Shown here piece after piece: positions 1-64,000 of a stretch of 64,000 nt of DNA. Below the pieces are notes generated by a model, which did no database searches, had not been told where the DNA came from, and was given only the letters and a program-made list of their open reading frames with translations. How positions within the stretch are numbered: the stretch's first letter is position 1; every line of letters begins with the position of its first letter. A program made the translations under genes and the position numbers. The DNA is taken from the NCBI GenBank assembly GCA_001600635.1, contig BCKL01000037.1, forward strand, positions 92,185 through 156,184. The letters are read 5' to 3'. Source of the DNA: Leucosporidium creatinivorum (lineage: Eukaryota > Basidiomycota > Microbotryomycetes > Leucosporidiales > Leucosporidiaceae).

Positions 1-962
1 GCGGCGAAGAGGACGGCGTCGAGGCTGGGGAAGGCGTCGCCGGGTTGAGGAAGATCGGGGATTGGCTGTGGGTGGGGAGAGAAATCAGCCGTGGTTTGTG
101 AGCAGTAGTAGAGCTAGGACGAACAGGACAGACACCGGGAAAAGCGACTCGGTAGGCAGCGAGGTCCGCCTGAGAGACGGCAAGATCAGCTCGGCTCTTA
201 TTGTCAGGCGGCCAACTCAGAGCCTCACCTTCTTCGGTGGGCTGCCAGCTGTCAGCGGCTTTTTGACTCGCCGCAAGCGATCGAGGTGCTCTCCAGAGTG
301 GTTGTGCTCCAGTATGTAGGGCTCCCGCTGGACGACCCAATCGCCCTCGTCCGAGCGCCGAATAGCGCAGCGAGCTCGGCATCCGTACAATGTCCTGCTG
401 CTGCACGTTGAGAGCGCATACTTGGGATGATTGAGACATCGCCCCATGCCGTAGCCAGTGGTAGGGAGGGAGCCTGCGCGACAGGCGGCGAAGAAGTCGT
501 CGGAGGTTGCGAAATGGTCGCCAGGGGAGGGGAAGCCGGCGATGGTGGAGGTTGTGGGTTGCTGGCGAGGGGATGAGCTGCACTCCGATTCGTGCTATAC
601 AATCATCTCACCGTCAGCGAGGGGATGAGGCTACATTCGGACGAGCTCACCTCTTCCTCCTCCGCCTCCTCCTCTTCATCTTCGGACAAGACGATGGCAG
701 CGGTCCGCCGAGCAGGAACGACAATCATCTCGGTATATGTATCTTCCTCCTCGACTTCTTCCGCTTCAGCCTTGACAGCAGCTCGCGCCTCGACGGGTCC
801 CTCAGCAACGACGCTGTCCTCGACGCCGGCGCTTTCGAAGCTCGGCGGTGTTTCTGCGAGCGTACGGTGAGGGAGCAGCGACTCGATTTTCGGTTTGAGC
901 TCCTCCTCCTCCTGTAGCAGAGCCGATTCGACCACGACGGGCGAGCGAGCTTCGAGCTCCAT
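1..962 (-). CDS. FAR1/GCM1-like zinc-finger protein, 3' end beyond window
   Basis: Starts with ATG at 962 and runs off the left edge. The N-terminal ~115 residues are acidic and low-complexity (poly-Glu). An intron with donor GTGAGCTCG and acceptor TTGTATAG near 645-586 leads into a finger module. It opens with FPSPGDHF and FFAACRAG, then has C-x5-C spacing (CSSRTLYGC with RARCAIRRS), DWVV and a closing EHNH, which looks like a Cys2-His2-type FAR1/WRKY-GCM1 fold. After two more introns a second module begins with LPQPGDAFPS and is cut off by the window edge. The PGD-x-F opening is shared with 1386-3499 and 61055-63481, so this is a multi-finger family member. Known: such fingers occur in Mutator-like transposases and in domesticated transcription factors. 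Inferred: a nuclear DNA-binding protein. No transposase core is visible. Confidence 0.72.
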
Positions 963-1385
963 TTCCAGTCGTAGCTTTTGAGGGCCGGGTCGACACTGGG
1001 GTAGAGCTGCGGGACCTGGAAAAACCTTTGAGAGCTGTAGTCGAGTATACGCTGCTCTGGCGGGGGCGGAGAGACGAAAAAAGGACGAAGGATTGTGGGA
1101 GAGGGCAGCCTGCGAGCGAGCCGAACCTCGCTGTTCGTGAGAAGGGCGGAAGATGGTGCGAGAGCTCGAGAGAGCTACAGCTTGGGCCCGAGATACTCAA
1201 AAGTCTCTTTCCGCCCTCGACGTCTTGCTTGCCGGCACACAAGAGCCTGCTCGGCGCGAGCTGCCCAGCTGCCTTCGCGGAGCTCTTGAAGTCGCTCAGC
1301 CGGCCTGCAGTCGACACTGGTCCACGGATAAATGCCCCAATAACAGCTCTACACTATCGTACTATCCTCACCTTCGACCTCAGCC
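963..1385. other. Intergenic region
   Basis: Lies between the start codon of the 1-962 gene and the stop of the gene at 1386-3499, both on the minus strand. It must hold the promoter of the first and the 3' end of the second. Several GAGCTGTAG/CTACAGCT words are present. No gene or recognisable control site was found. Confidence 0.6.
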
Positions 1386-3499
1386 TTACACGCCCCCTGC
1401 AGCCATCGCCGAACCTCCGTCTCCCCTCAGCAATCTCCTCACTCCCGCCTTCAACAGATGACGCTGCAGCAACGGCACCTCTATATCCACCAGTAGCCGT
1501 TCCAGCGTCCTCTCCTCCAACACGAGGAACGCGACCAGCAATGACCGATCTCTGATACCGCCGAGGTCGAGGAACGGCGCCGAAGCGCTAAGAGAAGGGT
1601 GGAGGGAGGTGAGGAAGGTTTTGATGGTAGGAAAGAAGGATGATGGGGACGGAGGAGGGGTGGCGAGCTGAGGAGGAGGAGCCGAGGGTTTGGTCCGCTT
1701 GAAGACGTGCGCCGAGGTCGAGGGGAGGGGAGCTGAAGGCGCACGCTTGAGGGAGGCAGAGCGAGAAGGGGGCGGTCGAGGTAGATCGATGGTGAAAGGG
1801 GGTTTCTTGAGGGTGCTGAGATGCTTGGGGGATGAAGACGAAGAGCTGGCGATGGAGGGGCGCTCGGAGCTGGATCGCAGGCGACGAGGACGAGGCGAAG
1901 GGAGCGAGGAGCGAGCTCTGGCTGAGGTACGAGATGTACGAGGCTTTGACTTGATGGATCGAGCCTCTGCCTCGAGCTCTTGTAGCTAAAGAGACAAGCA
2001 CGTCAGCTATCACGGTTCAACCCATTGGCGTTCAAAGCCTGACCCTTTTCCGATCCTTCGACTCGCTATAGTAGAACCGGGCTCCAATGCGAGGTCTCCA
2101 CTTTGGGTCTAGTATGATGTTCCGATCACGGCCATGCGAGTGCTCGAAGTTGCTACCTGCAGCGACTCGCCATCCGTCGCCAGCGCGCTCGGCGATGACA
2201 ACGAATGTGTAAGACCAGCGCTTCCAGGGCGAGGCCGACGTAGCGTGCTGACAGCGAAGGCGTACACAATCCTCCAGGACGAGCTTGCAGATGTTGACGC
2301 CCACGACCGGTACGATGGCAAGCCTGAGGCGAAGGAGGAGCAGTTCGACGNTATCGAAGCGGTCGCCGATGGAAGGGAGGCCAGTGAGATGCTACAGGAA
2401 AGCGTGGTCAGCACGAATATGGTAGAGTATGGAGTTGGGTGTNAGACCCACTGGTATACGACCAGGGAAGGCGAGGCGATACTGGAGAGAGATCGGATGA
2501 GCTTCGTTCAGCCGAGTCGAATAACGTCGACTCACCTCTTGCTCCGAGTGTGACAAAGTCTTTTTGTCATTCGAGATTTCAGAGTCGCTCTCGCTGTCTT
2601 CCGTATCATCTGTTGATGGGAGCACACGTCAGCGCAAGACCTCGCCTGAGCAGAGGCGAAGAAGAAGGCTAACCTTGCTCTAGCTCGCGCGAAGAGGTCC
2701 GTCGCTGTACCCTCCTCTTCCGTCGAGCTCCAATAGGTTCCAGGAAGCCGTGATCATGATCGAGTCTGTAAGGACTGCTGGTGACCACCCACATGCCGTC
2801 GGCGTTCGGGCGGGCGGCGATCCGGAACTTGCAGACATGAGCTGTTCGACGCGAGCAGCATACAGCGAAACAGTCCTCGCGCTCCGTATACTTTGAGGCA
2901 GTACTGCCATACGCAGCGCGAGCACCTGCGCGACAGGCGTCGAAAAAGGCCGCCGAGGAGGGGAAGCTGTCGCCAGGCGAAGGAAGCGCCGCGGTAGAGG
3001 TGCTTGGGACCGATGCGCGAAGGGTGGATGTTGATGAAACATGTATGACTTCGAGCTGTTGGCAGGGAGGCAGGTCAGCGCGAGTCGATTCGGCGACGGA
3101 ACAGCTGCTCACCTCGGCCGAAGTCTCTTTCTCCTCAGTAGCCCCCTCGTCGTGCGAAATCTCAATGATGGGCGTCAATCGAACTTTGGGAAAGGTAGGC
3201 TCCTCCTCTTTCACCTCGGGCGACTCTGCTGTCCCTCGCAATAAGCCTTCGACTGGTTCAACCTCCGCACTCGGGCGCAAGTCGGGCTCAGCGTCCAGCT
3301 CGATGCCCTGCAGAGCTGTTTGAGCAACCGGAGTAGTTTCAGACTCTTCCAACATCTGGCTGTAGGTCTTTGGAGCTTCCCGAGGCGGTGTCGGCGAGCC
3401 CGAAGCGACGACGGGAGCGGGACGAGATGGCGAGTGGGGAGGCGAGAGCGAGAAGCTCAGCGGGTCGTTGAGCGTCGGGGCGATGGCTGTAGTTTCCAT
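1386..3499 (-). CDS. Double FAR1/GCM1-like finger protein with C-terminal helical module
   Basis: ATG at 3499-3497, TAA at 1388-1386, five exons. Residues 1-150 are acidic and Ser/Pro-rich. The first intron (57 nt, near 3110-3055) has a length divisible by three and no stop, so an unspliced reading also stays open. Finger 1 (about residues 153-235) has LPSPGDSF, FFDACRAG, CCSRRTAHVC, GMWVV and LDHDH. Finger 2 (about 285-380) has LPSIGDRF, CVRLRCQHA, DGWRVAAG and FEHSHG. A last intron starting GTCAGG leads to a basic, Ser/Pro-rich region (nuclear-localisation-like) and a C-terminal helical module with FLTSLHPSLSA and FLDLGGI. Inferred: nuclear DNA-binding regulator with a SAM-like interaction module. 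The base N at 2351 falls in finger 2 and leaves one residue undetermined; N2443 is intronic. Confidence 0.78.
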
Positions 3500-3956
3500 G
3501 CGATTATATTTGTAGCCTCTCCTGCTTTACGAAGCCTCGAGAGAAGCGATAAAAGCGAGCAGATTGGGCGGAAGGCAAGAGCGAAGTTCCCGAATCGCCG
3601 CCAGGTCGGTCAGCTTCCAAGGGCCACTTCGTATTCAACGAAGCTCCCACAGAGTAGTCAGCTGTGTAAGAACATAGTTCGACTCGCCTAGCTCGGTTCA
3701 ATTGCATTCGCTCCTCTTCGGAGCTCCTCCTGCTCCGATCCTCTCTCCCGCTGCAATCAAGCTGCACAGAGTCAAAGCTATCGGTATACATCTTCTCTGA
3801 CAAACATGACCAGCGCTCGCCTGACCGAGCTCCACAACCGTATCCTCCTCAGGCAATCTTGACCCTCCGAGTCCAGCTCGGCTCACTGCTCCCGTCTCCT
3901 CAAGTTCGAGTATCAAGCAACGTTCCAAGCTGGCAAGCTATCCCATATCCTACTCA
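3500..3956. other. Intergenic region
   Basis: Promoter side of the double-finger gene and 3' flank of the next minus-strand gene, whose stop codon is at 3954-3956. No conserved protein, RNA gene or repeat was seen. Confidence 0.55.
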
Positions 3957-5118
3957 GGTATCTTGGCGTTTCCTCACCTCCCTCTGCAACCCCTCCTTTA
4001 ACTCGTCAAGTAGCATAGGCGGAATCCTTCCCTCCAGCAACTTCATCATCGTCGCCATCTTCTGCTCTTCCCCCGCGCGGCTGATCAAGAAAGCCGGCCA
4101 CCTCACCCCAATCTCCTCGAAGATATCGACAAAGCTGTCGCCGAAGGTAGGGTCGTCGGCGATGAGGGAGTTGAGGAAGAGGCGGAGCTCGGTCGTCGAG
4201 CCCGAGGCATCGTGCGAACCGGTGGAATGCTTGGGCTTCTTGAGCGCATGGGCTGGGGGTGTCCTAGCGTTGGAGATGGTAGAAGAAGGCGAGTCGACGC
4301 AGCTGTTGATAGAGGGCTTCTCGTCCTCCTCGTCGTCGTCTGAGAGGACGATGTCGAAGTCGCGGTGGCGCTTTGAGGGGACTGACGGCTTGACGTCGGC
4401 TTGCGGCGAGGTCGGAGAAGGGATGGCAATCGCCGGGGGACGTTGAGACCCGCGAGCGTGGCTGGTCGAGGGCGAGAGATCGAGGGAAGGAAGCTCGGCG
4501 GACTTGACGACGACGTTGAAGGAAGGGGAGGGTGGAAGAGCGCCGAAGAAAGTGGGCTGTGGGTGTGGCACGTTAGCCTGCCGACCGGAAATGGATGTAA
4601 CGAGCTGCACACACCTTCTCGCCCGTCACGATCAGCTTGAAGCCGTTGCTCGTCGACTTCTCGTTGCTCGGCGCCGGCTGCGCTACTCCCTGCGAAGACC
4701 CACTACTTGCCTGCACTGCTCCTTGGACCCTCGACTCGAGAGGCGATCCCGTCGTCGTCGCAGACGAAGGCTTGGATGGAGAAGGAGCGCCTGGCGCCTG
4801 CATACGGGAAGGTCAGCGACGTTCGAGTGCGAGACAGGTGGAGGGCGAGCGTACAGGCGACGTGAATCCTCTACGAGACGAAGCATCTTGCTGAGCTGAA
4901 GTTACCTTGGGAGGCGCTGGCGGAGCTTGTATCGGGATGGGACTCGGATGAGCTGGAGCGCGAGCCTGACGATCATCTGCCAAACCGGGGCAACGCCGAG
5001 GTCAGCAAAGGCTCGCGCGGGGCGCGCTCACCAAGCCTAGCAGCTCACCCGACGGTACCAAGGTAACATCATACTCCTGCAAGAAGGCCTTGAGAGCGGG
5101 AAGGTCGGCGAGGGCCAT
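3954..5118 (-). CDS. Low-complexity protein with SAM-like helical module
   Basis: ATG at 5118-5116; introns near 5049-4978, 4909-4801 and 4616-4559, each with GTGAG/GTAAC/GTGTG donors and a CTGAC or CTAAC branch point; stop TGA at 3956-3954. The product is about 309 residues. It opens with LPALKAFLQEYDVTLVP, then has a long Pro/Ser/Ala-rich part, a short acidic patch (LSDDDEEDEK) and basic KRHR and KKPKH stretches. Residues about 233-300 form a helical module (LRLFLNSLIADDPTFG, FEEIGVRW) that resembles the C-terminus of the neighbouring finger gene and of the genes at 26.9 and 61 kb. No zinc finger is present, so this looks like a relative that kept only the interaction module, or a partner protein. 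Function unknown. The start codon lies 13 nt from the left inverted repeat of the candidate element at 5131-5736. Confidence 0.7.
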
Positions 5119-5130
5119 GTTGGCAACGTC

Positions 5131-5736
5131 GGCCAGCTGGACTCAACATGGTACAAGTACAAGCCCGGACTGTACTGTAATTTACTGCGGAAAGTACAGC
5201 CCCTATCCCGAACCTTACAGTACAATCACAGCCTCTCGGATCCGTCAGGCGCGTAACCGAGTGTCAAAAGTAGCCAGCTCGGCGCTCGGCGAGTGGTCTA
5301 CGAAGCTCTACTTGGTCTTCAAACAGCTCGAGGGCTCCCAATCGATGGCTCACTAGTCGAGTGGTTATATCACTGCTCATTCAAAGCTCTCGAGGCGCGT
5401 TCAATTCGCCTTGAGGTACACCCTATGTCCTTCAGCGACAGCTTTTCTCGCCAAAAAACTTCTATCAACATGTACATTGCGCCAAATCTTACCCTTTTGA
5501 TACGCTCAGCGTACTACACGACTTTTCACAGCATCCATGTACTCCAGTAAGTGAGCATTTGCGAGCTCGGCGTTGACCTCGCGACCTTTTCTCCCTTCTC
5601 CAGCCTCTTCCGGCTGATACAGATACACGATGTACCTGTACTGAGGTGTATCGCGTTACATTGCGGGGTAAACCGGTACGATACGAGTACAGAGGCCAAA
5701 TCCTGCAGGTTTTGTACCATGTTGACTCCAGCGGCC
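5131..5736. mobile_element. Candidate MITE-like element with ~25-nt terminal inverted repeats
   Basis: The 26 bases at 5131-5156 match the reverse complement of 5712-5736 with about two mismatches and one indel. The shared core is TCAACATGGTACAA. The interior (about 550 bp) is visibly poorer in GC than the flanks and rich in GTAC and TACAGT words, with no transposase frame. This structure fits a non-autonomous DNA element. It overlaps the last coding exon of the 5526-7051 gene and sits directly upstream of the 3954-5118 gene. No clear target-site duplication was found, so it could instead be a small inverted duplication of unknown origin. Confidence 0.4.
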
Positions 5737-7051
5737 AGCCTGCTCCTCCAGATCGCCGAGGTCGCTTCGCGCAGCTCGTCGAGGCGTTGGATGTGCTGAG
5801 TCGGGGCAAAAGTTTTGAGGATAGTAAAGCGAACGGCAAAGAGAGGAACGACCGAGGGTTTGATGGGGAACGGGGGAATGTCGACGGCGAAGTGGTGGCA
5901 GAACTGCTGCCATGCGGTGAGGGCGCTGGCGAGGTGGGAAGCTCGACGAGTACTCTGGATGCCGCTGATGTATGTGTCTAAGAGGCGTCGAGACCTTTCG
6001 ATCAGGGGAGCTGCGTACGATAAAGCTGTCAGTTTGGTTGTCGACAGAGAGACAGGTCACGAGGGGACGCACCATCGTAGTAGGAGCGCTGATTGGCGAA
6101 CACAAAAGCCCTGGTGTCGATCAACTCTTTGAGCGCCTTGCTGCTCGTCGCAACCGCCCAATCGTTGTCCTTAGGCGCCGGCTTCTGGAAGATGAGGTAC
6201 TGTTCGAGCTCGGCGGTGGTCTTCGAGCGGGTGCGGACGTGTCCTGGAGGTGGGTAGAGCAAGGTGTGCCGTCAGGGATCCCTAGTATCCCTGCCGAGGG
6301 ATGCGGAATAACTCACCACCATCTCCAACCTCAGCCAATTTGCCCTTCTCGGCGGCGTCGCCAGCTGCAAACTATTTCGACGCCTTCCTCGCCTGCTTGT
6401 TCTCGGCCTTCGGCTCGGGCTTTCCAGACAGCGCAGCAGCTGGATGCGAGTGCTCGGTGCAGCTGAGTCTAGCGTCCACTGCCCAGCGTCCCATCTGCGC
6501 GACAGCGACAATCTTCCACGAGCAGCCGGGCTCGGCGCACGAAGCTTCGGCTTTATCGTCTCCCAGCTTCTTCTCCACGAGGCGGAAGCTGTGCTGCTTG
6601 GTCTGTCGAGAGACGTCGGCGAAGAAGGCGGTGGGAGAGATGTAGTCGGAGGTAGTGCTAGGGAGGGAAGGCCGAGGTCGGGGAGTCGAGCTTTCCTGAG
6701 CCTTGGTAGGCGCGGTAGTGATCTACGGGAAAGCCGATCTAATGTCAGATGGCTACTCTCGCTCTGCTGCAGGACCTCATTGCCGCCTCAACTCACCTTG
6801 AGCTTCTCAACCTTCGGCGCACCAGTCGCGGGCTTCATACCGGCGTTCGAAGGCTCAACGGCAGGCCACTTCATCTGCGAGCTGCTACCAGGCTTTCCGC
6901 CTCCTGCCCTACCTCTCCCCCTTGGCTTCTGCACCGCGGGCGAAGCGCTCCTCGCCGCGTTCTCTGATTCCTCGCGAATGGTAGGGAGAGTCGGCACTGA
7001 AGCTGCCAGGCGATGCTGACCGGGAGCGGCTGAAGACGAGTTCGACCCCAT
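5526..7051 (-). CDS. FAR1-like single-finger protein, probably decaying
   Basis: Likely start is ATG at 7051 (MGSNSSSAAPGQ); an upstream start at 7249 is possible. After an intron near 6796-6725 comes a finger module: ISPTAFFADVSRQ, CAEPGCSWKI, GRWAVDARLSC and EHSHP. Directly after it an in-frame TAG (6374-6372) interrupts a frame that otherwise stays open and in phase through two further introns. The downstream part (FCHHFAVDIPPFPIKP, FAVRFTILKTFAPTQHI) is a helical W-x2-FC module seen in red-yeast finger proteins (recalled, not searched). The last about 65 codons run into the candidate mobile element at 5131-5736 and are unlikely to be native. So the gene is either broken by a nonsense codon plus an insertion, or the TAG is a sequence error. 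Confidence 0.5.
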
Positions 7052-7631
7052 TGCTGCTGCTGAGCTGCTCGGAGAGGGAGAGAGCCCCGCTGTGTCGCTC
7101 CAAGAGGGTTGAGCGTGCGTGCGAAGAGGCGAAGGGTGTTGATCGGTTCTGAGGGACGCTGTGAGTTTCTGTAGAAAGGTCTGAGCTCTGTATCCGAGTG
7201 AAGCGAGTCGAGACGAGACGCAAGAAATGGGGTAGAAGCGAGAGAGCAAGTCGAGCTCGAGGGCCGACTTGAGCTATAGATGAGGTGTAGGGTTGCTCTG
7301 CTACAGCGATCATGAGAGCTAGAGTAGTATGGTAATCCACTTCGCGCTCTCTTTGGACACCTCGGGCCGCCTTGGCTCCTGCATCGCGCGTTTAAAAGCT
7401 CGGCTTTCATCGAACCTCATGTCCGAGCCCCTTGCGGCTCGTCAGCCCGCGTAGCGAAAGCTTTGACAGCTCGACTATGTACCGAGTCATGTCCGGTCAC
7501 CTGCGCATCCCTCCAAGTACCTCACAGCTCGAGGAAGCCATTCTCGGTCGACCCGTCTCTCTCTGCTCGGCGCCCACTAGATCCGGTTCTCAGTGGTAAT
7601 ATACACCGCTTGCAATAATATGGACACACTC
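7052..7631. other. Intergenic region
   Basis: Promoter side of the single-finger gene and 3' flank of the membrane-protein gene. An alternative N-terminal extension of the finger gene (to 7249) lies here. Nothing else was recognised. Confidence 0.5.
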
Positions 7632-9286
7632 TTACCTCATCTTTTCCACCGGCCACTCGCCCAATTCGACCTCATACCTATCATATCCCCTGCCACTTAT
7701 ATCGCCGAAGTGCCCCTCACGCGCCTCCTCGTTCGGCTCAAAAGCAGTCTCCACCTCCCTGACCACCGACACCTGAATCTCCGATGTCCTTCCCAGTCCT
7801 TCCCGTCCTGGTCGAGCCAGAGACGCCGATTTGGGCCCGCCGTCGTAAGCGATGCGGGAGGAGATGATGGCTGCTGAGCTGGGCCGAGGGGGTGAGATGA
7901 AGGAGCGGAGGAAGAGGATGAAGTTGGCGAGGGTGCCGAAGATGGAGAAGATCCAGCTGTTGAGGTTATGGAGCTCGGAATCAGCGAGAGGACAAGGAAC
8001 AGGAGCTAGCAGCGCGGGAGAGACCGAGCACCGAAACTCACAGCGAAGCCAGACTCGTCTTCTCGCCAAAGTTGCCTCCGTCTGACAGCTGCGCCGTATT
8101 ACCACTGATGACGAAAACAAGGATGATGTAGGCGAGAGCGATGAGGAACAGGGTGGCGGTGGTGAAGACGAGGCTTCGAAATGCCCACAAAAGCTGGCGC
8201 TGTTGGCGGGAGTAGGAATCACCCGTCACGACCTTCTGCGACCTGAGATGGCTCATCTGGCCGCCGATGGTGGTGAAGTGCGAAATGACGGCGACGGTGA
8301 AGACCTGTAGGAGGGGAGACAGGTCAGCAAGTCGACCCTCGGCTGACAGCTCGGCGCCGGCAACCTACGACGAGCAGGAACGTAGTGAGTACGCCTATAG
8401 CGATCCATGCACTCCTCCACGCCGGTACCAAATCTGCATCCCTCATCTTCGCGAGGGTGGCGAACAGGCCTGGAATCGCCGAGGTGTTGTACTTCTTGCC
8501 CTGCTGGAAAGCGTCCGAGGCGGCTGTGAGCTCTCTGTCGAGCATGTTGTAGACGTCAAAGAGGTTGTTGAAGCGAGTGTTGGCAATGATGATGAGAGGG
8601 GTGACAATGGCGAAGATGAAGCAAGGCGTGACGAGGAAGAAGGAGGTGAGGAGCATCGGCCGGCGAGCGAGGGGATGGGTTGGGCGTGGAAGGATGGAAG
8701 CGAGTGTCGTAGCCCATGCGATGCTCCATGCGCCGACCCATAAGCTCAGCCTGAAGATGAAACGAGGTCAGCTCTGGATTCGAGGCTCAGGCTCCCTCGC
8801 CGACGTAAGTCGCCGAACTTACCAAAGGAACGTCCTCCATGCCACCCAATTGCTCAGATCTGTTCCCAACACCGTAGAGCTGACACTCTTATGTGCTACG
8901 ATCTCAGCCACTGCAAGGAAGGGGAAGGAGCGCGAGGGGATGAGGGTACGATCAGCCACGAGCTCTTGATCGCCGAGGTCCGCCGAGCTTGCTAAAGTGT
9001 GCGATTCGAGAGACGGAGACTTACAGATGCAAAAGATGGCGCTGCAGATAAGCCACACGATGATGGGATGAGGCGCCAAGAAGCGACCGCGCTCGAGAAC
9101 GGTGACTTTGAACAACCAGAATTGCCGAGCTCGCCAGCGGAGGACAAGGGCTGCGAAGGTGATGAGTAGAGCGAAGCCGAGGAGACCGCTACAGATGTAG
9201 ACCTGTAGCTTGAATGTTGCGCTTGGCTGGAGGTATAGCTGAGCCCGCAGAGCAACCTGCTGCTCCAGGAAGGGGTTGCTCGCCAT
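7632..9286 (-). CDS. Seven-transmembrane protein of unknown function
   Basis: Start chosen at ATG 9286 (MASNPFLEQQ); an in-frame ATG at 9415 would add a hydrophobic, signal-like stretch. Stop TAA at 7634-7632; five exons. Seven hydrophobic helices are visible in order: YICSGLLGFALLITFAALVL; HPIIVWLICSAIFCI; FLWLSLWVGAWSIAWAT; LLTSFFLVTPCFIFAIV; IAIGVLTTFLLVVFTVAVI; VFTTATLFLIALAYIILVF; WIFSIFGTLANFILFL. The loop between helices 4 and 5 is long, and the C-terminal tail is about 100 residues, polar and charged. The topology resembles fungal GPCR-like proteins, but no rhodopsin, STE3 or cAR1 signature was recognised, so no ligand or pathway can be named. The role is probably at the plasma membrane or in an endomembrane. 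Confidence 0.75.
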
Positions 9287-10270
9287 GTAAGTTCGGTCGG
9301 CCAGGGGAAGCTGCTTCGACGAAGGCTGAGGACGAGCAAGGAGAGGCAAGAGGGAAAGAGACGCCAGCGGCAACTTGATGTGAAGGACAGCCCCACGACT
9401 CGAGAGTATCTCCATGTGCCTTCGGAAAGGGGATTGTAGACGGCCTTCCGCCGTTTCACAGCCGAAGAACGACCTTCTAGCTCATTACAGAGCTTCCTGG
9501 GAGAGTCGGCAGGTCGTGTGAGATGATAGGATATAGCGCAGGAGACGCTACAGCCAGCTGGCCGAGCTTTGGCTAATGTGCTGCATCGTCACAGTCGGAG
9601 CCGGTGCTCAGTCGCCGAGAACGACGAGTGTGCGCCGCTGTGAGCTTCTGCGAGCAGCGAATGATGCATAACGACCTGGGTAGATGCCAGGGCCCACCCT
9701 CGACTGGTCCGGTCTCCGTAAGACGAGCGAGAGGAGCATTTGTTGGACGATGGCGCGGGGAGTCGGCGGCAGGCGTTCTGAGCGGCCTGAGCGGTGCTGA
9801 TGAGGTGCAACTTGTTCAGACCGAGTTGTCGGCGCTCTGAGACGGTGCTGTAGGTGTTCAAGACGTTGTTGAACGACTCCATCGCTGGTGCACGGGCCGC
9901 GTGCGAAAGGGCTGAAGCAAGCGCTCGTTTTCCAGCGCTTCTTCTCCTCACCCACAAAGTCGACATCTCGTGAGTGACTACATGGCTACACCGGATTATC
10001 GGCCATCCTCTCCTCCATTCAACCTCGTTACTCGCGCTCGACCAGCTGCAGCGGAGCAGTTCGGAGGGGAGGAAAAGTCGAGCGTTGCGGGATGCGTGTC
10101 TTTTTGGGACGTCGAAAGAACTCGAGGGTGCGCTGTAGGGCTGCAGGGCTCGGATCTGCCTTGCTCCACAGTCCTGCACCTTTCTCAGCGCACTCGAACG
10201 GCTGCATCTCGATGTCTGGCTGCACGTGCCGTCGCTGACCACGTCTTTCTCGTCGTTCTACAGATCAAAA
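9287..10270. other. Divergent intergenic region, 1 kb
   Basis: Separates the minus-strand 7-TM gene from the plus-strand nucleoside diphosphate kinase gene and should hold both promoters. Open frames inside it are Cys/Arg/Ser-rich, cross no family and show no exon structure. No RNA gene was seen. Confidence 0.55.
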
Positions 10271-11523
10271 ATGGCATCTGAGCAGACCTACATCATGATC
10301 AAGTGCGTTGATATAGTCTGTAGCGTTCGCGTTATTGGAGCTGACCAATATCTCCCTACAGGCCTGACGGCGTCAACCGCGGTGCGCTTTCGCCGGTCTC
10401 CTTCCTTCGCCGCGACTACTTCTCTTACTCACGCTTCTCTGTGACATTACAGGTCTCGTCGGAGAGATCATCGCCCGCTTCGAGAAGCGCGGCTACAAGC
10501 TCGTCGCCCTGAAGATGGTCACCCCCACCGTTGAGCACCTCGAGAAGCACTACGACGACCTCAAGTCCAAGGGCTTCTTCGCCGGTCTCATCAAGTACAT
10601 GGCCTCGGGTGCGTTCTGACATCTCGCTTTGATCTCATGCGGTCGTTGGAGTCGAGGAAGCGGTGGAGGAGCAGCTCGGCGGACGTTAGCTTCGGGTCTT
10701 GCTCCGTACGCGAGGAGTCATGGTCGAGGTGCAGTGCTGCAGAGTCACTCTGTATCATTCGCACTATCATATCTGCAGTCCCCGCCCTCCGCAGCCCACG
10801 ACTTTTGTCTCATTCTCTTGTCGCCGAAGCTGACCTCTCGCCGACCTACAGGACCCGTCGTCTGCATGGTCTGGGAGGGCAAGGACGTCGTCAAGACCGG
10901 CCGCGTCATCCTCGGAGCCACCAACCCCCTCGCCTCCGCCCCCGGAACCAGTGAGTTCAGTTTTCGGCGTTCGATTTGAGAATGGAAACTGACCTGCCCT
11001 GCTTTCACAGTCCGTGGTGACTACGCCATCGATGTCGGACGCAACGTCTGCCACGGAGTGAGTGGTTGCTCATTCGTGGGGAGCTTCCCGTTGGTCTGCG
11101 AGTCGAAATTGGGCTTTCGGGCTCGGCGTCGGCTTGGGGGGCTCGGGAATGTCCCTCTCAGGTCGAGATTGGTCTCAGCTTACTAACATGTCCTTTTGCA
11201 CACAGTCCGACGCCGTCGACTCCGCGAAGCACGAGATCGGACTTTGGCGGGTCACGCTGGCTCAGCCCGTTGCGAATTTCGCTAACCTCGTGTTCCTCAC
11301 TTTCTGCCCTACAACACTCCGTCAACGCAACTACAATATGCTCCTCTACACCTCTTCACTACTATCGTGCACTTTCCGTCCTCAGGTTCCCCGAGGGACT
11401 CAACCAGGTTCGTTTCTCGCGCTCTCTCGGCGCTCTTCGCCTCACGACCCACAGAGAGCTTCGCTGACCGTATTTGATGTACAGTACACCCTTGCTTCGG
11501 CCCAGTGGGTCTACGAGGCGTAA
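10271..11523 (+). CDS. YNK1: Nucleoside diphosphate kinase
   Basis: Transfers the terminal phosphate of ATP to nucleoside diphosphates in the cytosol through a phosphohistidine intermediate. Eight exons give a 151-residue protein, the normal length. It starts [18 protein letters not shown], has [17 protein letters not shown] with the catalytic His at about residue 117, and ends ASAQWVYEA. Six introns are GT-AG. The intron at 11247-11385 has to be GC-AG (TTTG|GCGGGT ... CTCAG|GTTCCC) to give the invariant GLWF; reading on to the nearest GT (after TTTGGCG) would break that motif. The first exon is 32 nt, a usual layout for highly expressed fungal genes. Family assignment is certain; only the 5' UTR and the choice of GC donor rest on inference. 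Confidence 0.95.
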
Positions 11524-11845
11524 ATGTGGCTACTTCACTGCAACCACGATCGCCTAAAGCACTCAGACCGACCCTTTGTGCTTGCCAGCTCTCTAGCGCA
11601 ACGAGGGCCTCCCTTTGACGGTGACACAGCTTTGGACGCTCTGGAGAGTTGCACAGGTACACTACGCTTAGGCTCGAAGCTCTGCGGACAGCTCGAGTTC
11701 GACTGCTCTCACCAAGCTTGCGCCGAAGTCTGCTCGTCGCTCATCTTTCTTCGCCTGACCCTCGAGCTCTCACCTGCTCTCATCCGAACGGAGACGCTGC
11801 ATACTGAACAAACGAGTCTTGCAGGATTCACCAACGAACCCGAAT
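11524..11845. other. Convergent intergenic region
   Basis: 3' flanks of the kinase gene (plus) and of the MFS permease (minus). Nothing further was recognised; no strong terminator-like hairpin was seen. Confidence 0.55.
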
Positions 11846-14556
11846 CTACACCTCCCCCCTTGCCTCCTCCCTCTTCCCACCCTCCTTTGCAGCCAGCACC
11901 TCCTCGACCCTCTCCCTCTTCTCATCGCCCTCGCGGTAATGCGTCTGCGATTGGACGTGCTCCGTGAGCCATGTCGACTTGGAAATGTCGCCGTCGAGGA
12001 GCCACCAGAGCGGGATGAGGAGCACGATGGCGACCGAGATGAGGCCGATGGCGGCTTTGAACGGCTTGATGTAGCGAGGTCCGTAGTCGGCTGTTGTGGG
12101 TAGTGGTGAGAAGGGTGCGTGAGCGTGGGGGCGGGGGAGGGTGGAGGGAAAGGGAGGGAGTCGAAGGTCAGCTTCGGCGCCCAGTTTGAGAGGGAGGGAA
12201 ATCGCGAACAGCGGAATAGTTGAGGGCCAAGGATACCAGAGAGTTGAGCGCTAGCGTTGTGCAATCCGATGCCGAGGGCTGCTCCAGCTGTACCGCGAAG
12301 AGCCTGCACTCGGCGAGGCCACAGGGAAGGGTAGGCGACGCCCGCGGCGGCGGTGACGAGAAGGAGGGCAAAGTACCTCACGCCGGGCTCCTTCCGAGTG
12401 AGGAGAATAACGTAGCCGACGATGACGAGGAGCTCCACTGTAGAAGGGAGGGATCAGCAGATGAAGGGAGTTCGGCGAAGGAGTGAGGACGAACTGAAGA
12501 TGATCAATGGGAAGGCGTTGACGATGCGACGAGAGAGGAGAAAAGAGCACAGGCAGAGGAAGAGGATGGTGGCCGCCGCGGGAGGAATGTTGAGTAGATT
12601 GGCTCCGGCCGAGGTGGTGAAGCCTGCGGGAGGAGAAGGTGAGCGCTTGCGCCCAGGGACTGGCAAAGTCTGTAGCTCGGTAGCTCACCAAGATCCTTAA
12701 TGACCTGAGGTAGTACCAGTCCGATACCGTATCCTCCGACGCCATGCAACACCCAGAACGAGGTGAACAAGACGTAAGAAGGATCTCGGAAGATCGCCAG
12801 AGTCTCGCGAAGGTTGAAGGTGTGGCCTGTAAGCTCGTTGGGACTGTCCTTGTGGAGCCAATTTCGTATCGTCTGTACCTCGGCGAGCGATAGCCACTTG
12901 GAGGTCTGTTAAACTGTCAGCGATGATTCGGCGAAGACGAAGGGAGGGCTTACTGAGGGAAAGTCGGGCATGACCCACCATGTTGCAGCACCAGTGAGAA
13001 GAGGAATGATCCCCTCAATGATGAAGAGCTGCACGAGAGGGCAAGGGAGTTAGCTGAGCACCTTTACCAATCGCCGAACTTGGACTCAGGAGCTTACCCA
13101 ACGCCAACCAGCGAATGACGGTTTGTTGGTGAAAGAGATGGCGTAGGCGAGGAATCCGGATGCCGCTCCAGCGGCCGCGCCAGCCATGTAGAGGCCAAGA
13201 ATACGAGGAGCGACTGCGAGGATGAACGCCGAGGTGAGCGCTGAGCCTGAACGTCGTTCGGCTCATAAGACCTACGTTGCTGGGGGTTGTACCAGAAAGA
13301 GAAGAAGTACACCAGGCAAGGAAAATAGCTGTTGGAGTAGTGGGGCGAGGTCAGCTCGCTGCAGCTGAGGAGGTGTCGGGAAGAGCCCGCCGAGCAGCCA
13401 GCAAAACGGTGTCGACATCAGATATCGGACGGCTCCGTATCTGTGTAGGGAGGCCGAAAGAGTCTGAACCTACCCAGCTTCAGCTGCACCTAGCAGGACT
13501 CGAACGGTGATGAGCCCGGCGTAGTTCTTGACGGCGGCGGCGCCTGCTCGGGAGAAGAGCAAAAGTCAGAGCTTGTTGAGCTGGGGTGCGGTGCTTCGAC
13601 GCACAGATAGTGATGACAGCCCAAGTGCACATGATCCGAGTGATCTGGTGCGGGAGACCGGTCAGTTTTGACGAGGAGAAGCGCGCGCCGGAACCCAATC
13701 TCGGCGCAAGCGGGAGGAGGAGACGATGGGGGGTTGGAGCCGCCCGATCCTCCCTCGGCGCAACAGGGCTCAGCGAGTAAAGTTGCTAGACAGTGCCGTG
13801 CAAGAGGAGCACACAGAAACTCGCACTCACCCAGCCGGAAGGTCGGAACAGCTTCACCATCGGCGTACTCAACGGCTCAAGAAATAGGTAGGTATACGAA
13901 AAGCACGCTATCACCTGCGCGCAGCCGCAAGATCAAGTTGAATCAGGTCAGTCTGGCAATCCGGAAAGCGCCAGCTCGAAAGGATCAGCTCGAAAGCGCC
14001 AGCCCGAGTGCGCCGAGCTCGGAGAAGCTTATACTCACCCAAGTCCACTGCTGGGGCGTCAACTTGAGCTCTTGTTTCAGCGAATGGCCTGTCTCGCTGT
14101 TCATGACTCCCGCTGGAGACAATACAGAATCAGTTTGAGCTGTCAAGCGAGCCGAAGGAGGGAAGTCCGAACTCTTGCGCCGAAGGAAACAGAGGGCGCA
14201 GGCAGTCACTTACCATTCGAGATGTTCCCCACGTCGACTCGCATGACCATGTATGACCAGTAGCAAAAGGGAAGGATCCTCCAGTCGATTCGGCGCAGCA
14301 GCTTCTTCTCGTCGACGTTCTACGAGACGGCCGGGACGGACACAAAAGTCAGTTCGTGTCGCTGGTGCAGCTCGAGATGAACTGCCGGAACTCGAAAGGA
14401 ATTTCTCACCGTCTGCAACACCTCAACAGCAGCTTCCACGCCTGTAGCTGGGCTCGAAAGGCTGCTCTTCTCCGAGCGGTCGAGCGTCACATTGTCGGCG
14501 GGAGCTGTAGCCTCGTTGTTGAGCCGAAAGGCGGTCACTTCGGGGACTGTAGCCAT
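11846..14556 (-). CDS. MFS permease, anion:cation symporter (Dal5-like) family
   Basis: ATG at 14556, TAG at 11848-11846, about eleven exons, roughly 500 residues. Family marks in order: an N-terminal cytosolic tail; DWRILPFCYWSYMVMRVDVG at helix 1; a loop with SLKQELKLTPQQWTW; RILLG-type motif here as RVLLGAAEAGYFPCLVYF; SFWYNPQQR; helices through GLYMAGAAAGAASGFLAYAI; LFIIEGIIPLLTGAATWWVM; WLSLAEVQTIRNW; and the C-terminal half with GIGLHNASAQLSGILGPQLF. Known substrates of this family are organic anions (allantoate, nicotinate, cysteine, sulfonates). The substrate here is unknown, but MET17 and two 2OG oxygenases are close by. The segment 13530-13876 has an inverted partial copy at 19782-20130. 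Confidence 0.88.
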
Positions 14557-15267
14557 CTTATGAGATGTGAAGAAGCGGTGAAAAGAGCACGCAGAGCTGT
14601 CGAGAGCGGAGAACGGGACTTCGGCAAGGTCACATCGGCGCTTCGAAAGGCGTCAGAGCAGCCAATTCTAGGCGAAAGCACGTCTATCGAGATAAGGTCT
14701 CCGAGGATTGGCGCTTTCCTGCAGCGTGGAGCGAGTGATAAGATGGCTAGCCGGGTGGGGCGAGAGGAAGAAGCTTCGCGCTGGAATTGTCTGCTTCATC
14801 TCTCCCTTTGCCTGCTCTTCTTCTGCTCGCTCTGCGCCTTCATCAGCTTGCTCGAGAGGTCAGATGATGTGCTCTCTTCAGCGGCAGCATCCGACCTCCC
14901 GACTTGCCCTTCTCTTGGCCCCTTCCCGCCCGCTCAGAGCACACCATCGCTTGCTCCAAGTCTCTCATTCTCCCTGCTCTTGCACGTCCGCTGCCAATCG
15001 GGAAGCTCGGAAACGCAATCCCGGGTCTCTGTATCGACATGCATTCGCCAATCAAAGCGGGGACAAGTGGAGGCGGCTTACTGACCAGCAGGGGATCACG
15101 CCTTTTCGCTCGGCCTTCCCTCATGCCGGCGCTGGGATGCTAGTGGGTCAGCCCCGTTTCTGCTGGAGAGTTACCAACTTGTGCTTCTACCACTACACCA
15201 GCTCTTGAGCCTCTCTAGACCCCCCTCTACCTCCCCCACCGCCATCGCCGAGTTCTGCACTTCCAAC
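14557..15267. other. Divergent intergenic region
   Basis: Shared promoter space of the permease (minus) and the first 2OG oxygenase (plus), which would allow co-regulation. CT-rich tracts occur shortly before the oxygenase ATG. No individual operator can be named. Confidence 0.5.
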
Positions 15268-17118
15268 ATGTCGTCTGCCTCGTCTCCCTACCCTCACATC
15301 GAGCCTTATGTCCGCCCTGAGCCGACGAAAGAGAACCTCGAGTATGCTCCCCTTGCCGCTCTAGACCTCTCGAAGGTCAAGGACTGGAATAAGCCCGAGG
15401 GGAAAGCGGAGCTCGTCCAAGATCTTCGCCGAGCAATTGAAGAGGTCGGCTTCTTCTACGTCGTCGGGCACGGCATCGACGACCTTGACGTGCGCCGTCA
15501 GCTCGCTTTGGGTGAGTTGTAGCTTCCTCTTCATCTCGCACTCGGCTGACCCAGTCTCGTCCCCAGCCTCCTCCTTCTTCCAGCTTCCTCTTGAGAAGAA
15601 GCTCGAGCACCCTTGCGATTTCGCCGTAAGTTTTCGACGGTCTGTATGGTTGTCGAGTGGTTCTCTGCTGACTCTCTCCCTCTCGCTTCCCTCTCGCAGA
15701 CCGGTCGCTACTTCGGATACCGATACCCCAAGGAGACCTACGGCGACACGGGTATCCGCAGTGGTATTCAGATGTGGAACACGCCCAAGGACACTGCCGT
15801 CCTCGCTGACGAGTATCTCGAGACCGACCTCTTGAAGGTGAGCGCCAAGCCTCTTCGCCGAAGCCGGAAGTGTCGACCAAGACTTGCAGTCTCGTCAGCG
15901 GGTTATGCAAAGCACTGACTCCGCTTCTCTACAGCCTCACCGTGCGGAGATCAAGGCGTTCCAGGAGCAAGTACACGCTCGCATCCTCACCCCCGTGCTG
16001 AAGCTGTTCGCTCTTCTCCTCGAGCTGCCCGAGACCTACTTCTCTGAGGTGAGTCAACAGAAGAAGAATGCTGTCGCGCGGTCATTGACGCTGAGCAACC
16101 CTGTTCCCCTACAGCCGCACGCTTTCGACAAGGCTTCGGAGGACCACCTTCGCTACGTAGGCTGGCTACGCTCTTCCATTTGCTGTCTTGCTGACTCTGG
16201 AGTCCTCTTTAGATGAACTACTCTCCTCACACACCCGAGGAGTACGCTCAGATCAACGGTCAGATGGTCAAGGTGAGCCGAGCTGTCGCACCCCTTCCTC
16301 GGCGTTCGCTGACGGTGCTCTCCCGATGCTCGCAGGGACACACCGACTTTGGTCAGCTCTCAGACGGCTTTGCAAACTCGGCCCCGAGTCGAGATGGGAC
16401 CGCTGCTGACTGCCATCCTCTTTCCCGCGCTCCCCCAGGCCTCCTCACCATCCTCTTTCCTCAAGCCGTCAGCGGCCTGCAGGTGCAAACCGCTCCCGGC
16501 GAGTACAAGTGGGTGAAGTATATTCCTGATCATGTCGTCGTCAATGTGAGTTCTTCTCATTTCACCCACGGAAGGTCTCCTCCTTCGACTGTCATGCTCG
16601 GTGCTAACCTTTGACACCCTCTCTCGCTAGACGGCTGAGGTCTTGACCTACATCACCGGCGGCTACGTCAAGTCAACCGTCCATCGAGTAATTCGTCCCC
16701 CTCGTGAGTACCCTCAAGCCACTCAGACGACCGAGCTGACGCTCCTTCGATCGCAGAGGACCAAGCCAACATCGACCGCCTCGGCCTGCTCTACTTCTCT
16801 CGCGTCGCCAACGACTACGACGTCGAGATCGCTCCTTCGCCTCTTCTCAAGCGTCTCGGTCTGTACAAGGCTGATCCCAACCCTCCCAAGGGACTCGGTG
16901 AGCTGAACTCCGACCGCCGAGCCCTTCGCCGATCTGACTTCTCTTTCGCAGAATGGGGACGTGAGCGCGTCAAGCACACTCACCTCAAGAAGGTCATTGA
17001 GGTCAACACTCCTGTCGAGGCTTTCAAGCTACGCGGCGGCCAATATGAGGTGAAGCTTGACTACGCTTCGCCCGCGCCCGACTCGGCGATCAAGCCCTCG
17101 AGCGCGATTGCCGTTTGA
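15268..17118 (+). CDS. 2-oxoglutarate/Fe(II) oxygenase, isopenicillin-N-synthase-like
   Basis: ATG at 15268, TGA at 17116-17118, about ten exons, roughly 350 residues. The N-terminal DIOX_N part has LSKVKDWNKPEGKAELV and EVGFFYVVGHGID. The middle has TGRYFGYRYPKETYGDTG. The catalytic core has GHTDFG (first His and Asp of the iron triad), LLTILFPQAVSGLQV, and the distal His in STVHRVI, with IDRLGLLYF in the place of the usual R-x-S co-substrate motif. All three iron ligands are present, so it should be active. The family hydroxylates, desaturates or cleaves small molecules; the substrate cannot be read from the sequence. It lies about 300 bp upstream of MET17 in the same direction and diverges from the permease. 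Confidence 0.9.
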
Positions 17119-17417
17119 GCTCAGTTGATAGTGGATCTATGTATTGAATGCAATCGTTTCTTATCAGTGCCAATTCTGCTGTACTTGGGAGCAAGAGAAG
17201 CCTTCGCCGAGGAATTTCGCCGCCTGCCTCGGTGAAGCTGTAGCTCGATTTGACCTGTCGAAAAAACGGGTCGGCCGTACGATTGCTTTATGTGGCGTCC
17301 CCCGCACTCGATCAGCTCGTGCAAATCACACCAAAAGGCGTCGTCGCGCCGGCCGGTTGGACAAGCTCCAGCGCGGGTTGACTTCCTGCTTGCTCCTCGC
17401 TACTCTGCTTCATCACG

Positions 17418-19574
17418 ATGGGCTCGCTAGCAGCACAGATCACTGATGCACCAGAGCGTGCTTTCGAGACGTGAGTAGTGCTCTACAACTCGAAGGCGGA
17501 CCTCCGCTGACCTTGCCCCACCCTCCACAGGTCGACGATCCACGCTGGCCAGCGACCAGATCCTACGAATCGCTCCGTAGCTGTAGGGATATTTCCGAGC
17601 GTTTCATACCGCTACGAGTCGGCTCAGCACATCGAGGACATCGCGAACTTCCAGACGAAGGCTTACCACTACTCGTTCGCTCCTTCTCTCCCTCCGTCTC
17701 TAGTGCTTCGCTGACCGTCCTCACCACCCTCTTACGATGTTGCATGTCAAAGGCGCATCGCCAATCCTACCAACACTGTCTTCGAGGACAGGATGACCGA
17801 GCTCGAAGGGGTAAGGAGCACTTTCGACCTCGGCCAACGCTTCGCTGGTCGCTCTGGACAACAGGATTACTTTCAATGGCTCTGTTACTGATCCTCGCCG
17901 GCTCGCAGGGCATCGGCGCTATCGCCACGGCAAGCGGGCAAGCAGCGACCCTGGTCGCCCTCCTCGCCATCGCCAAAGCCGGAGACTCATTTGTTGTATC
18001 TACCAAGCTGTACGGCGGCTCAGCACATCAGTTTAATGTCTTCCTCCCCCGCCTCGGTATCACCGCACGCCTCGTCGAAGGCAACAACCCAGCAGACTTC
18101 GAAAAAGCAATCGACGAAACTACGAAGGGAATCTTTGTTGAAAGCATTACCAACCCTCTGCTTGAGGTCATGAACATTCCTGGACTCGCCGAGGTCGCCC
18201 ACCGCAACGGTGTCCCCCTCATCGTCGATGTGAGTCTAGTTTCGGCGCTCGGTAGGGGTTCGGCGCTCACTTCTTGCCTTCGCAGAACACCTTTGGCTGC
18301 GGAGGGTACCTCATTCGACCTCTAGATCTTGGAGCAGACATGTTAGCTGCTGTTCACTGCTCTCGGCTTGTCCTGAGCTGACCTCGCTCTTCCTTCGCAG
18401 CATCGTCGAATCGGCGACGAAATGGCTCGGCGGGTATGGCCGAATCCTTCGAGCTTTCATCCTCGTTCGTCCCGCTCACAGTTCCCCTACAGACATGGAG
18501 TGACCCTCGGCGGAGTCGTCGTCTCCGGCGGCAACTTTGAATGGGCTGGCAACCCTCGCTTCCCCGAACTCAACGAGCCGTTCGCCGGCTACCACGGAGT
18601 TATCCTCACCAAGCAGTTCGGTCGACACGCCTTTCTCGCCAAGATGCGCATGGAGACCCAGCGCGAGATGGGCGCCACCATGTCAGCTCATTCGGCCTTC
18701 CAGATTCTTCAAGTGAGCCGAACCGAGCCGAGCCCGCTTCTCTCACCCGAGCCAGCTCTTGCAGAGGCAGGGGTTGAAGCCTGGGACGACACATCTTGTT
18801 TTCACCCGTCACTGACACCAGATTCGCTCTACAGGGCCTCGAAACTCTCCCCCTCCGAGTCGACCGACACACCTCCAGCAGTTTGACTCTCGCTCGATGG
18901 CTTGAGGCTCACCCCAAAGTCCTCTGGGTGTCTCATCCTTCGCTCGAATCGCATCCTTCCTACGCATTTGCGCAGAAGATGCTGAAGCGTGGAAGCGGTG
19001 GGATGCTGGCGTTCGCGATGAAGCCCGTGGGAGAGAAGCCGAGCGATATAGTCGCTCAGGAGCTGATAGATGCTACTTTGCTATGTAGTCATGCCCCGAG
19101 CATTGGAGTGAGTCCATCCGTTGCATTATCGGGCTCTCTGGGACGCTCGACAAGCCTGTAACTGATCCTGCGTCGCCTCTTTTCCCTCCGCCGAGCAGGA
19201 CGTCCGCACGCTCATTGTGAGTGGCTGCTGGCTGCGTACTGACTTCGAAACACGTCTGACTGAGTTAACCTACATCTGCTTTACGCTTCCAGGTCCACCC
19301 CTCTCGTACAACTCACCGCCAGCTCACGAAAGAGCAACTCCTCGTCAACGGCTGTTCGCCCGAGCTCATCCGCGTCAGCGTGGGACTGGAGAACATCGAC
19401 GACATCATTGCTGGTGAGTCGGACTCTCTCTCTGTGGCCTCGCGTACCAGTGAGGGTGCTGTAGCTCAAGACGAGCAAGGGAGGGCAGCTCGGCGTTCCC
19501 TTCGGAGCTCTCGCTGATCCTTGAACGTGCTCGCAGACTTCAAGCAGGCTATTGAGAAGTTACGTAGTATGTAG
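17418..19574 (+). CDS. MET17: O-acetylhomoserine sulfhydrylase (Cys/Met metabolism PLP enzyme)
   Basis: Makes homocysteine from O-acetylhomoserine and sulfide in the cytosol, the sulfide-fixing step of fungal methionine/cysteine synthesis. About eleven exons, about 440 residues. Seen in order: STIHAGQRPDPTNRSVAVG; YSRIANPTNTVFEDRM; GIGAIATASGQAATLVAL; TKLYGGSAHQFNVFLPRLGI; GIFVESITNPLLEV; NTFGCGGYLIRPLDLGAD; the PLP lysine in ESATKWLGGHG; and the tail IRVSVGLENIDDIIADF. One intron near 17679-17757 ends in ...GTCAAAG, an AAG acceptor, which is needed to give YSRIANPTN. Start ATG at 17418 gives the usual short N-terminus. Paralogues of this family (cystathionine gamma-synthase and -lyase) fit less well because of the FxxKxYH-like N-terminal region. 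Confidence 0.93.
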
Positions 19575-20408
19575 GTAGTACATATGTAACGCGCAGATAC
19601 AGCTCTGATCTGCAAGCGACCAACGACGAGCCCGGCTCGGCGCAAACTCGGCGACGGCCAGGCAAGCTAACGAGGTCATCGAGTCCCCGAGCTCCGATGT
19701 GAGCTTGTGATGTCGTGTAGAAGTGGTATGCAGAAGCTCTGAAGGCCATCAAGAGCCGAGTACAGCGCCTAGAGATGACTTGGTTTCTCGAGCCGTTGAG
19801 TACGCCGATGGTGAAGCTGTTCCGACCTTCCGGCTGGGTGAGTGCGAGTTTCTGTGTGCTCTTCTTACACGGCACTGTCTAGCAACTCTACTCGCCGAGC
19901 CCTGTTGCGCCGAGGGAGGGTGGGGTGGCTCCAACACCCATCGTCTCGCCCTCCCTCTTGCGCCGAGATTGGGTACCGGCGCGCGCTTCTCCTCGTCAAA
20001 ACTGACCGGTCTCCCGCACCAGATCACTCGGAGCATTTGCACAGAGTCTGAAATCGCTACGTGTACGTTGCAAGACTCAGAGCAGCTCGTCAAACTCTGA
20101 CTTTCGCTCCCCCGCGAGCAGGCTTCGGCGCAAGTTTGGCAAGTTCAGCCAAGCTCAAGCTGTCCGGAGAGCTTCGATCCTAAGCGCAGTGCACCTGTGC
20201 AGCTCTTCGGAGCATCCAGCGCTGTTCCGCTCCCGACGAGAGGCCTCTTGCGCGCTTGAGAGCTCGCAATGGAGCGAGAAAGGTCGCCCAAAGAGTCAGT
20301 CAGAGTCCTTTAAGCGATCGCGGTTGCAGTAGAATAGCCAGATTTACGCCTCGTAGACCCGCGGCCGAAGCTGTACCTCGATGAAACCCCGTCCATAGCG
20401 TCTCCACC
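19575..20408. other. Intergenic region with permease gene relic
   Basis: 3' flank of MET17 and 3' flank of the minus-strand oxygenase. Its centre (19782-20130) is the degenerate permease copy. The rest shows no gene. Confidence 0.6.
19782..20130 (+). pseudogene. Inverted partial copy of the 11846-14556 MFS permease
   Basis: The stretch from TTCTCGAGCCGTTGAGTACG onward matches the reverse complement of about 13530-13876 of the permease gene. Identity over the best 258 bases is about 94% by eye (roughly 16 differences). The copy includes the end of one permease exon (PLSTPMVKLFRPSGW), the whole following intron, the next small exon (degraded after ITRS) and the intron after it. Because introns are kept, this is a DNA-level duplication and not a processed copy. 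No other permease exon was recognised beside it, so it cannot encode a transporter. Confidence 0.85.
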
Positions 20409-21738
20409 TCAAACCGCCGCGACCCAGCTCTTCGGATCCGGCCCTCCCAAGGAATCCACCTCGGGGCCGTACCACTTCCTCCAGGTCACCTCCTGACTCC
20501 TCGTCATCCCCCTCCACGCTGCCATCCCAAACACCCTCTCAATCAAATCGCCCTTGACCACCGCACTAACCACCGCGGCCCTCTTCTTCGCTGCCTCGAC
20601 GAGTACAGGATGGAGTTGCTCCGGTTTTAGAGGAGTGAGAATGGCGTCGAGGGGTGGACAGAAGAAGAAGGGGATGGATAGACGAGCGGAGGTGGCGGTG
20701 GGAGGGGTGGGGAGCACTCGGTGCGTGGTGGAGGGGTAGGTGCCGCTGCTGAGGTTCTCGATGACTTGGCCGACGTTGATGACTAGGGAGTAAGGTCGAG
20801 GGGTGACGTCGATCCATGAACCGTCCCAGGCTTGCACTTGGAGACCGCCAGTGTTGTCTTGAGCGAGCACTGCGAGGGGGGGGGGTCAGCGCTGAGCGAC
20901 AGCCTCGGTGTCCATTTCGAGCTCCTCGGTGTCCATTTCGAGCTCACAAGTCAAACCACCTCCATCACGATGTGCTCCTACACCGGAGCCTTCCCTTGCG
21001 TCGATCACAGGAGGATACCTCGCCACCTTCATCCTGCTGTAAGGCGGCCGACTCGGGTCGCTCGGCTTGAAGGCATCAACGATGAGCTCGGATTGAGGCG
21101 TGAGGGAGGCGCCGATGAGAGCGATCAACTCATTGGCGAGGGTCTCGCACAGAGCTCGGTACTCTCTGATGGTCGTTTCGAGCTCGGGGAAGGAGGCGGA
21201 GGGGTAGAGGTTAGGGCCGTAGAGCGAGAGCTCGATGGGAGGTGCCGAGGGCGTGCCGACTGGAGGAGGGGGGTAGTCGACAATCGGAAGAGAGTCAGGC
21301 CTGTGGCAAGCGAGCGAAGGGTCAGCGATCTCGTCTTCGGCTGAGGCGAAGCAAGCGCCGAGCTCACCCCAGATCAATCTGCTCGCGAAGGTCGCTCTTC
21401 CCCTGCGTAGTCTCACTCCCAACGCCAGAATAACCTCGAAGATGCCTGCTCTTGGTGATGTGAATCGCTTCCTTCTCGGCTTGAGGGAGAGCGAAGAAGC
21501 GCTCGCCGTCGGCGAAGACCTTGTCCCAGGCGGCTCGCCATCCAGGTAGATTCTGTAAGGGACACCAGCTCAGTGCAGACCTAAGAATGTACTCCAGCAT
21601 GCTCACCGACTCGATATCATCGAGGTAGATGAAGCCAACGGTGGAGAGCGAGTCCTGGAGCTGCTTGGCGAACAGCTCCGGCGTGGCTTTGGCGACAGCG
21701 TACGAGAGCACAGGGAGCGAGGTAGCAGTCACCGCCAT
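20409..21738 (-). CDS. 2-oxoglutarate/Fe(II) oxygenase, second copy type
   Basis: Start chosen at ATG 21738 (MAVTATSLPVLSYA); an in-frame ATG at 21966 would overlap the divergent promoter. Stop TGA at 20411-20409. Four exons, about 360 residues. Features: GFIYLDDIES, HLRGYSGVGSETTQGKSDLR, the iron ligands in GAHRDGGGLTLLAQD and STTHRVLP, and the 2-oxoglutarate arginine in ARLSIPFFF. It is clearly of the isopenicillin-N-synthase-like superfamily but distant from the oxygenase at 15268. One intron holds a 21-nt direct repeat (20904-20945) and a C10 tract beside its acceptor. Substrate unknown. Confidence 0.88.
20904..20945. repeat. 21-nt perfect tandem repeat, two units, intronic
   Basis: Positions 20904-20924 and 20925-20945 are identical (each begins CTCGGTGTCCATTTCGAG). 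They lie inside an intron of the 20409-21738 oxygenase gene, so they do not alter the protein. Confidence 0.85.
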
Positions 21739-22045
21739 AGTTGTCGGTAACGTGGACGAAGGAGAGGAGCGATTCGAGCTGCAACTGCTTCGTAAGAGCT
21801 CAAGGCGTGCTATTGCGAGCGCCGGCGGTTGATCTGTCCCGGCCGAAGAGCGTCGGCGAGTCAGGTATTCATCCGAAGCTGCTGTAGATTGTTGTAGTAT
21901 GAGCCGAGGTGGTCCACCGAGCTGTACGAGAAGCGAGGCTGGAACGAGTGACGCGCAGGAAGCCAAGGGGCGAATCGGCGAATCGCTCTTTGACCTCCTA
22001 CTTCGTCTGTTGCTCGACTTTATAATCTCTGTAGCATTACGAAAA

Positions 22046-23580
22046 ATGCTGCTCAGCCGACCTACAGCACTACCGAGCGCTCTCCTACGCCTTCCTCACC
22101 TTCCTCGCCAAGTCTCCTCCGCGCGCTTTCTGGCAACTTCCTCGGCGCTTCAATCGACTACAGCACCTCCGGCGTGGCGTTTCGAAACAGGCTACAGCTT
22201 CCACGGCAAGCCCGGTAGCCCCGTATACCGAGCACCAGGCTCACCAGCACCGGCGGAGCCGGAGGAAGAGCACAGCGGCCGACCGGACTGGCGGACAGGC
22301 AGGCCCAAGACGTTGAAGCAGGGATTGCCTGTAGAGCATCCGCTGAGTGTCTGGAGGGATGCTCAGCTCGCCAAAGCGCCGTGGGGCGCTGGACACGACT
22401 GGTTCTTCGTCGAGGAGCAGCAGGAGGGCCGGGGCGTGACGGTCGGAGTTGCGGATGGTGTAGGGGGTTGGGAGGAGAGTGGGATTGATCCGAGCCATTT
22501 CAGTCAGGCGTTGATGTGGTTCGCGAGGGAGGCGGTTCGGTCCGAGGGCTTCAGGTCGCCGAGGACGTTGCTGGACAAGGCTTTCGAGGGCGTGAGCCAG
22601 GAGAAGGGTGTCATTGCTGGTGAGTGGTAGCTTCTCTGAGCTTCTCTGAGCATCGCTGACCAGTGGCCATCTCCGCAGGCTCAAGTACGGCTTGCATCAT
22701 CTCGCTCGACGCCGCGACTGGACTCGCCCGAGCTGCCAAGTGAGTTCTCTGCACCTTGCGTCGCTCGCCGAGGTACTTCACCGACAGACCTTGATGGCCT
22801 CTGCCAGCTCGGACTCTGAGCCACTTGGAACCAGCTCGCTGACCTCTTCCTCCTCCTCTCGCAGCCTCGGCGATTCCACTTTCCTCCTCCTGCGCCCGAC
22901 CACCTCGGTCGACCCTTCCGCCGAGCCCACCACTCCTCCCTCCTACTCAGTAATCCACAACCAGCCCTCTCAAACCCACTTCTTCAACGCCCCTCGGCAG
23001 CTGGCCAAGATCCCCAAGGGTCAGAGCAAGGCTGGCGCGCTGATTGATATGCCCAAGGATGCCGATATCATCGAGTTGATGGTGCAGTGCGTATCTCATT
23101 CTCCTCTCCTCGCTTACCGCTGTGCTCGCGAGCCATCAGCGACCAGGCAGATCGCTGACCTCCCTCTTCTCCTCGCAGACCCGGCGACGTCCTCCTCCTC
23201 GCCACCGACGGCTTTAGCGACAACGTCTTCCCCACCGAGCTCGAGCAGCTTGTTGCGCTCGTCAAGCACCGGGTGGACAACCCTCCCGCCGAGGAAGCAG
23301 GACAGCCAGACTCCGAGGGTCGGTCGTTCGCTCAGACCCTCGCCGATGTGTGCGTCAACTTTGCCAGGATCTGTAGCTTCAAGGTGGGTTCCCTTTCTTT
23401 CTTCTTCCGTCGTAAGGGCCCAGTAGAGCTGACGTGCCCATTTCTCGCTCTTCGCAGCCCAACAAGGAATCGCCGTTTGAGGTCGAGGCGAGGCGGTATG
23501 GTCACCATGACCTTAAAGGAGGCAAGGTGGATGATGTGACAGTAGTAGCGGTTGTCGTAGAAGCAGCCGAGAAGGTGTAG
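22046..23580 (+). CDS. PTC7: PTC7-like PP2C protein phosphatase
   Basis: ATG at 22046, TAG at 23578-23580, five exons. The N-terminal ~35 residues are Arg/Ser/Leu-rich with no acidic residues (RLPHLPRQVSSARFLATSS), a typical mitochondrial presequence. The phosphatase core has HDWFFVEEQ, GVTVGVADGVGGWEESGID (metal-binding Asp), SSTACIISLD, ANLGDSTFLLLRP, LLLATDGFSDNVFP and VDDVTVVAVVV. In yeast this matrix phosphatase activates coenzyme Q synthesis by dephosphorylating Coq7; a similar role is inferred here. Divergent from the oxygenase at 20409-21738 with about 300 bp between start codons. Confidence 0.92.
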
Positions 23581-23871
23581 AGTCATAGAAGACCTTAGAC
23601 ATCGAACAGATGCGGTCCTCGGCGCAGGGAAGTCGCGGCGAGTTGGGCGAGCCTCGAGACGCCACGTGAAGCCGCCGTTGCCACAAAGAAGCGAGTTGAG
23701 CGCTTTACGATGCCTCGCCAGCTGCCCAGGCCCACTTGACGTCCCGTCTCTCTGCCTTACTCCCTCGCTTGTTCTCTCGCCTGCCCTTCGCCGAGCGCCC
23801 ATATACTGCACAATCTCGGATTCCACCCACGCCGAACAACTCTATCCCAACCACAATACGACGAACGACTC

Positions 23872-24781
23872 TTAAGCCTTGGTAGCCGAGTCCCACTGCT
23901 TCCTCTCGGCCTGCTCGGCCTCGATCTCGACGACGAAGGGCTTGAGGTAGCGGGTGTCCTGTGGGCGTTGTAGCGGCGAGGGGTGACGAAGATCGGAGGG
24001 GACGTTAAGGGTAAGATTGGAGGATTGTCGTGAGTGTTGCATTGGGGGTGTGGTGTCCGTGCAGGTCGAGAGAGCGAGCGCGAGGGAGGAGCGGGGAGCG
24101 AATGGCAAGTCGGCGATGGGAGCGGCGTGAATTGACGAAGATCGGATGGTAAATGTGTGAAAGATCAGGAGAATCGGAGAGAAGCGCAAGATCAGCCTAC
24201 AGCCCTTCGCCTGCAGAACACCACCTTCGGAGAGCAACAAAAAACGCACCTCGGAGACGGGGACCCACTTGTCCTTGGGCAGCTCCTTGTGGGCGATGGC
24301 GCACATGGAAGCGGTACGGAGACGGAAAGCACGGTCGTACGACTCGCGCTCGGTCAGGCGGCCGAGAGCCTGCAGAATCAAGGAGGGTTAGCGAGTCCGG
24401 CCGATGAGCGCTGGTCGAGTGTTGTGGCCTTCCGCTGGTGAGCTCCAAACGCGTAGAGGGGTGCAAGGTACTCCGCTACAGCCCTTCAACCCTGCGCTCC
24501 ATCCTGCACCCTTTCAATCCCACTCCGCACCCGCCCACAGCGTCCAATCGCCTCGTCTCTCTTTCCCAGCACCTGCTCGCCCTCCTGCAATCCTACAGCC
24601 GATCGCAATAGCTCACCTTCTGCACCGTGTTGGTCTCCTCAATCAGAATATCATCGTACTTGAGTCCGTGCGCGCGGTACCCAGCGAGCGAGGCGTAACG
24701 GTCGGCGATGGGCTTGACGAAGCGGTACAGGCCGCGCGAGGACTTGACGGTCGAGGCGAGGGAAGGGCCGAGGACGGACAT
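23872..24781 (-). CDS. QCR7: Cytochrome bc1 complex subunit 7 (UQCRB-like)
   Basis: Small matrix-side subunit of respiratory complex III. Three exons give 123 residues (yeast Qcr7 has 127): MSVLGPSLASTVKSSRG, FVKPIADRYASLAGYRAHGL, YDDILIEETNTVQKALGRL, RAFRLRTASMCAIAHKEL, PKDKWVPVSEDTRYLKPFV. Start ATG at 24781-24779; TAA at 23874-23872. Directly before the ATG stands an acceptor (CTCTTGCAACAG) with a CTGAC branch point, so the gene has a 5' UTR intron ending at the start codon (donor near 24867). Confidence 0.94.
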
Positions 24782-25317
24782 CTGTTGCAAGAGGGTACAG
24801 AGGTCAGCTACATGCTTCTTTGGCGCCTGAACGGACCGGCTAGATGAGCGAGCCTCAAACGCACTCTGATGGGGCGCGTAGGTCAATAAGAAGGAGCAGA
24901 GAGAGTAGGGAGAAGGGTGAGAAGGTCAGCTACAGTCCTACAGCTCATTATACAGCCAGCAAACGGGCTCACTTGAGAAGCGAGAAGTGAAGAGGGAGGG
25001 AAGGGACTCAGCCAGGCGCGAAGGCCTGAGAGAGCTGAGGAGCGAAGACCCCTTTTCTGTGGTAGAGGACAATGAGTGCTCAAGTGCGTCGAGAACAGAC
25101 TCACCACACCGTCTGACTCGCTCCAGATCAGCGGAACACTCTATTACAGCTTCCATTGACCTGCTCGGCGAGGCCGATTCGGCGGTCGGCTCGGCGCTAT
25201 CGCTGGTGTTTGACAGTTCGAAACACTCTGAGCCGTTAGTCAAAGATGCTTGAAGCACTTTGCCGCCTTGTCAGAGCCAGCAGTCTATTCTCGCTCCCCT
25301 TCTCCGAAGCTCGGCGA
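24782..25317. other. Intergenic region with 5' UTR intron of QCR7
   Basis: Holds the 5' UTR intron and promoter of QCR7. Toward its right end the transketolase relic begins. A 106-codon open frame on the minus strand here is Ser-rich and matches no family. Confidence 0.55.
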
Positions 25318-26015
25318 TGTGGGAGCCATCATGAACGGACTCGCCGCCTACGGACCCAACCTCGTCATCCCCGCTGCTGGTGAGTTTGTAGTGGAATAGC
25401 GACGATGCTGAGTGATTGCCGAGTGATCGTTGAGTGATTGCTGACTGGTTTGTTCGACCACAGGAACCTTCCTCAACTTCGTCTCTTACGCCGCCGGAGC
25501 CGTCCGTCTCGCTGCCCTCTCCCACCAGCGTGTCATCTGGGTCGCTACACACGACTCGTGAGTGGTGTACCACACTACTATGACCCTTTCTGATCATCCA
25601 GCTAACCTCTCGTCGATGCGACTGAATTCAGCATCGGACTTGGAGAGGATGGACCCACTCTCAGCCGATTGAGGCCGTCGCTCACTTCCACGCTCTCCCA
25701 GCTCTGATGGATGGCGGAGCTCGGATCAGTGGAATACCGGCATGTTTCTGCTTCCACATCATCTTAAGCAGGGGAGAGGCAGGCTCCGGTGCAGCTCTGG
25801 TGCGAAAAAGGCGAGAGCTCTTCCTTTCAAGCTCGTCGCTTCGGCGCCGTCTCCTCCCACCTGTTGCACCCTTACTGACTCTGCTCTGCCTCTGTAGAGC
25901 GTCTGGTGGGGTAACTAGTTGGGCAAGCGATTCGGCTACAACTCGTTTGGGGCGAGTGCGCCCGCCGCCGCCTTCTATAAGAACTTTGGTCCAACGCCGA
26001 GTGAGTCGGCTCGGG
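25318..26015 (+). pseudogene. Transketolase gene relic, inverted relative to TKL1
   Basis: Two pieces of TKL1 are present in order. The first (about 25318-25695) matches the reverse complement of about 32370-32755 at roughly 97% by eye, including two complete introns and the peptides [35 protein letters not shown] and [11 protein letters not shown] base missing after GGACCCACTC shifts the frame. The second piece (about 25800-26015) matches the penultimate intron and C-terminal exon ([17 protein letters not shown]) at only about 75%. About 100 bp between them has no counterpart and most of the gene is missing at both ends. Introns are kept, so this is a DNA duplication. It cannot make transketolase. 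Confidence 0.88.
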
Positions 26016-26907
26016 TGCCTTTGCTCGTTCTCTCGTTGACCTGTCTCCCTTATTCTCTGCGTACAGCGCTACCAGCTTCAGCTCGCTTTGCAAGACCCAT
26101 ACGGAACAGTGCAGAGCCTGGCTCAAAGGCGCCAGCGACGGCACCTCGGCTGAACACCATCGCCGAAGCTAGGTTCCGGCCAATCTGCGCGCGCCGATAC
26201 AACGACCAGTGTCTGTGAAGGAAGAGACGCGGAGTTTGACTGCAGCTTGGTCCATCTCCCGTATTCAGACAACTGAGAACGGGTCAAGCAGGCAATCTGG
26301 AGAACCTCGGCGCGGACAGCGCCGAGCCGTGAGCACCAGATATAGCACATACCACTGATATTGACTCACTGCGGTGGCCAGTACATCCACTTTGCCTCGT
26401 TGAGCGCTTCGCTTCCCTCTCTGTAGGTCATTGTCGACCTGCAGCTGCTTCGAAAGACCCGCGAAGCCTCGCGAAGAGGGCCGAGTAGATTCAAGTCTGC
26501 AGTAAGAGGGTAAGCGGCAGAAAATGTCTTACAGATTCCGTGTACCGTCTTACACCTCTCAACGCGGCTCCAGGAGCTTGCAAACGTCTCTCGACAAGAG
26601 CGAGCTCGCGCCTGAGACACTTTCCTCTCTCTCCCTCTTGCTTCTCCCTCGTCTCGGCGCTCGCGCTCTCGTCATTTCGTACAGCACTTCTCAAAGACGA
26701 TACAGGATCTATACCGCTCGCTCCTCACCTCTAGAGCCTACAGCAGAGCACCAAATCGTCTCGAAAGCCGACTTTGCGTGAAGCTCTTTCGCCTCGAGCT
26801 CGTAGAGTCGCTCGGTCGCCTACAACGCCTCGCGCCGTCTTCGGACAAGTCTGGCGCACTTGCTCAACAAGCTGAGCGGCCTCTTCAACCCCAAGGAGCT
26901 GGCCGCG
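26016..26907. other. Intergenic region
   Basis: Downstream of the transketolase relic and upstream of the long finger protein, whose promoter it should contain. Polypyrimidine stretches occur from 26600 on. Short open frames on both strands match no family. Confidence 0.5.
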
Positions 26908-29900
26908 ATGCCTACAACGTCTTCCAGCGCCGCGGACCCGACAACAGCTGCTCCGGCTTCGGCGAGTGGTGCAGCGAGTCCATCGGTCGTCAGCGCAGGA
27001 GGAACGAGGATCACCTTCACCAACGGCGCGACCGCCAGTCCTACGCCTCAGTTCTCGGCCTCAGCTCAGCCGGCCGTCGCCGCTCCGCCCTCTGCTTCCA
27101 GCAGCAAGTCGATCAGGCGCCCCCCGCCTGCACCAGAAGACGCTCCCATCACTCGGAACACCACCCGTCGACTCTCCTCCTCGACCGACCGGCCGCGCTA
27201 CCGCGAGATGTCGAGCGAGTCGGGCGGCGAGGTCTCGGACGGCGATCCTCCAGGCTACGTCGCGCCGCCGCCGCAGGAGAGGGAGTTCCCTCTGGTCGAG
27301 CGCAGTTACGTCGAGCTCGAGGACATCATCTTCTCCAACCCCAAGACGTTCACTTCTATGGTCTTTGAGATCGCCGAGTGAGTTGAGCTTTCCGAACGCC
27401 GAGGAGAGGATTCGCGCTGACGTTGGTCGCCTACAGGACTCGTCGAGCCAGTCTCTTCGTCTCAGTCGACCGTACCGACAAGAAGGCTTCTGCTTTCATG
27501 CACATCACCTGCGCCTACCGTGGAGCCGGCTGCCCCTTCATCCTCAAGCTCACTCGGGCTAAGGAGGGAGGATGGATCCTCAAGTCCGCGACGCTGCCAT
27601 CGGGAGAAGGTGCGCCTCCCATTAGCCTACATCAGCCTATCTCTCAGCATCGCTGACCTCCCCTTCTCTTCCCCTACAGCCGACTCGAAGGGCTCCTTCT
27701 ACGGCTGCCATCACCCTACCGGCGCCCATCCCGACAAGGCGCCCATCTACGGCCCTACTGGAGGCGTCGCTCCTCCAGGATCTGCCGTCGGAGGAGTCCC
27801 TACAGCCCTCAGTGTAGGAGCTCCTTCGCCAGCCGCCGTCGCCTCGACCCTCTCGCTCGCTTCTGGTTCCGAAGCCACGCCTCCTCCCGGCAAGAGCAAG
27901 ATCAAGAAGAAGGCGCCCGCCGTCAAAAAGGCTGCAGCACCGAAGAAGGGAAGCCCTGCTGGATCGCCGGCGCCTCTCGACTACCAGTCGGATAGCGTGT
28001 CGGGCAAGCTCGTACCCTCGCGCGAGAGCCGCGTTGCCAACGTCGCCGAACGTAACTCGCTCGCCAACCCTCAGGTCGTAGGTAACATGGTCAAGACCAA
28101 GCCGATGGACCCGGACCGAGCTCTCGCGCCGCCGTTCCTCCGAAGCCTCAGCTTGCAGAAGCAGATCACGCCCGTCCTCTCCTACGAGCGATACAACACG
28201 CCAGGAGAGTCGAGCTTGAACGCTCGAGCGCCGAACTACATCCCCGGCACCGGCTCCTTCCCCGCCGTCGGTCGCGAGCAGCCTCACGCTTCGCCTTCCG
28301 TCCTTCGTCCAGTCAGCCCGGCCCACGAGCGCTCCTCCTACACTCTTCCTCACAACTTTCCCCCGAGTCAGCACTCCGCCCATCCGCTCCAGCAGGCTTC
28401 TCGCAGCCGCTCGCAGCCCATCGGCCAGATTCATCCTCCTCCACCTTCTCATCAACAATCGTCGCCGCTCGCTAGCGATCAAGGCTACCCCTACCAACCC
28501 TCTTACCGCCACATCCTCGTCGCTCAGCCTCCTGCACCAGCCCCACCGCGCCCTTCCCTCCTTCCCACGACCTCCTCCCTCACCTCGTGGACCGCCTTCC
28601 TCACCGCGCTCGATCCAACTCTCGTGCCCTTCGCCAAAGTGCTCGCCGCGCCGACTATGGCTCTCGCGCCTGAAAGCTTCTTCGCCGAGTCGCTCGAGAT
28701 GAGGATGGCGTTGATCGAGGTGCTGGATGTCGAGCAGGTGGGGACTTGGCCGAGGTTGCGATTGAAGATGAAGGTCAAGGAGAAGGGGGAGGAGGTGTGG
28801 AAGAAGGTCGAGGAGGAGGAAAAGCAGAGGAACAGGGAGCAGAGGGCTAAGGAGGTCGAGAGGGAGAGGGAGAGGGAGAAGGTTAGGGAGAAGGCGAGGG
28901 AGGTGCAGAAAGAGCAGCAGGCTGCGAGGGCTCAGGAGGCGAGGGAGCAAGCGTCGAGGGAGCAAGAGTCGAGGGAGCAGGCATCGAGGGCGAGGGAGCA
29001 ACAGGCGCAAGCGCAGGCGATGGCCGAAGCCGAGCAGGCCAGGTCAACCGAGGCCAACGAGGTCGTCATGAAGGAGGTCACCCTCGTCCCCGCCGCTCCT
29101 GCTGCCCCCGCTGCGCCACAGGACTCTCCACTCGCAGAGCAGGACACCGCGATGATCGTCGACACTCCTCCGGCGCCTGCAGCACCCTCTCCCGCTCCCG
29201 TCGCCGAAGCGACCTCCAAGAACAAGGGCAAGCGCGGCACGAAGGCGAGCAAGTTCAAAGCTGCTGCCAAGTCCGCCTCCGCGCCTACGAGCCCCTTCGT
29301 CGCCGTTCCCGCCCTACCTCCTACCGCTTCGCCTTCCTCCACGCCCGCCGCTCCTACCGCTTCGGCTCCTCTGACCGTTTCGAAGCCCGCCACCTTCTTC
29401 TTCGAGATCCCCTCCATCGCGCCACCCTCGACCTCGACTTCAGCGCCTACACCCACCACCGCGCCTTCCTCCTCGACCGCCCTCACCGCCTCTGCGCTCA
29501 AGCAAGTCGAGCTAAAGCCGGCTCGCAAAGATCCTCGTGCGCCAACGTCGCCCCTCTCCTCGGCGATGAGCATCTCCTCCGACGAGGATGGCGATATCCC
29601 CCTCGTTCAGCTCTCAGCGATGGCGAGGGAGGCGAGGGAGGCGAGCGAGACCAAGGAGGAGGGCGAATCGATCGCTCAACTTCGGAAGCTCGTCGTCGTC
29701 TACGCCAATGGCCACGAGTTGAGCGGCTACTCCGTCGTCGTCGGTAGGGATGAGACGCTCCACTTGTTCGACGGCGTCCCATGGGAGGCGGTGAGCGCGG
29801 AGCAGCGGCATCAGTTTCGACTCGACCTCGAGACGGTCTGCAGTGCACGGCAGAAGTTCAGGGATTCGGGCGGAGAGGTGGACACGATGACATTCAAGCG

Positions 29901-31146
29901 CATGATCGTCTCGGTCGGGGACGAGGAGAGGGCCGTGATGGATCTGTTGCAGAGCCGAGGCCAAAATTTGGAGCCCATCAGCCTCATCACCGACGACGAG
30001 CGGCCGACAAGGTGGAATGGCGACATCAACGGCAACGGCGCCGAGGTCGAGGCTGGAGCCGACAGCCCCAGGGATGGATCGCCTGACGAGCTCCTCGTTA
30101 CCGCCGTCCATCGCTCTCCCAAGATCGGCAACGGCACAACTTCTCCCAAGGTCCCTCGCTCGCGCACCTCTTCCAATTCTTACGCGCCCCCTCCTCCGTC
30201 TCGCCCTTCCACCGCCAACTCGAATGCCGGCGTCCGCTCCTCGGTCGGCGGCGCTCCCGCCAAGAACGGCCCTCCCTCGCAGAGCGACGTCAAGAGCGCC
30301 GTAGCTCTCGCGTTCCGCAAGGCCTCCATGGCTGGGGCCGATGGAGGCGCTTCAGCTTCCGCCTCGCCTGCGGTCAGCCCAACAATCTCGACTCGCGATC
30401 CTCCTACCTCGGCGTCGACCAAGCGACCTCGCTCTCCCACTCCTCCTCCCGTCTACCCCACTCTCGGAAAGCCCGCTCTCCCCCCTCGCCTCTCTTCTCC
30501 GGGCCCCAAGGTCGAGTCGGCTGGCGACAAGGTTCGCCGCGAGCTCGCCTATCGCCACACTCCTCCTCCGCCGAAGAGCAGTCCTCGCCCTCCCAGCGGC
30601 ACCATCATTCCCTTCCCGACTGGTCCACCGAAGGAGAGGTACCCTGCGCCTCCTCCCCCTCCTCCGCCGCCTCGGCCCTTGCCATCGCCGGCGGTTCGCC
30701 AAGTCACTTCGGCGCTCTCCGCCGCCGCCGCTTCCGTCTCCACTTCCCGCTCCTCCTACCCTCCTCCTCGTCCCAGCGGTACGCCTCTCGGCCCCGACCC
30801 CTCCATCCGCATCAAGACTCCCGCCAACCCGCTCTCCTCGAGCACCTCTCGTCTCGCCTCGACCGAGCCACGCACCAACGGCAACGGCAACTACGAACCA
30901 GGAAGGCGATCGTCGTGGTACGGACCAAGTGGAGGACGCGACGACGACAGCTACGGCGGCATCCCTGGTCTTTCCCCTCCCCCTCCTCCTGCTCCCTCGA
31001 ACGGTGGGGGAGGCAACGGACCGAGATATGGAGCGGACGGAGGGCTAGCAGGACCGAGAGCAGGGTACAACGATCGTTGGGCGCCTCAGTCGAACGGGCG
31101 AGAGGGTGGCTACAGCGGAGGGCAACCGAAGAGGAGGAGGAACTGA
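26908..31146 (+). CDS. Long low-complexity finger protein with helical module and charged coil
   Basis: First ATG at 26908 (MPTTSSSAADP); TGA at 31144-31146. Three exons: donors at GCCGA|GTGAGTT near 27380 and GAAG|GTGCGCC near 27610, both with CTGAC branch points. About 1,360 residues. Residues 1-150 are Ser/Ala/Pro-rich. A finger module follows: FSNPKTFTSMVFEIAE, FVSVDRTDKKASAF, CAYRGAGCPFILKL, GGWILKSATLP, YGCHHPTGAHP. Then a basic Lys/Ala region, a helical module (SLTSWTAFLTALDPTLVPFA), a strongly charged E/K/R/Q coiled-coil stretch of about 90 residues (28780-29050), and long Ala/Pro/Ser regions with poly-Pro near 30650. The order finger, linker, helical module matches the family at 1386-3499. 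Probable nuclear regulator with disordered activation regions; function not known. Confidence 0.8.
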
Positions 31147-31492
31147 GGTGTTGGGGTTGAGCGTGAGGGTTGAGAGTCGTTATTGTAGTGCTGCACCCCT
31201 CGCCTTCCCTTGTCTTTTGTGCTTTATATGCAAACGAAGCTAGACGTTTTTGCTGGTCGATAGCCGCTCGCATCGAGAGAGAGGAGTCGCCGAGAGATTC
31301 GCCGAGAGTTAAGTGCAAGCTTGGGACCTTGGGGCGGCGAGAACAAATCGCTGCGCGAGAGCTATTCGCCGTTCTCTCGGGATGACTCGCTCGCTCGCTT
31401 GTACTGCAGTCCAGTAGACAGCTTGAATCTAATGAGATCATTGGCACCGACAGAGGGAGAGGAAAAGGGGAATCTACAGTGATGCGAGCCGC
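31147..31492. other. Convergent intergenic region
   Basis: 3' flanks of the long finger gene and of TKL1. No gene or clear terminator hairpin was seen. Confidence 0.5.
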
Positions 31493-34400
31493 TTAAAGGG
31501 CCTTGTTGAGGGGCGAAAGAAGCTTGGTGCTCTTGTAGAACTCGACAACCTTCTTGGCCTTGGTGGAGATGACGCTGTGGGAGAGAGAGAATTAGCGAGG
31601 AAGCGAGCGAAACGACAGCCGAAGGCAACTCACTCGGCGGTGAGTCCAAACTTCTTGTAGACAGCGGCAGCGGGGGCCGAGGCTCCGAAGCTGTTGAGAC
31701 CGACTTGCTCGTGCGAGTACTTGCCCCATCCGAAGCTCTACAGGGGTAAGGAAGAGTCAGTAAAGGTGCAACACGGAGGGAGAAGACGGCGCCGAAGCGA
31801 AGGGGCGAGAAAGAACGTACAGTGTAAGCCTCAATCGAGATGACGGGGTGTCCATCGGGAAGGACCTGGAGCTGGTACTCGCGCGACTGCTGGTCGAAGA
31901 TCTCAAGGCAAGGGGCGGAGACAATGCGAGCGACGACGCCCTCCTTAGCGAGCGCATCGGCGGTCTCGACGGCGAGCGAAACCTCGGATCCGGTCGCGAT
32001 GAAGGTGAGGGCGGCATCCTTGGCCTCACGAAGGACGTAAGCTCCCTTGATGGCGTTCTCGATGGACGAGCCCTCGAGCTGGGGAAGGTTTTGGCGGGTG
32101 AGGCTGTGGGGAGACGAGCGGAGCCGGTCAGCGGGCTGTAGTGAAGTAGGAGCCGCGCAGTGCGACCGAGGAGCTTTTCCAATCATGTACGAGAGTATAC
32201 AGTGCTGTAGAACAGCCCTGCAGTTCTCCAGCAGACAAGGAGAACCGCTCGGCGCCGAGCAGAACGGAGGTCGAGGACTTACGCGAGAATGGAAGGAGTG
32301 CGAGTAGCGGTCAGGGCGGAGTGGTACGCGCCCGAAGTCTCGTTACCATCAGCAGGGCGCCAGACGTTGCAGTTGGGCAGAGCGCGGAAGTGAGCGACGG
32401 TCTCAATCGGCTGATGAGTGGGTCCATCCTCTCCAAGTCCGATGCTGAATTCAGTCGCATCGACGAGAGGTTAGCTGGATGATCAGAAAGGGTCATAGTA
32501 GTGTGGTACAACACTCACGAGTCGTGGGTAGCGACCCAGATGACACGCTGGTGGGAGAGGGCAGCGAGACGGACGGCTCCGGCGGCGTAAGAGACGAAGT
32601 TGAGGAAGGTTCCTGTGGTCGAATAAACCAGTCAGCAATCACTCAACGATCACTCGGCAATCACTCAGCATCATCGCTATTCCACTACAAACTCACCAGC
32701 AGCGGGGATGACGAGGTTGGGTCCGTAGGCGGCGAGTCCGTTCATGATGGCGCCCATGCCGTGCTCACGTACACCGTAGCGGATGTAGCGTCCCGAGTAG
32801 TCTCCGAGTCCCGAGGAAGGGGGCTGGAAGTCGACAGCGTTGCCCCAGCGGGTCAAGTTGGAAGGAGTAAGATCGGCGGATCCCGAAACGAGCTCGGGGA
32901 TGGCGACCGAGAGCTTGGCGAGGAGGGTCTCGGAGAGCTTGCGGGAAGCGACGGCGGGGTCGGCGGGGGTGAAGGTGGGGAGAGCCTTCTCCCATCCCTG
33001 AGGAAGCTTGCCCTCAATGCGACGCTTGATGTCGGCGGCCTCCTCGGGGTACTTGGACGAGTAGTCGCCGAAGGTCTTCTCCCATGCGGCCTCGAGCTCG
33101 GCTCCCTTCTTGGCAATGCCAGCGTAGATCTCCTTGGTCTCGTCGGGGACGGCGAAGAACTCCTCGGGGTTGAAGCCGAACTTCTTCTTGATCTCGATGG
33201 TGTCGTCCTTCTTGAGGGGGTTGCCGTGAACACCGTGGGTTCCCTGGTCCTTGGATCCGAAGCCGATGGTGGTGCTGTAGATGAAGAAAGGTCAGCTGTA
33301 GTCCTTCGAGCAAGGCGAGTGGAAAGCGACGAACCGGAGCTGGATGAGGGTGGGCTTGGTGGTCTCGGTCTGAGCCTTGGCGATAGCATCGTGGATGGCG
33401 TTGAGGTCGGAGTCTCCGTTCTCAACACTGTAGAAAATCAAGAGCGAGTGAGCGACAAGGCCGGCGAAGAAAGAGAAGCAAAAGCAGCCTACACGATGAC
33501 CTGCCAGTCGTAGGACTCGAAGCGCTTGGCGACATCCTCGGTGAAGGCGATGTTCGTGTCTCCGTCGATGGAGATCTTGTTGTCATCGTAGATGGCGATG
33601 AGGTTGCCGAGCTTGAGGTGGCTATCGAAGAGGCGCCGAAAGTCAGCTCTCGTTCGTTCTCACGCCTCGGCGATATCAACGCACCCAGCGAGGGAAGCGG
33701 CCTCAGACGAGACACCCTCCATCAAGCAACCATCACCAGTGAACATGTAGGTGTGGTTGTCGAAGATGGGGAATCCGTCCTTGTTGAAGGTGGCGCCGAG
33801 GTGAGCCTGGGCGATGGCGAGTCCGACAGCGTTGGCGAATCCTGCATGCAGTCGAACAGTCAGCAATGAACTCGGAGCATCCTCGAACCCTCTACTAAAC
33901 TCACCCTGTCCGAGAGGACCGGTGGTAACCTCGATACCGTCAGTGACGCCGAGCTCAGGGTGACCGGGGGTGATCGAGTCGAGCTGACGGAACTGTGTAC
34001 ATGAAAGCGAGATCAGCCTCCTGATTCTGGAGCCGTCGAGGATGGGCGAGCCAACGAGAAACGCACAGCCTTGAGGTCATCGAGAGTGACCTTGTAGCCG
34101 AGGAGGTGAAGGAGGACGTATTGGAGCGCGCAAGCGTGTCCGTTGGAGAGGACGAAGCGATCACGGTTGGCCCACTTGGAGTTGGAGGGGTTGGCCTTGA
34201 AGAACTTGGCTGTGAGATTAGCGAAAGCGAGGGTCAGCGACAGTTAGATCTCTTGCGATTGCGAAAGAGAAGCGCCGAGCGTACAGAAAAGAACGTGGGC
34301 GGCGGGAGCCATTCCCATAGGAGCTCCGGCTGTAGTGCATGCGAGTCGGGTTAGCAGAGAAACCTTTCGAATCGAGCGAGGCGTGACGAACGGTGTCCAG

Positions 34401-34667
34401 AGTTGGCCTTTTGCGGGAAAGATACAGCGAGTTAGCTTCGGTCTTTGAGCATAGTCGCTTCAATAAAGCTCACCTTGTTGACAGTGCTGTTGGAGTGCAC
34501 CAAGATGTCATCAGTACAGCTCACGGCACAGGATGACGGAACCGCACCCCCCGCGGACGAAAAGTCGCCCGCGAAAGCTACAGCTCGACATTAACGACGA
34601 CTCACTCAAGGGCAAGGGTCCTGATGGTCTGGACGGCCTTGATGTCGTTATCGGTGAAAGAAACCAT
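31493..34667 (-). CDS. TKL1: Transketolase
   Basis: Thiamine-diphosphate enzyme of the non-oxidative pentose phosphate pathway, cytosolic. ATG at 34667 ([19 protein letters not shown]), TAA at 31495-31493, more than a dozen exons, about 680 residues. Seen in order: [20 protein letters not shown]; the ThDP motif [92 protein letters not shown]; and the C-terminal domain with [20 protein letters not shown] and [16 protein letters not shown]. One early intron ends in ...CGCAAAAG, a purine-rich acceptor. The 32.4-32.8 kb part has an inverted near-copy at 25.3 kb. Confidence 0.95.
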
Positions 34668-36817
34668 GATGTAGGAGCTGAGGACGGCGCAACGAGGCGC
34701 GCGAAAGGTTGAGGGAGATGCAGGTGGATCGAAATGACACGGGCGAGTTGTGGCGAAGTGGCCAGGCGATAGGAAGGTGTGGCAAAAGAGTTCCCGAGGG
34801 CGTTGAATGTGTAGCAGTGCAGAGAAGACGAGGAAAGAACGGCGAGACCGAGGGACGCCGTTGGGGGAAGGGCGACGTCAGTGGGTGCGATATGAGGGTG
34901 AAGATGGTATGTAGGAGAGCAGGATCATGGTCAGCGAGGTCCGATTGGTGTTTTGTAGCTCTCTACGTACGTGTTTTGGAAGAGAAGAGGGGGGGAGAGA
35001 GAAGGGGAGGAAGGAGAGCCGTAGAAGCTCGAAGGCGGGCGAGATCAGCGAAGTTGAGGTGGCGCCCACTCTGGCCCCGCTCTACTGTAATGCAGCTCCT
35101 CGTACTCGGCTGTAAGGAAACAGCGCGACTCCTGTTTCGACGAGTTTGCTGCACCGCTTTCGCTCGGCTCACAGGGTCAAAGCGCTCGCCTACAGGCTTG
35201 CAGACCTCGTCGGCGCTCGCGGGAAGCACCCACGGTGCAAAACATACTCTTCTGCCTACTCCGAGCGTTTTCAGGTGAATCGGATCTCCTGCTCGTCTTC
35301 TTCCGCCGCCCAAAGACCATCGCCGAAGACGCCCCTTTCGGCCGAGGTTGAGCGGTCAGCTCTACGGTGTGGGCTGATCAGTTGTACGTCGTTGCAGGTA
35401 GGCAAAAATCTCCACATCCGAATCCGTCGCCTGCAACCCCTGCATGTCCACCGCAACTTGGGACGGCTTCATTTCTTGCCCGCCGACCGAGCTCCTCCCT
35501 TCCATCCTCGCTGCCACGCTGCTCCTCGTCTTGTGATCCTGGACGCAAGCTCCACAGCTTTACCCCCTTCTCCGAACCCCCATGGTCTGTAAGCTACGCC
35601 GCAAAGGCGGTCGAGTTAGGGCCCAGCGAGGACTTCACGAACTGGGCGCCGAGCAGAGCATCGTCGAGGGTCGTAGGGCGATCGCGTGCGTCTGTTCTCG
35701 AGGCATCGGAGGCCAATGAGTACTCGTAGGCCTTCCGGTGCAGCGAGAGCGCTGCAGCTTGCTTTCCAGCTCCTACTTTTTGCCACTTAGCCTCGGATAA
35801 GCTCCTGGGTTCGAGCCCTCCTGCAGCTTGTAGATGCGTACTATCGAGTGGACTCAAGTGGATCGGCACGCCTAATATAATGCTTTGTGCTGATCTCCGG
35901 CTGCTGTTACTGCTGGAAGCGATGCGAAAGGGAGACGCCGTTTGAACGACTCCGAGCCTCGGCTTGCAAGCGGGAGTGGGTTCTCGGCGGGAAGGAGGAG
36001 GAGAAATGCTCTGTGATGGACTGACGAGCTGTAGTATTGGTGCTGACCTTCCAGTTGAGCTAGGACTGGAAGACGGGAGGGGAGGAGGAGCCGCCTGAAA
36101 GAGTGGCGCCTAGGGGGCCGGCGCGCGGTATCCGAACTGCGCCCCTTGCTCGCTTCTGCTGGTCTCAGCGACAGCTGCAGGTCTCTCGAGATTGTACAAC
36201 TTCACAACTCGCCAAATTGCTGCTGCAGAAGAGTATGAAGAGATGCCCCTTTCGAGCTATTCTCGACCTCGGCCCTGGGCAAAAGCGAACGCCGAGCCGC
36301 TTTGCTGGCTGATGCAGTGCTTGCAGAGAGCCGTACAGCGCTGCAGGTCGCTCGGTCCTATGTGAACTAGTGTTAAACAGCTCAACAGCCTTTCCCTGCC
36401 TCTCCTCGGTGCAGGCGCTCGTCAACTGACGGCTCATGAGTCCACCGAACCGCTTCGCCGAAAGCTCCAGATCCCCAGCTACGAAATTGGGCCCCGTCCG
36501 GAGTTGGCTGCCGCTGGTGGATCGTCCTGGATGCCACCTCGCTGTTTTGAAGCGCTTTGCTAGTGCCAAACAAGCTGTAGAGGAAGCAGCAGAGAATCTC
36601 ACCGGACTTGCCCCCTTGGCTGTACTACAGCATCGCAAAGCTATCTGAGGTGCGATCTGCTTTTGTTCTGCTCACTTGCAGAACGGTGAGGGGCCCGTTC
36701 TGAGAATCCCGGGGTGTCGGCCCGCCGCAGCGTCGAGCCTCGAGGGATTCAAAGGCTCCGCTCTTCTCTTCCTGCATCTCACTCGTTCACCTTCAACTCG
36801 ACAAATCGGACTCAAAG
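34668..36817. other. Divergent intergenic region, 2.15 kb
   Basis: The longest stretch without a recognised gene. It carries the promoter of TKL1 (minus) and of the sugar transporter (plus). Open frames up to 189 codons exist on both strands but are low-complexity or Cys/Arg-rich and match no family. An 8-bp perfect hairpin lies at 36048-36072. A noncoding RNA or a decayed gene cannot be excluded. Confidence 0.5.
36048..36072. repeat. Short perfect inverted repeat (8-bp arms, 9-nt loop)
   Basis: CTTCCAGT at 36048-36055 pairs with ACTGGAAG at 36065-36072. It lies about 750 bp before the sugar transporter start. It could be a palindromic protein-binding site or chance. Confidence 0.4.
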
Positions 36818-39638
36818 ATGGTTACTAAGACAGCTATCTACAACTGGTACGGAGCATTCCCCTCCCTCGACGGCCTGCTCGTCGCCTTCCCTTTGGGCCC
36901 CGCTGAGGGGATCGCTGACACTCTGCCTCGTGTTCCGGTACATAGGTATGCAGCGATGGTGGCTGCTGGATGCATGGTGCTCTACGGATACGACGCCAGG
37001 TGAGTAGAGACGGACAGAGAGCTCAGGTCTCGGCTGGGGCGCCAGGAGACGGCGGCAAGGCATCGAAGTAGCTAACAGCATCCGTCTTTTTGTCTTGCAG
37101 TGTATTTAACGCCGTTCAAAACTCTAAACACTGGGTTGCCTACTTCGGTAATCCATCTCCAAGTCAAGTGAGTAGGCGCCACGCTGCCTGCTCGGGTCGT
37201 TCTCGGCGCAGATCACGGCGCTGATGGTTGGGTCCTCTCCTCTAGATTGGTACCATCAACTCGGTCTACATCGTAGGGAACATTGTCGGTACGTCTTAAG
37301 GAGCTCACCTTCGCCTGCAGCTCGCATCCACAACCGGAACCTGACCTCGTGCTCCCTTTCGCAGCTGGATGGTTCTTCTCTGCTCCTGTATCCACCTACT
37401 TCGGCCGGCGCGTCGCTATGGCTACTGGATGCGCCCTCGTTGTCGTGGCCACTTTCGTACAGACCTTTGCCCCCCGTGGTCACCTTGGAGTGAGTTCCCG
37501 ATGCGCCACTTTGAGAGGCTCGGCCTAACTCCGAGCTCTCGTTACTCCTTCACAGGCCTTCCTTGGTGGTCGTTTCATCGTCGGCTTGGGACAGGGTAAG
37601 TTCTATGCACCTCATCAGACCCTCTGCGAGCTCGCTAGCCCTCATTTTGGCGCCTTCGACTTTCCGATGTCGCCGGCGCCTCCGTGCTCCACAGCTAATT
37701 TCTCACTCTTCACCGACAGGCATGGCTCTCCCTGTCGGGCCCGTCTACATCTCCGAGATCGCTCGTTCTGAGATCCGTGGAAAGGTCCTCGCCTTCTGGC
37801 AACTCTTCTACTCGTAAGCCGACGACACTTTCTCGGCCTCGCTAGGCGCACTTTTTGAACACTCGCTGACACCGCCGCTCCCTCTGCCACAGCGTCGGCT
37901 CGTTTATCGCCTTCTGGATTGCCTACGCTACCGCTCGCCACCGTAAGGTCCTCCTTCGGCCTAGGCTCTTGCCGTCGCTGACCCTTTCCCTCGCAGCCGA
38001 GCTCGGCGAGTGGGACTGGAAGCTCATCGTCATCTTCCAAATGCTCGTCCCCGTTATCATCATCTCCCTCATCTTCTTCATCCCCGAGTCACCCCGCTGG
38101 TACGTTCAACGCGGACGAATCGACGATGCTCGCGCCTCCCTTCGCAAGTTCCGCGACACCGAGGAAGAGATTGAGGCCGAGATTCTCGAGATGCGCGAGG
38201 CCATGGAGTACGAGGCGCAACAGACCAAGGGAACGGGTATCTGGAAGGTCTACAAACAGCTCTGGACCGACAAGTCCCTCCGTTGGCGCATGTTCCTCGC
38301 CGTGAGCTCTTCCCATCTTCCTCGTCAGAGCCGAACTCATTCCATTTTCCGTGCAGCTCGTCATCAACGCCGGCCAGCAGCTCACTGGACAAGGCTCCCT
38401 CAACTCCTACTCGAGTGTGATCTACAAGAAGGTCTTCACCTCGGCGTCCACTATCTCCCTCATCAACGCCCTCAATGCTACCTTCGGTATCCGTGAGTCT
38501 AGATCACTTCTTCGTGTGCCTCGCACATCAGCAGGGTTTTTGCGCTGCACGTATCTTGCCGCGAGGCTGCAGAGTGTCGGCAGCGGCTCAACGGCGTCAG
38601 CGCCGAGCGTGTCGAGTCGGGCCACGCTTTGGAGCAGTCACTAATCTTCTTCGTCTCCTCCCACAGTCTTCACTCTCAACGCCGCGTGGCTCGTCGAGCG
38701 TATCGGTCGCAAGTGGCTTCTCGCCGGTGGAGCTGCTGGACAGGCCGTCTGCATGCTCGTCGTCGCCCTCGTCGGTATGCTCACGCCTGGAGGCACCTCC
38801 AAGAGCGAGCCCGTCGGCATCTCCATCGTCTTCCTACTCTTCCTCTTCATCCTCTTCTACAAGCCTACTTGGGGAGCCACCGTCTGGATTTGGACCAGGT
38901 GAGTGCTTCGCTCGGCGGTCGCTGTCTCGCTGTCTGCGCCGTCGACGGCCGACCTTCATCTGAGCAGTCACTGATCTCCTGACCACCTACTCACAGTGAG
39001 GTCTTCTCGATGAACGTTCGCTCCTACGCCGTCGGAGCCGCTTCGCAGACCCAGAACGTTGCCAGTGAGTAGCTCCCTCCAACTCTTCGCCGAGCTCGGT
39101 CGACTCCTCGCTGAGCGGGGCGGTCGACCCTGACAAAGCGGCTCGCCAGACTGAGTGAATCGCGCGGCATCATAGAGCCTCTTACTGACGCGTCATCACT
39201 CCACAGACATCATCGTCAACCAGTTCTTCCCTCAGCTCATCGCTGCCGCCGGCTTCAAGTCGTTCTTCCTCTTCTTCGGCATCAACATCTTCTTGTTCCT
39301 TTTCGTATTCTTCCTATTGCCCGAAACCAAGGGGTGAGCTTTTTCTCTCGACTCCGAGCTCCATGGCATGCTGACATGGTGTTCGCCTTCGCAGAGTTCG
39401 TCTTGAGGAGATGTGAGGGATCTGCGCCGAGATCGAGACCAGAGCTGTACTAACTCGTTTCAATCACAACAGGGACACCCTCTTCGGTGGAGTCAACCAC
39501 ATCAACGCTGGAGCCGACATCCTCGGTGCTCAGTCGACCTTCTCGGGCGACGTTGACAAGCCCGCTCCTGCCGAGCACAGGGAGAACCTCCACGCTCTCA
39601 ACGAGGTCAACAACGAAAAGGCTAGCAACAGGGTTTAG
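36818..39638 (+). CDS. MFS sugar transporter (SP family)
   Basis: ATG at 36818 (MVTKTAIYNWYAAM), TAG at 39636-39638, about thirteen exons, about 530 residues with 12 expected membrane helices. Sugar-porter marks: NSVYIVGNIVAGWFFSAPV; loop-2 FGRRVAMATG; RFIVGLGQGMALPVGPVYIS; PESPRWYVQRGRIDDA at the end of helix 6; LVINAGQQLTGQGSLNSYSS on helix 7; VERIGRKWLLAGG; and the final PETKGVRLEEMDTLFGG. QQLTGQ differs from the QQ-x-(S/T)G-x-N of hexose carriers, and the overall look is nearer to lactose/quinate-like fungal porters, so the substrate is open. The first coding exon is only 29 nt. Confidence 0.92.
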
Positions 39639-39978
39639 GGTGTCGGCTATGTTCTGTATGTACAGCTTAGCGGGGAACGGGCTTGCAGTTTGAGTAACTT
39701 GAACTTGATTAGTTGGAATTCGGTATTTGATCCCCTCGACCTCACGGTGATCAGCGAGCTGAGTGCTACCTATCGTACAGAACCCTGACCCTCTCTCCCT
39801 TGCACGAGACGTAGCTCTGCGAACCGTACTGAAGCTCGGAAAGACATCGTGAAGGTCTTTCACCGCGAAGGGCTCTCTCGGCTGAGCAATCGAGAGGTTT
39901 GTACACAACAAGTCGCACTGCAAGGAGCTCGGAAAGCACAAAAGAGCTATACACACCCAACGACCTCCTCCTGCTCTC
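39639..39978. other. Convergent intergenic region
   Basis: 3' flanks of the sugar transporter and of the C2H2 regulator gene. Nothing further was recognised. Confidence 0.55.
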
Positions 39979-42774
39979 TCAGAACAGGCTTGGACTCAGA
40001 CCAGGCAGCATGAACTCGGCAAAATCGTGCGAGATGTCGGCCGTCCTCCTCTCGCGATGCCTGGCCATGGCGTCGACCTTGGCTTGCAGCTTCCTGTTGT
40101 ACTCCTCCTGGTTGCCGATGATGGGGATCTCCTCGTTCTTGCTCGAGGTGAAGTCGTAGAAGGTGGCTGGAGGGCTCGGTGTCGCCGAGGGAGCGGTGGG
40201 GTCGACGGGCACGACCTGCGAGAAGACGAGCGATCAGCGAGAGTTCGAGTCGAAAACGAGTTGGAATCTCACTCCTTCGAACCACCTCTCTCCACCACCG
40301 CGCTTGACTCCTCCAGGCAGGCGCTTGAGCGTCTCCCTCCCCCTCACGATGCGACCGAGCACCTCGCGGTTCTCCTGATCGCGTCCCTCAAAGATACCGA
40401 AGCCGCCGACTGCGAGTGTGACTTGAGTCAGTATATTCACCGCCAACGAAGAGCGAGTAACGCACGCATGGTCCTGAAGGGATCGGTCTGCTTGATCGCC
40501 TCCTCGGTCTTGGCTTGAAGGAAGCTCAACGTCCTCGACAGGATCAAGAGCGGGAAGGAGCTCAACCTCCCCAGCTCGGCGAGGAGGATCCCACCGCTCT
40601 CGAACGGTGCCGGTTTGGTGGGGCTGAGAAGCACTCGGACGGCTTCGAGGAAGGAGACGGGCGTGGGGTTGAGAGGCGAGACGATGAGGTTGAGCCATGC
40701 TTGAGCCGAGCTAGCGTTCCACAGGGCGTCGGAGGAAGGTAGGTCGAGCGCGAGCTCAGAAAAGGGGAGGAAGGGCGACGTCTCGAAGCGAGTAGCCGTC
40801 TCGATGTCGGTGAGGAAGACGATGAAGCAGACGCTGCGAGATGCGAGACGAGGCGGAGTCAGCTTTCGCTTGGCCACTCGTAGCAGCAGAGACTCACCGA
40901 CGCCATGTTTCAATCTCGATCCATGCCTTCCACGCCGCCTCCAGCTCTACGCCCTGCATCAAGCGATGAGGTCGAGCGAGCTCCTTCTCCTTGATCTTGC
41001 GCGGGAGCTCGAGTTGACGGAGCATCGAGACGAGGGCACCGTGGAAAGTATGGGAGAGGATCCGTTCTGTAGAAGTAGACGAAAGGTCAGCTCGATGATA
41101 GAGTCGAGGATGAGCGAGCCCAGCTTACGCTGCTCGTCGCGATGGAAGAGGCCGAGAAGCTGATAGAGCAGCATCGACTGCAGAGTAGCGAAACGATCCT
41201 CATCGCTTGTACCATCCTTGTTGAAGCCTGTTGATCAATAGTCAGCGACCTGTCGGCCTCGTCTAGACCCCAAACTCACCTCGGACGAGGTAGACTCGCT
41301 TCTCGACGAGCATCTCGTTGCTGAAACCCTCGCCCTCGGGAGTATATGCAGCTCCTGCGACGGTCAGAGCGAAGGCCGAGTGCGTTGCTAACTCGGAGAG
41401 GTACAGCGTCCCAGGGTGGATGATGGGGACGGATGGGAGGAACTTCTCGGCTGCCGCTTTTCCATACTTGGAGAGTTGGTCGATCTTGGGAACGTTCCAG
41501 GGGAAGAGATCTGCGTGACGAGACGTCAGGGACATTCTACACGACGTGGAGAGCGACATCATCGAGCGAAAGCACTCACAGCCCATGCAGAACTTCTGAG
41601 CCGGGAGGAAGAATCGCTCCTCGCCCGAGTGGACGTATTGAGGCTCGAAGACGTGGTCGGGGAAGAGGCTCGGCTCATGACTGAATCCGAGGTCGAGTGC
41701 CGATATCCCACCAACGCCACCCTTGTTGAAATAGTCGGCGAGCGCCATCGCAGCGGGCGAGTTCTCAATGCCCGCCTCGCCGCCGTCGAAGACGTCCCAG
41801 TCCCGCGATCCGATGGCCGATACGGCCTCGTTGGATGTACCTGTCCTAGCCACCGCTCCGTGCCATGGCTTGTTACCTTGCGAGTTGGGGATGGAAGAGT
41901 CGGCGCCGTACACCGAAGGGTCGAGGAAGCCTGTCGATTGCTGAGCGTACTGTGGAGGCGAGCGTAGAAGGTCCTGTGGCGCAGTAGGGGTCGTTAGCGC
42001 TTTCTCGCCGATCTGGATCGAGTCCGATACGCACCTCGAGCACTTCGGAAGCCAGGATCTCGTCTTGCGAGAACGAGCGAGTGAACTCGGGCGCCAGAGT
42101 CTGCTCCGTTCCGAGACCTTTCGACGGAGCAAAGGCGTTCAAAGGAGCAGATAGCACGGGTGCATCGCTCGGCGGGCTGTAGGGTGCATCTGGCAACTCT
42201 GCCGACATCGAGCTATCGGCCGAGGCGGGCGAGAGGGAGGGGAGAGTAGGCGAGACGTAGGCGCCGGTTAATGGCGGAGGTGGTGGAGGGTAGTGATAGA
42301 GCTGCTGGTGGCTGGCGAGATTGGGAAAAGAGGGTCCGCTGGGAGTGAAGATGGGTGGGTTCTCGGTCGGGCTGGTTCTCGGCGGTTCGGCGAGGGTGGG
42401 AAAGGAGGGTCCGCCCGGCGTGAAGATGGGTGGGTTATCGGGCGGGCTGTTCCTCGCCAGGTCGGCCTGCTTGTTGCACGTCTTCTCGTGCCGCTTTAAG
42501 AGGTCAGAGCGAGCGAATCCTGCGCTGCAGACCGAGCAGGAATACGGCCGAGCACCTTGATGTGTCAGACGAGCGTGCCGTACGACATATTCCTTGCGAC
42601 TGAACGTCTTCTCGCTGGGAACGGCGAGATGCAGAGCGCGAGAAGGAGAGATACGAAGGAGGGAGGCGGTGTCAGCCCGATTCGCAGGCTGTTGCAGCCG
42701 GTGAAGGGTGTAACTTACCAGTCTGGACACTTGTGAGACTTGGCTGCAGCTGTGGCTCCTCGAGCGGGCGCCAT
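39979..42774 (-). CDS. C2H2 zinc-finger transcription factor with fungal-TF middle domain
   Basis: ATG at 42774 (MAPARGATAAAKSHKCPDC), TGA at 39981-39979, about nine exons, about 700 residues. Two tandem C2H2 fingers are at the N-terminus: CPDCEKTFSRKEYVVRHARL followed by TH, and CSVCSAGFARSDLLKRH followed by EKTC (His-x3-Cys). A Pro/Ser-rich linker holds two near-identical copies of the peptide NPPIFTP(G/S)GPSFP. The C-terminal half has LQSMLLYQLLGLFHRDEQR and a run of helices (VCFIVFLTDIETATRF) typical of the fungal-specific transcription factor domain. Known: such Adr1-like proteins regulate carbon or nitrogen use; target genes here are unknown. It lies beside a sugar transporter, which may or may not be a target. 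Confidence 0.87.
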
Positions 42775-43335
42775 TTGGTGCAGAAAGGCGAGAGTGGAGG
42801 TCAAGCGGGAGGGTCGAGTGGAGGTGTGTCGTCGACCTAGTTGCAGAACGAGCGAGAGTCAGCGTGAGCTCAGATAAGACTACAGAGCTCAGTAAGCTGT
42901 CCAGCATCTGCGAGAAAGCCGAGCAGAAGCCTGCAAGCCCGAACTCACCTGTTGAGCTTGTTGTTTCGCGAGGGGAAGCCGTGGGTCGGGCTGGTGCTGT
43001 AGGGCGAGCTGTAGTACAGCACACCTGTCCTGTAGGTCTTCTAAGCGCGCTGTCGGTGACGAGAAACGAAGCGAGGCGAGTGGGCGAAGCGCAAGAGACA
43101 GTTCGAGCGGTGAAGTCATGAGCAGGCAGGCAGGCGGGTCGGCAGTTGTACAGCAGCGCGCAGGGGTGTGATCTGTTTCGAGATGATATAGCAAGCACAC
43201 GAATTTATTTCGGCGGCTTTTGAACTGGTTCTGTCGCTGCAGACCTCTCGCTCGGCGAATCTGCTCTTCGCTTCGGCCTGGGTCGTCCTGCGCCTTAACT
43301 AATCGATGTATACCACACGAACGACTCTGACCTCC
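42775..43335. other. Promoter and 5' UTR intron of the C2H2 regulator
   Basis: A spliceable intron (GTGAGTTCGG ... GCTGAC ... GCAACTAG) lies at 42948-42837 in minus orientation, ending about 60 nt before the ATG, so the 5' UTR is probably interrupted. The rest holds promoter sequence and the 3' flank of the MYND gene at 43336. CTGTAG/CTACAG words are dense around 42990-43040. Confidence 0.55.
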
Positions 43336-46173
43336 CTAATCTACTGCGCGGACTTTCTTGCAGAAATGCTTGTGCAGCGGATGGTGCGCCAGTTGGCAGC
43401 TGCAGTTCAAGCCGAGCAGGTCAGCGTCGAGGTAAGAAAGTCGGCTCGAGTAAGCGTCGAAGCGCGGCGCGGATGCACTCACGCAGCATTACAGTACTTG
43501 GCCTTATCTGCGAAGCCAAGAGCGAGGTCAGTCTCAAAGTCTCGAAGGCTCGATGTCTCGCTCGGTGATGGCTCGGCACGACTTACGACAGCGAGAGCAG
43601 CTGAGAAGCCCGGAACGAGTAGCGTAGCAGTTCTCACAGGTGCCTCTGTAGAAAAGGAGGTGTACATCAGTGATCTGCGAGGCAGAGCTCCGACGCTCAA
43701 CTCACAGGTGGGCTGTTCCTCCGGTCAGAAGGGTGAACGACTTGCGCTCGACTGGTAGCCCCTTTACCTCTCCACATTCAGCGCAACACCCTTTTCCAAC
43801 GCCTGGATCCGGGATGTCTACTCCCGGGGGCGGAGGAGACAAGCCTGGCGAGGCATCGACCCGATAAATCGAATCCCACTGCTCGGCGGCGGCAGCATAG
43901 CGTTCCAGGATGACGCGGATCGTGTTGCCGACGCACTTGTAGTCTCCTTCCAGACTGTCCCGACGGTGTGTTGAGTCCGGCTGACCTTGCCAGTAGGCCT
44001 TGGCTCGCTCATCGAAGTCTTGGAGTTCGGCGAGCTCACGAAGGTCAAGGGCGATGGAGCTACCGCCGAAGATGAGGACCAAGGCCTTGAGCTCGGCGAG
44101 CGCCTGTCCGATCCCAGGGGTGTCGGTTGGAGTAGTGTCGAGGAACGGCCGGTAGCAGTCGTAAGCTCGGCGGAGGAAGGCTGCCGATTCCTGGCGCACG
44201 GCGGGGATGGGAACGAAGTGACCGGAAGCAAGAGTGCAGGCCTTGGCGAAGGAGCGGACAATTTTGTGGCACAGGAGCTCAGTCCTCATGAAGGCGGAGG
44301 GGTTGGAGTCAAGGCCCTGTGTGAGAAGCAGACTGTCAGCGAAGAGCTCGGCGGCGAATTCGGCGGCAAGCGCCGAGTACTCAGCCTTGAAGCCAAGCGC
44401 TCCAGGTTAGCTGCTGGACCAAGTGCTTCAACTTACTGCTTGTGCATACACGTGGCCACTGCGGCTGTGATGATCTTTGGCTGTCTTAGCCATAAGATAG
44501 TGAAACGCCGCCGACGAAGGAGGCCCGTTGTGCACCAGGTAGGCGCGGCCGATGTCGTGCGCCGCTGAGTCTTGTCCTGCACCGAAGAGGGTCTTCATGC
44601 GTAGGATGCACGGGACGAGCGATAGTTGACCGTATGTTGCTTCGTGTCCGGCGATTGCTCGCTGGATTAGCGCGAAGGCGGTGTCGTCCTTGATGCAGGT
44701 CTTGTTGACCTCGCCGTGGTGGAGTGGATGTTCATGCTTCTCGTTATGCATCTGGAAGCACAAAAGAGGGTTCATCTCGAGAAGCCGCGCCAAAAAGGTG
44801 ACCGAGCTGGAACGCCGAGGAAAGGGTCAGCGCCGAGGGCTCTAACGGATCCGGACAGTGCACACCTTAATCGGATCACCGCTCTCCCTGCGAAGAATCT
44901 CATGGAAAGCTTGCTCCGACAACACCGTCCACCGATGCGAAGAGCCGAGCGCGCTGACCTCGGCGCTGGCGACGTCGGGTCCGAGCACGCTGATCTCGCT
45001 GCAGCCTTCCGGGTCCTCTAGTGACAGAGGGGGAAGCGCGAGCCGTTTGCCAGTATACGGGCGAGGGCGAGAGTCGTCGTGGTCTGCATGGGAGTGGCAG
45101 AGGCTAAGACCTCCGAGAAAAGGACGTCAGCTTCTCATCTCGCGAATCGCCAAGACCATGCTCACGCTTCGAGAGTCAAGTACGCGTAGCTCCTCCAATA
45201 AAGATCTGGGTGTCGGAGAAGCCCGACAAGGAAGAGAAGAGTTGGAGGGTGGTCGAGTACAGCGGCTTTGTACTCGTGCTCGGCAATCAGCGTGCTGAGG
45301 AAGAGGGTAATGCGGTTCCGAAGCGGAGCGTTTGGTAGTCTGCGCAGATAAGATAACATGAAGAATGATAGTAAAGTTGGATAGGAACCGGATTGGGTGG
45401 AGGGGCGGGCGAGAACGAGGGAAAGTCAGCTCGGCCATCAACCGTCGCAGGCAAAGAACACGCACGGTCGCTTCACGCAGTTCATGAAAGCATCGAGCAC
45501 ACGACTTGACCTCGCACGCTGTACGCACAACATGTAAGCTGGCTGTTCTGCACCCAGTCAGACGTAGGACTCACGAAATGACTCTTCGGCGATTGAGCGG
45601 CCTTGAAGAGAATGTCGATTGCGACGATGAGGGGATCGCCGTGGAGCTCAGGGATCATGTCGATGATTTGTGAAGCGCAGCTCTTTGCGATAGCGTTGCG
45701 AGCTCCCATCTTGGTCGTCTCCCCGGCGGCGTCGACGATATCGGAGGGGGCGGCGAGGGCGTGCACGCGAGTTTCCGGCCGCTCGAGCTGCTTCCCGAGC
45801 AACTCGTATAGCCCTCGAGACCGGGAAAGCTCCTCAAGTGTGCCCTCTATCATGAGGCGAGCCGACAGCACGCAAGCCGCCCGTCTCATCCGCACGTCCT
45901 CAGCGCCGAAGAGCAACCTCAAAGTCGTCGCATGTTCGTCAATGGCCTCTCGAAGGACCAGGTAAGATTTCTTGTTCTGCTTGAAGACTGCAGGGGAGAA
46001 GCTTGGGTCAGCTCGTGCTTCCCCAATCGCTCCAAGTCAAAACGCACTTGAACTCAGCCCTCCCCATCTCGCGCATATCGCCACGCAGGCGGCAGGATCT
46101 TGCTCGCTCCCTAGTAGCTCGGATAGCTTGATTAGCTTGGAGAGATCTTGCTTTGACGGCCTGTCGGGACGAG
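43336..46173 (-). CDS. MYND zinc-finger protein with ARM-like N-terminus (copy 2)
   Basis: TAG at 43338-43336. The start codon was not found: the first exon supported by homology ends at 46173 just downstream of an acceptor, and no in-frame ATG precedes it. Long helical repeat region (LIKLSELLGSEQDPAACVAI, TTLRLLFGAEDVRMRRAA, LGKQLERPETRVHALAA), then GKGCCAECGEV and a C-terminal MYND finger spread over four small exons: CENC, CSRCHKAKYCNAACQLAHH and HKHFC, all seven Cys and one His present. MYND fingers bind Pro-rich peptides in corepressors and methyltransferases; no SET domain is seen. At about 44796-44800 (an A5/T5 run) the frame between LGHLL and ARLLEMNPLLC needs one base fewer, so there is a frameshift or a sequence error. 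Tandem paralogue of 46468-49201. Confidence 0.7.
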
Positions 46174-46467
46174 CTGAGGCGAGGTAAGCGCAGAAGGAAG
46201 AGAGGCGAGACAGGAAGGCAGGTCTGGATCAGCCATCCGCAAGCCGCTCACGAGTGGGGCAGGTGGGGGATATGCAGAGGTGCAGAGTTGGCTACAGAGC
46301 CCTTCGACCCGTCAAACAGCTGCCCGCTCTCTTATAGAAGCGGATCAGTTTCAAGGAGGCAGCACCATCTCGGACTTGCACCCTTTTCCATCGAGCCCGA
46401 AGCTCGGCCGACGCCGCTGTATCTGGTGAAGAGCTCCGATCTTGCGGTACAGGGATCACTACGGGTC

Positions 46468-49201
46468 CTAATCAGCCTTTTCTGCCACGCAGAACTTCTT
46501 GTGGAAGCGACGGTGTCCCTTCTGGCAGCTGTGAAGCGAGGAGCGAGTCGATGGTCAGCGCCGAGAAGCGGAGAAGAAGACAAGGGCGACGGGAAGGAAT
46601 ACGAGCGGGACGCACAAGGTACTGCAGTACTTGACCTTGTCTGCGAGAGACGTAAGAGGTCAGCGGAGCCTCAAAGCGCCAATAACGAGCGACGCTTAAA
46701 TCGCGCCTGCTGGGGCGGGTCAGCGAGTTCGAGAGGAGACGGCTCACGGCATCCGGTACACTTCAAAAGCTTGCTTGAGGTGGCGTTACAGCCGTCGCAC
46801 GTCTCCCTGCGAACGTGAGCCAACGTAAATAGTCAGTGACGACGAACATCGGCTCTCGACGCCTCGAGCTCACAGCAACGCTGTTCCTCCGCTGTAGAGG
46901 GTGACTACCCTCCTCTCGGCCGGCGCACCGAGTTGCGTGTCACACTGTGCGCAACATCCCTTCCTCTCTTCCTTGTGCGGTACTCCGACTCCAGCAGGCG
47001 GGACGGGGAGGCCAGGCGATCCGTCGACGGCGTAGATCTTGTCCCATTCTGCCGCGGCGGCAGGGTACAGCTTGGCGATGAGCTTGACCGTGCGCGCCGA
47101 GATGCCGTCCAAGCCGGCGAGAGCGGTGTCGCGAGTGTCCGAGGGCTCCTGCTGGAGCCAGTAGGTTTTGACCTTCTCGGCGAGGAGATTAACCTCGTTT
47201 GAGCTCGTGGAGGTCGAGGGAGAGGTCGGGGCCGCCAAAGAGGAGCACGAGGAAGTTGAGCTCTCCAAGTAGCTCAGGGAGGTGGATGCTGTCGATGGGG
47301 GTCGAGGCGATGAGCGGACGAAGCGAATCGTGAGCTCGCCGGAAGTAGGTGGCGGCTTCGGTCTGGGCGGGGGGGCCGGGGACCCAGGACGTGTTGATAG
47401 CTTGGAAGCCGTCTTTCAGAGATGCGAAAAGACGCTTAACGTGAAGGAGTGATTTGGTGAAGCGGGAGGGCTTAGAGTCGAGGCCCTGTTCGGCGACGGC
47501 GAGAGAAGGTCAGCGACTGCCGCTGGTGAGCTCCGCAAAACTCACAGCTTGGACGAACGTCTGGATCTCATGGCGTTGTTTGGTCTCGTCTGCCGCCTGT
47601 GCCATGAGGTGACAGAAGACGGCCGATTTGGGACGACCGAAGGCCTGGATGTGCTCCAGTCCGGCCTCGCGCGCCTCGCGAGCCTTCTGTGCGCCCATGA
47701 GAGTCTTGATGCGAAGGAGGGTAGGTACGAACGAGCGAGGATTGAGCTTCTCGTGCGCGGAGATGGAATTTTGAATTAGGGAGAAGGCGTGGTGGTCGAC
47801 GATGCAGCTCTTGCTCGTCCCCGAGGTGTGCAGAGCGTGCTCGGTCTCCGCCTTGTGAAGGGAGAAGCCTGTACAAAAGAAAGTCAGTCAGAAGTATCTA
47901 AAGTAGAACAAGTATACTTGCAGATGGTCGGATCGAGCTCGAGGAGGTCGGCCAGGCGGTGACCGAGCTGTTTAAAGTTGGCTCAGCTCCGAGCCTACAA
48001 TCAGCGAAGGACGGGACCCACCTTGATGAAGTCCTTATCGCGCTCGCAGTCCACAAATGCTACACCCGCCATGACGCTGATGCGGTAGGTCCAGACGTTC
48101 CACTCGCCCGAGACTTCGAGCTGCGGTCGCCGAGCGGAGTTCATTGAGGGCTGAGGGGGTTGTGGCTCGTTCTGGCAGACGCTGCGCGAGGTAGAAGGGT
48201 CAGAAATGATCCATCTTCGTTTCTTACGACGAGGCAGGGAAGAGCTTACCGGTACAGAAGGCGGTACGCCACCAGCCTCGAGAAGAAGTCTTGGGCTCGA
48301 ACCATGCCGACGAGGAAGAGCACAGTCTCGGGGTGGTTGGAGACAGTCTCGGTGTACTGGAAGAGCTCCATGAGCTTGCGAAGCTCGTGTACGATGTGAT
48401 TGCGAAGGTAAGTGTTGGGAGGGCTGGAGGAGTGGGCGGTCAGCTCAACGCCGAGCGCCAGTGGAAGGACGGCGTACGGAAGCTTGGTACAGCGCATGAG
48501 CGCGTCGAGAACACGAACAGCATCGTTTTTCTGTGGACGTGAGCGAGAAGTCAGCCCTGTGACTCCTTCCGAGGGTTCACGGAAGCTTACCATCGTCAGC
48601 GCCGCCTTCAACAAGAGATCGACACAATCGACTAGCATGAGCCTATCCTCCTCGGTGCGAACCTCGAGCGTCATCGTCAACTCGATGAGCTGCTGTCCAC
48701 ATCCTTTGGCAAGAGCATTGCAGACCTCCATGTTGTCGTTTCGGCCGACGCCGTGCAGCCAATCGGCGAGGGCGGCGAGGGCTCCTCGTCTCGTCTCGGG
48801 CGACTCGAGCTGCTTGCCCAGGACGCCGTATGTGCCGTAGAGACGAAGAAGCACTTCTAGGTGGGTATCGACGCCGAGCTTCCCTACGAGCACGGTCGCC
48901 GCTTGGCGGAGGCGGAGGTCGTCCGAACCGAACAGCAGGCGAAGGGTCGCTGCATGCTTAGGCCACGACTTGACCATAGCTTTGTAGGCTGACCTTTGCT
49001 CTTCTGCAGGCTTGTAAACTGTACGAAAGTCAGCCCGAACTTGTGCACCGGAGAGCGGGAGGACGAACCGGGCAAATCGAACATGCTGGCTGCTGCTCTT
49101 GAACAGGCTTTGATATTCTGCTCATCGCCGAGGAGCTTGAGTAGAGGGCCTAGTGTTTGCTTGTGCTGCTTGGTAGCCGTAGGTCGCTTCTTGGGCGCCA
49201 T
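46468..49201 (-). CDS. MYND zinc-finger protein with ARM-like N-terminus (copy 1)
   Basis: ATG at 49201 (MAPKKRPTATKQHKQTLG), TAG at 46470-46468, about ten exons. The N-terminal two thirds are helical repeats: LLKLLGDEQNIKACSRAAAS, TLRLLFGSDDLRLRQAA, LGKQLESPETRRGALAALAD, LALGVELTAHSSSPPNTYL. Then LGHRLADLLELDPTIC and GKGCCAQCDTQLGAPAERRV. The C-terminal MYND finger reads ETCDGCNATSSKLLKCTGC, HKVKYCSTFCQKGHRRFH, KKFC. Exon order and introns agree with the copy at 43336-46173, which shows tandem duplication. Alternative upstream start at 49321 exists but adds a poorly conserved stretch. Function unknown; a scaffold binding Pro-rich partners is the family-based guess. Confidence 0.82.
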
Positions 49202-49642
49202 CGAGTTCGAAACGAGGTAAGGGGAGGAGGAAGAGAAGCGTGAGGACAAGGGTGGGTAGCGAAAGGGGAGCGGACGGCCGATGAGGTACGACTTTGCTCG
49301 GCTGCCGAGCACTCTCATCACAAGTATTGGATCAGCTCTAAGCGTCGAATGGGCTCCGAAAGTCCAGCTCAGCTTTGAGGGGTTCGGCGCCGAGTGGCCC
49401 CAGCGACAGAGCGCGGTGAGGTGCTGTACCAGGCTGTGAGCGGTCTACACTAGCAGGCATGCTCAAATAACAGCTCTTGTACTGGTCCCTCTTTCCTTGC
49501 GAAACCCTCCTGTATTCTAGCCGTCACAGCGTGCGCAAACTGCTTCTTCGGCGATAAGGTCGCTCTCTCGACAGCGCCGCCACATTACGTCTCGGTCCCT
49601 CGCGCTCGGCAGAGCATGTACAGCACTTCAGAAACTTCCATT
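49202..49642. other. Intergenic region
   Basis: Promoter side of MYND copy 1 and 3' flank of PAM17. No other feature was recognised. Confidence 0.5.
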
Positions 49643-50691
49643 TCACAGCACACGGTCGGCGCCATCTCCGAACGCGGCCTTGCGCGAGTGGGCTGCCTGG
49701 TCGCGGAGCCAGACGCGGTAGAGGCGGAGGCTGGAGACGTGCTCGGCGTAGTACTGATGATGTGGAGTCGCGCGGGCAGAAGAGTTTTGAAGGCGGGAAG
49801 AATGGCAGGGTGGACATTGGTGAGTGCAGGGACGAGGGGTGGGGTCGAGGAGCGGGAGGAAGGGCGAAAATGAACGGCGAGAACTAGGTCAGCGAGGGGT
49901 CTCCGAGCAAGCGAAAGCTGGCAACATACATCAGGGACCGGGTTGGACACCGACTGCCTCGAAGGATCCGCTCGGTGACGCTTGATGTGCTCGAAGAAGT
50001 CTGCTCGGCGAAGGGGTTAGCTCGGTCTTCTCTGAGCCTCTCCAGCTCGCGCCGCCCCTCAGAAACAGCAAAAGATCCAACTCACCCTTCTCCTTAGCCT
50101 CGAACGCCTTCAATGCCTTCCTGTGGGTCAACCTCCAAATCTGGTTGCCGAGTACAGGTCCAACCAGCCATCCAACAACTCCGCAACCGATAGCAGCAGC
50201 GCCGAGGACGTAGACTGCTTCCACACCCATGATGAGGGACCCAGCGTCGGCTTCGATGCTGGCAAAGTAGTTGACTCCAATCCCGAGACCTGGCGAGGAG
50301 AGAGCCGGGAGAGGCAAGCAGCGGGTCAGCGTTCGGCGTTGAGCTTCAGGCTGCGCCGAGCAGAGCAGGATTATGTTCTGAAAGTGTAGAGGAACAGCTA
50401 GACCACTCACCGACGATAGTGGTTGGTACAGAAGCAGCGAGACCGATGATGCGCTGCTGTTTCCTCATCTTGAGGAAAGTGGGCCAATCGAGCTGCTGAG
50501 CTTGTACAGGGCGGGGTGCCGGTGCTATAAGAGGGTACAAAAAGTGACTTGAGCTACCCCTGTTCTGCTGTAATCCCTTCGCGCGCCGACTCACCAGCCG
50601 CATGACGGAAAGCAGAGCTCGAAAAGGGTCGCCGAACGAGAGGCGTAGTGGTAGGCAGCCGAGAAATGAGAGATACGGTCCGGAACGACAT
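49643..50691 (-). CDS. PAM17: Presequence translocase motor subunit Pam17
   Basis: Inner-membrane subunit of the TIM23-associated import motor. ATG at 50691, TGA at 49645-49643, five exons, 198 residues. Residues 1-30 are a basic, Ser/Thr-rich mitochondrial presequence (RTVSLISRLPTTTPLVRRPF). LDWPTFLKMRKQQRIIG precedes two membrane segments (about 57-82 and 93-116: VEAVYVLGAAAIGCGVVGWL). The C-terminus DFFEHIKRHRADPSRQSV and YYAEHVSSLRLYRVWLRDQ matches the YYGE-x-I-x-S-x2-DYRQWL pattern of Pam17. The last intron is unusually long for the locus (about 190 nt, 49750-49936). Confidence 0.92.
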
Positions 50692-51085
50692 ATTGTGCTG
50701 TAGGACTTGAGACGAGATGAGCGCAGGAAGCCAAGAGCGGCGCTTTCGAAGCTCAGCGAGGTTGCCCTCCGTTGGTTTCCTGCTTGTACCGAGTGGTCGC
50801 TTCTAAGGGCTTCTAATCGACTTGTGAGTACTACAGAGCTCTGTGACGGCGTGCTCGAGCTTACCCTGGTCTCTTACAGCTTCTCCATCGCCGACAAACG
50901 CGTGCTTTCCTGCTCGACCTTACGCGCGCCGTTTCTCGCCGTCCAGGTGAGCTACAGAGCTCGCTTCAGGCTCGAGAGTGCTCTTGCTGATACCCTTGTA
51001 CTCTGCAGACCCTGTCGCTACACTTCCCCTAAGCCGCCCGACGCGTCCACATTTCCCTTCTTCGCCTTTCTCAGCTCGCTTCAAC
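50692..51085. other. Divergent intergenic region
   Basis: Shared promoter space of PAM17 and the BTB gene. Polypyrimidine tract before 51086. Nothing else was recognised. Confidence 0.5.
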
Positions 51086-52874
51086 ATGTCGCAGCGCTAC
51101 AGCGTCCTCGACGACGATTCCGAGGTCCTCACCCTCACTTCCAACACCGCCTTCACCAAAACCTGGACTGTCTCGTGGAAGTTTGACGCCAACCTCGGCG
51201 GTCTCGAGGGCAGCGACATCCCCTGCGTCGACGACCTCGACATCGACCTACCTGGAAAGTGGAGCTTCATCGTCAGAAGTCGCCCCCACGACAAACAGTC
51301 CAAGACGCTACAGTGCGGGCTCGCCTGGTTGGGAAGCTCGGTCGGCGCCGTGGGCAGTCGCGGATGCTCGCTTTCGTACCGCTTCTACGCTTTGGGGGTC
51401 GGTCACCGTCGTCAGGACGTAGTTGTTGGTACCGAGAAGATTGCTGCCGCTGGCGAGTGCTAGCCACGGGATGCACTTGGCGAGGCACCGGATCTGAACA
51501 TCAACTTGCGCTCGGCCGCTTACGACGCCTACCCCTCGGTGGACCTTGACATGCATCGTTCGTGGCGCCTCGACCTGACGATGTCGACGGAGGACGCCGA
51601 AGCCATGTCTCGCCCGGCCAAAGCCAAAACGGCGATTGCCTTCAACTGTGCGTGTCGAGCTGGGCCTCTCTCAGCCCTTGGTAGCCTTACTGACCTCTTG
51701 CCTCTAACATATCACTGCCCCTCCTTCTCGCACACCATACTCGTCACACCCCTGCGCAGCCTACACCCTCTCACGCCAAGCCGCCGACGTCCGCTTCGTC
51801 TTCCCCAAGCGCAACCTCGAGCTCTGGTCGACCACCAACGCCCTCGAGATGGCTTCTCCCACGCTCAAGACTCTCTTCGCCGGAGGCATGGTCGACGTCA
51901 AGCCCAAGATCAACGGCAAGAGGAGGAAGAGCGAGGGTCCCTCGGCGACTGCTACCCCCGCCGTGGAGGAGGAAGAGCTCGACGACTCGGACGACGAAGG
52001 CGACGATGTCTACTGCGGAGTCGACTCGGATGACGAGGGCAGCCTTGTCGACGAGGATGGAGCGTCGGGCGAGGGGAACGGCGCAGAGGGCAAGGAGAAC
52101 TCGAGGAAGCCGAACCGCGAGCTGCCCTCGGTGGAGGATGGAGCCGTCTACCAGCAGCTCGACATCAGGACAACCGCTTTCACGACCTACCGCGCCGTCC
52201 TCCTCTGGCTCGCCTCCTCCCACATCGACTTTGCGCCCCTCCGCTCCTCCTCCCCCTCCTCCTCCAACACCCGCAAAGCCCACCTCAAGACCTTCCACGC
52301 CGCCAACCCCTCTCTTCCCATCCCCTCCTCCCCCAAATCCATCTTCCGCCTCGCACACCACCTCCAACTCTCTACTCTCCCCTCCCTCGCTCTCGCCTCC
52401 TTTTCCTCGCAGCTCACGACTACCAACCTCGCCGCTGAGCTCTTCAGTCCCGAGGCTATGAAGTACGAGGAGTTGAGGAAGGTGGTCGTCGAGGTCGCGG
52501 CTACGCAGTGGGCTAGTGTCAAGGGAAGCGAGGGGATGAAGGAGGTGCAGGAGAGGATGAGGGAGGATGAGGGCTTGAGTTTGAGGTTCGCCAAGGTCAT
52601 GAGTGAGTTGATTATGAAAATTCGAGCTTGTGGGAGGGCGAGGAGGAGTAGCTGGCTCTACTCGTATGCAAGGAGCTTGATTTACAGAGACGAACGGGGC
52701 TCGGCGATCGTTTCGGCGAAGCTTGAGCGTTTATCATCGAGAACCCGGCGTCTGACGTACAACGAGAGTATACGCACGGTAGCTGTATCACCTCAGTGCA
52801 CTCCAGAACACTACACTTCCATCCAGAGCGTACAGAGCGCTCGGCGAGGCCCCGAACCGAGCAGCCGCTTCTGA
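51086..52874 (+). CDS. BTB/POZ-domain protein with in-frame TAG or tiny intron
   Basis: ATG at 51086 (MSQRYSVLDDDSEV). The N-terminal domain has KTWTVSWKFDANL and GKWSFIVRSRP, a beta-rich MATH-like part. A TAG lies in frame at 51461-51463, but the same frame continues with DLNINLRSAAYDAYPSVDLD. Removing a 45-nt GTAG...CTAG segment (51419-51463) would restore it, so either a minimal intron or a nonsense change is present. After an intron near 51650-51761 the BTB core follows: YTLSRQAADVRFVFPKRN, ALEMASPTLKTLFAGGM, then an acidic insert (about 60 residues) and helices (FRLAHHLQLSTLPSLALAS). BTB proteins commonly recruit substrates to Cul3 ubiquitin ligases. The C-terminus beyond 52600 is unsure because a GTGAGTTGA donor-like site follows AAGGTCATGA. 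Confidence 0.6.
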
Positions 52875-53072
52875 GCGAGCTACGACGCGTTTGGTGCACT
52901 CTTGGCAACTGGGAACTGTATAAGACCCTTCTCAGACCATCTCCACTGCGCTACGGCTCTTCACCGAGCCCGATTGAGCGACCTCATCTCCCGCTCAAGC
53001 CAGCTCTCGACCGCGCGCCGCTCCTTGCCCTCCGTTCAAATCGCCTCGTTTCTACTCGACTTCGCTACAGCA

Positions 53073-56000
53073 ATGGACGGGGCACCACCCGAAGAAGATT
53101 TCGACAAACTCTCTGCAGAAGAACGAGCAGCTCACAAGGTACAGCTTCGTCCGCTCGCTTGTTTGGCGCCCCCAGCTGACCCGACTCTACAGAGCTGGAA
53201 AGCGAGGCTATCAGCCTACACGGAGCTCATATCGACCTTCAAAGATGCTTCGCCTTCCACGTTCACGCCCTACATCACCAACACCGAGCTATTAAAGGGC
53301 TTCGTCCGCGATTCGAACGCTGTCGCGCAGGAGAAGGGAGTGGAGGCAGTTATCTCGTTCTTGGAGGGCGGTGGGAAGCAGGCAGCAAAGTGAGTTCGAC
53401 TTCATAATGCTACAGAGCTGCACGAGCTAGCCGCGGCCGCTCAAATGAGCTACAGCGGCTCGGACGAGCTCGTTGGTTGAGCGAGCGGAGGGCTGACTTT
53501 CGCTTGTCACGCTGCACAGGACTAGGTCCGAGGTCGTTCCTTCGGTCGTCGAGAAGTGTTTGGGATCAGCGAGGGTCAGTCTGTCGCTCTACAGCCCTTC
53601 GCAGCCCCCGCTGACCTCCGCTTCCGCTCGCAAACAACCAGGCTGGCACTCGGACGAAGGCTATCGAGCTCTGCTTGCTCTACGTCGAGTGCGAGGAAGA
53701 TCAAGGAGAGGGTGTCGTCGTAAGTATCTCCCGTTCTTGACGAGTGCCGAGCCAGCAAGCTGACGCTCAAGTCGCGCCCAGACGGACGTATCGCCAGGAC
53801 TAGATGTCAAGCAGCCCAAGGTCGTAGCAGGCTCAGTCAGCGTGCTCAAGGAGATGGTTCGGTGTGTATCCCGCTGCTCGCACCGCGCCGAGGGCGAGCT
53901 GACCCTTGAACGCCGACCACCAGCCTCTTCGGACCCAAGACCGTCTCCCTCAAGCCCATTCTCCGCCTTCTCCCCAAGATCTTCGCGCACGCCGACAAGA
54001 CGGTCCGACTGGAAGGAACGGGCCTAGCTCTGGCTCTGCACGCCTATCTCGGCCCCGCCCTCGATTCGCACTTGACGGAGCTCAAGCCGGTGCAGGTCAA
54101 GGAGCTCGGCGAGGCGTTCGCTGCTGCGGATGCTAAAGGAGAAGGATTTGGTGCGGTCAAGCAGACGAGGTTTACGAGGAGTCAGCAGAGGGAGAGGGAC
54201 GTCAAGGAGGCGGAGGGCGCTCTCGAGGGAACGAATGGGGAGGACGCTGGTGAGTCTCCGCTTCGCAGCTCCTCGAGCTCCACCGTTGACCCTTTATGAT
54301 GTGATCCACAGTCGAAGAGGAAGCCGAAGAAGCCCCTCCTTCCGCCTTCGACCTCGCCGAACCAGTCGATGTCCTCTCCAAGCTGCCCGAAGATTTCTAC
54401 ACCCATTTATCCTCCTCGAAATGGAAGGACCGCAAAGAACTCGCTCTCGAACCCCTCCTCTCGCTCATCAAAGTCCCTCGCCTCCAATCCGGCAACTACA
54501 CCGAACTCGCCTCCGCCCTCGCCGCGAGGATGACCGACGCCAATGTCGTTTGCGTGGCGCTGGCGGCCAATTGTCTCGAGGCACTGGCGTTGGGGTTGAG
54601 GCTGGAGTTTGCCAAGTATAAGGGATCGGTCGTGGCGCCGATTTTGGCCAGGACCAAGGAGAAGAAGGCGAGCGTGTTGGATGCTCTCGGGGCGGCATTG
54701 GACGCTGTCTTCCAGTCGGCGAGTCGTGCTTCCTTCTATCCTCGATTACTTCTGCTAACCCCTTTTCAATTACAGACCACCATCGCCGACATCACCGAGG
54801 AAGTCGTCACCTCATCAAAGGACAAGAACCCCTCCGTCAAAGCCGAGACGATCAAATGGTACACGCGCTCCCTCACCACCACTTCTACCCCACCACCAAA
54901 AGCCGACCTCGACCCTCTCTTCGACTCCTTCAAGAAGGCCCTCGAGGACTCGAACGAGCCCGTTCGAGCTGCTGCTGCCGAGGCGCTGGGGACGTTGATG
55001 AAGGTCGTGGGGGAGAAGGTGCTGGGCGGGAAGGTCGAGACGTTGGATGATTTGAGGAAGCAGAAGGTCAAGGAGGCGTTCGAGAAGGCGGAGGTTAGGT
55101 GCAAGAATGGCGTCGGAGCAGGAGCGGGAGCCAGATCGGCGCCGCCGACGGCTGCTGCTGCTGCTCCTCCTGCGGCTAAGCCCAAGCCAGTGAGTTCTGA
55201 TCATCTCCTATCCGTACCAGAAGCTGACCCGCCTTCCTACCTAAAGAGACCGCCCGTCGCCAACAAGGAGAACGCCGCCCCTCCCGCCGAGAGGCCCGCT
55301 TCGCCACCACCACCGCCACCAGCAGCTGCACCGAAGGGTCCTCCTGCTCGTCTTCTCGTAAGCTTTTACCGCTCTCACTTTCTTCTACTCGCTAACCTCC
55401 TCAAACAGGCCAAGAAACCTCCCGTCGCCTCCACCTCTGCTCCTCCAGCCGCCTCCGCACCGAAGCCCAAACCAGTCCCAGCAGCCGCCGCCTCCGCACC
55501 CAAAGCCGCGTCCAAGCCTTCGGAGCCGCTGAAGTACAAGATGTCGCAAGAGGACGCCGAGGCGCAAGTCGAGGGAGGAGCGCTGCCCGAGGCGATGATC
55601 GCGCAGCTCAGCGACGCCAATTGGAAGCAGAGGTTGGAGGGGATCACGGCGCTGCATGATTGGCTGGCGGGTGGGGAGATGAATGGCGTGGAGAGCGAGT
55701 TGGTGGTGAGGTGGTTGAGCAAGAAGCCTGGGTGGAAGGAGAGCAACTTCCAGGTAAGGGCTCTTGCTCTTCGTCGCTGATAACACTTTCACTGATTCCC
55801 GCTACCATCCCACAAGGTCGGCGCCAAGATGTTCGGTATCTTCCAGCTCCTTGCTGAGCGGTCACCCTCGTTCGCCAAAAGCTCGGCCGCCCTTTCGATC
55901 CCCGCCCTCTCCGAGAAACTCGGCGACATGAAGCTCAAGAAGCCTGCTGGAGACGCTCTCTCTACCTACGCCGAGAAGACCTCGTTGCAGTTCGTCCTCG

Positions 56001-59000
56001 GTCTCGGTGCGTTGCTCCTCCTCACCCCCGTCGAGACCCTCCCTGACCTTCGCGCTACTCTCCGATAGCCTACGAGCCCATGTCGAAGCAGAAGGCTCCC
56101 AAGGCGCAAGCCGACGCCATGGTCTGGGTCGACCAAGTCATCCGCGAGTTTGGTATCGTCGGCCTCTCGATTCGCGACTTGATCGAATACCTCAAGGTCG
56201 GCCTCAAGAGCTCAAACGCTGCCGTCAGGACCAACGCGACCAAGACGCTCGTCACTCTGAGGCTCTACGTCGGAGCAGGTGGGTCATGCTCTCCAGCTAT
56301 TAGGATGCACGAGCTGACCTCGGTCGATCCCCTTCGCAGACATCGTCTCCTTCCTCCAAGACCTCAACCCTCAACTCCTCACCACCATCGAGTCCGACTT
56401 CGCCAAGGTGTCGGGCGAGTCACCTCCCGAGCCAACTCGGGTCGGCGCCGACACCGTCGTCGCAGCTGCCCCGGCGGCTAGCGGAGGAGGGAAGGGAGGC
56501 AAGGGCAAGGCCGTCGCGGCCGAGGACGATGCTCTCGACGAGCTCTTCCCTCGTGTCGAGCTCGACAAGCTCATCCCGTCAGCAGCCATCGCCGCTTCGG
56601 GAGACGCCAACTGGAAGATCCGAAAGGAAGCGTTGGAGACGATTCAGTCGATTCTCGAGGCCAACAAGAGGCTCAAGCCGAGCAACCTCAGTGAGCAAAG
56701 CTTCGTCTGCCGATTAATCCGCTCGTATTAACGCTTGTCACCCCGCAGCGGACCTCTCGACCCCGCTGAAGCAGCGATTGGCCGACAGCAACAAGATCGT
56801 TCAGCAGCTCGCCCTCGACATCGTCTCGCGGATAGCTACCGGCATGGGCAAAGGCTTCGACAAGCACTCCCGCACTTTCGCTGCTCCCACCGCTCAAGTC
56901 CTGTCCGAGTCCAAGGCGCCCATTCGAGCAGCGGCCATCGTCACCCTTTCCGCCATCGCCGACGCCGCCGGACTCGACACGATGATCAGCTCGTTCGAGA
57001 AGCCTCTCGACTCGGCCAACCCACTCCTCCGCAAGGAGCTGCTGGCCTGGCTCGAGGCGAGGTGTGCGGATGAGGACATCGTCGCCACGCTCGACTTGGC
57101 GCCCATCGCTGGATCGGTGCTCGGCTGCCTGGAGGATCGTACGGCCGAGGTCCGCAAGTCGGCGACCGCCATTCTCCCCGCCATCGTTACTCGCGCCGGC
57201 TACAACGTCGTCATGGACCTCACCTCGAAGCTCAAGCCAGCCTCGAGGAGTACCGTTATTCCCCTCATCGAAGCTGCTCGGAGCACCGCTTCGTCGGCTC
57301 CAGCGCCTGCAGCAGCAACGGCGAAAGCTGCTCCATCCGCCCCGACCTCTGCACCCACATCTCGACCAGCCTCGGTCGCCTCCAAGCCCCCGGCCGCCGC
57401 CGCCCCCAAGCCGCTCGGGGCATCTCGCCCAGCGACTGGTGTCTCGAAGACTCTCCGTACGGTCGCCTCCTCCGCGTCACTCGCTCCCCTAGACGACCCT
57501 CCAGCTCGAGCTTCGAGTGCTCTCCGCAAGCCACCAGCTCTCGCCAGCAAGTCGCTCGCCTCCGCCACAACTTCGTCCCGCGCCTCTCCCGTCCCCTCCG
57601 CCACTTCGCCCTCCAGCGGCAAAGAAGCTCCCTTCACCAACGCCGACCCCAAGCCCAAGACTGTTCGCGCGGCTAAGGAGACGGGCTCGCTCAAGTGGGT
57701 CATTGAGGGAACGCCGAGACAGGATCAGGTCGACGCCCTCCTGCAGCAGATGACTCCCAACACTGCGCCCGACCTCCTCGCCCAGCTCTTCAGCAAAGAT
57801 CACAACGCCGAACGCGACTTTGCTGCCGCCCTCACGACCCTCGACGAGTGCGCCAAGGACGAAGGAGCGGCAGCGGCGATGTACGACCTCAGCCCCGAAG
57901 AGATGCGCGCGAGGCTCGTCGTCAACGTTGATGTCATGTTCAAGTACATCACTCTGAGGCTGGCGCTCACAAGCACGACCATCACCGTCAAGTGCCTCGA
58001 CCTCATCGACCACCTTGTCCCTGTCCTCGACGCCGAGGGCTACAAGCTGTCGGACTACGAGACTTCGGCGCTCCTTATCAGTCTCATCGCCAAGGTGAAT
58101 GTCATCGCCTCAGGCCTACCTCTGCATTCTCTGACTTCCTCTTCCACGGCAGGTCGGCGACCCCAAGGAGACGATTCGCAACCGCGTCCGCGCCATCTTC
58201 AAGGACATCTGCCGCGTCTACCCCTTCTCCAAGGTCTTCAACTCGATTCTCGAGCACGGCCTCGTCTCCAAGAACGCCAGGATTCGCGCCGAGTCAGCTG
58301 AGGAGCTCGGTCGCCTCTTCACCCAGCACGGCCCCAACGCCTTCCCCGTCGCCAAAGCACTTCCCCTTATCGCCAAGCTCATCAGCGACCGCGATGCTAC
58401 CGTCCGCACAGCTGCTCTGCACGCTGTTGGAGCCGTCTACTCGCATCTCGGCGCCGACCAGACTTGGAAGCTCGTCGGCCAGATCCCCGACAAGGAGAAG
58501 TCGATGCTCGAGGAGCGCCTCAAGCGCACTGCAGGCGGTAGCGGACCATCGAGCGGAGTGTCTAGCGCCGTTGCTTCGCCCGCTCGGTTCTCCACACCTG
58601 TCGGTCGAGTTGGAACTCCCTCGCGCGTCTCGGCAGGCAGCGCACCTGGCTCGCCAGCAAACGGCGTCCCTCGAGGACTCCCAGCACGGCCAGGAGTGTC
58701 TCGTCTCGTTCGTCCTCAGAGCGTCATCCCCGCCCACGTCGTTCCTCCCGCCATCGAATCGGCGCCTTCCCCTCGCAAACCCACCCTCTCCGGCCTGCAG
58801 CAGCCTCGACAACTCGCGCGGCCTTCCTCCACTTCGACTTCGTCCTCTCGCATTCCTTCCAACCCTTCCATCGCCTCGTCTCGCACCGTCGTCGACGATT
58901 ATGACCTCGCCTCTACCAGCGAGCCCTTCGACAACGCCTCCCTCATCGACTCACTCGACACGCAGGATCTCGCCAAGTGCGCCGATGCACTCAAGCAGGT

Positions 59001-60781
59001 GCAGGTCGTCATCTCCTCGTCGCCCGAGTCGCTGGTATCCTACGCCGACGAGCTTGTCGAGAGCATCACCGCCAAGATGGCTCTCGGCTTCAGCGACCTC
59101 GGACGCTCGACGCCGCAGGTCAAGCTGCGCCTCTGCAAGCACCTGATGCAGGCGCTATCGACCTTCTTCGACCATCGTACACTCGGACAGGCCGTCTCTA
59201 CCCCGGTCTTGACCGACTTGCTCGCCGAGCTCACGGGTCGGCTGCTCGACACCGCCGAGAACCCCGAGACCGAGGCCATCTCGAGCTTGAGCAAGGTGCT
59301 CAACATGGTCCTCATCCGCATCTTTCACCACGCCGACCCTAACGCATGCTTCAGGTGAGCCTCCTCGCTGCTACCTTGCGTCGCCGTGAAGCTGACCTCT
59401 CCGACGTCGACAGCGCCCTCTTCTCGGTCCTGCACGACGCCACTCACGACCTGCGCGAGCTTCGTGGTCAGGAGCTGGCCGATCGGGCCAAGTACGCCGA
59501 GCTCGTGATGAAGGTGAGTCGCCATTTTGCACTCTTGACGAATCTCGCTGATCTTGCCCCGCCCTCGCAGTGCCTCTGGAAGGTCTCCAAGACGGTCAAG
59601 GAGAGCCTCGAGAGCCGCTCCCTCGCCGCTTCCCACCTCCTTCGCGACATCAACATCTTCCTCGAGCGTATCCCACCAGCTCAATGGCGTCGACGAGCCA
59701 CCGACAACATCCCCCTCGCCGACATGCCCCTTCGTACGGTCAAGACCATCCTCCAGCAGGTCGTCAGCGTCTACGGCGACTCGGTCTTTGACGAGCTGGA
59801 CGAGATCGAGTCGGCGGAGAGTTCGTTTGTCTACCAATACCTCGTTCGCCTCGGCAACACGGCCAACGCTGGCACCAGGCGAGGAAGCGCCGACTCGCAG
59901 GCGACTATCCCTCTCGCTAGGCAGACGTCAGCGGGATCCCTCGCATCAGTTCGGCGGGAAACAGCGCCATCGAGGATGTCGGCGACGTCGCCTCCCTTGA
60001 CCAGCGCGCCGGTCGAGCGGCAGCCGTCGTCGAGCTCGGCTGGCTCGGCGAGGGCAGAAGTCATGGCGGCGGCTGTCGCGAGTCCGGGAGGAGCCGACGT
60101 CGAGATGAACCATCGTCTGAAGGAGATCTTCGGTATGTCGTACTGGGCGTGCAGCTCGAATGACAAGGCTGACCTCTCGCCCTTCAGACCTCATCGGTGA
60201 CCCAACACATTCGCGCGAGGTGAACTCGACTTCGCTCTGCGACTTGTGACTCCCAGCTGACCCTTACACCGTTACGCAGGGAATCGCCGAGCTGTACGCC
60301 TACCAGAAGCAGCACCCCGAGGCGCAATCTCGGATCGATACTTGGTGGGTCTAGCTTTCGCCTCGCGCTGGCCGAAGCTCTCGCTGACTCTTCCTCGCTT
60401 TCCTTCTTCTCTTCACCGCGCTATAGGATGTCGGGAACGGGTGGCTACTTCCAAAGCTACATGCGGAGAGCGCTGGCCAACCTCGCTTCGGCCGACGATG
60501 CCCCCTCATCTCGCGACGTCGCCTCCGCCGAGCCCGCTGCTGTTGCATCGCCATCATCTCGGCCCGTCTCCTCATCATCATCTACACCGACTCGTCCAGC
60601 CTCTGGAGCACGGATGTCGTTCGGCGGAGCTGCCCCTGCCACCCCGGGCAACTCGGATCGGTTGAGTCAGCTGCAGGGTTAGTCAAAACCTCTCCCGACG
60701 TCACGAGCGTTCGCTGACTTCTTTCTGCTCCTCAACAGGTCTCTTCGGCTATGGCGACAAGCCAGCGCCGACGGCTTAGGG
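53073..60781 (+). CDS. STU2: XMAP215/ch-TOG family microtubule polymerase
   Basis: Binds tubulin through TOG domains and speeds microtubule plus-end growth at spindle poles, kinetochores and the cortex. ATG at 53073 (MDGAPPEEDFDKLSAEERAA), TAG at 60779-60781, more than 15 short introns, about 2,100 residues. TOG arrays: SWKARLSAYTELISTFKD with DSNAVAQEKGVEAV; KWKDRKELALEPLLSLIK; NWKQRLEGITALHDWL; NWKIRKEALETIQSILE with LADSNKIVQQLALDIVSR; and FNSILEHGLVSKNARIRAES. Each opens with the W-K-x-R signature and has the conserved HEAT helices. Between and after them are basic Ser/Pro/Ala/Lys linkers (lattice binding). The C-terminal part has a helical bundle (LDTQDLAKCADALKQVQ) and a short tail. Five TOGs match ch-TOG-type proteins and not the two-TOG budding-yeast Stu2. 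Confidence 0.92.
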
Positions 60782-61054
60782 CGATAGAGGAGGGGGGGAA
60801 CGGAACAGGCCTTGTGTTGTGCAGTCGAGGCTCGTAATGTAACATTCAATTTCTAGAACGCTACAGCAGTGTACAGAGCTGCTTTGCAGTCCGAATTGTG
60901 AGGAACAAGCATCTCAAAGCGGGAGAGGAGTCATGTAGCACCGAGCCCTCCAGAGAAGCGATTCGAGCGCTGAGACGGCTTTGTCTCCTGCTACATTCGT
61001 CTCTCGCCCGGTTCGACCGCTTCACAGTCGGTGCAGCAGCCGCTTGTCGTCACT

Positions 61055-63481
61055 ATGCCTTCGACTACACCCAGTAACAGCCCTCCGCCCCGTCCTCCCG
61101 GCTTCCTCTCGCCCAGCGGCTCCCTCTCGGCCAACATGGCCAACAACGCTCAGCAAAACCTTCCCAGCTTCGACCAGCGCTCTTCCACCACTCCAGAGCA
61201 GCAGCAGCAAACCTCTACTCGTGCATCCAAGTCAGCTCGTGCCGGTGGCGCCGTCGCTGGCAGCTCCGCGTCAGCCCAAGCGCTCGGTGCCGATGGACCT
61301 ACGCAGGCGGTAGGCAAGCGTGGCGCTCAACCCGTAGGAGAGACGTTCAACTCGTTGTCCAAGCTTCTCGAAGCTCGTCTTGAGAAAGAGGGGGGGGAGC
61401 TTGGGCGCCAAAGCCGACGAGACCCCCTCGGCGTGCACCTTCTTTTGCTCCCAGAAGCGCGGCGGATGCAAGTGGGCTGCAAGAGCCGACGTCAAGGATA
61501 CGCCAGGAGAAGGAAAACGCTACCTACTCGACGAGCAAGCGAGCACTTGGGAGCACGGCGATGAGTGCCGAATCATTTCGAGTCGCAAGGGCAAGGGAGT
61601 CGACAGGGGCGCCGAGGGTGAGTTGTGTACAGAAGCGCCACTCCCGACACCTCGAAGCTGACTCTGGGCGTCTACGCTGTCCTGCATAGCTCCCATCCCC
61701 TCGACGGCGAAGGGACAGTTTCGTCGCCGCGAGGAGCGCCGAGCTTCGGATGACCTGCAGGACCTCGGAGCTGCTCCTCCGAGCAAGAAGGTGTGTCTCC
61801 ATCCTCTAGACTACGGACCAAAAGCTGACTGTTTGCCCCTTGCGCTCGTCTCGGCGTTAGAGCTCTCGTCTGCCTCGAGTGGGCGACCGTTTCTTCGTGC
61901 CCAGGAACGCCGTCGCCGAGACGTCGGCTGTCACCGAAGGCGTCTTCGGTTCCGGCTTCAAGGTCGTCGACGAGTTCACTCGCAAGTGCGCCAGGTCTGG
62001 CTGCTCGTTCAAATTCTCGCTCGTGGAGGAGGACGATGGATGGACGACCATCGATTCAGGCGCCGTTCTCACCCATAACCATCCCGCATCGCGAGCGCCG
62101 CTGCCATTGAGAAGTCGGCCAAGTACGAAGCGTTGCAAGCGTCTCGCAAGGGCAAGGTCAGTTTGCTCAGAGGCCGACGGCGAGATCTCGCTTCATTGGG
62201 CTCGTCGCTCGTGGTCTTCGCTAACACCTCGCGCTGCTTCGTACTCAGAAATGCCCTCCTCCTCGCTCACCCGCCCCCGACTTCGTCGACGACGACAGCT
62301 CGGTCGAGGCTGATGGGCGCAACCTGGTACGTCTCAAGCCTCTACGACACCCTTGAGTCGGTATATACAGCTGACTTCCCTCATCAACACTACTCCTACA
62401 GGGCTTCCGACTTCCTCGAGTCGGCGATCACTTCTCGAGTCGCAACGATGCCAAGGAGAAGATCTCGACCCTGTTGTGGAGCGTGTACTGCTATGGGGTG
62501 AGGCTGGATGGGAGTTCCATGAGGTGCAAGGGCAAGAGGGGTCATGACGAAGGAGTGCAGTGCCCCTACCAGCTCTCCTTCGCGACGAGTCCGACCAGCG
62601 ACGCCGTCACCATCGTCAAGCCGTCCAAGCTCTTCCACAACCACCGGTCCAACCCCAACTGGTTTGCTCATGAGCTCGCAGGAGAGTACAAAGCTTTTCA
62701 GAAGCTGCAGGAACCTGGCGTGAGTCCTCGATTGGCCGAGCGCCGAGGGTTGAGCTGAGCTCGCGCTGACCCATTTTACCCAAAGCAGAGCACCGTCGGA
62801 CCCAAGAAGAGGAAACCCGCTCCCACTACTTCCCAGAAACCCAATGAGGAGGACCAGCGCACTCTTGCCGCGTCGAAGCGCGCTCGAGCCTCGGCTTCGA
62901 CTTCGGCGACGACCTCCACCAGCTCTCACACCGTCACAGGAGGATCGAAGCCTGCCGCTCCTCGCCACAAAGCACCTCCCTCGGCTTCTTTGGTGCGTCA
63001 GGGGTCGTCCTCGGCAGATACGGACATGCTCGACCTCTCGAACGACTCGGACGAGGAGGGTTTCTCCAACGATACGGACGAGGAAGACGTCAAGCCTCAG
63101 CTCCACCTCGCCTCCGGATCGACTGCCAGCCGCGCTCCCTCTTCTCGCTCGTCCGCCACTGCGCATAAACCTCACGCCCCCCGAGTCAAAGCCGCCGCCG
63201 CCGCCCCCTTCGTGAAATCCCCTTCCGCCGAGCCTCCCTCCTTCGACCTCGACCTCCAGACGTTCCTCAACAAGCTCCGCCCGGGCTTCACCGACTTTGG
63301 CGACGAGTACCACCAGCACTTTGTCAAGGAGGGCGTCAAGAACGTGACGGTCCTGCGTTTCATGGCGGGACAGCAGGGAGGAGCGTGGTTGAAGCTGCTG
63401 GAGCGCCTCGAGTCTGAATCGAAAGTGCCCGAGGTGGCTCTCGAGTTGTTCAAGGAGTGTATGATGAGATTGGTGGCGTGA
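61055..63481 (+). CDS. Triple FAR1/GCM1-like finger protein with C-terminal helical module
   Basis: ATG at 61055 (MPSTTPSNSPPPRPP), TGA at 63479-63481, about seven exons. Finger 1: QPVGETFNSLSKLLEA, CTFFCSQKRGGCKWAARAD and WEHGDEC. Finger 2: LPRVGDRFFVPRNAVAE, RKCARSGCSFKFSLVEEDDG and LTHNHP. Finger 3: LPRVGDHFSSRNDAKEK, RCKGKRGHDEGVQCPYQLSF and LFHNHR. Then a basic Ser-rich linker, an acidic patch (DSDEEGFSNDTDEED) and the helical module FDLDLQTFLNKLRPGFTDFG with WLKLLERLES. The frame slips twice at homopolymers: in the G8 run 61390-61397 and at CCC 62083-62085 after THNHP. Both look like one-base length errors but could be real damage. Family as 1386-3499; nuclear DNA-binding regulator inferred. 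Confidence 0.72.
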
Positions 63482-63890
63482 TAGGCTTGAGTTTGCAACA
63501 TACTGTGCTTTGACGCTTCTGTTGCGAGGTCGAGGCGACGTTGCGCGGCTATCAATCTCGGCGCCTGCGAAAGGTGAGCTCGGCGAAGCTGCTGCGCGAT
63601 GCATTCTGCCCCGATGAGTACGCTCTGCATCAGCGAAGTGAATCTGAACGTCTACTATCATTTCTGAGCGACTTGACCCTCCTTCGTGAGGCCATCTTGA
63701 CCCTTGCCGCCGCTTGAAGGGCGAAAGCGAGCTCTCGCAGGTTGCCTCTGACTACATCTCTTCGTCTCTTCTCTCGACTCGGGTTTCCCTACAGAACTCG
63801 GCTAACTTTCTACAGCTCGCTACTGCACGCTCTCCGACCTCTGCACCTCGACTTGCGCCGCTCCAACTCGACTGGCTCCTCAGGCGAGCG
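63482..63890. other. Intergenic region
   Basis: 3' flank of the triple-finger gene and promoter of the gene starting at 63891. Two CTACAG acceptor-like sites (about 63790 and 63815) may end a 5' UTR intron of the downstream gene. Confidence 0.4.
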
Positions 63891-64000
63891 ATGGAAGCAG
63901 CGGCGACCAACGGCCAGTCGGAGAGGGAGCAGCTCCCTTCTAGCACTACTTCCGCACATCAACAGAGCTCGCTCGACTCTACCATGCAGCCCACCGACGA
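63891..64000 (+). CDS. Start of a gene, 3' part beyond window
   Basis: ATG at 63891 opens a Ser/Gln/Thr-rich frame (MEAAATNGQSEREQ) that stays open to the window end; a second ATG is at 63984. The preceding 100 bases are polypyrimidine-rich like other promoters or 5' UTRs here. No family can be named from 36 residues. Confidence 0.4.
   Translation, partial: MEAAATNGQSEREQLPSSTTSAHQQSSLDSTMQPTD

Follow-up and report, generated by a model that had tools for sequence, protein, structure and literature searches.

An apparently telomere-linked cluster of WRKY-GCM1-class finger genes with a shared C-terminal tail in Leucosporidium creatinivorum

The window, that is, the whole stretch of 64,000 nucleotides analysed here (C37:92185-156184), holds five genes or gene parts that an earlier sequence-only reading had named as carriers of one repeated finger module. 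To search for this module we built a profile from 15 seed modules and iterated it over the six-frame ORFs of contig C37, of the end of contig C1 and of the other stretches read. Seven fingers were found in the window at E<1e-4, spread over all five carriers (Table 1). The E-values of these fingers are inflated, since four of the seven were seeds and matches were fed back into the profile; its independent support therefore comes from a control, in which 54 matches at E<1e-4 on the real ORFs compare with none on the reversed ORFs and none on one shuffle. The module is thus real and present in each of the five carriers, one of them with half a finger only. This half finger (27441-27587) is the sole profile match in the 53 kb that separate the two groups of carriers.

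Table 1. Finger genes and their parts in the window and at its left edge. Positions are those of the window unless preceded by C37.
Feature	Position	Strand	Remarks
Gene 1, start of a two-finger gene	1..962	-	ATG at 962; runs past the left window edge
Gene 1, first finger	298..534	-	profile E 2.3e-20 (inflated); weak FAR1 match, E 0.0013
Gene 1, second finger, crossing the left window edge	C37:91983-92237	-	found by the profile
Gene 1, tail, about 0.6-0.8 kb past the left window edge	C37:91364-91576	-	found by the tail profile
Gene 2, two fingers and tail	1386..3499	-	ATG/TAA; five exons by eye from GT..AG sites
Gene 2, first finger	2750..2986	-	profile E 4e-22 (inflated); no Pfam match of its own
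Gene 2, second finger, one N inside	2134..2379	-	profile E 3.7e-17 (inflated)
Gene 2, C-terminal tail (S) domain	1437..1640	-	profile E 1.8e-27
Fingerless neighbour, limits by eye	3954..5118	-	ATG at 5118; no clear S-profile match
Single-finger gene with a different C-terminal part	5526..7051	-	ATG/TGA; no S-domain match
Single-finger gene, zinc finger (predicted), C-x4-C-x23-H-x-H	6444..6665	-	profile E 2.3e-15 (inflated)
Weak, doubtful carrier	26908..31146	+	half finger 27441-27587, profile E 4.3e-5 (inflated)
61 kb gene, two clear fingers, doubtful first finger and distant tail	61055..63481	+	ATG/TGA
61 kb gene, doubtful first finger	61416..61556	+	profile E 0.15
61 kb gene, clear finger	61870..62082	+	profile E 1.1e-10 (inflated)
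61 kb gene, next clear finger	62411..62644	+	profile E 1.1e-12 (inflated)

The gene ends given by the sequence-only reading agree with start and stop codons at 1386-3499, 5526-7051, 26908-31146 and 61055-63481, and gene 1 starts at 962 as stated but runs off the left edge. Of the two carriers that it had described as looser, the one at 5526-7051 holds a finger, whereas the one at 26908-31146 is weak. The PGD-x-F opener, which it took as the mark of the family, is only partly so. As a DNA pattern, the opener has 89 matches in the genome against 95 in the reversed control and is therefore uninformative by itself; on C37, which makes up 0.8% of the genome, seven of the 89 matches are found against 0.7 expected, and all seven lie inside fingers, yet PGD is missing from many fingers of the family.

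The other carriers and their neighbours are more varied. The C-terminal part of the single-finger gene (5526-6056) has no Pfam match and no family tail; by eye, we take its product to resemble the core-binding part of tyrosine recombinases. In the weak carrier, a tail-like stretch is found near 28585, with E 7e-4 among decoys and an hhalign probability of 20%. The 61 kb gene ends in a part that is at most remotely related to the family tail (hhalign probability 18%; E 0.02 among decoys); this part matches the C-terminal part of the fingerless neighbour of gene 2 with 32% identity over 77 aa (blastp, E 7e-7 in a one-against-one comparison). Ordinary genes are interspersed with these loci: four of ten scanned window frames exceed Pfam cut-offs, namely a Cys/Met metabolism enzyme, a transketolase, a sugar transporter and a TOG/HEAT protein. 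Separately, the neighbouring minus-strand frames 43702-44406 and 46870-47415 appear to be copies of one gene with a common ending containing GCCA-x-C, and the second of them has a DUF7576 match below threshold.

To count ligands we used the 53 profile hits; as one finger (C37:32.1 kb) was hit in two frames, they represent 52 fingers. The ligand set C, C, H, H is kept in 44 of the 52 (E<1e-4) and C, C, H, C, with a His-x-Cys ending, in four more, a retention to be read with the fact that the fingers were selected by a profile that itself rewards ligands. A recognisable set is missing in the remaining four: the second finger of gene 2, the half finger at 27441 and the fingers at C37:61.1 kb and C37:183.1 kb. 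Cys44, Cys52, His77 and His79 are invariant in an alignment of 35 of the 52 fingers, from which partial fingers, near-duplicates, H-x-C fingers, the second finger of gene 2 and two full-length fingers were omitted. WRKY-GCM1 fingers are best known from plant regulators and from transposase parts, and the founding survey of the superfamily is reportedly that of Babu and others (2006). The class is defined by the pattern C-x(n)-C-x(about 22)-H-x-H/C and four strands (PMC4350883), and two Cys with a His-x-His/Cys ending are present in 48 of the 52 fingers, which are accordingly predicted to bind zinc.

Pfam matches of the fingers are weak and consistent. At E<=1, ten of the 35 aligned fingers match FAR1 (best 2.8e-4), three AFT (best 0.005) and two the Mutator DNA-binding domain, while eight other families are matched by one finger each; most fingers, including the first finger of gene 2, have no FAR1 or AFT match. 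In the genome as a whole, eight matches at E<=10 are obtained with the FAR1 model (PF03101), seven on this chromosome arm and one on contig C2. Only one of the eight passes the curated cut-off of 28.1 bits, with 29.1 bits when frame neighbours are counted, but in hmmscan the same frame stays below it at 25.5 bits. The AFT model (PF08731) has no match in the genome at E<=10, and hence none that reaches its cut-off, and the Mutator DNA-binding model finds a single unrelated place (E 0.70). Searched against PDB, the finger profile has one match up to E 10, the transcription factor Aft2 (E 0.064). When the 53-row profile is aligned to this part of Aft2, the score is 39.3 (probability 95%); 200 shuffles, in half of which the Cys and His positions were left unchanged, reached 17.4 at most. 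The shuffles overstate the likeness somewhat, because Aft2 was chosen as the best PDB match, for which the database-wide value is E 0.064. The zinc ligands of Aft1 come in the same order, Cys, Cys, His, His (PMC4161868).

The first finger of gene 2, modelled with AlphaFold2 from six window sequences, is predicted as a helix followed by four strands with a mean pLDDT of 78. Foldseek returned 334 matches to this model at E<=10, none at E<=0.001 (best E 0.15), and no WRKY, GCM, FLYWCH or AFT structure was among the best 50 of the 334. The likeness to FAR1 and WRKY-GCM1 fingers proposed earlier is supported by the Pfam matches, the ligand order and the Aft2 profile match; the fold is a prediction for one finger, to which no known member of the class corresponded among the best 50 Foldseek matches. 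Taken by its sequence, the module is a finger of the WRKY-GCM1 class, with FAR1 and AFT as the nearest curated families, mostly below their cut-offs.

Besides the fingers, 23 genes of the family (three on C1 and 20 on C37) have in common a C-terminal domain of some 75 residues, the tail, which a profile recognises and which has the consensus FLPTLxxFLTSLxPSL...GxDSxxxLVxFLxLxD...VPxLQRxLLK. A genome query with the tail only gave 23 matches at E<=10, all on the arm, two of them being one place seen on both contigs. Among 20 tails compared with Pfam there were only three matches, each of one member (best E 0.07); the tail is therefore not a transposase part known to Pfam. Against PDB, 15 hits of the tail profile fell within E 10 (best 0.57); they are chaperonins and other proteins that have no theme in common. 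The structure predicted from three window sequences has five helices and is poor (pLDDT 59), and Foldseek found nothing significant with it (best E 8). A SAM domain, which five predicted helices resemble by eye, was considered for the tail and rejected, there being no SAM match for the 20 tails in Pfam or PDB and the model being poor.

Analysis of the surrounding sequence showed that the window covers part of a larger cluster. As many as 51 of the 52 fingers are located on C37 or at the end of C1; the remaining one is on C2. The arm carries about 28 gene loci, 23 with the tail and five with fingers and no recognised tail, a lower bound, as the analysis covered about 160 kb of C37 (219 kb in all) and parts of the C1 end. 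For 21 of the 23 tails, the 2.6 kb upstream (5') hold one to three fingers of the same strand, the last of them 271-595 bp away; the other two have no profile-recognised finger, one of these with upstream sequence that was not fully read. Because the last 3,006 bases of C1 are identical (100%) to C37:213814-216819 reversed, C37 most likely continues C1, as an unmerged join of one chromosome arm. CCCTAA-type repeats occupy part of the first 40 bases of C37, a short tract that fits a telomere, and if the join is right the family extends from about 9 to 240 kb from it.

Whole-genome protein searches revealed no further convincing member beyond the loci found with the profile. The best match off the arm, C1:880856 (E 3.8e-4), lies over the linker and tail of the query and has an internal stop; C13:738108 (E 0.004) and C29:207180 (E 0.006) follow, and none of the three was recovered by the tail-only query. 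The sole off-arm member found is G000:C2:626113-627711, a frame of 533 residues with one family finger and no recognised tail, which may be near the founder of the family. Apart from this frame, the family is confined to the arm at the sensitivity of these searches. The expansion proposed from five carriers in the window is consequently strong and local, the five being part of about 28 loci, and one to three copies per protein, as first described, is the rule for the fingers of the tail genes. The shared tail and the arm-wide, telomere-linked layout were absent from that description.

Part of the cluster has been copied in inverted orientation. Two inverted pairs are found on C37, one of 3.2 kb at 91% identity, which includes gene 2, and another of 6.5 kb at 92%. 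The copy of gene 2 (C37:83.1-85.2 kb) is 91% identical to it, and the exons are open in both. In the second finger of gene 2 as assembled, Tyr replaces the second Cys, which is present in the copy at C37:84.2 kb. The stretch that spans intron 2 to intron 3 is 100% identical in the two copies, and single Ns at window positions 2351 and 2443 fall at the same positions in both. Each copy of the gene 2 pair has two single Ns, and the copies of the other pair (C37:154.5-164 kb and 172-182.5 kb) have 17 and 21, as compared with three in 50 kb of the remaining C37 read and none in 57.8 kb of the window. Recent gene conversion was considered for the high identity of the gene 2 fingers and rejected on the basis of the 100% stretch, the coinciding Ns and the N counts; a collapsed short-read repeat consensus in the assembly is likelier, and near-identical copies of the family probably carry such artefacts. 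Because of the suspected collapse, we disregarded the dN/dS of the fingers of this pair (0.20 and 0.33, with 0.10 for exon 4). Outside the stretch suspected of collapse, dN/dS is 0.70 for exon 1, 0.29 for the last exon and 0.11 for the tail, and this is the only pair with a usable estimate of selection outside stretches suspected of collapse.

In a FastTree phylogeny of the modules, with weak deep support, first and second fingers mostly cluster by position within subfamilies, as expected had a two-finger gene been copied whole. The exception is the subfamily with H-x-C first fingers, whose second fingers fall among first fingers. A mosaic structure is seen in the gene whose tail lies at C37:70.7 kb: its first finger is 79% identical to that of the C37:190 kb gene, whereas its tail is 58% identical to the tail of that gene and 82-83% to those of two others. 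Among five genes of its subfamily, dS is lower in the tail than in the second finger in all ten pairs. In the window's group of four genes this holds for four of six pairs; the pairs are not independent and several dS values are saturated. Judged from these sequences, tail exchange or homogenisation fits the subfamily of the mosaic gene only. Across 17 gene pairs, dN/dS is below 1 in all estimable segments but one, and no segment gave reliable positive selection, the sole value above 1 (1.48) coming from a near-identical pair full of Ns. Finger dN/dS reaches 0.6-0.9 in several pairs.

Taken together, these data suggest, as the probable reading, that the family consists of sequence-specific DNA-binding regulators whose fingers diverge and whose common tail serves pairing or cofactor binding, and that it spread along a telomere-linked arm. 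Each protein would have one to three zinc-stabilised fingers joined by low-complexity linkers, with the common tail at 23 loci. Every finger may read a short DNA word, and the common tail would let members of the family pair or recruit one shared cofactor; we infer that the proteins act in the nucleus. The genes would have multiplied by tandem and inverted duplication along the arm, the fingers diverging while the tails stay alike, in at least one case presumably by exchange between paralogs.

A gene family that evolved neutrally by birth and death, had little or no function and expanded through recombination in a telomere-linked region would also produce inverted copies, tails without fingers (two of 23), finger loci without tails (five) and fingers without a ligand set (four of 52), and the higher finger dN/dS values agree with it. 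We consider it unlikely, since the four ligands persist in 48 of 52 otherwise very divergent fingers, even if the profile favours such fingers, and dN/dS stays below 1 in the gene pairs apart from the N-rich one.

It is rather improbable that these genes are what remains of FAR1-bearing Mutator-like transposons, decaying and retained as debris near the telomere instead of working as regulators. The N-terminal DNA-binding parts of MULEs belong to the same wider finger class as WRKY-GCM1, and a transposon origin for the finger class as a whole is possible. In favour of relics, the weak finger matches include the FAR1 and Mutator DNA-binding models, the location is telomere-linked, and a MULE table in PMC6446971 includes one subgroup with Basidiomycota among its hosts, half of whose members carry FAR1. 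Nevertheless, the MULE transposase core (PF10551) has no match in the whole genome, in agreement with the absence of a core noted earlier for the window; for the birth of the family from a DNA transposon, suggested at the same time, no donor element was found. Long open frames, the finger-finger-tail order at most of the 23 tail loci, the tail dN/dS of the one usable pair and the lack of a Pfam transposase match for the tail also argue against relics.

That the fingers bind protein or RNA is quite improbable. Small zinc folds are often reused for protein contacts, which counts for it, as does the fact that DNA binding by these fingers is our deduction from their relatives. The nearest solved relative in sequence is, however, a stretch of a transcription factor, Aft2, and the domain of a homolog of Aft2 is described as supposedly DNA-binding (PMC4161868). 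Finally, we regard as very improbable a fungal counterpart of the mammalian KRAB zinc-finger clusters, in which new DNA readers would keep arising in a telomere-side nursery and all act on one machine, silencing or activating, by way of a common tail exchanged between paralogs as the fingers diverge.

The present data place about 28 loci with WRKY-GCM1-class fingers on one arm, most with a partner domain absent from Pfam. If the genes are working regulators, as we favour, they offer a compact natural set for studying how duplicated DNA readers split their targets. That the expansion is specific to the lineage, as the sequence-only reading proposed, is a possibility at this stage: FAR1 expansions are already known, because the domain counts given in PMC4469406 are 14 and 4 in two rusts; the same counts are 0 in three Microbotryomycetes. 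The eight FAR1 matches in this genome, one over the cut-off, against 52 fingers found by the profile suggest that Pfam FAR1 counts miss such families. In PMC5604158, the name FAR1 belongs to a different protein, a lipid regulator of rice blast. Our literature search found no report of this family or of such a cluster in fungi, though such a report may exist.

Several known systems resemble the family in part. MULEs differ from it in their transposase core, which the genes of the family lack. FAR1 (PF03101; the plant FHY3/FAR1 family) shares with it the finger ligands and a C-terminal strand motif, whereas seven of the eight FAR1 matches in the genome are under the cut-off, as is the eighth in hmmscan, and the family lacks a MULE core, has up to three fingers and carries a new tail. 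AFT (PF08731; yeast Aft1/Aft2) has Cys, Cys, His and His in the same order and a profile match far above the shuffles, although the AFT model itself matches nowhere in this genome. Compared with the WRKY-GCM1 superfamily (WRKY, GCM, FLYWCH), the family shows, by reading, no WRKYGQK signature in the 35 aligned fingers and no structural match among the best 50 Foldseek rows, but it has in common with it the C-x(n)-C-x(about 22)-H-x-H/C arrangement and the predicted helix and four strands.
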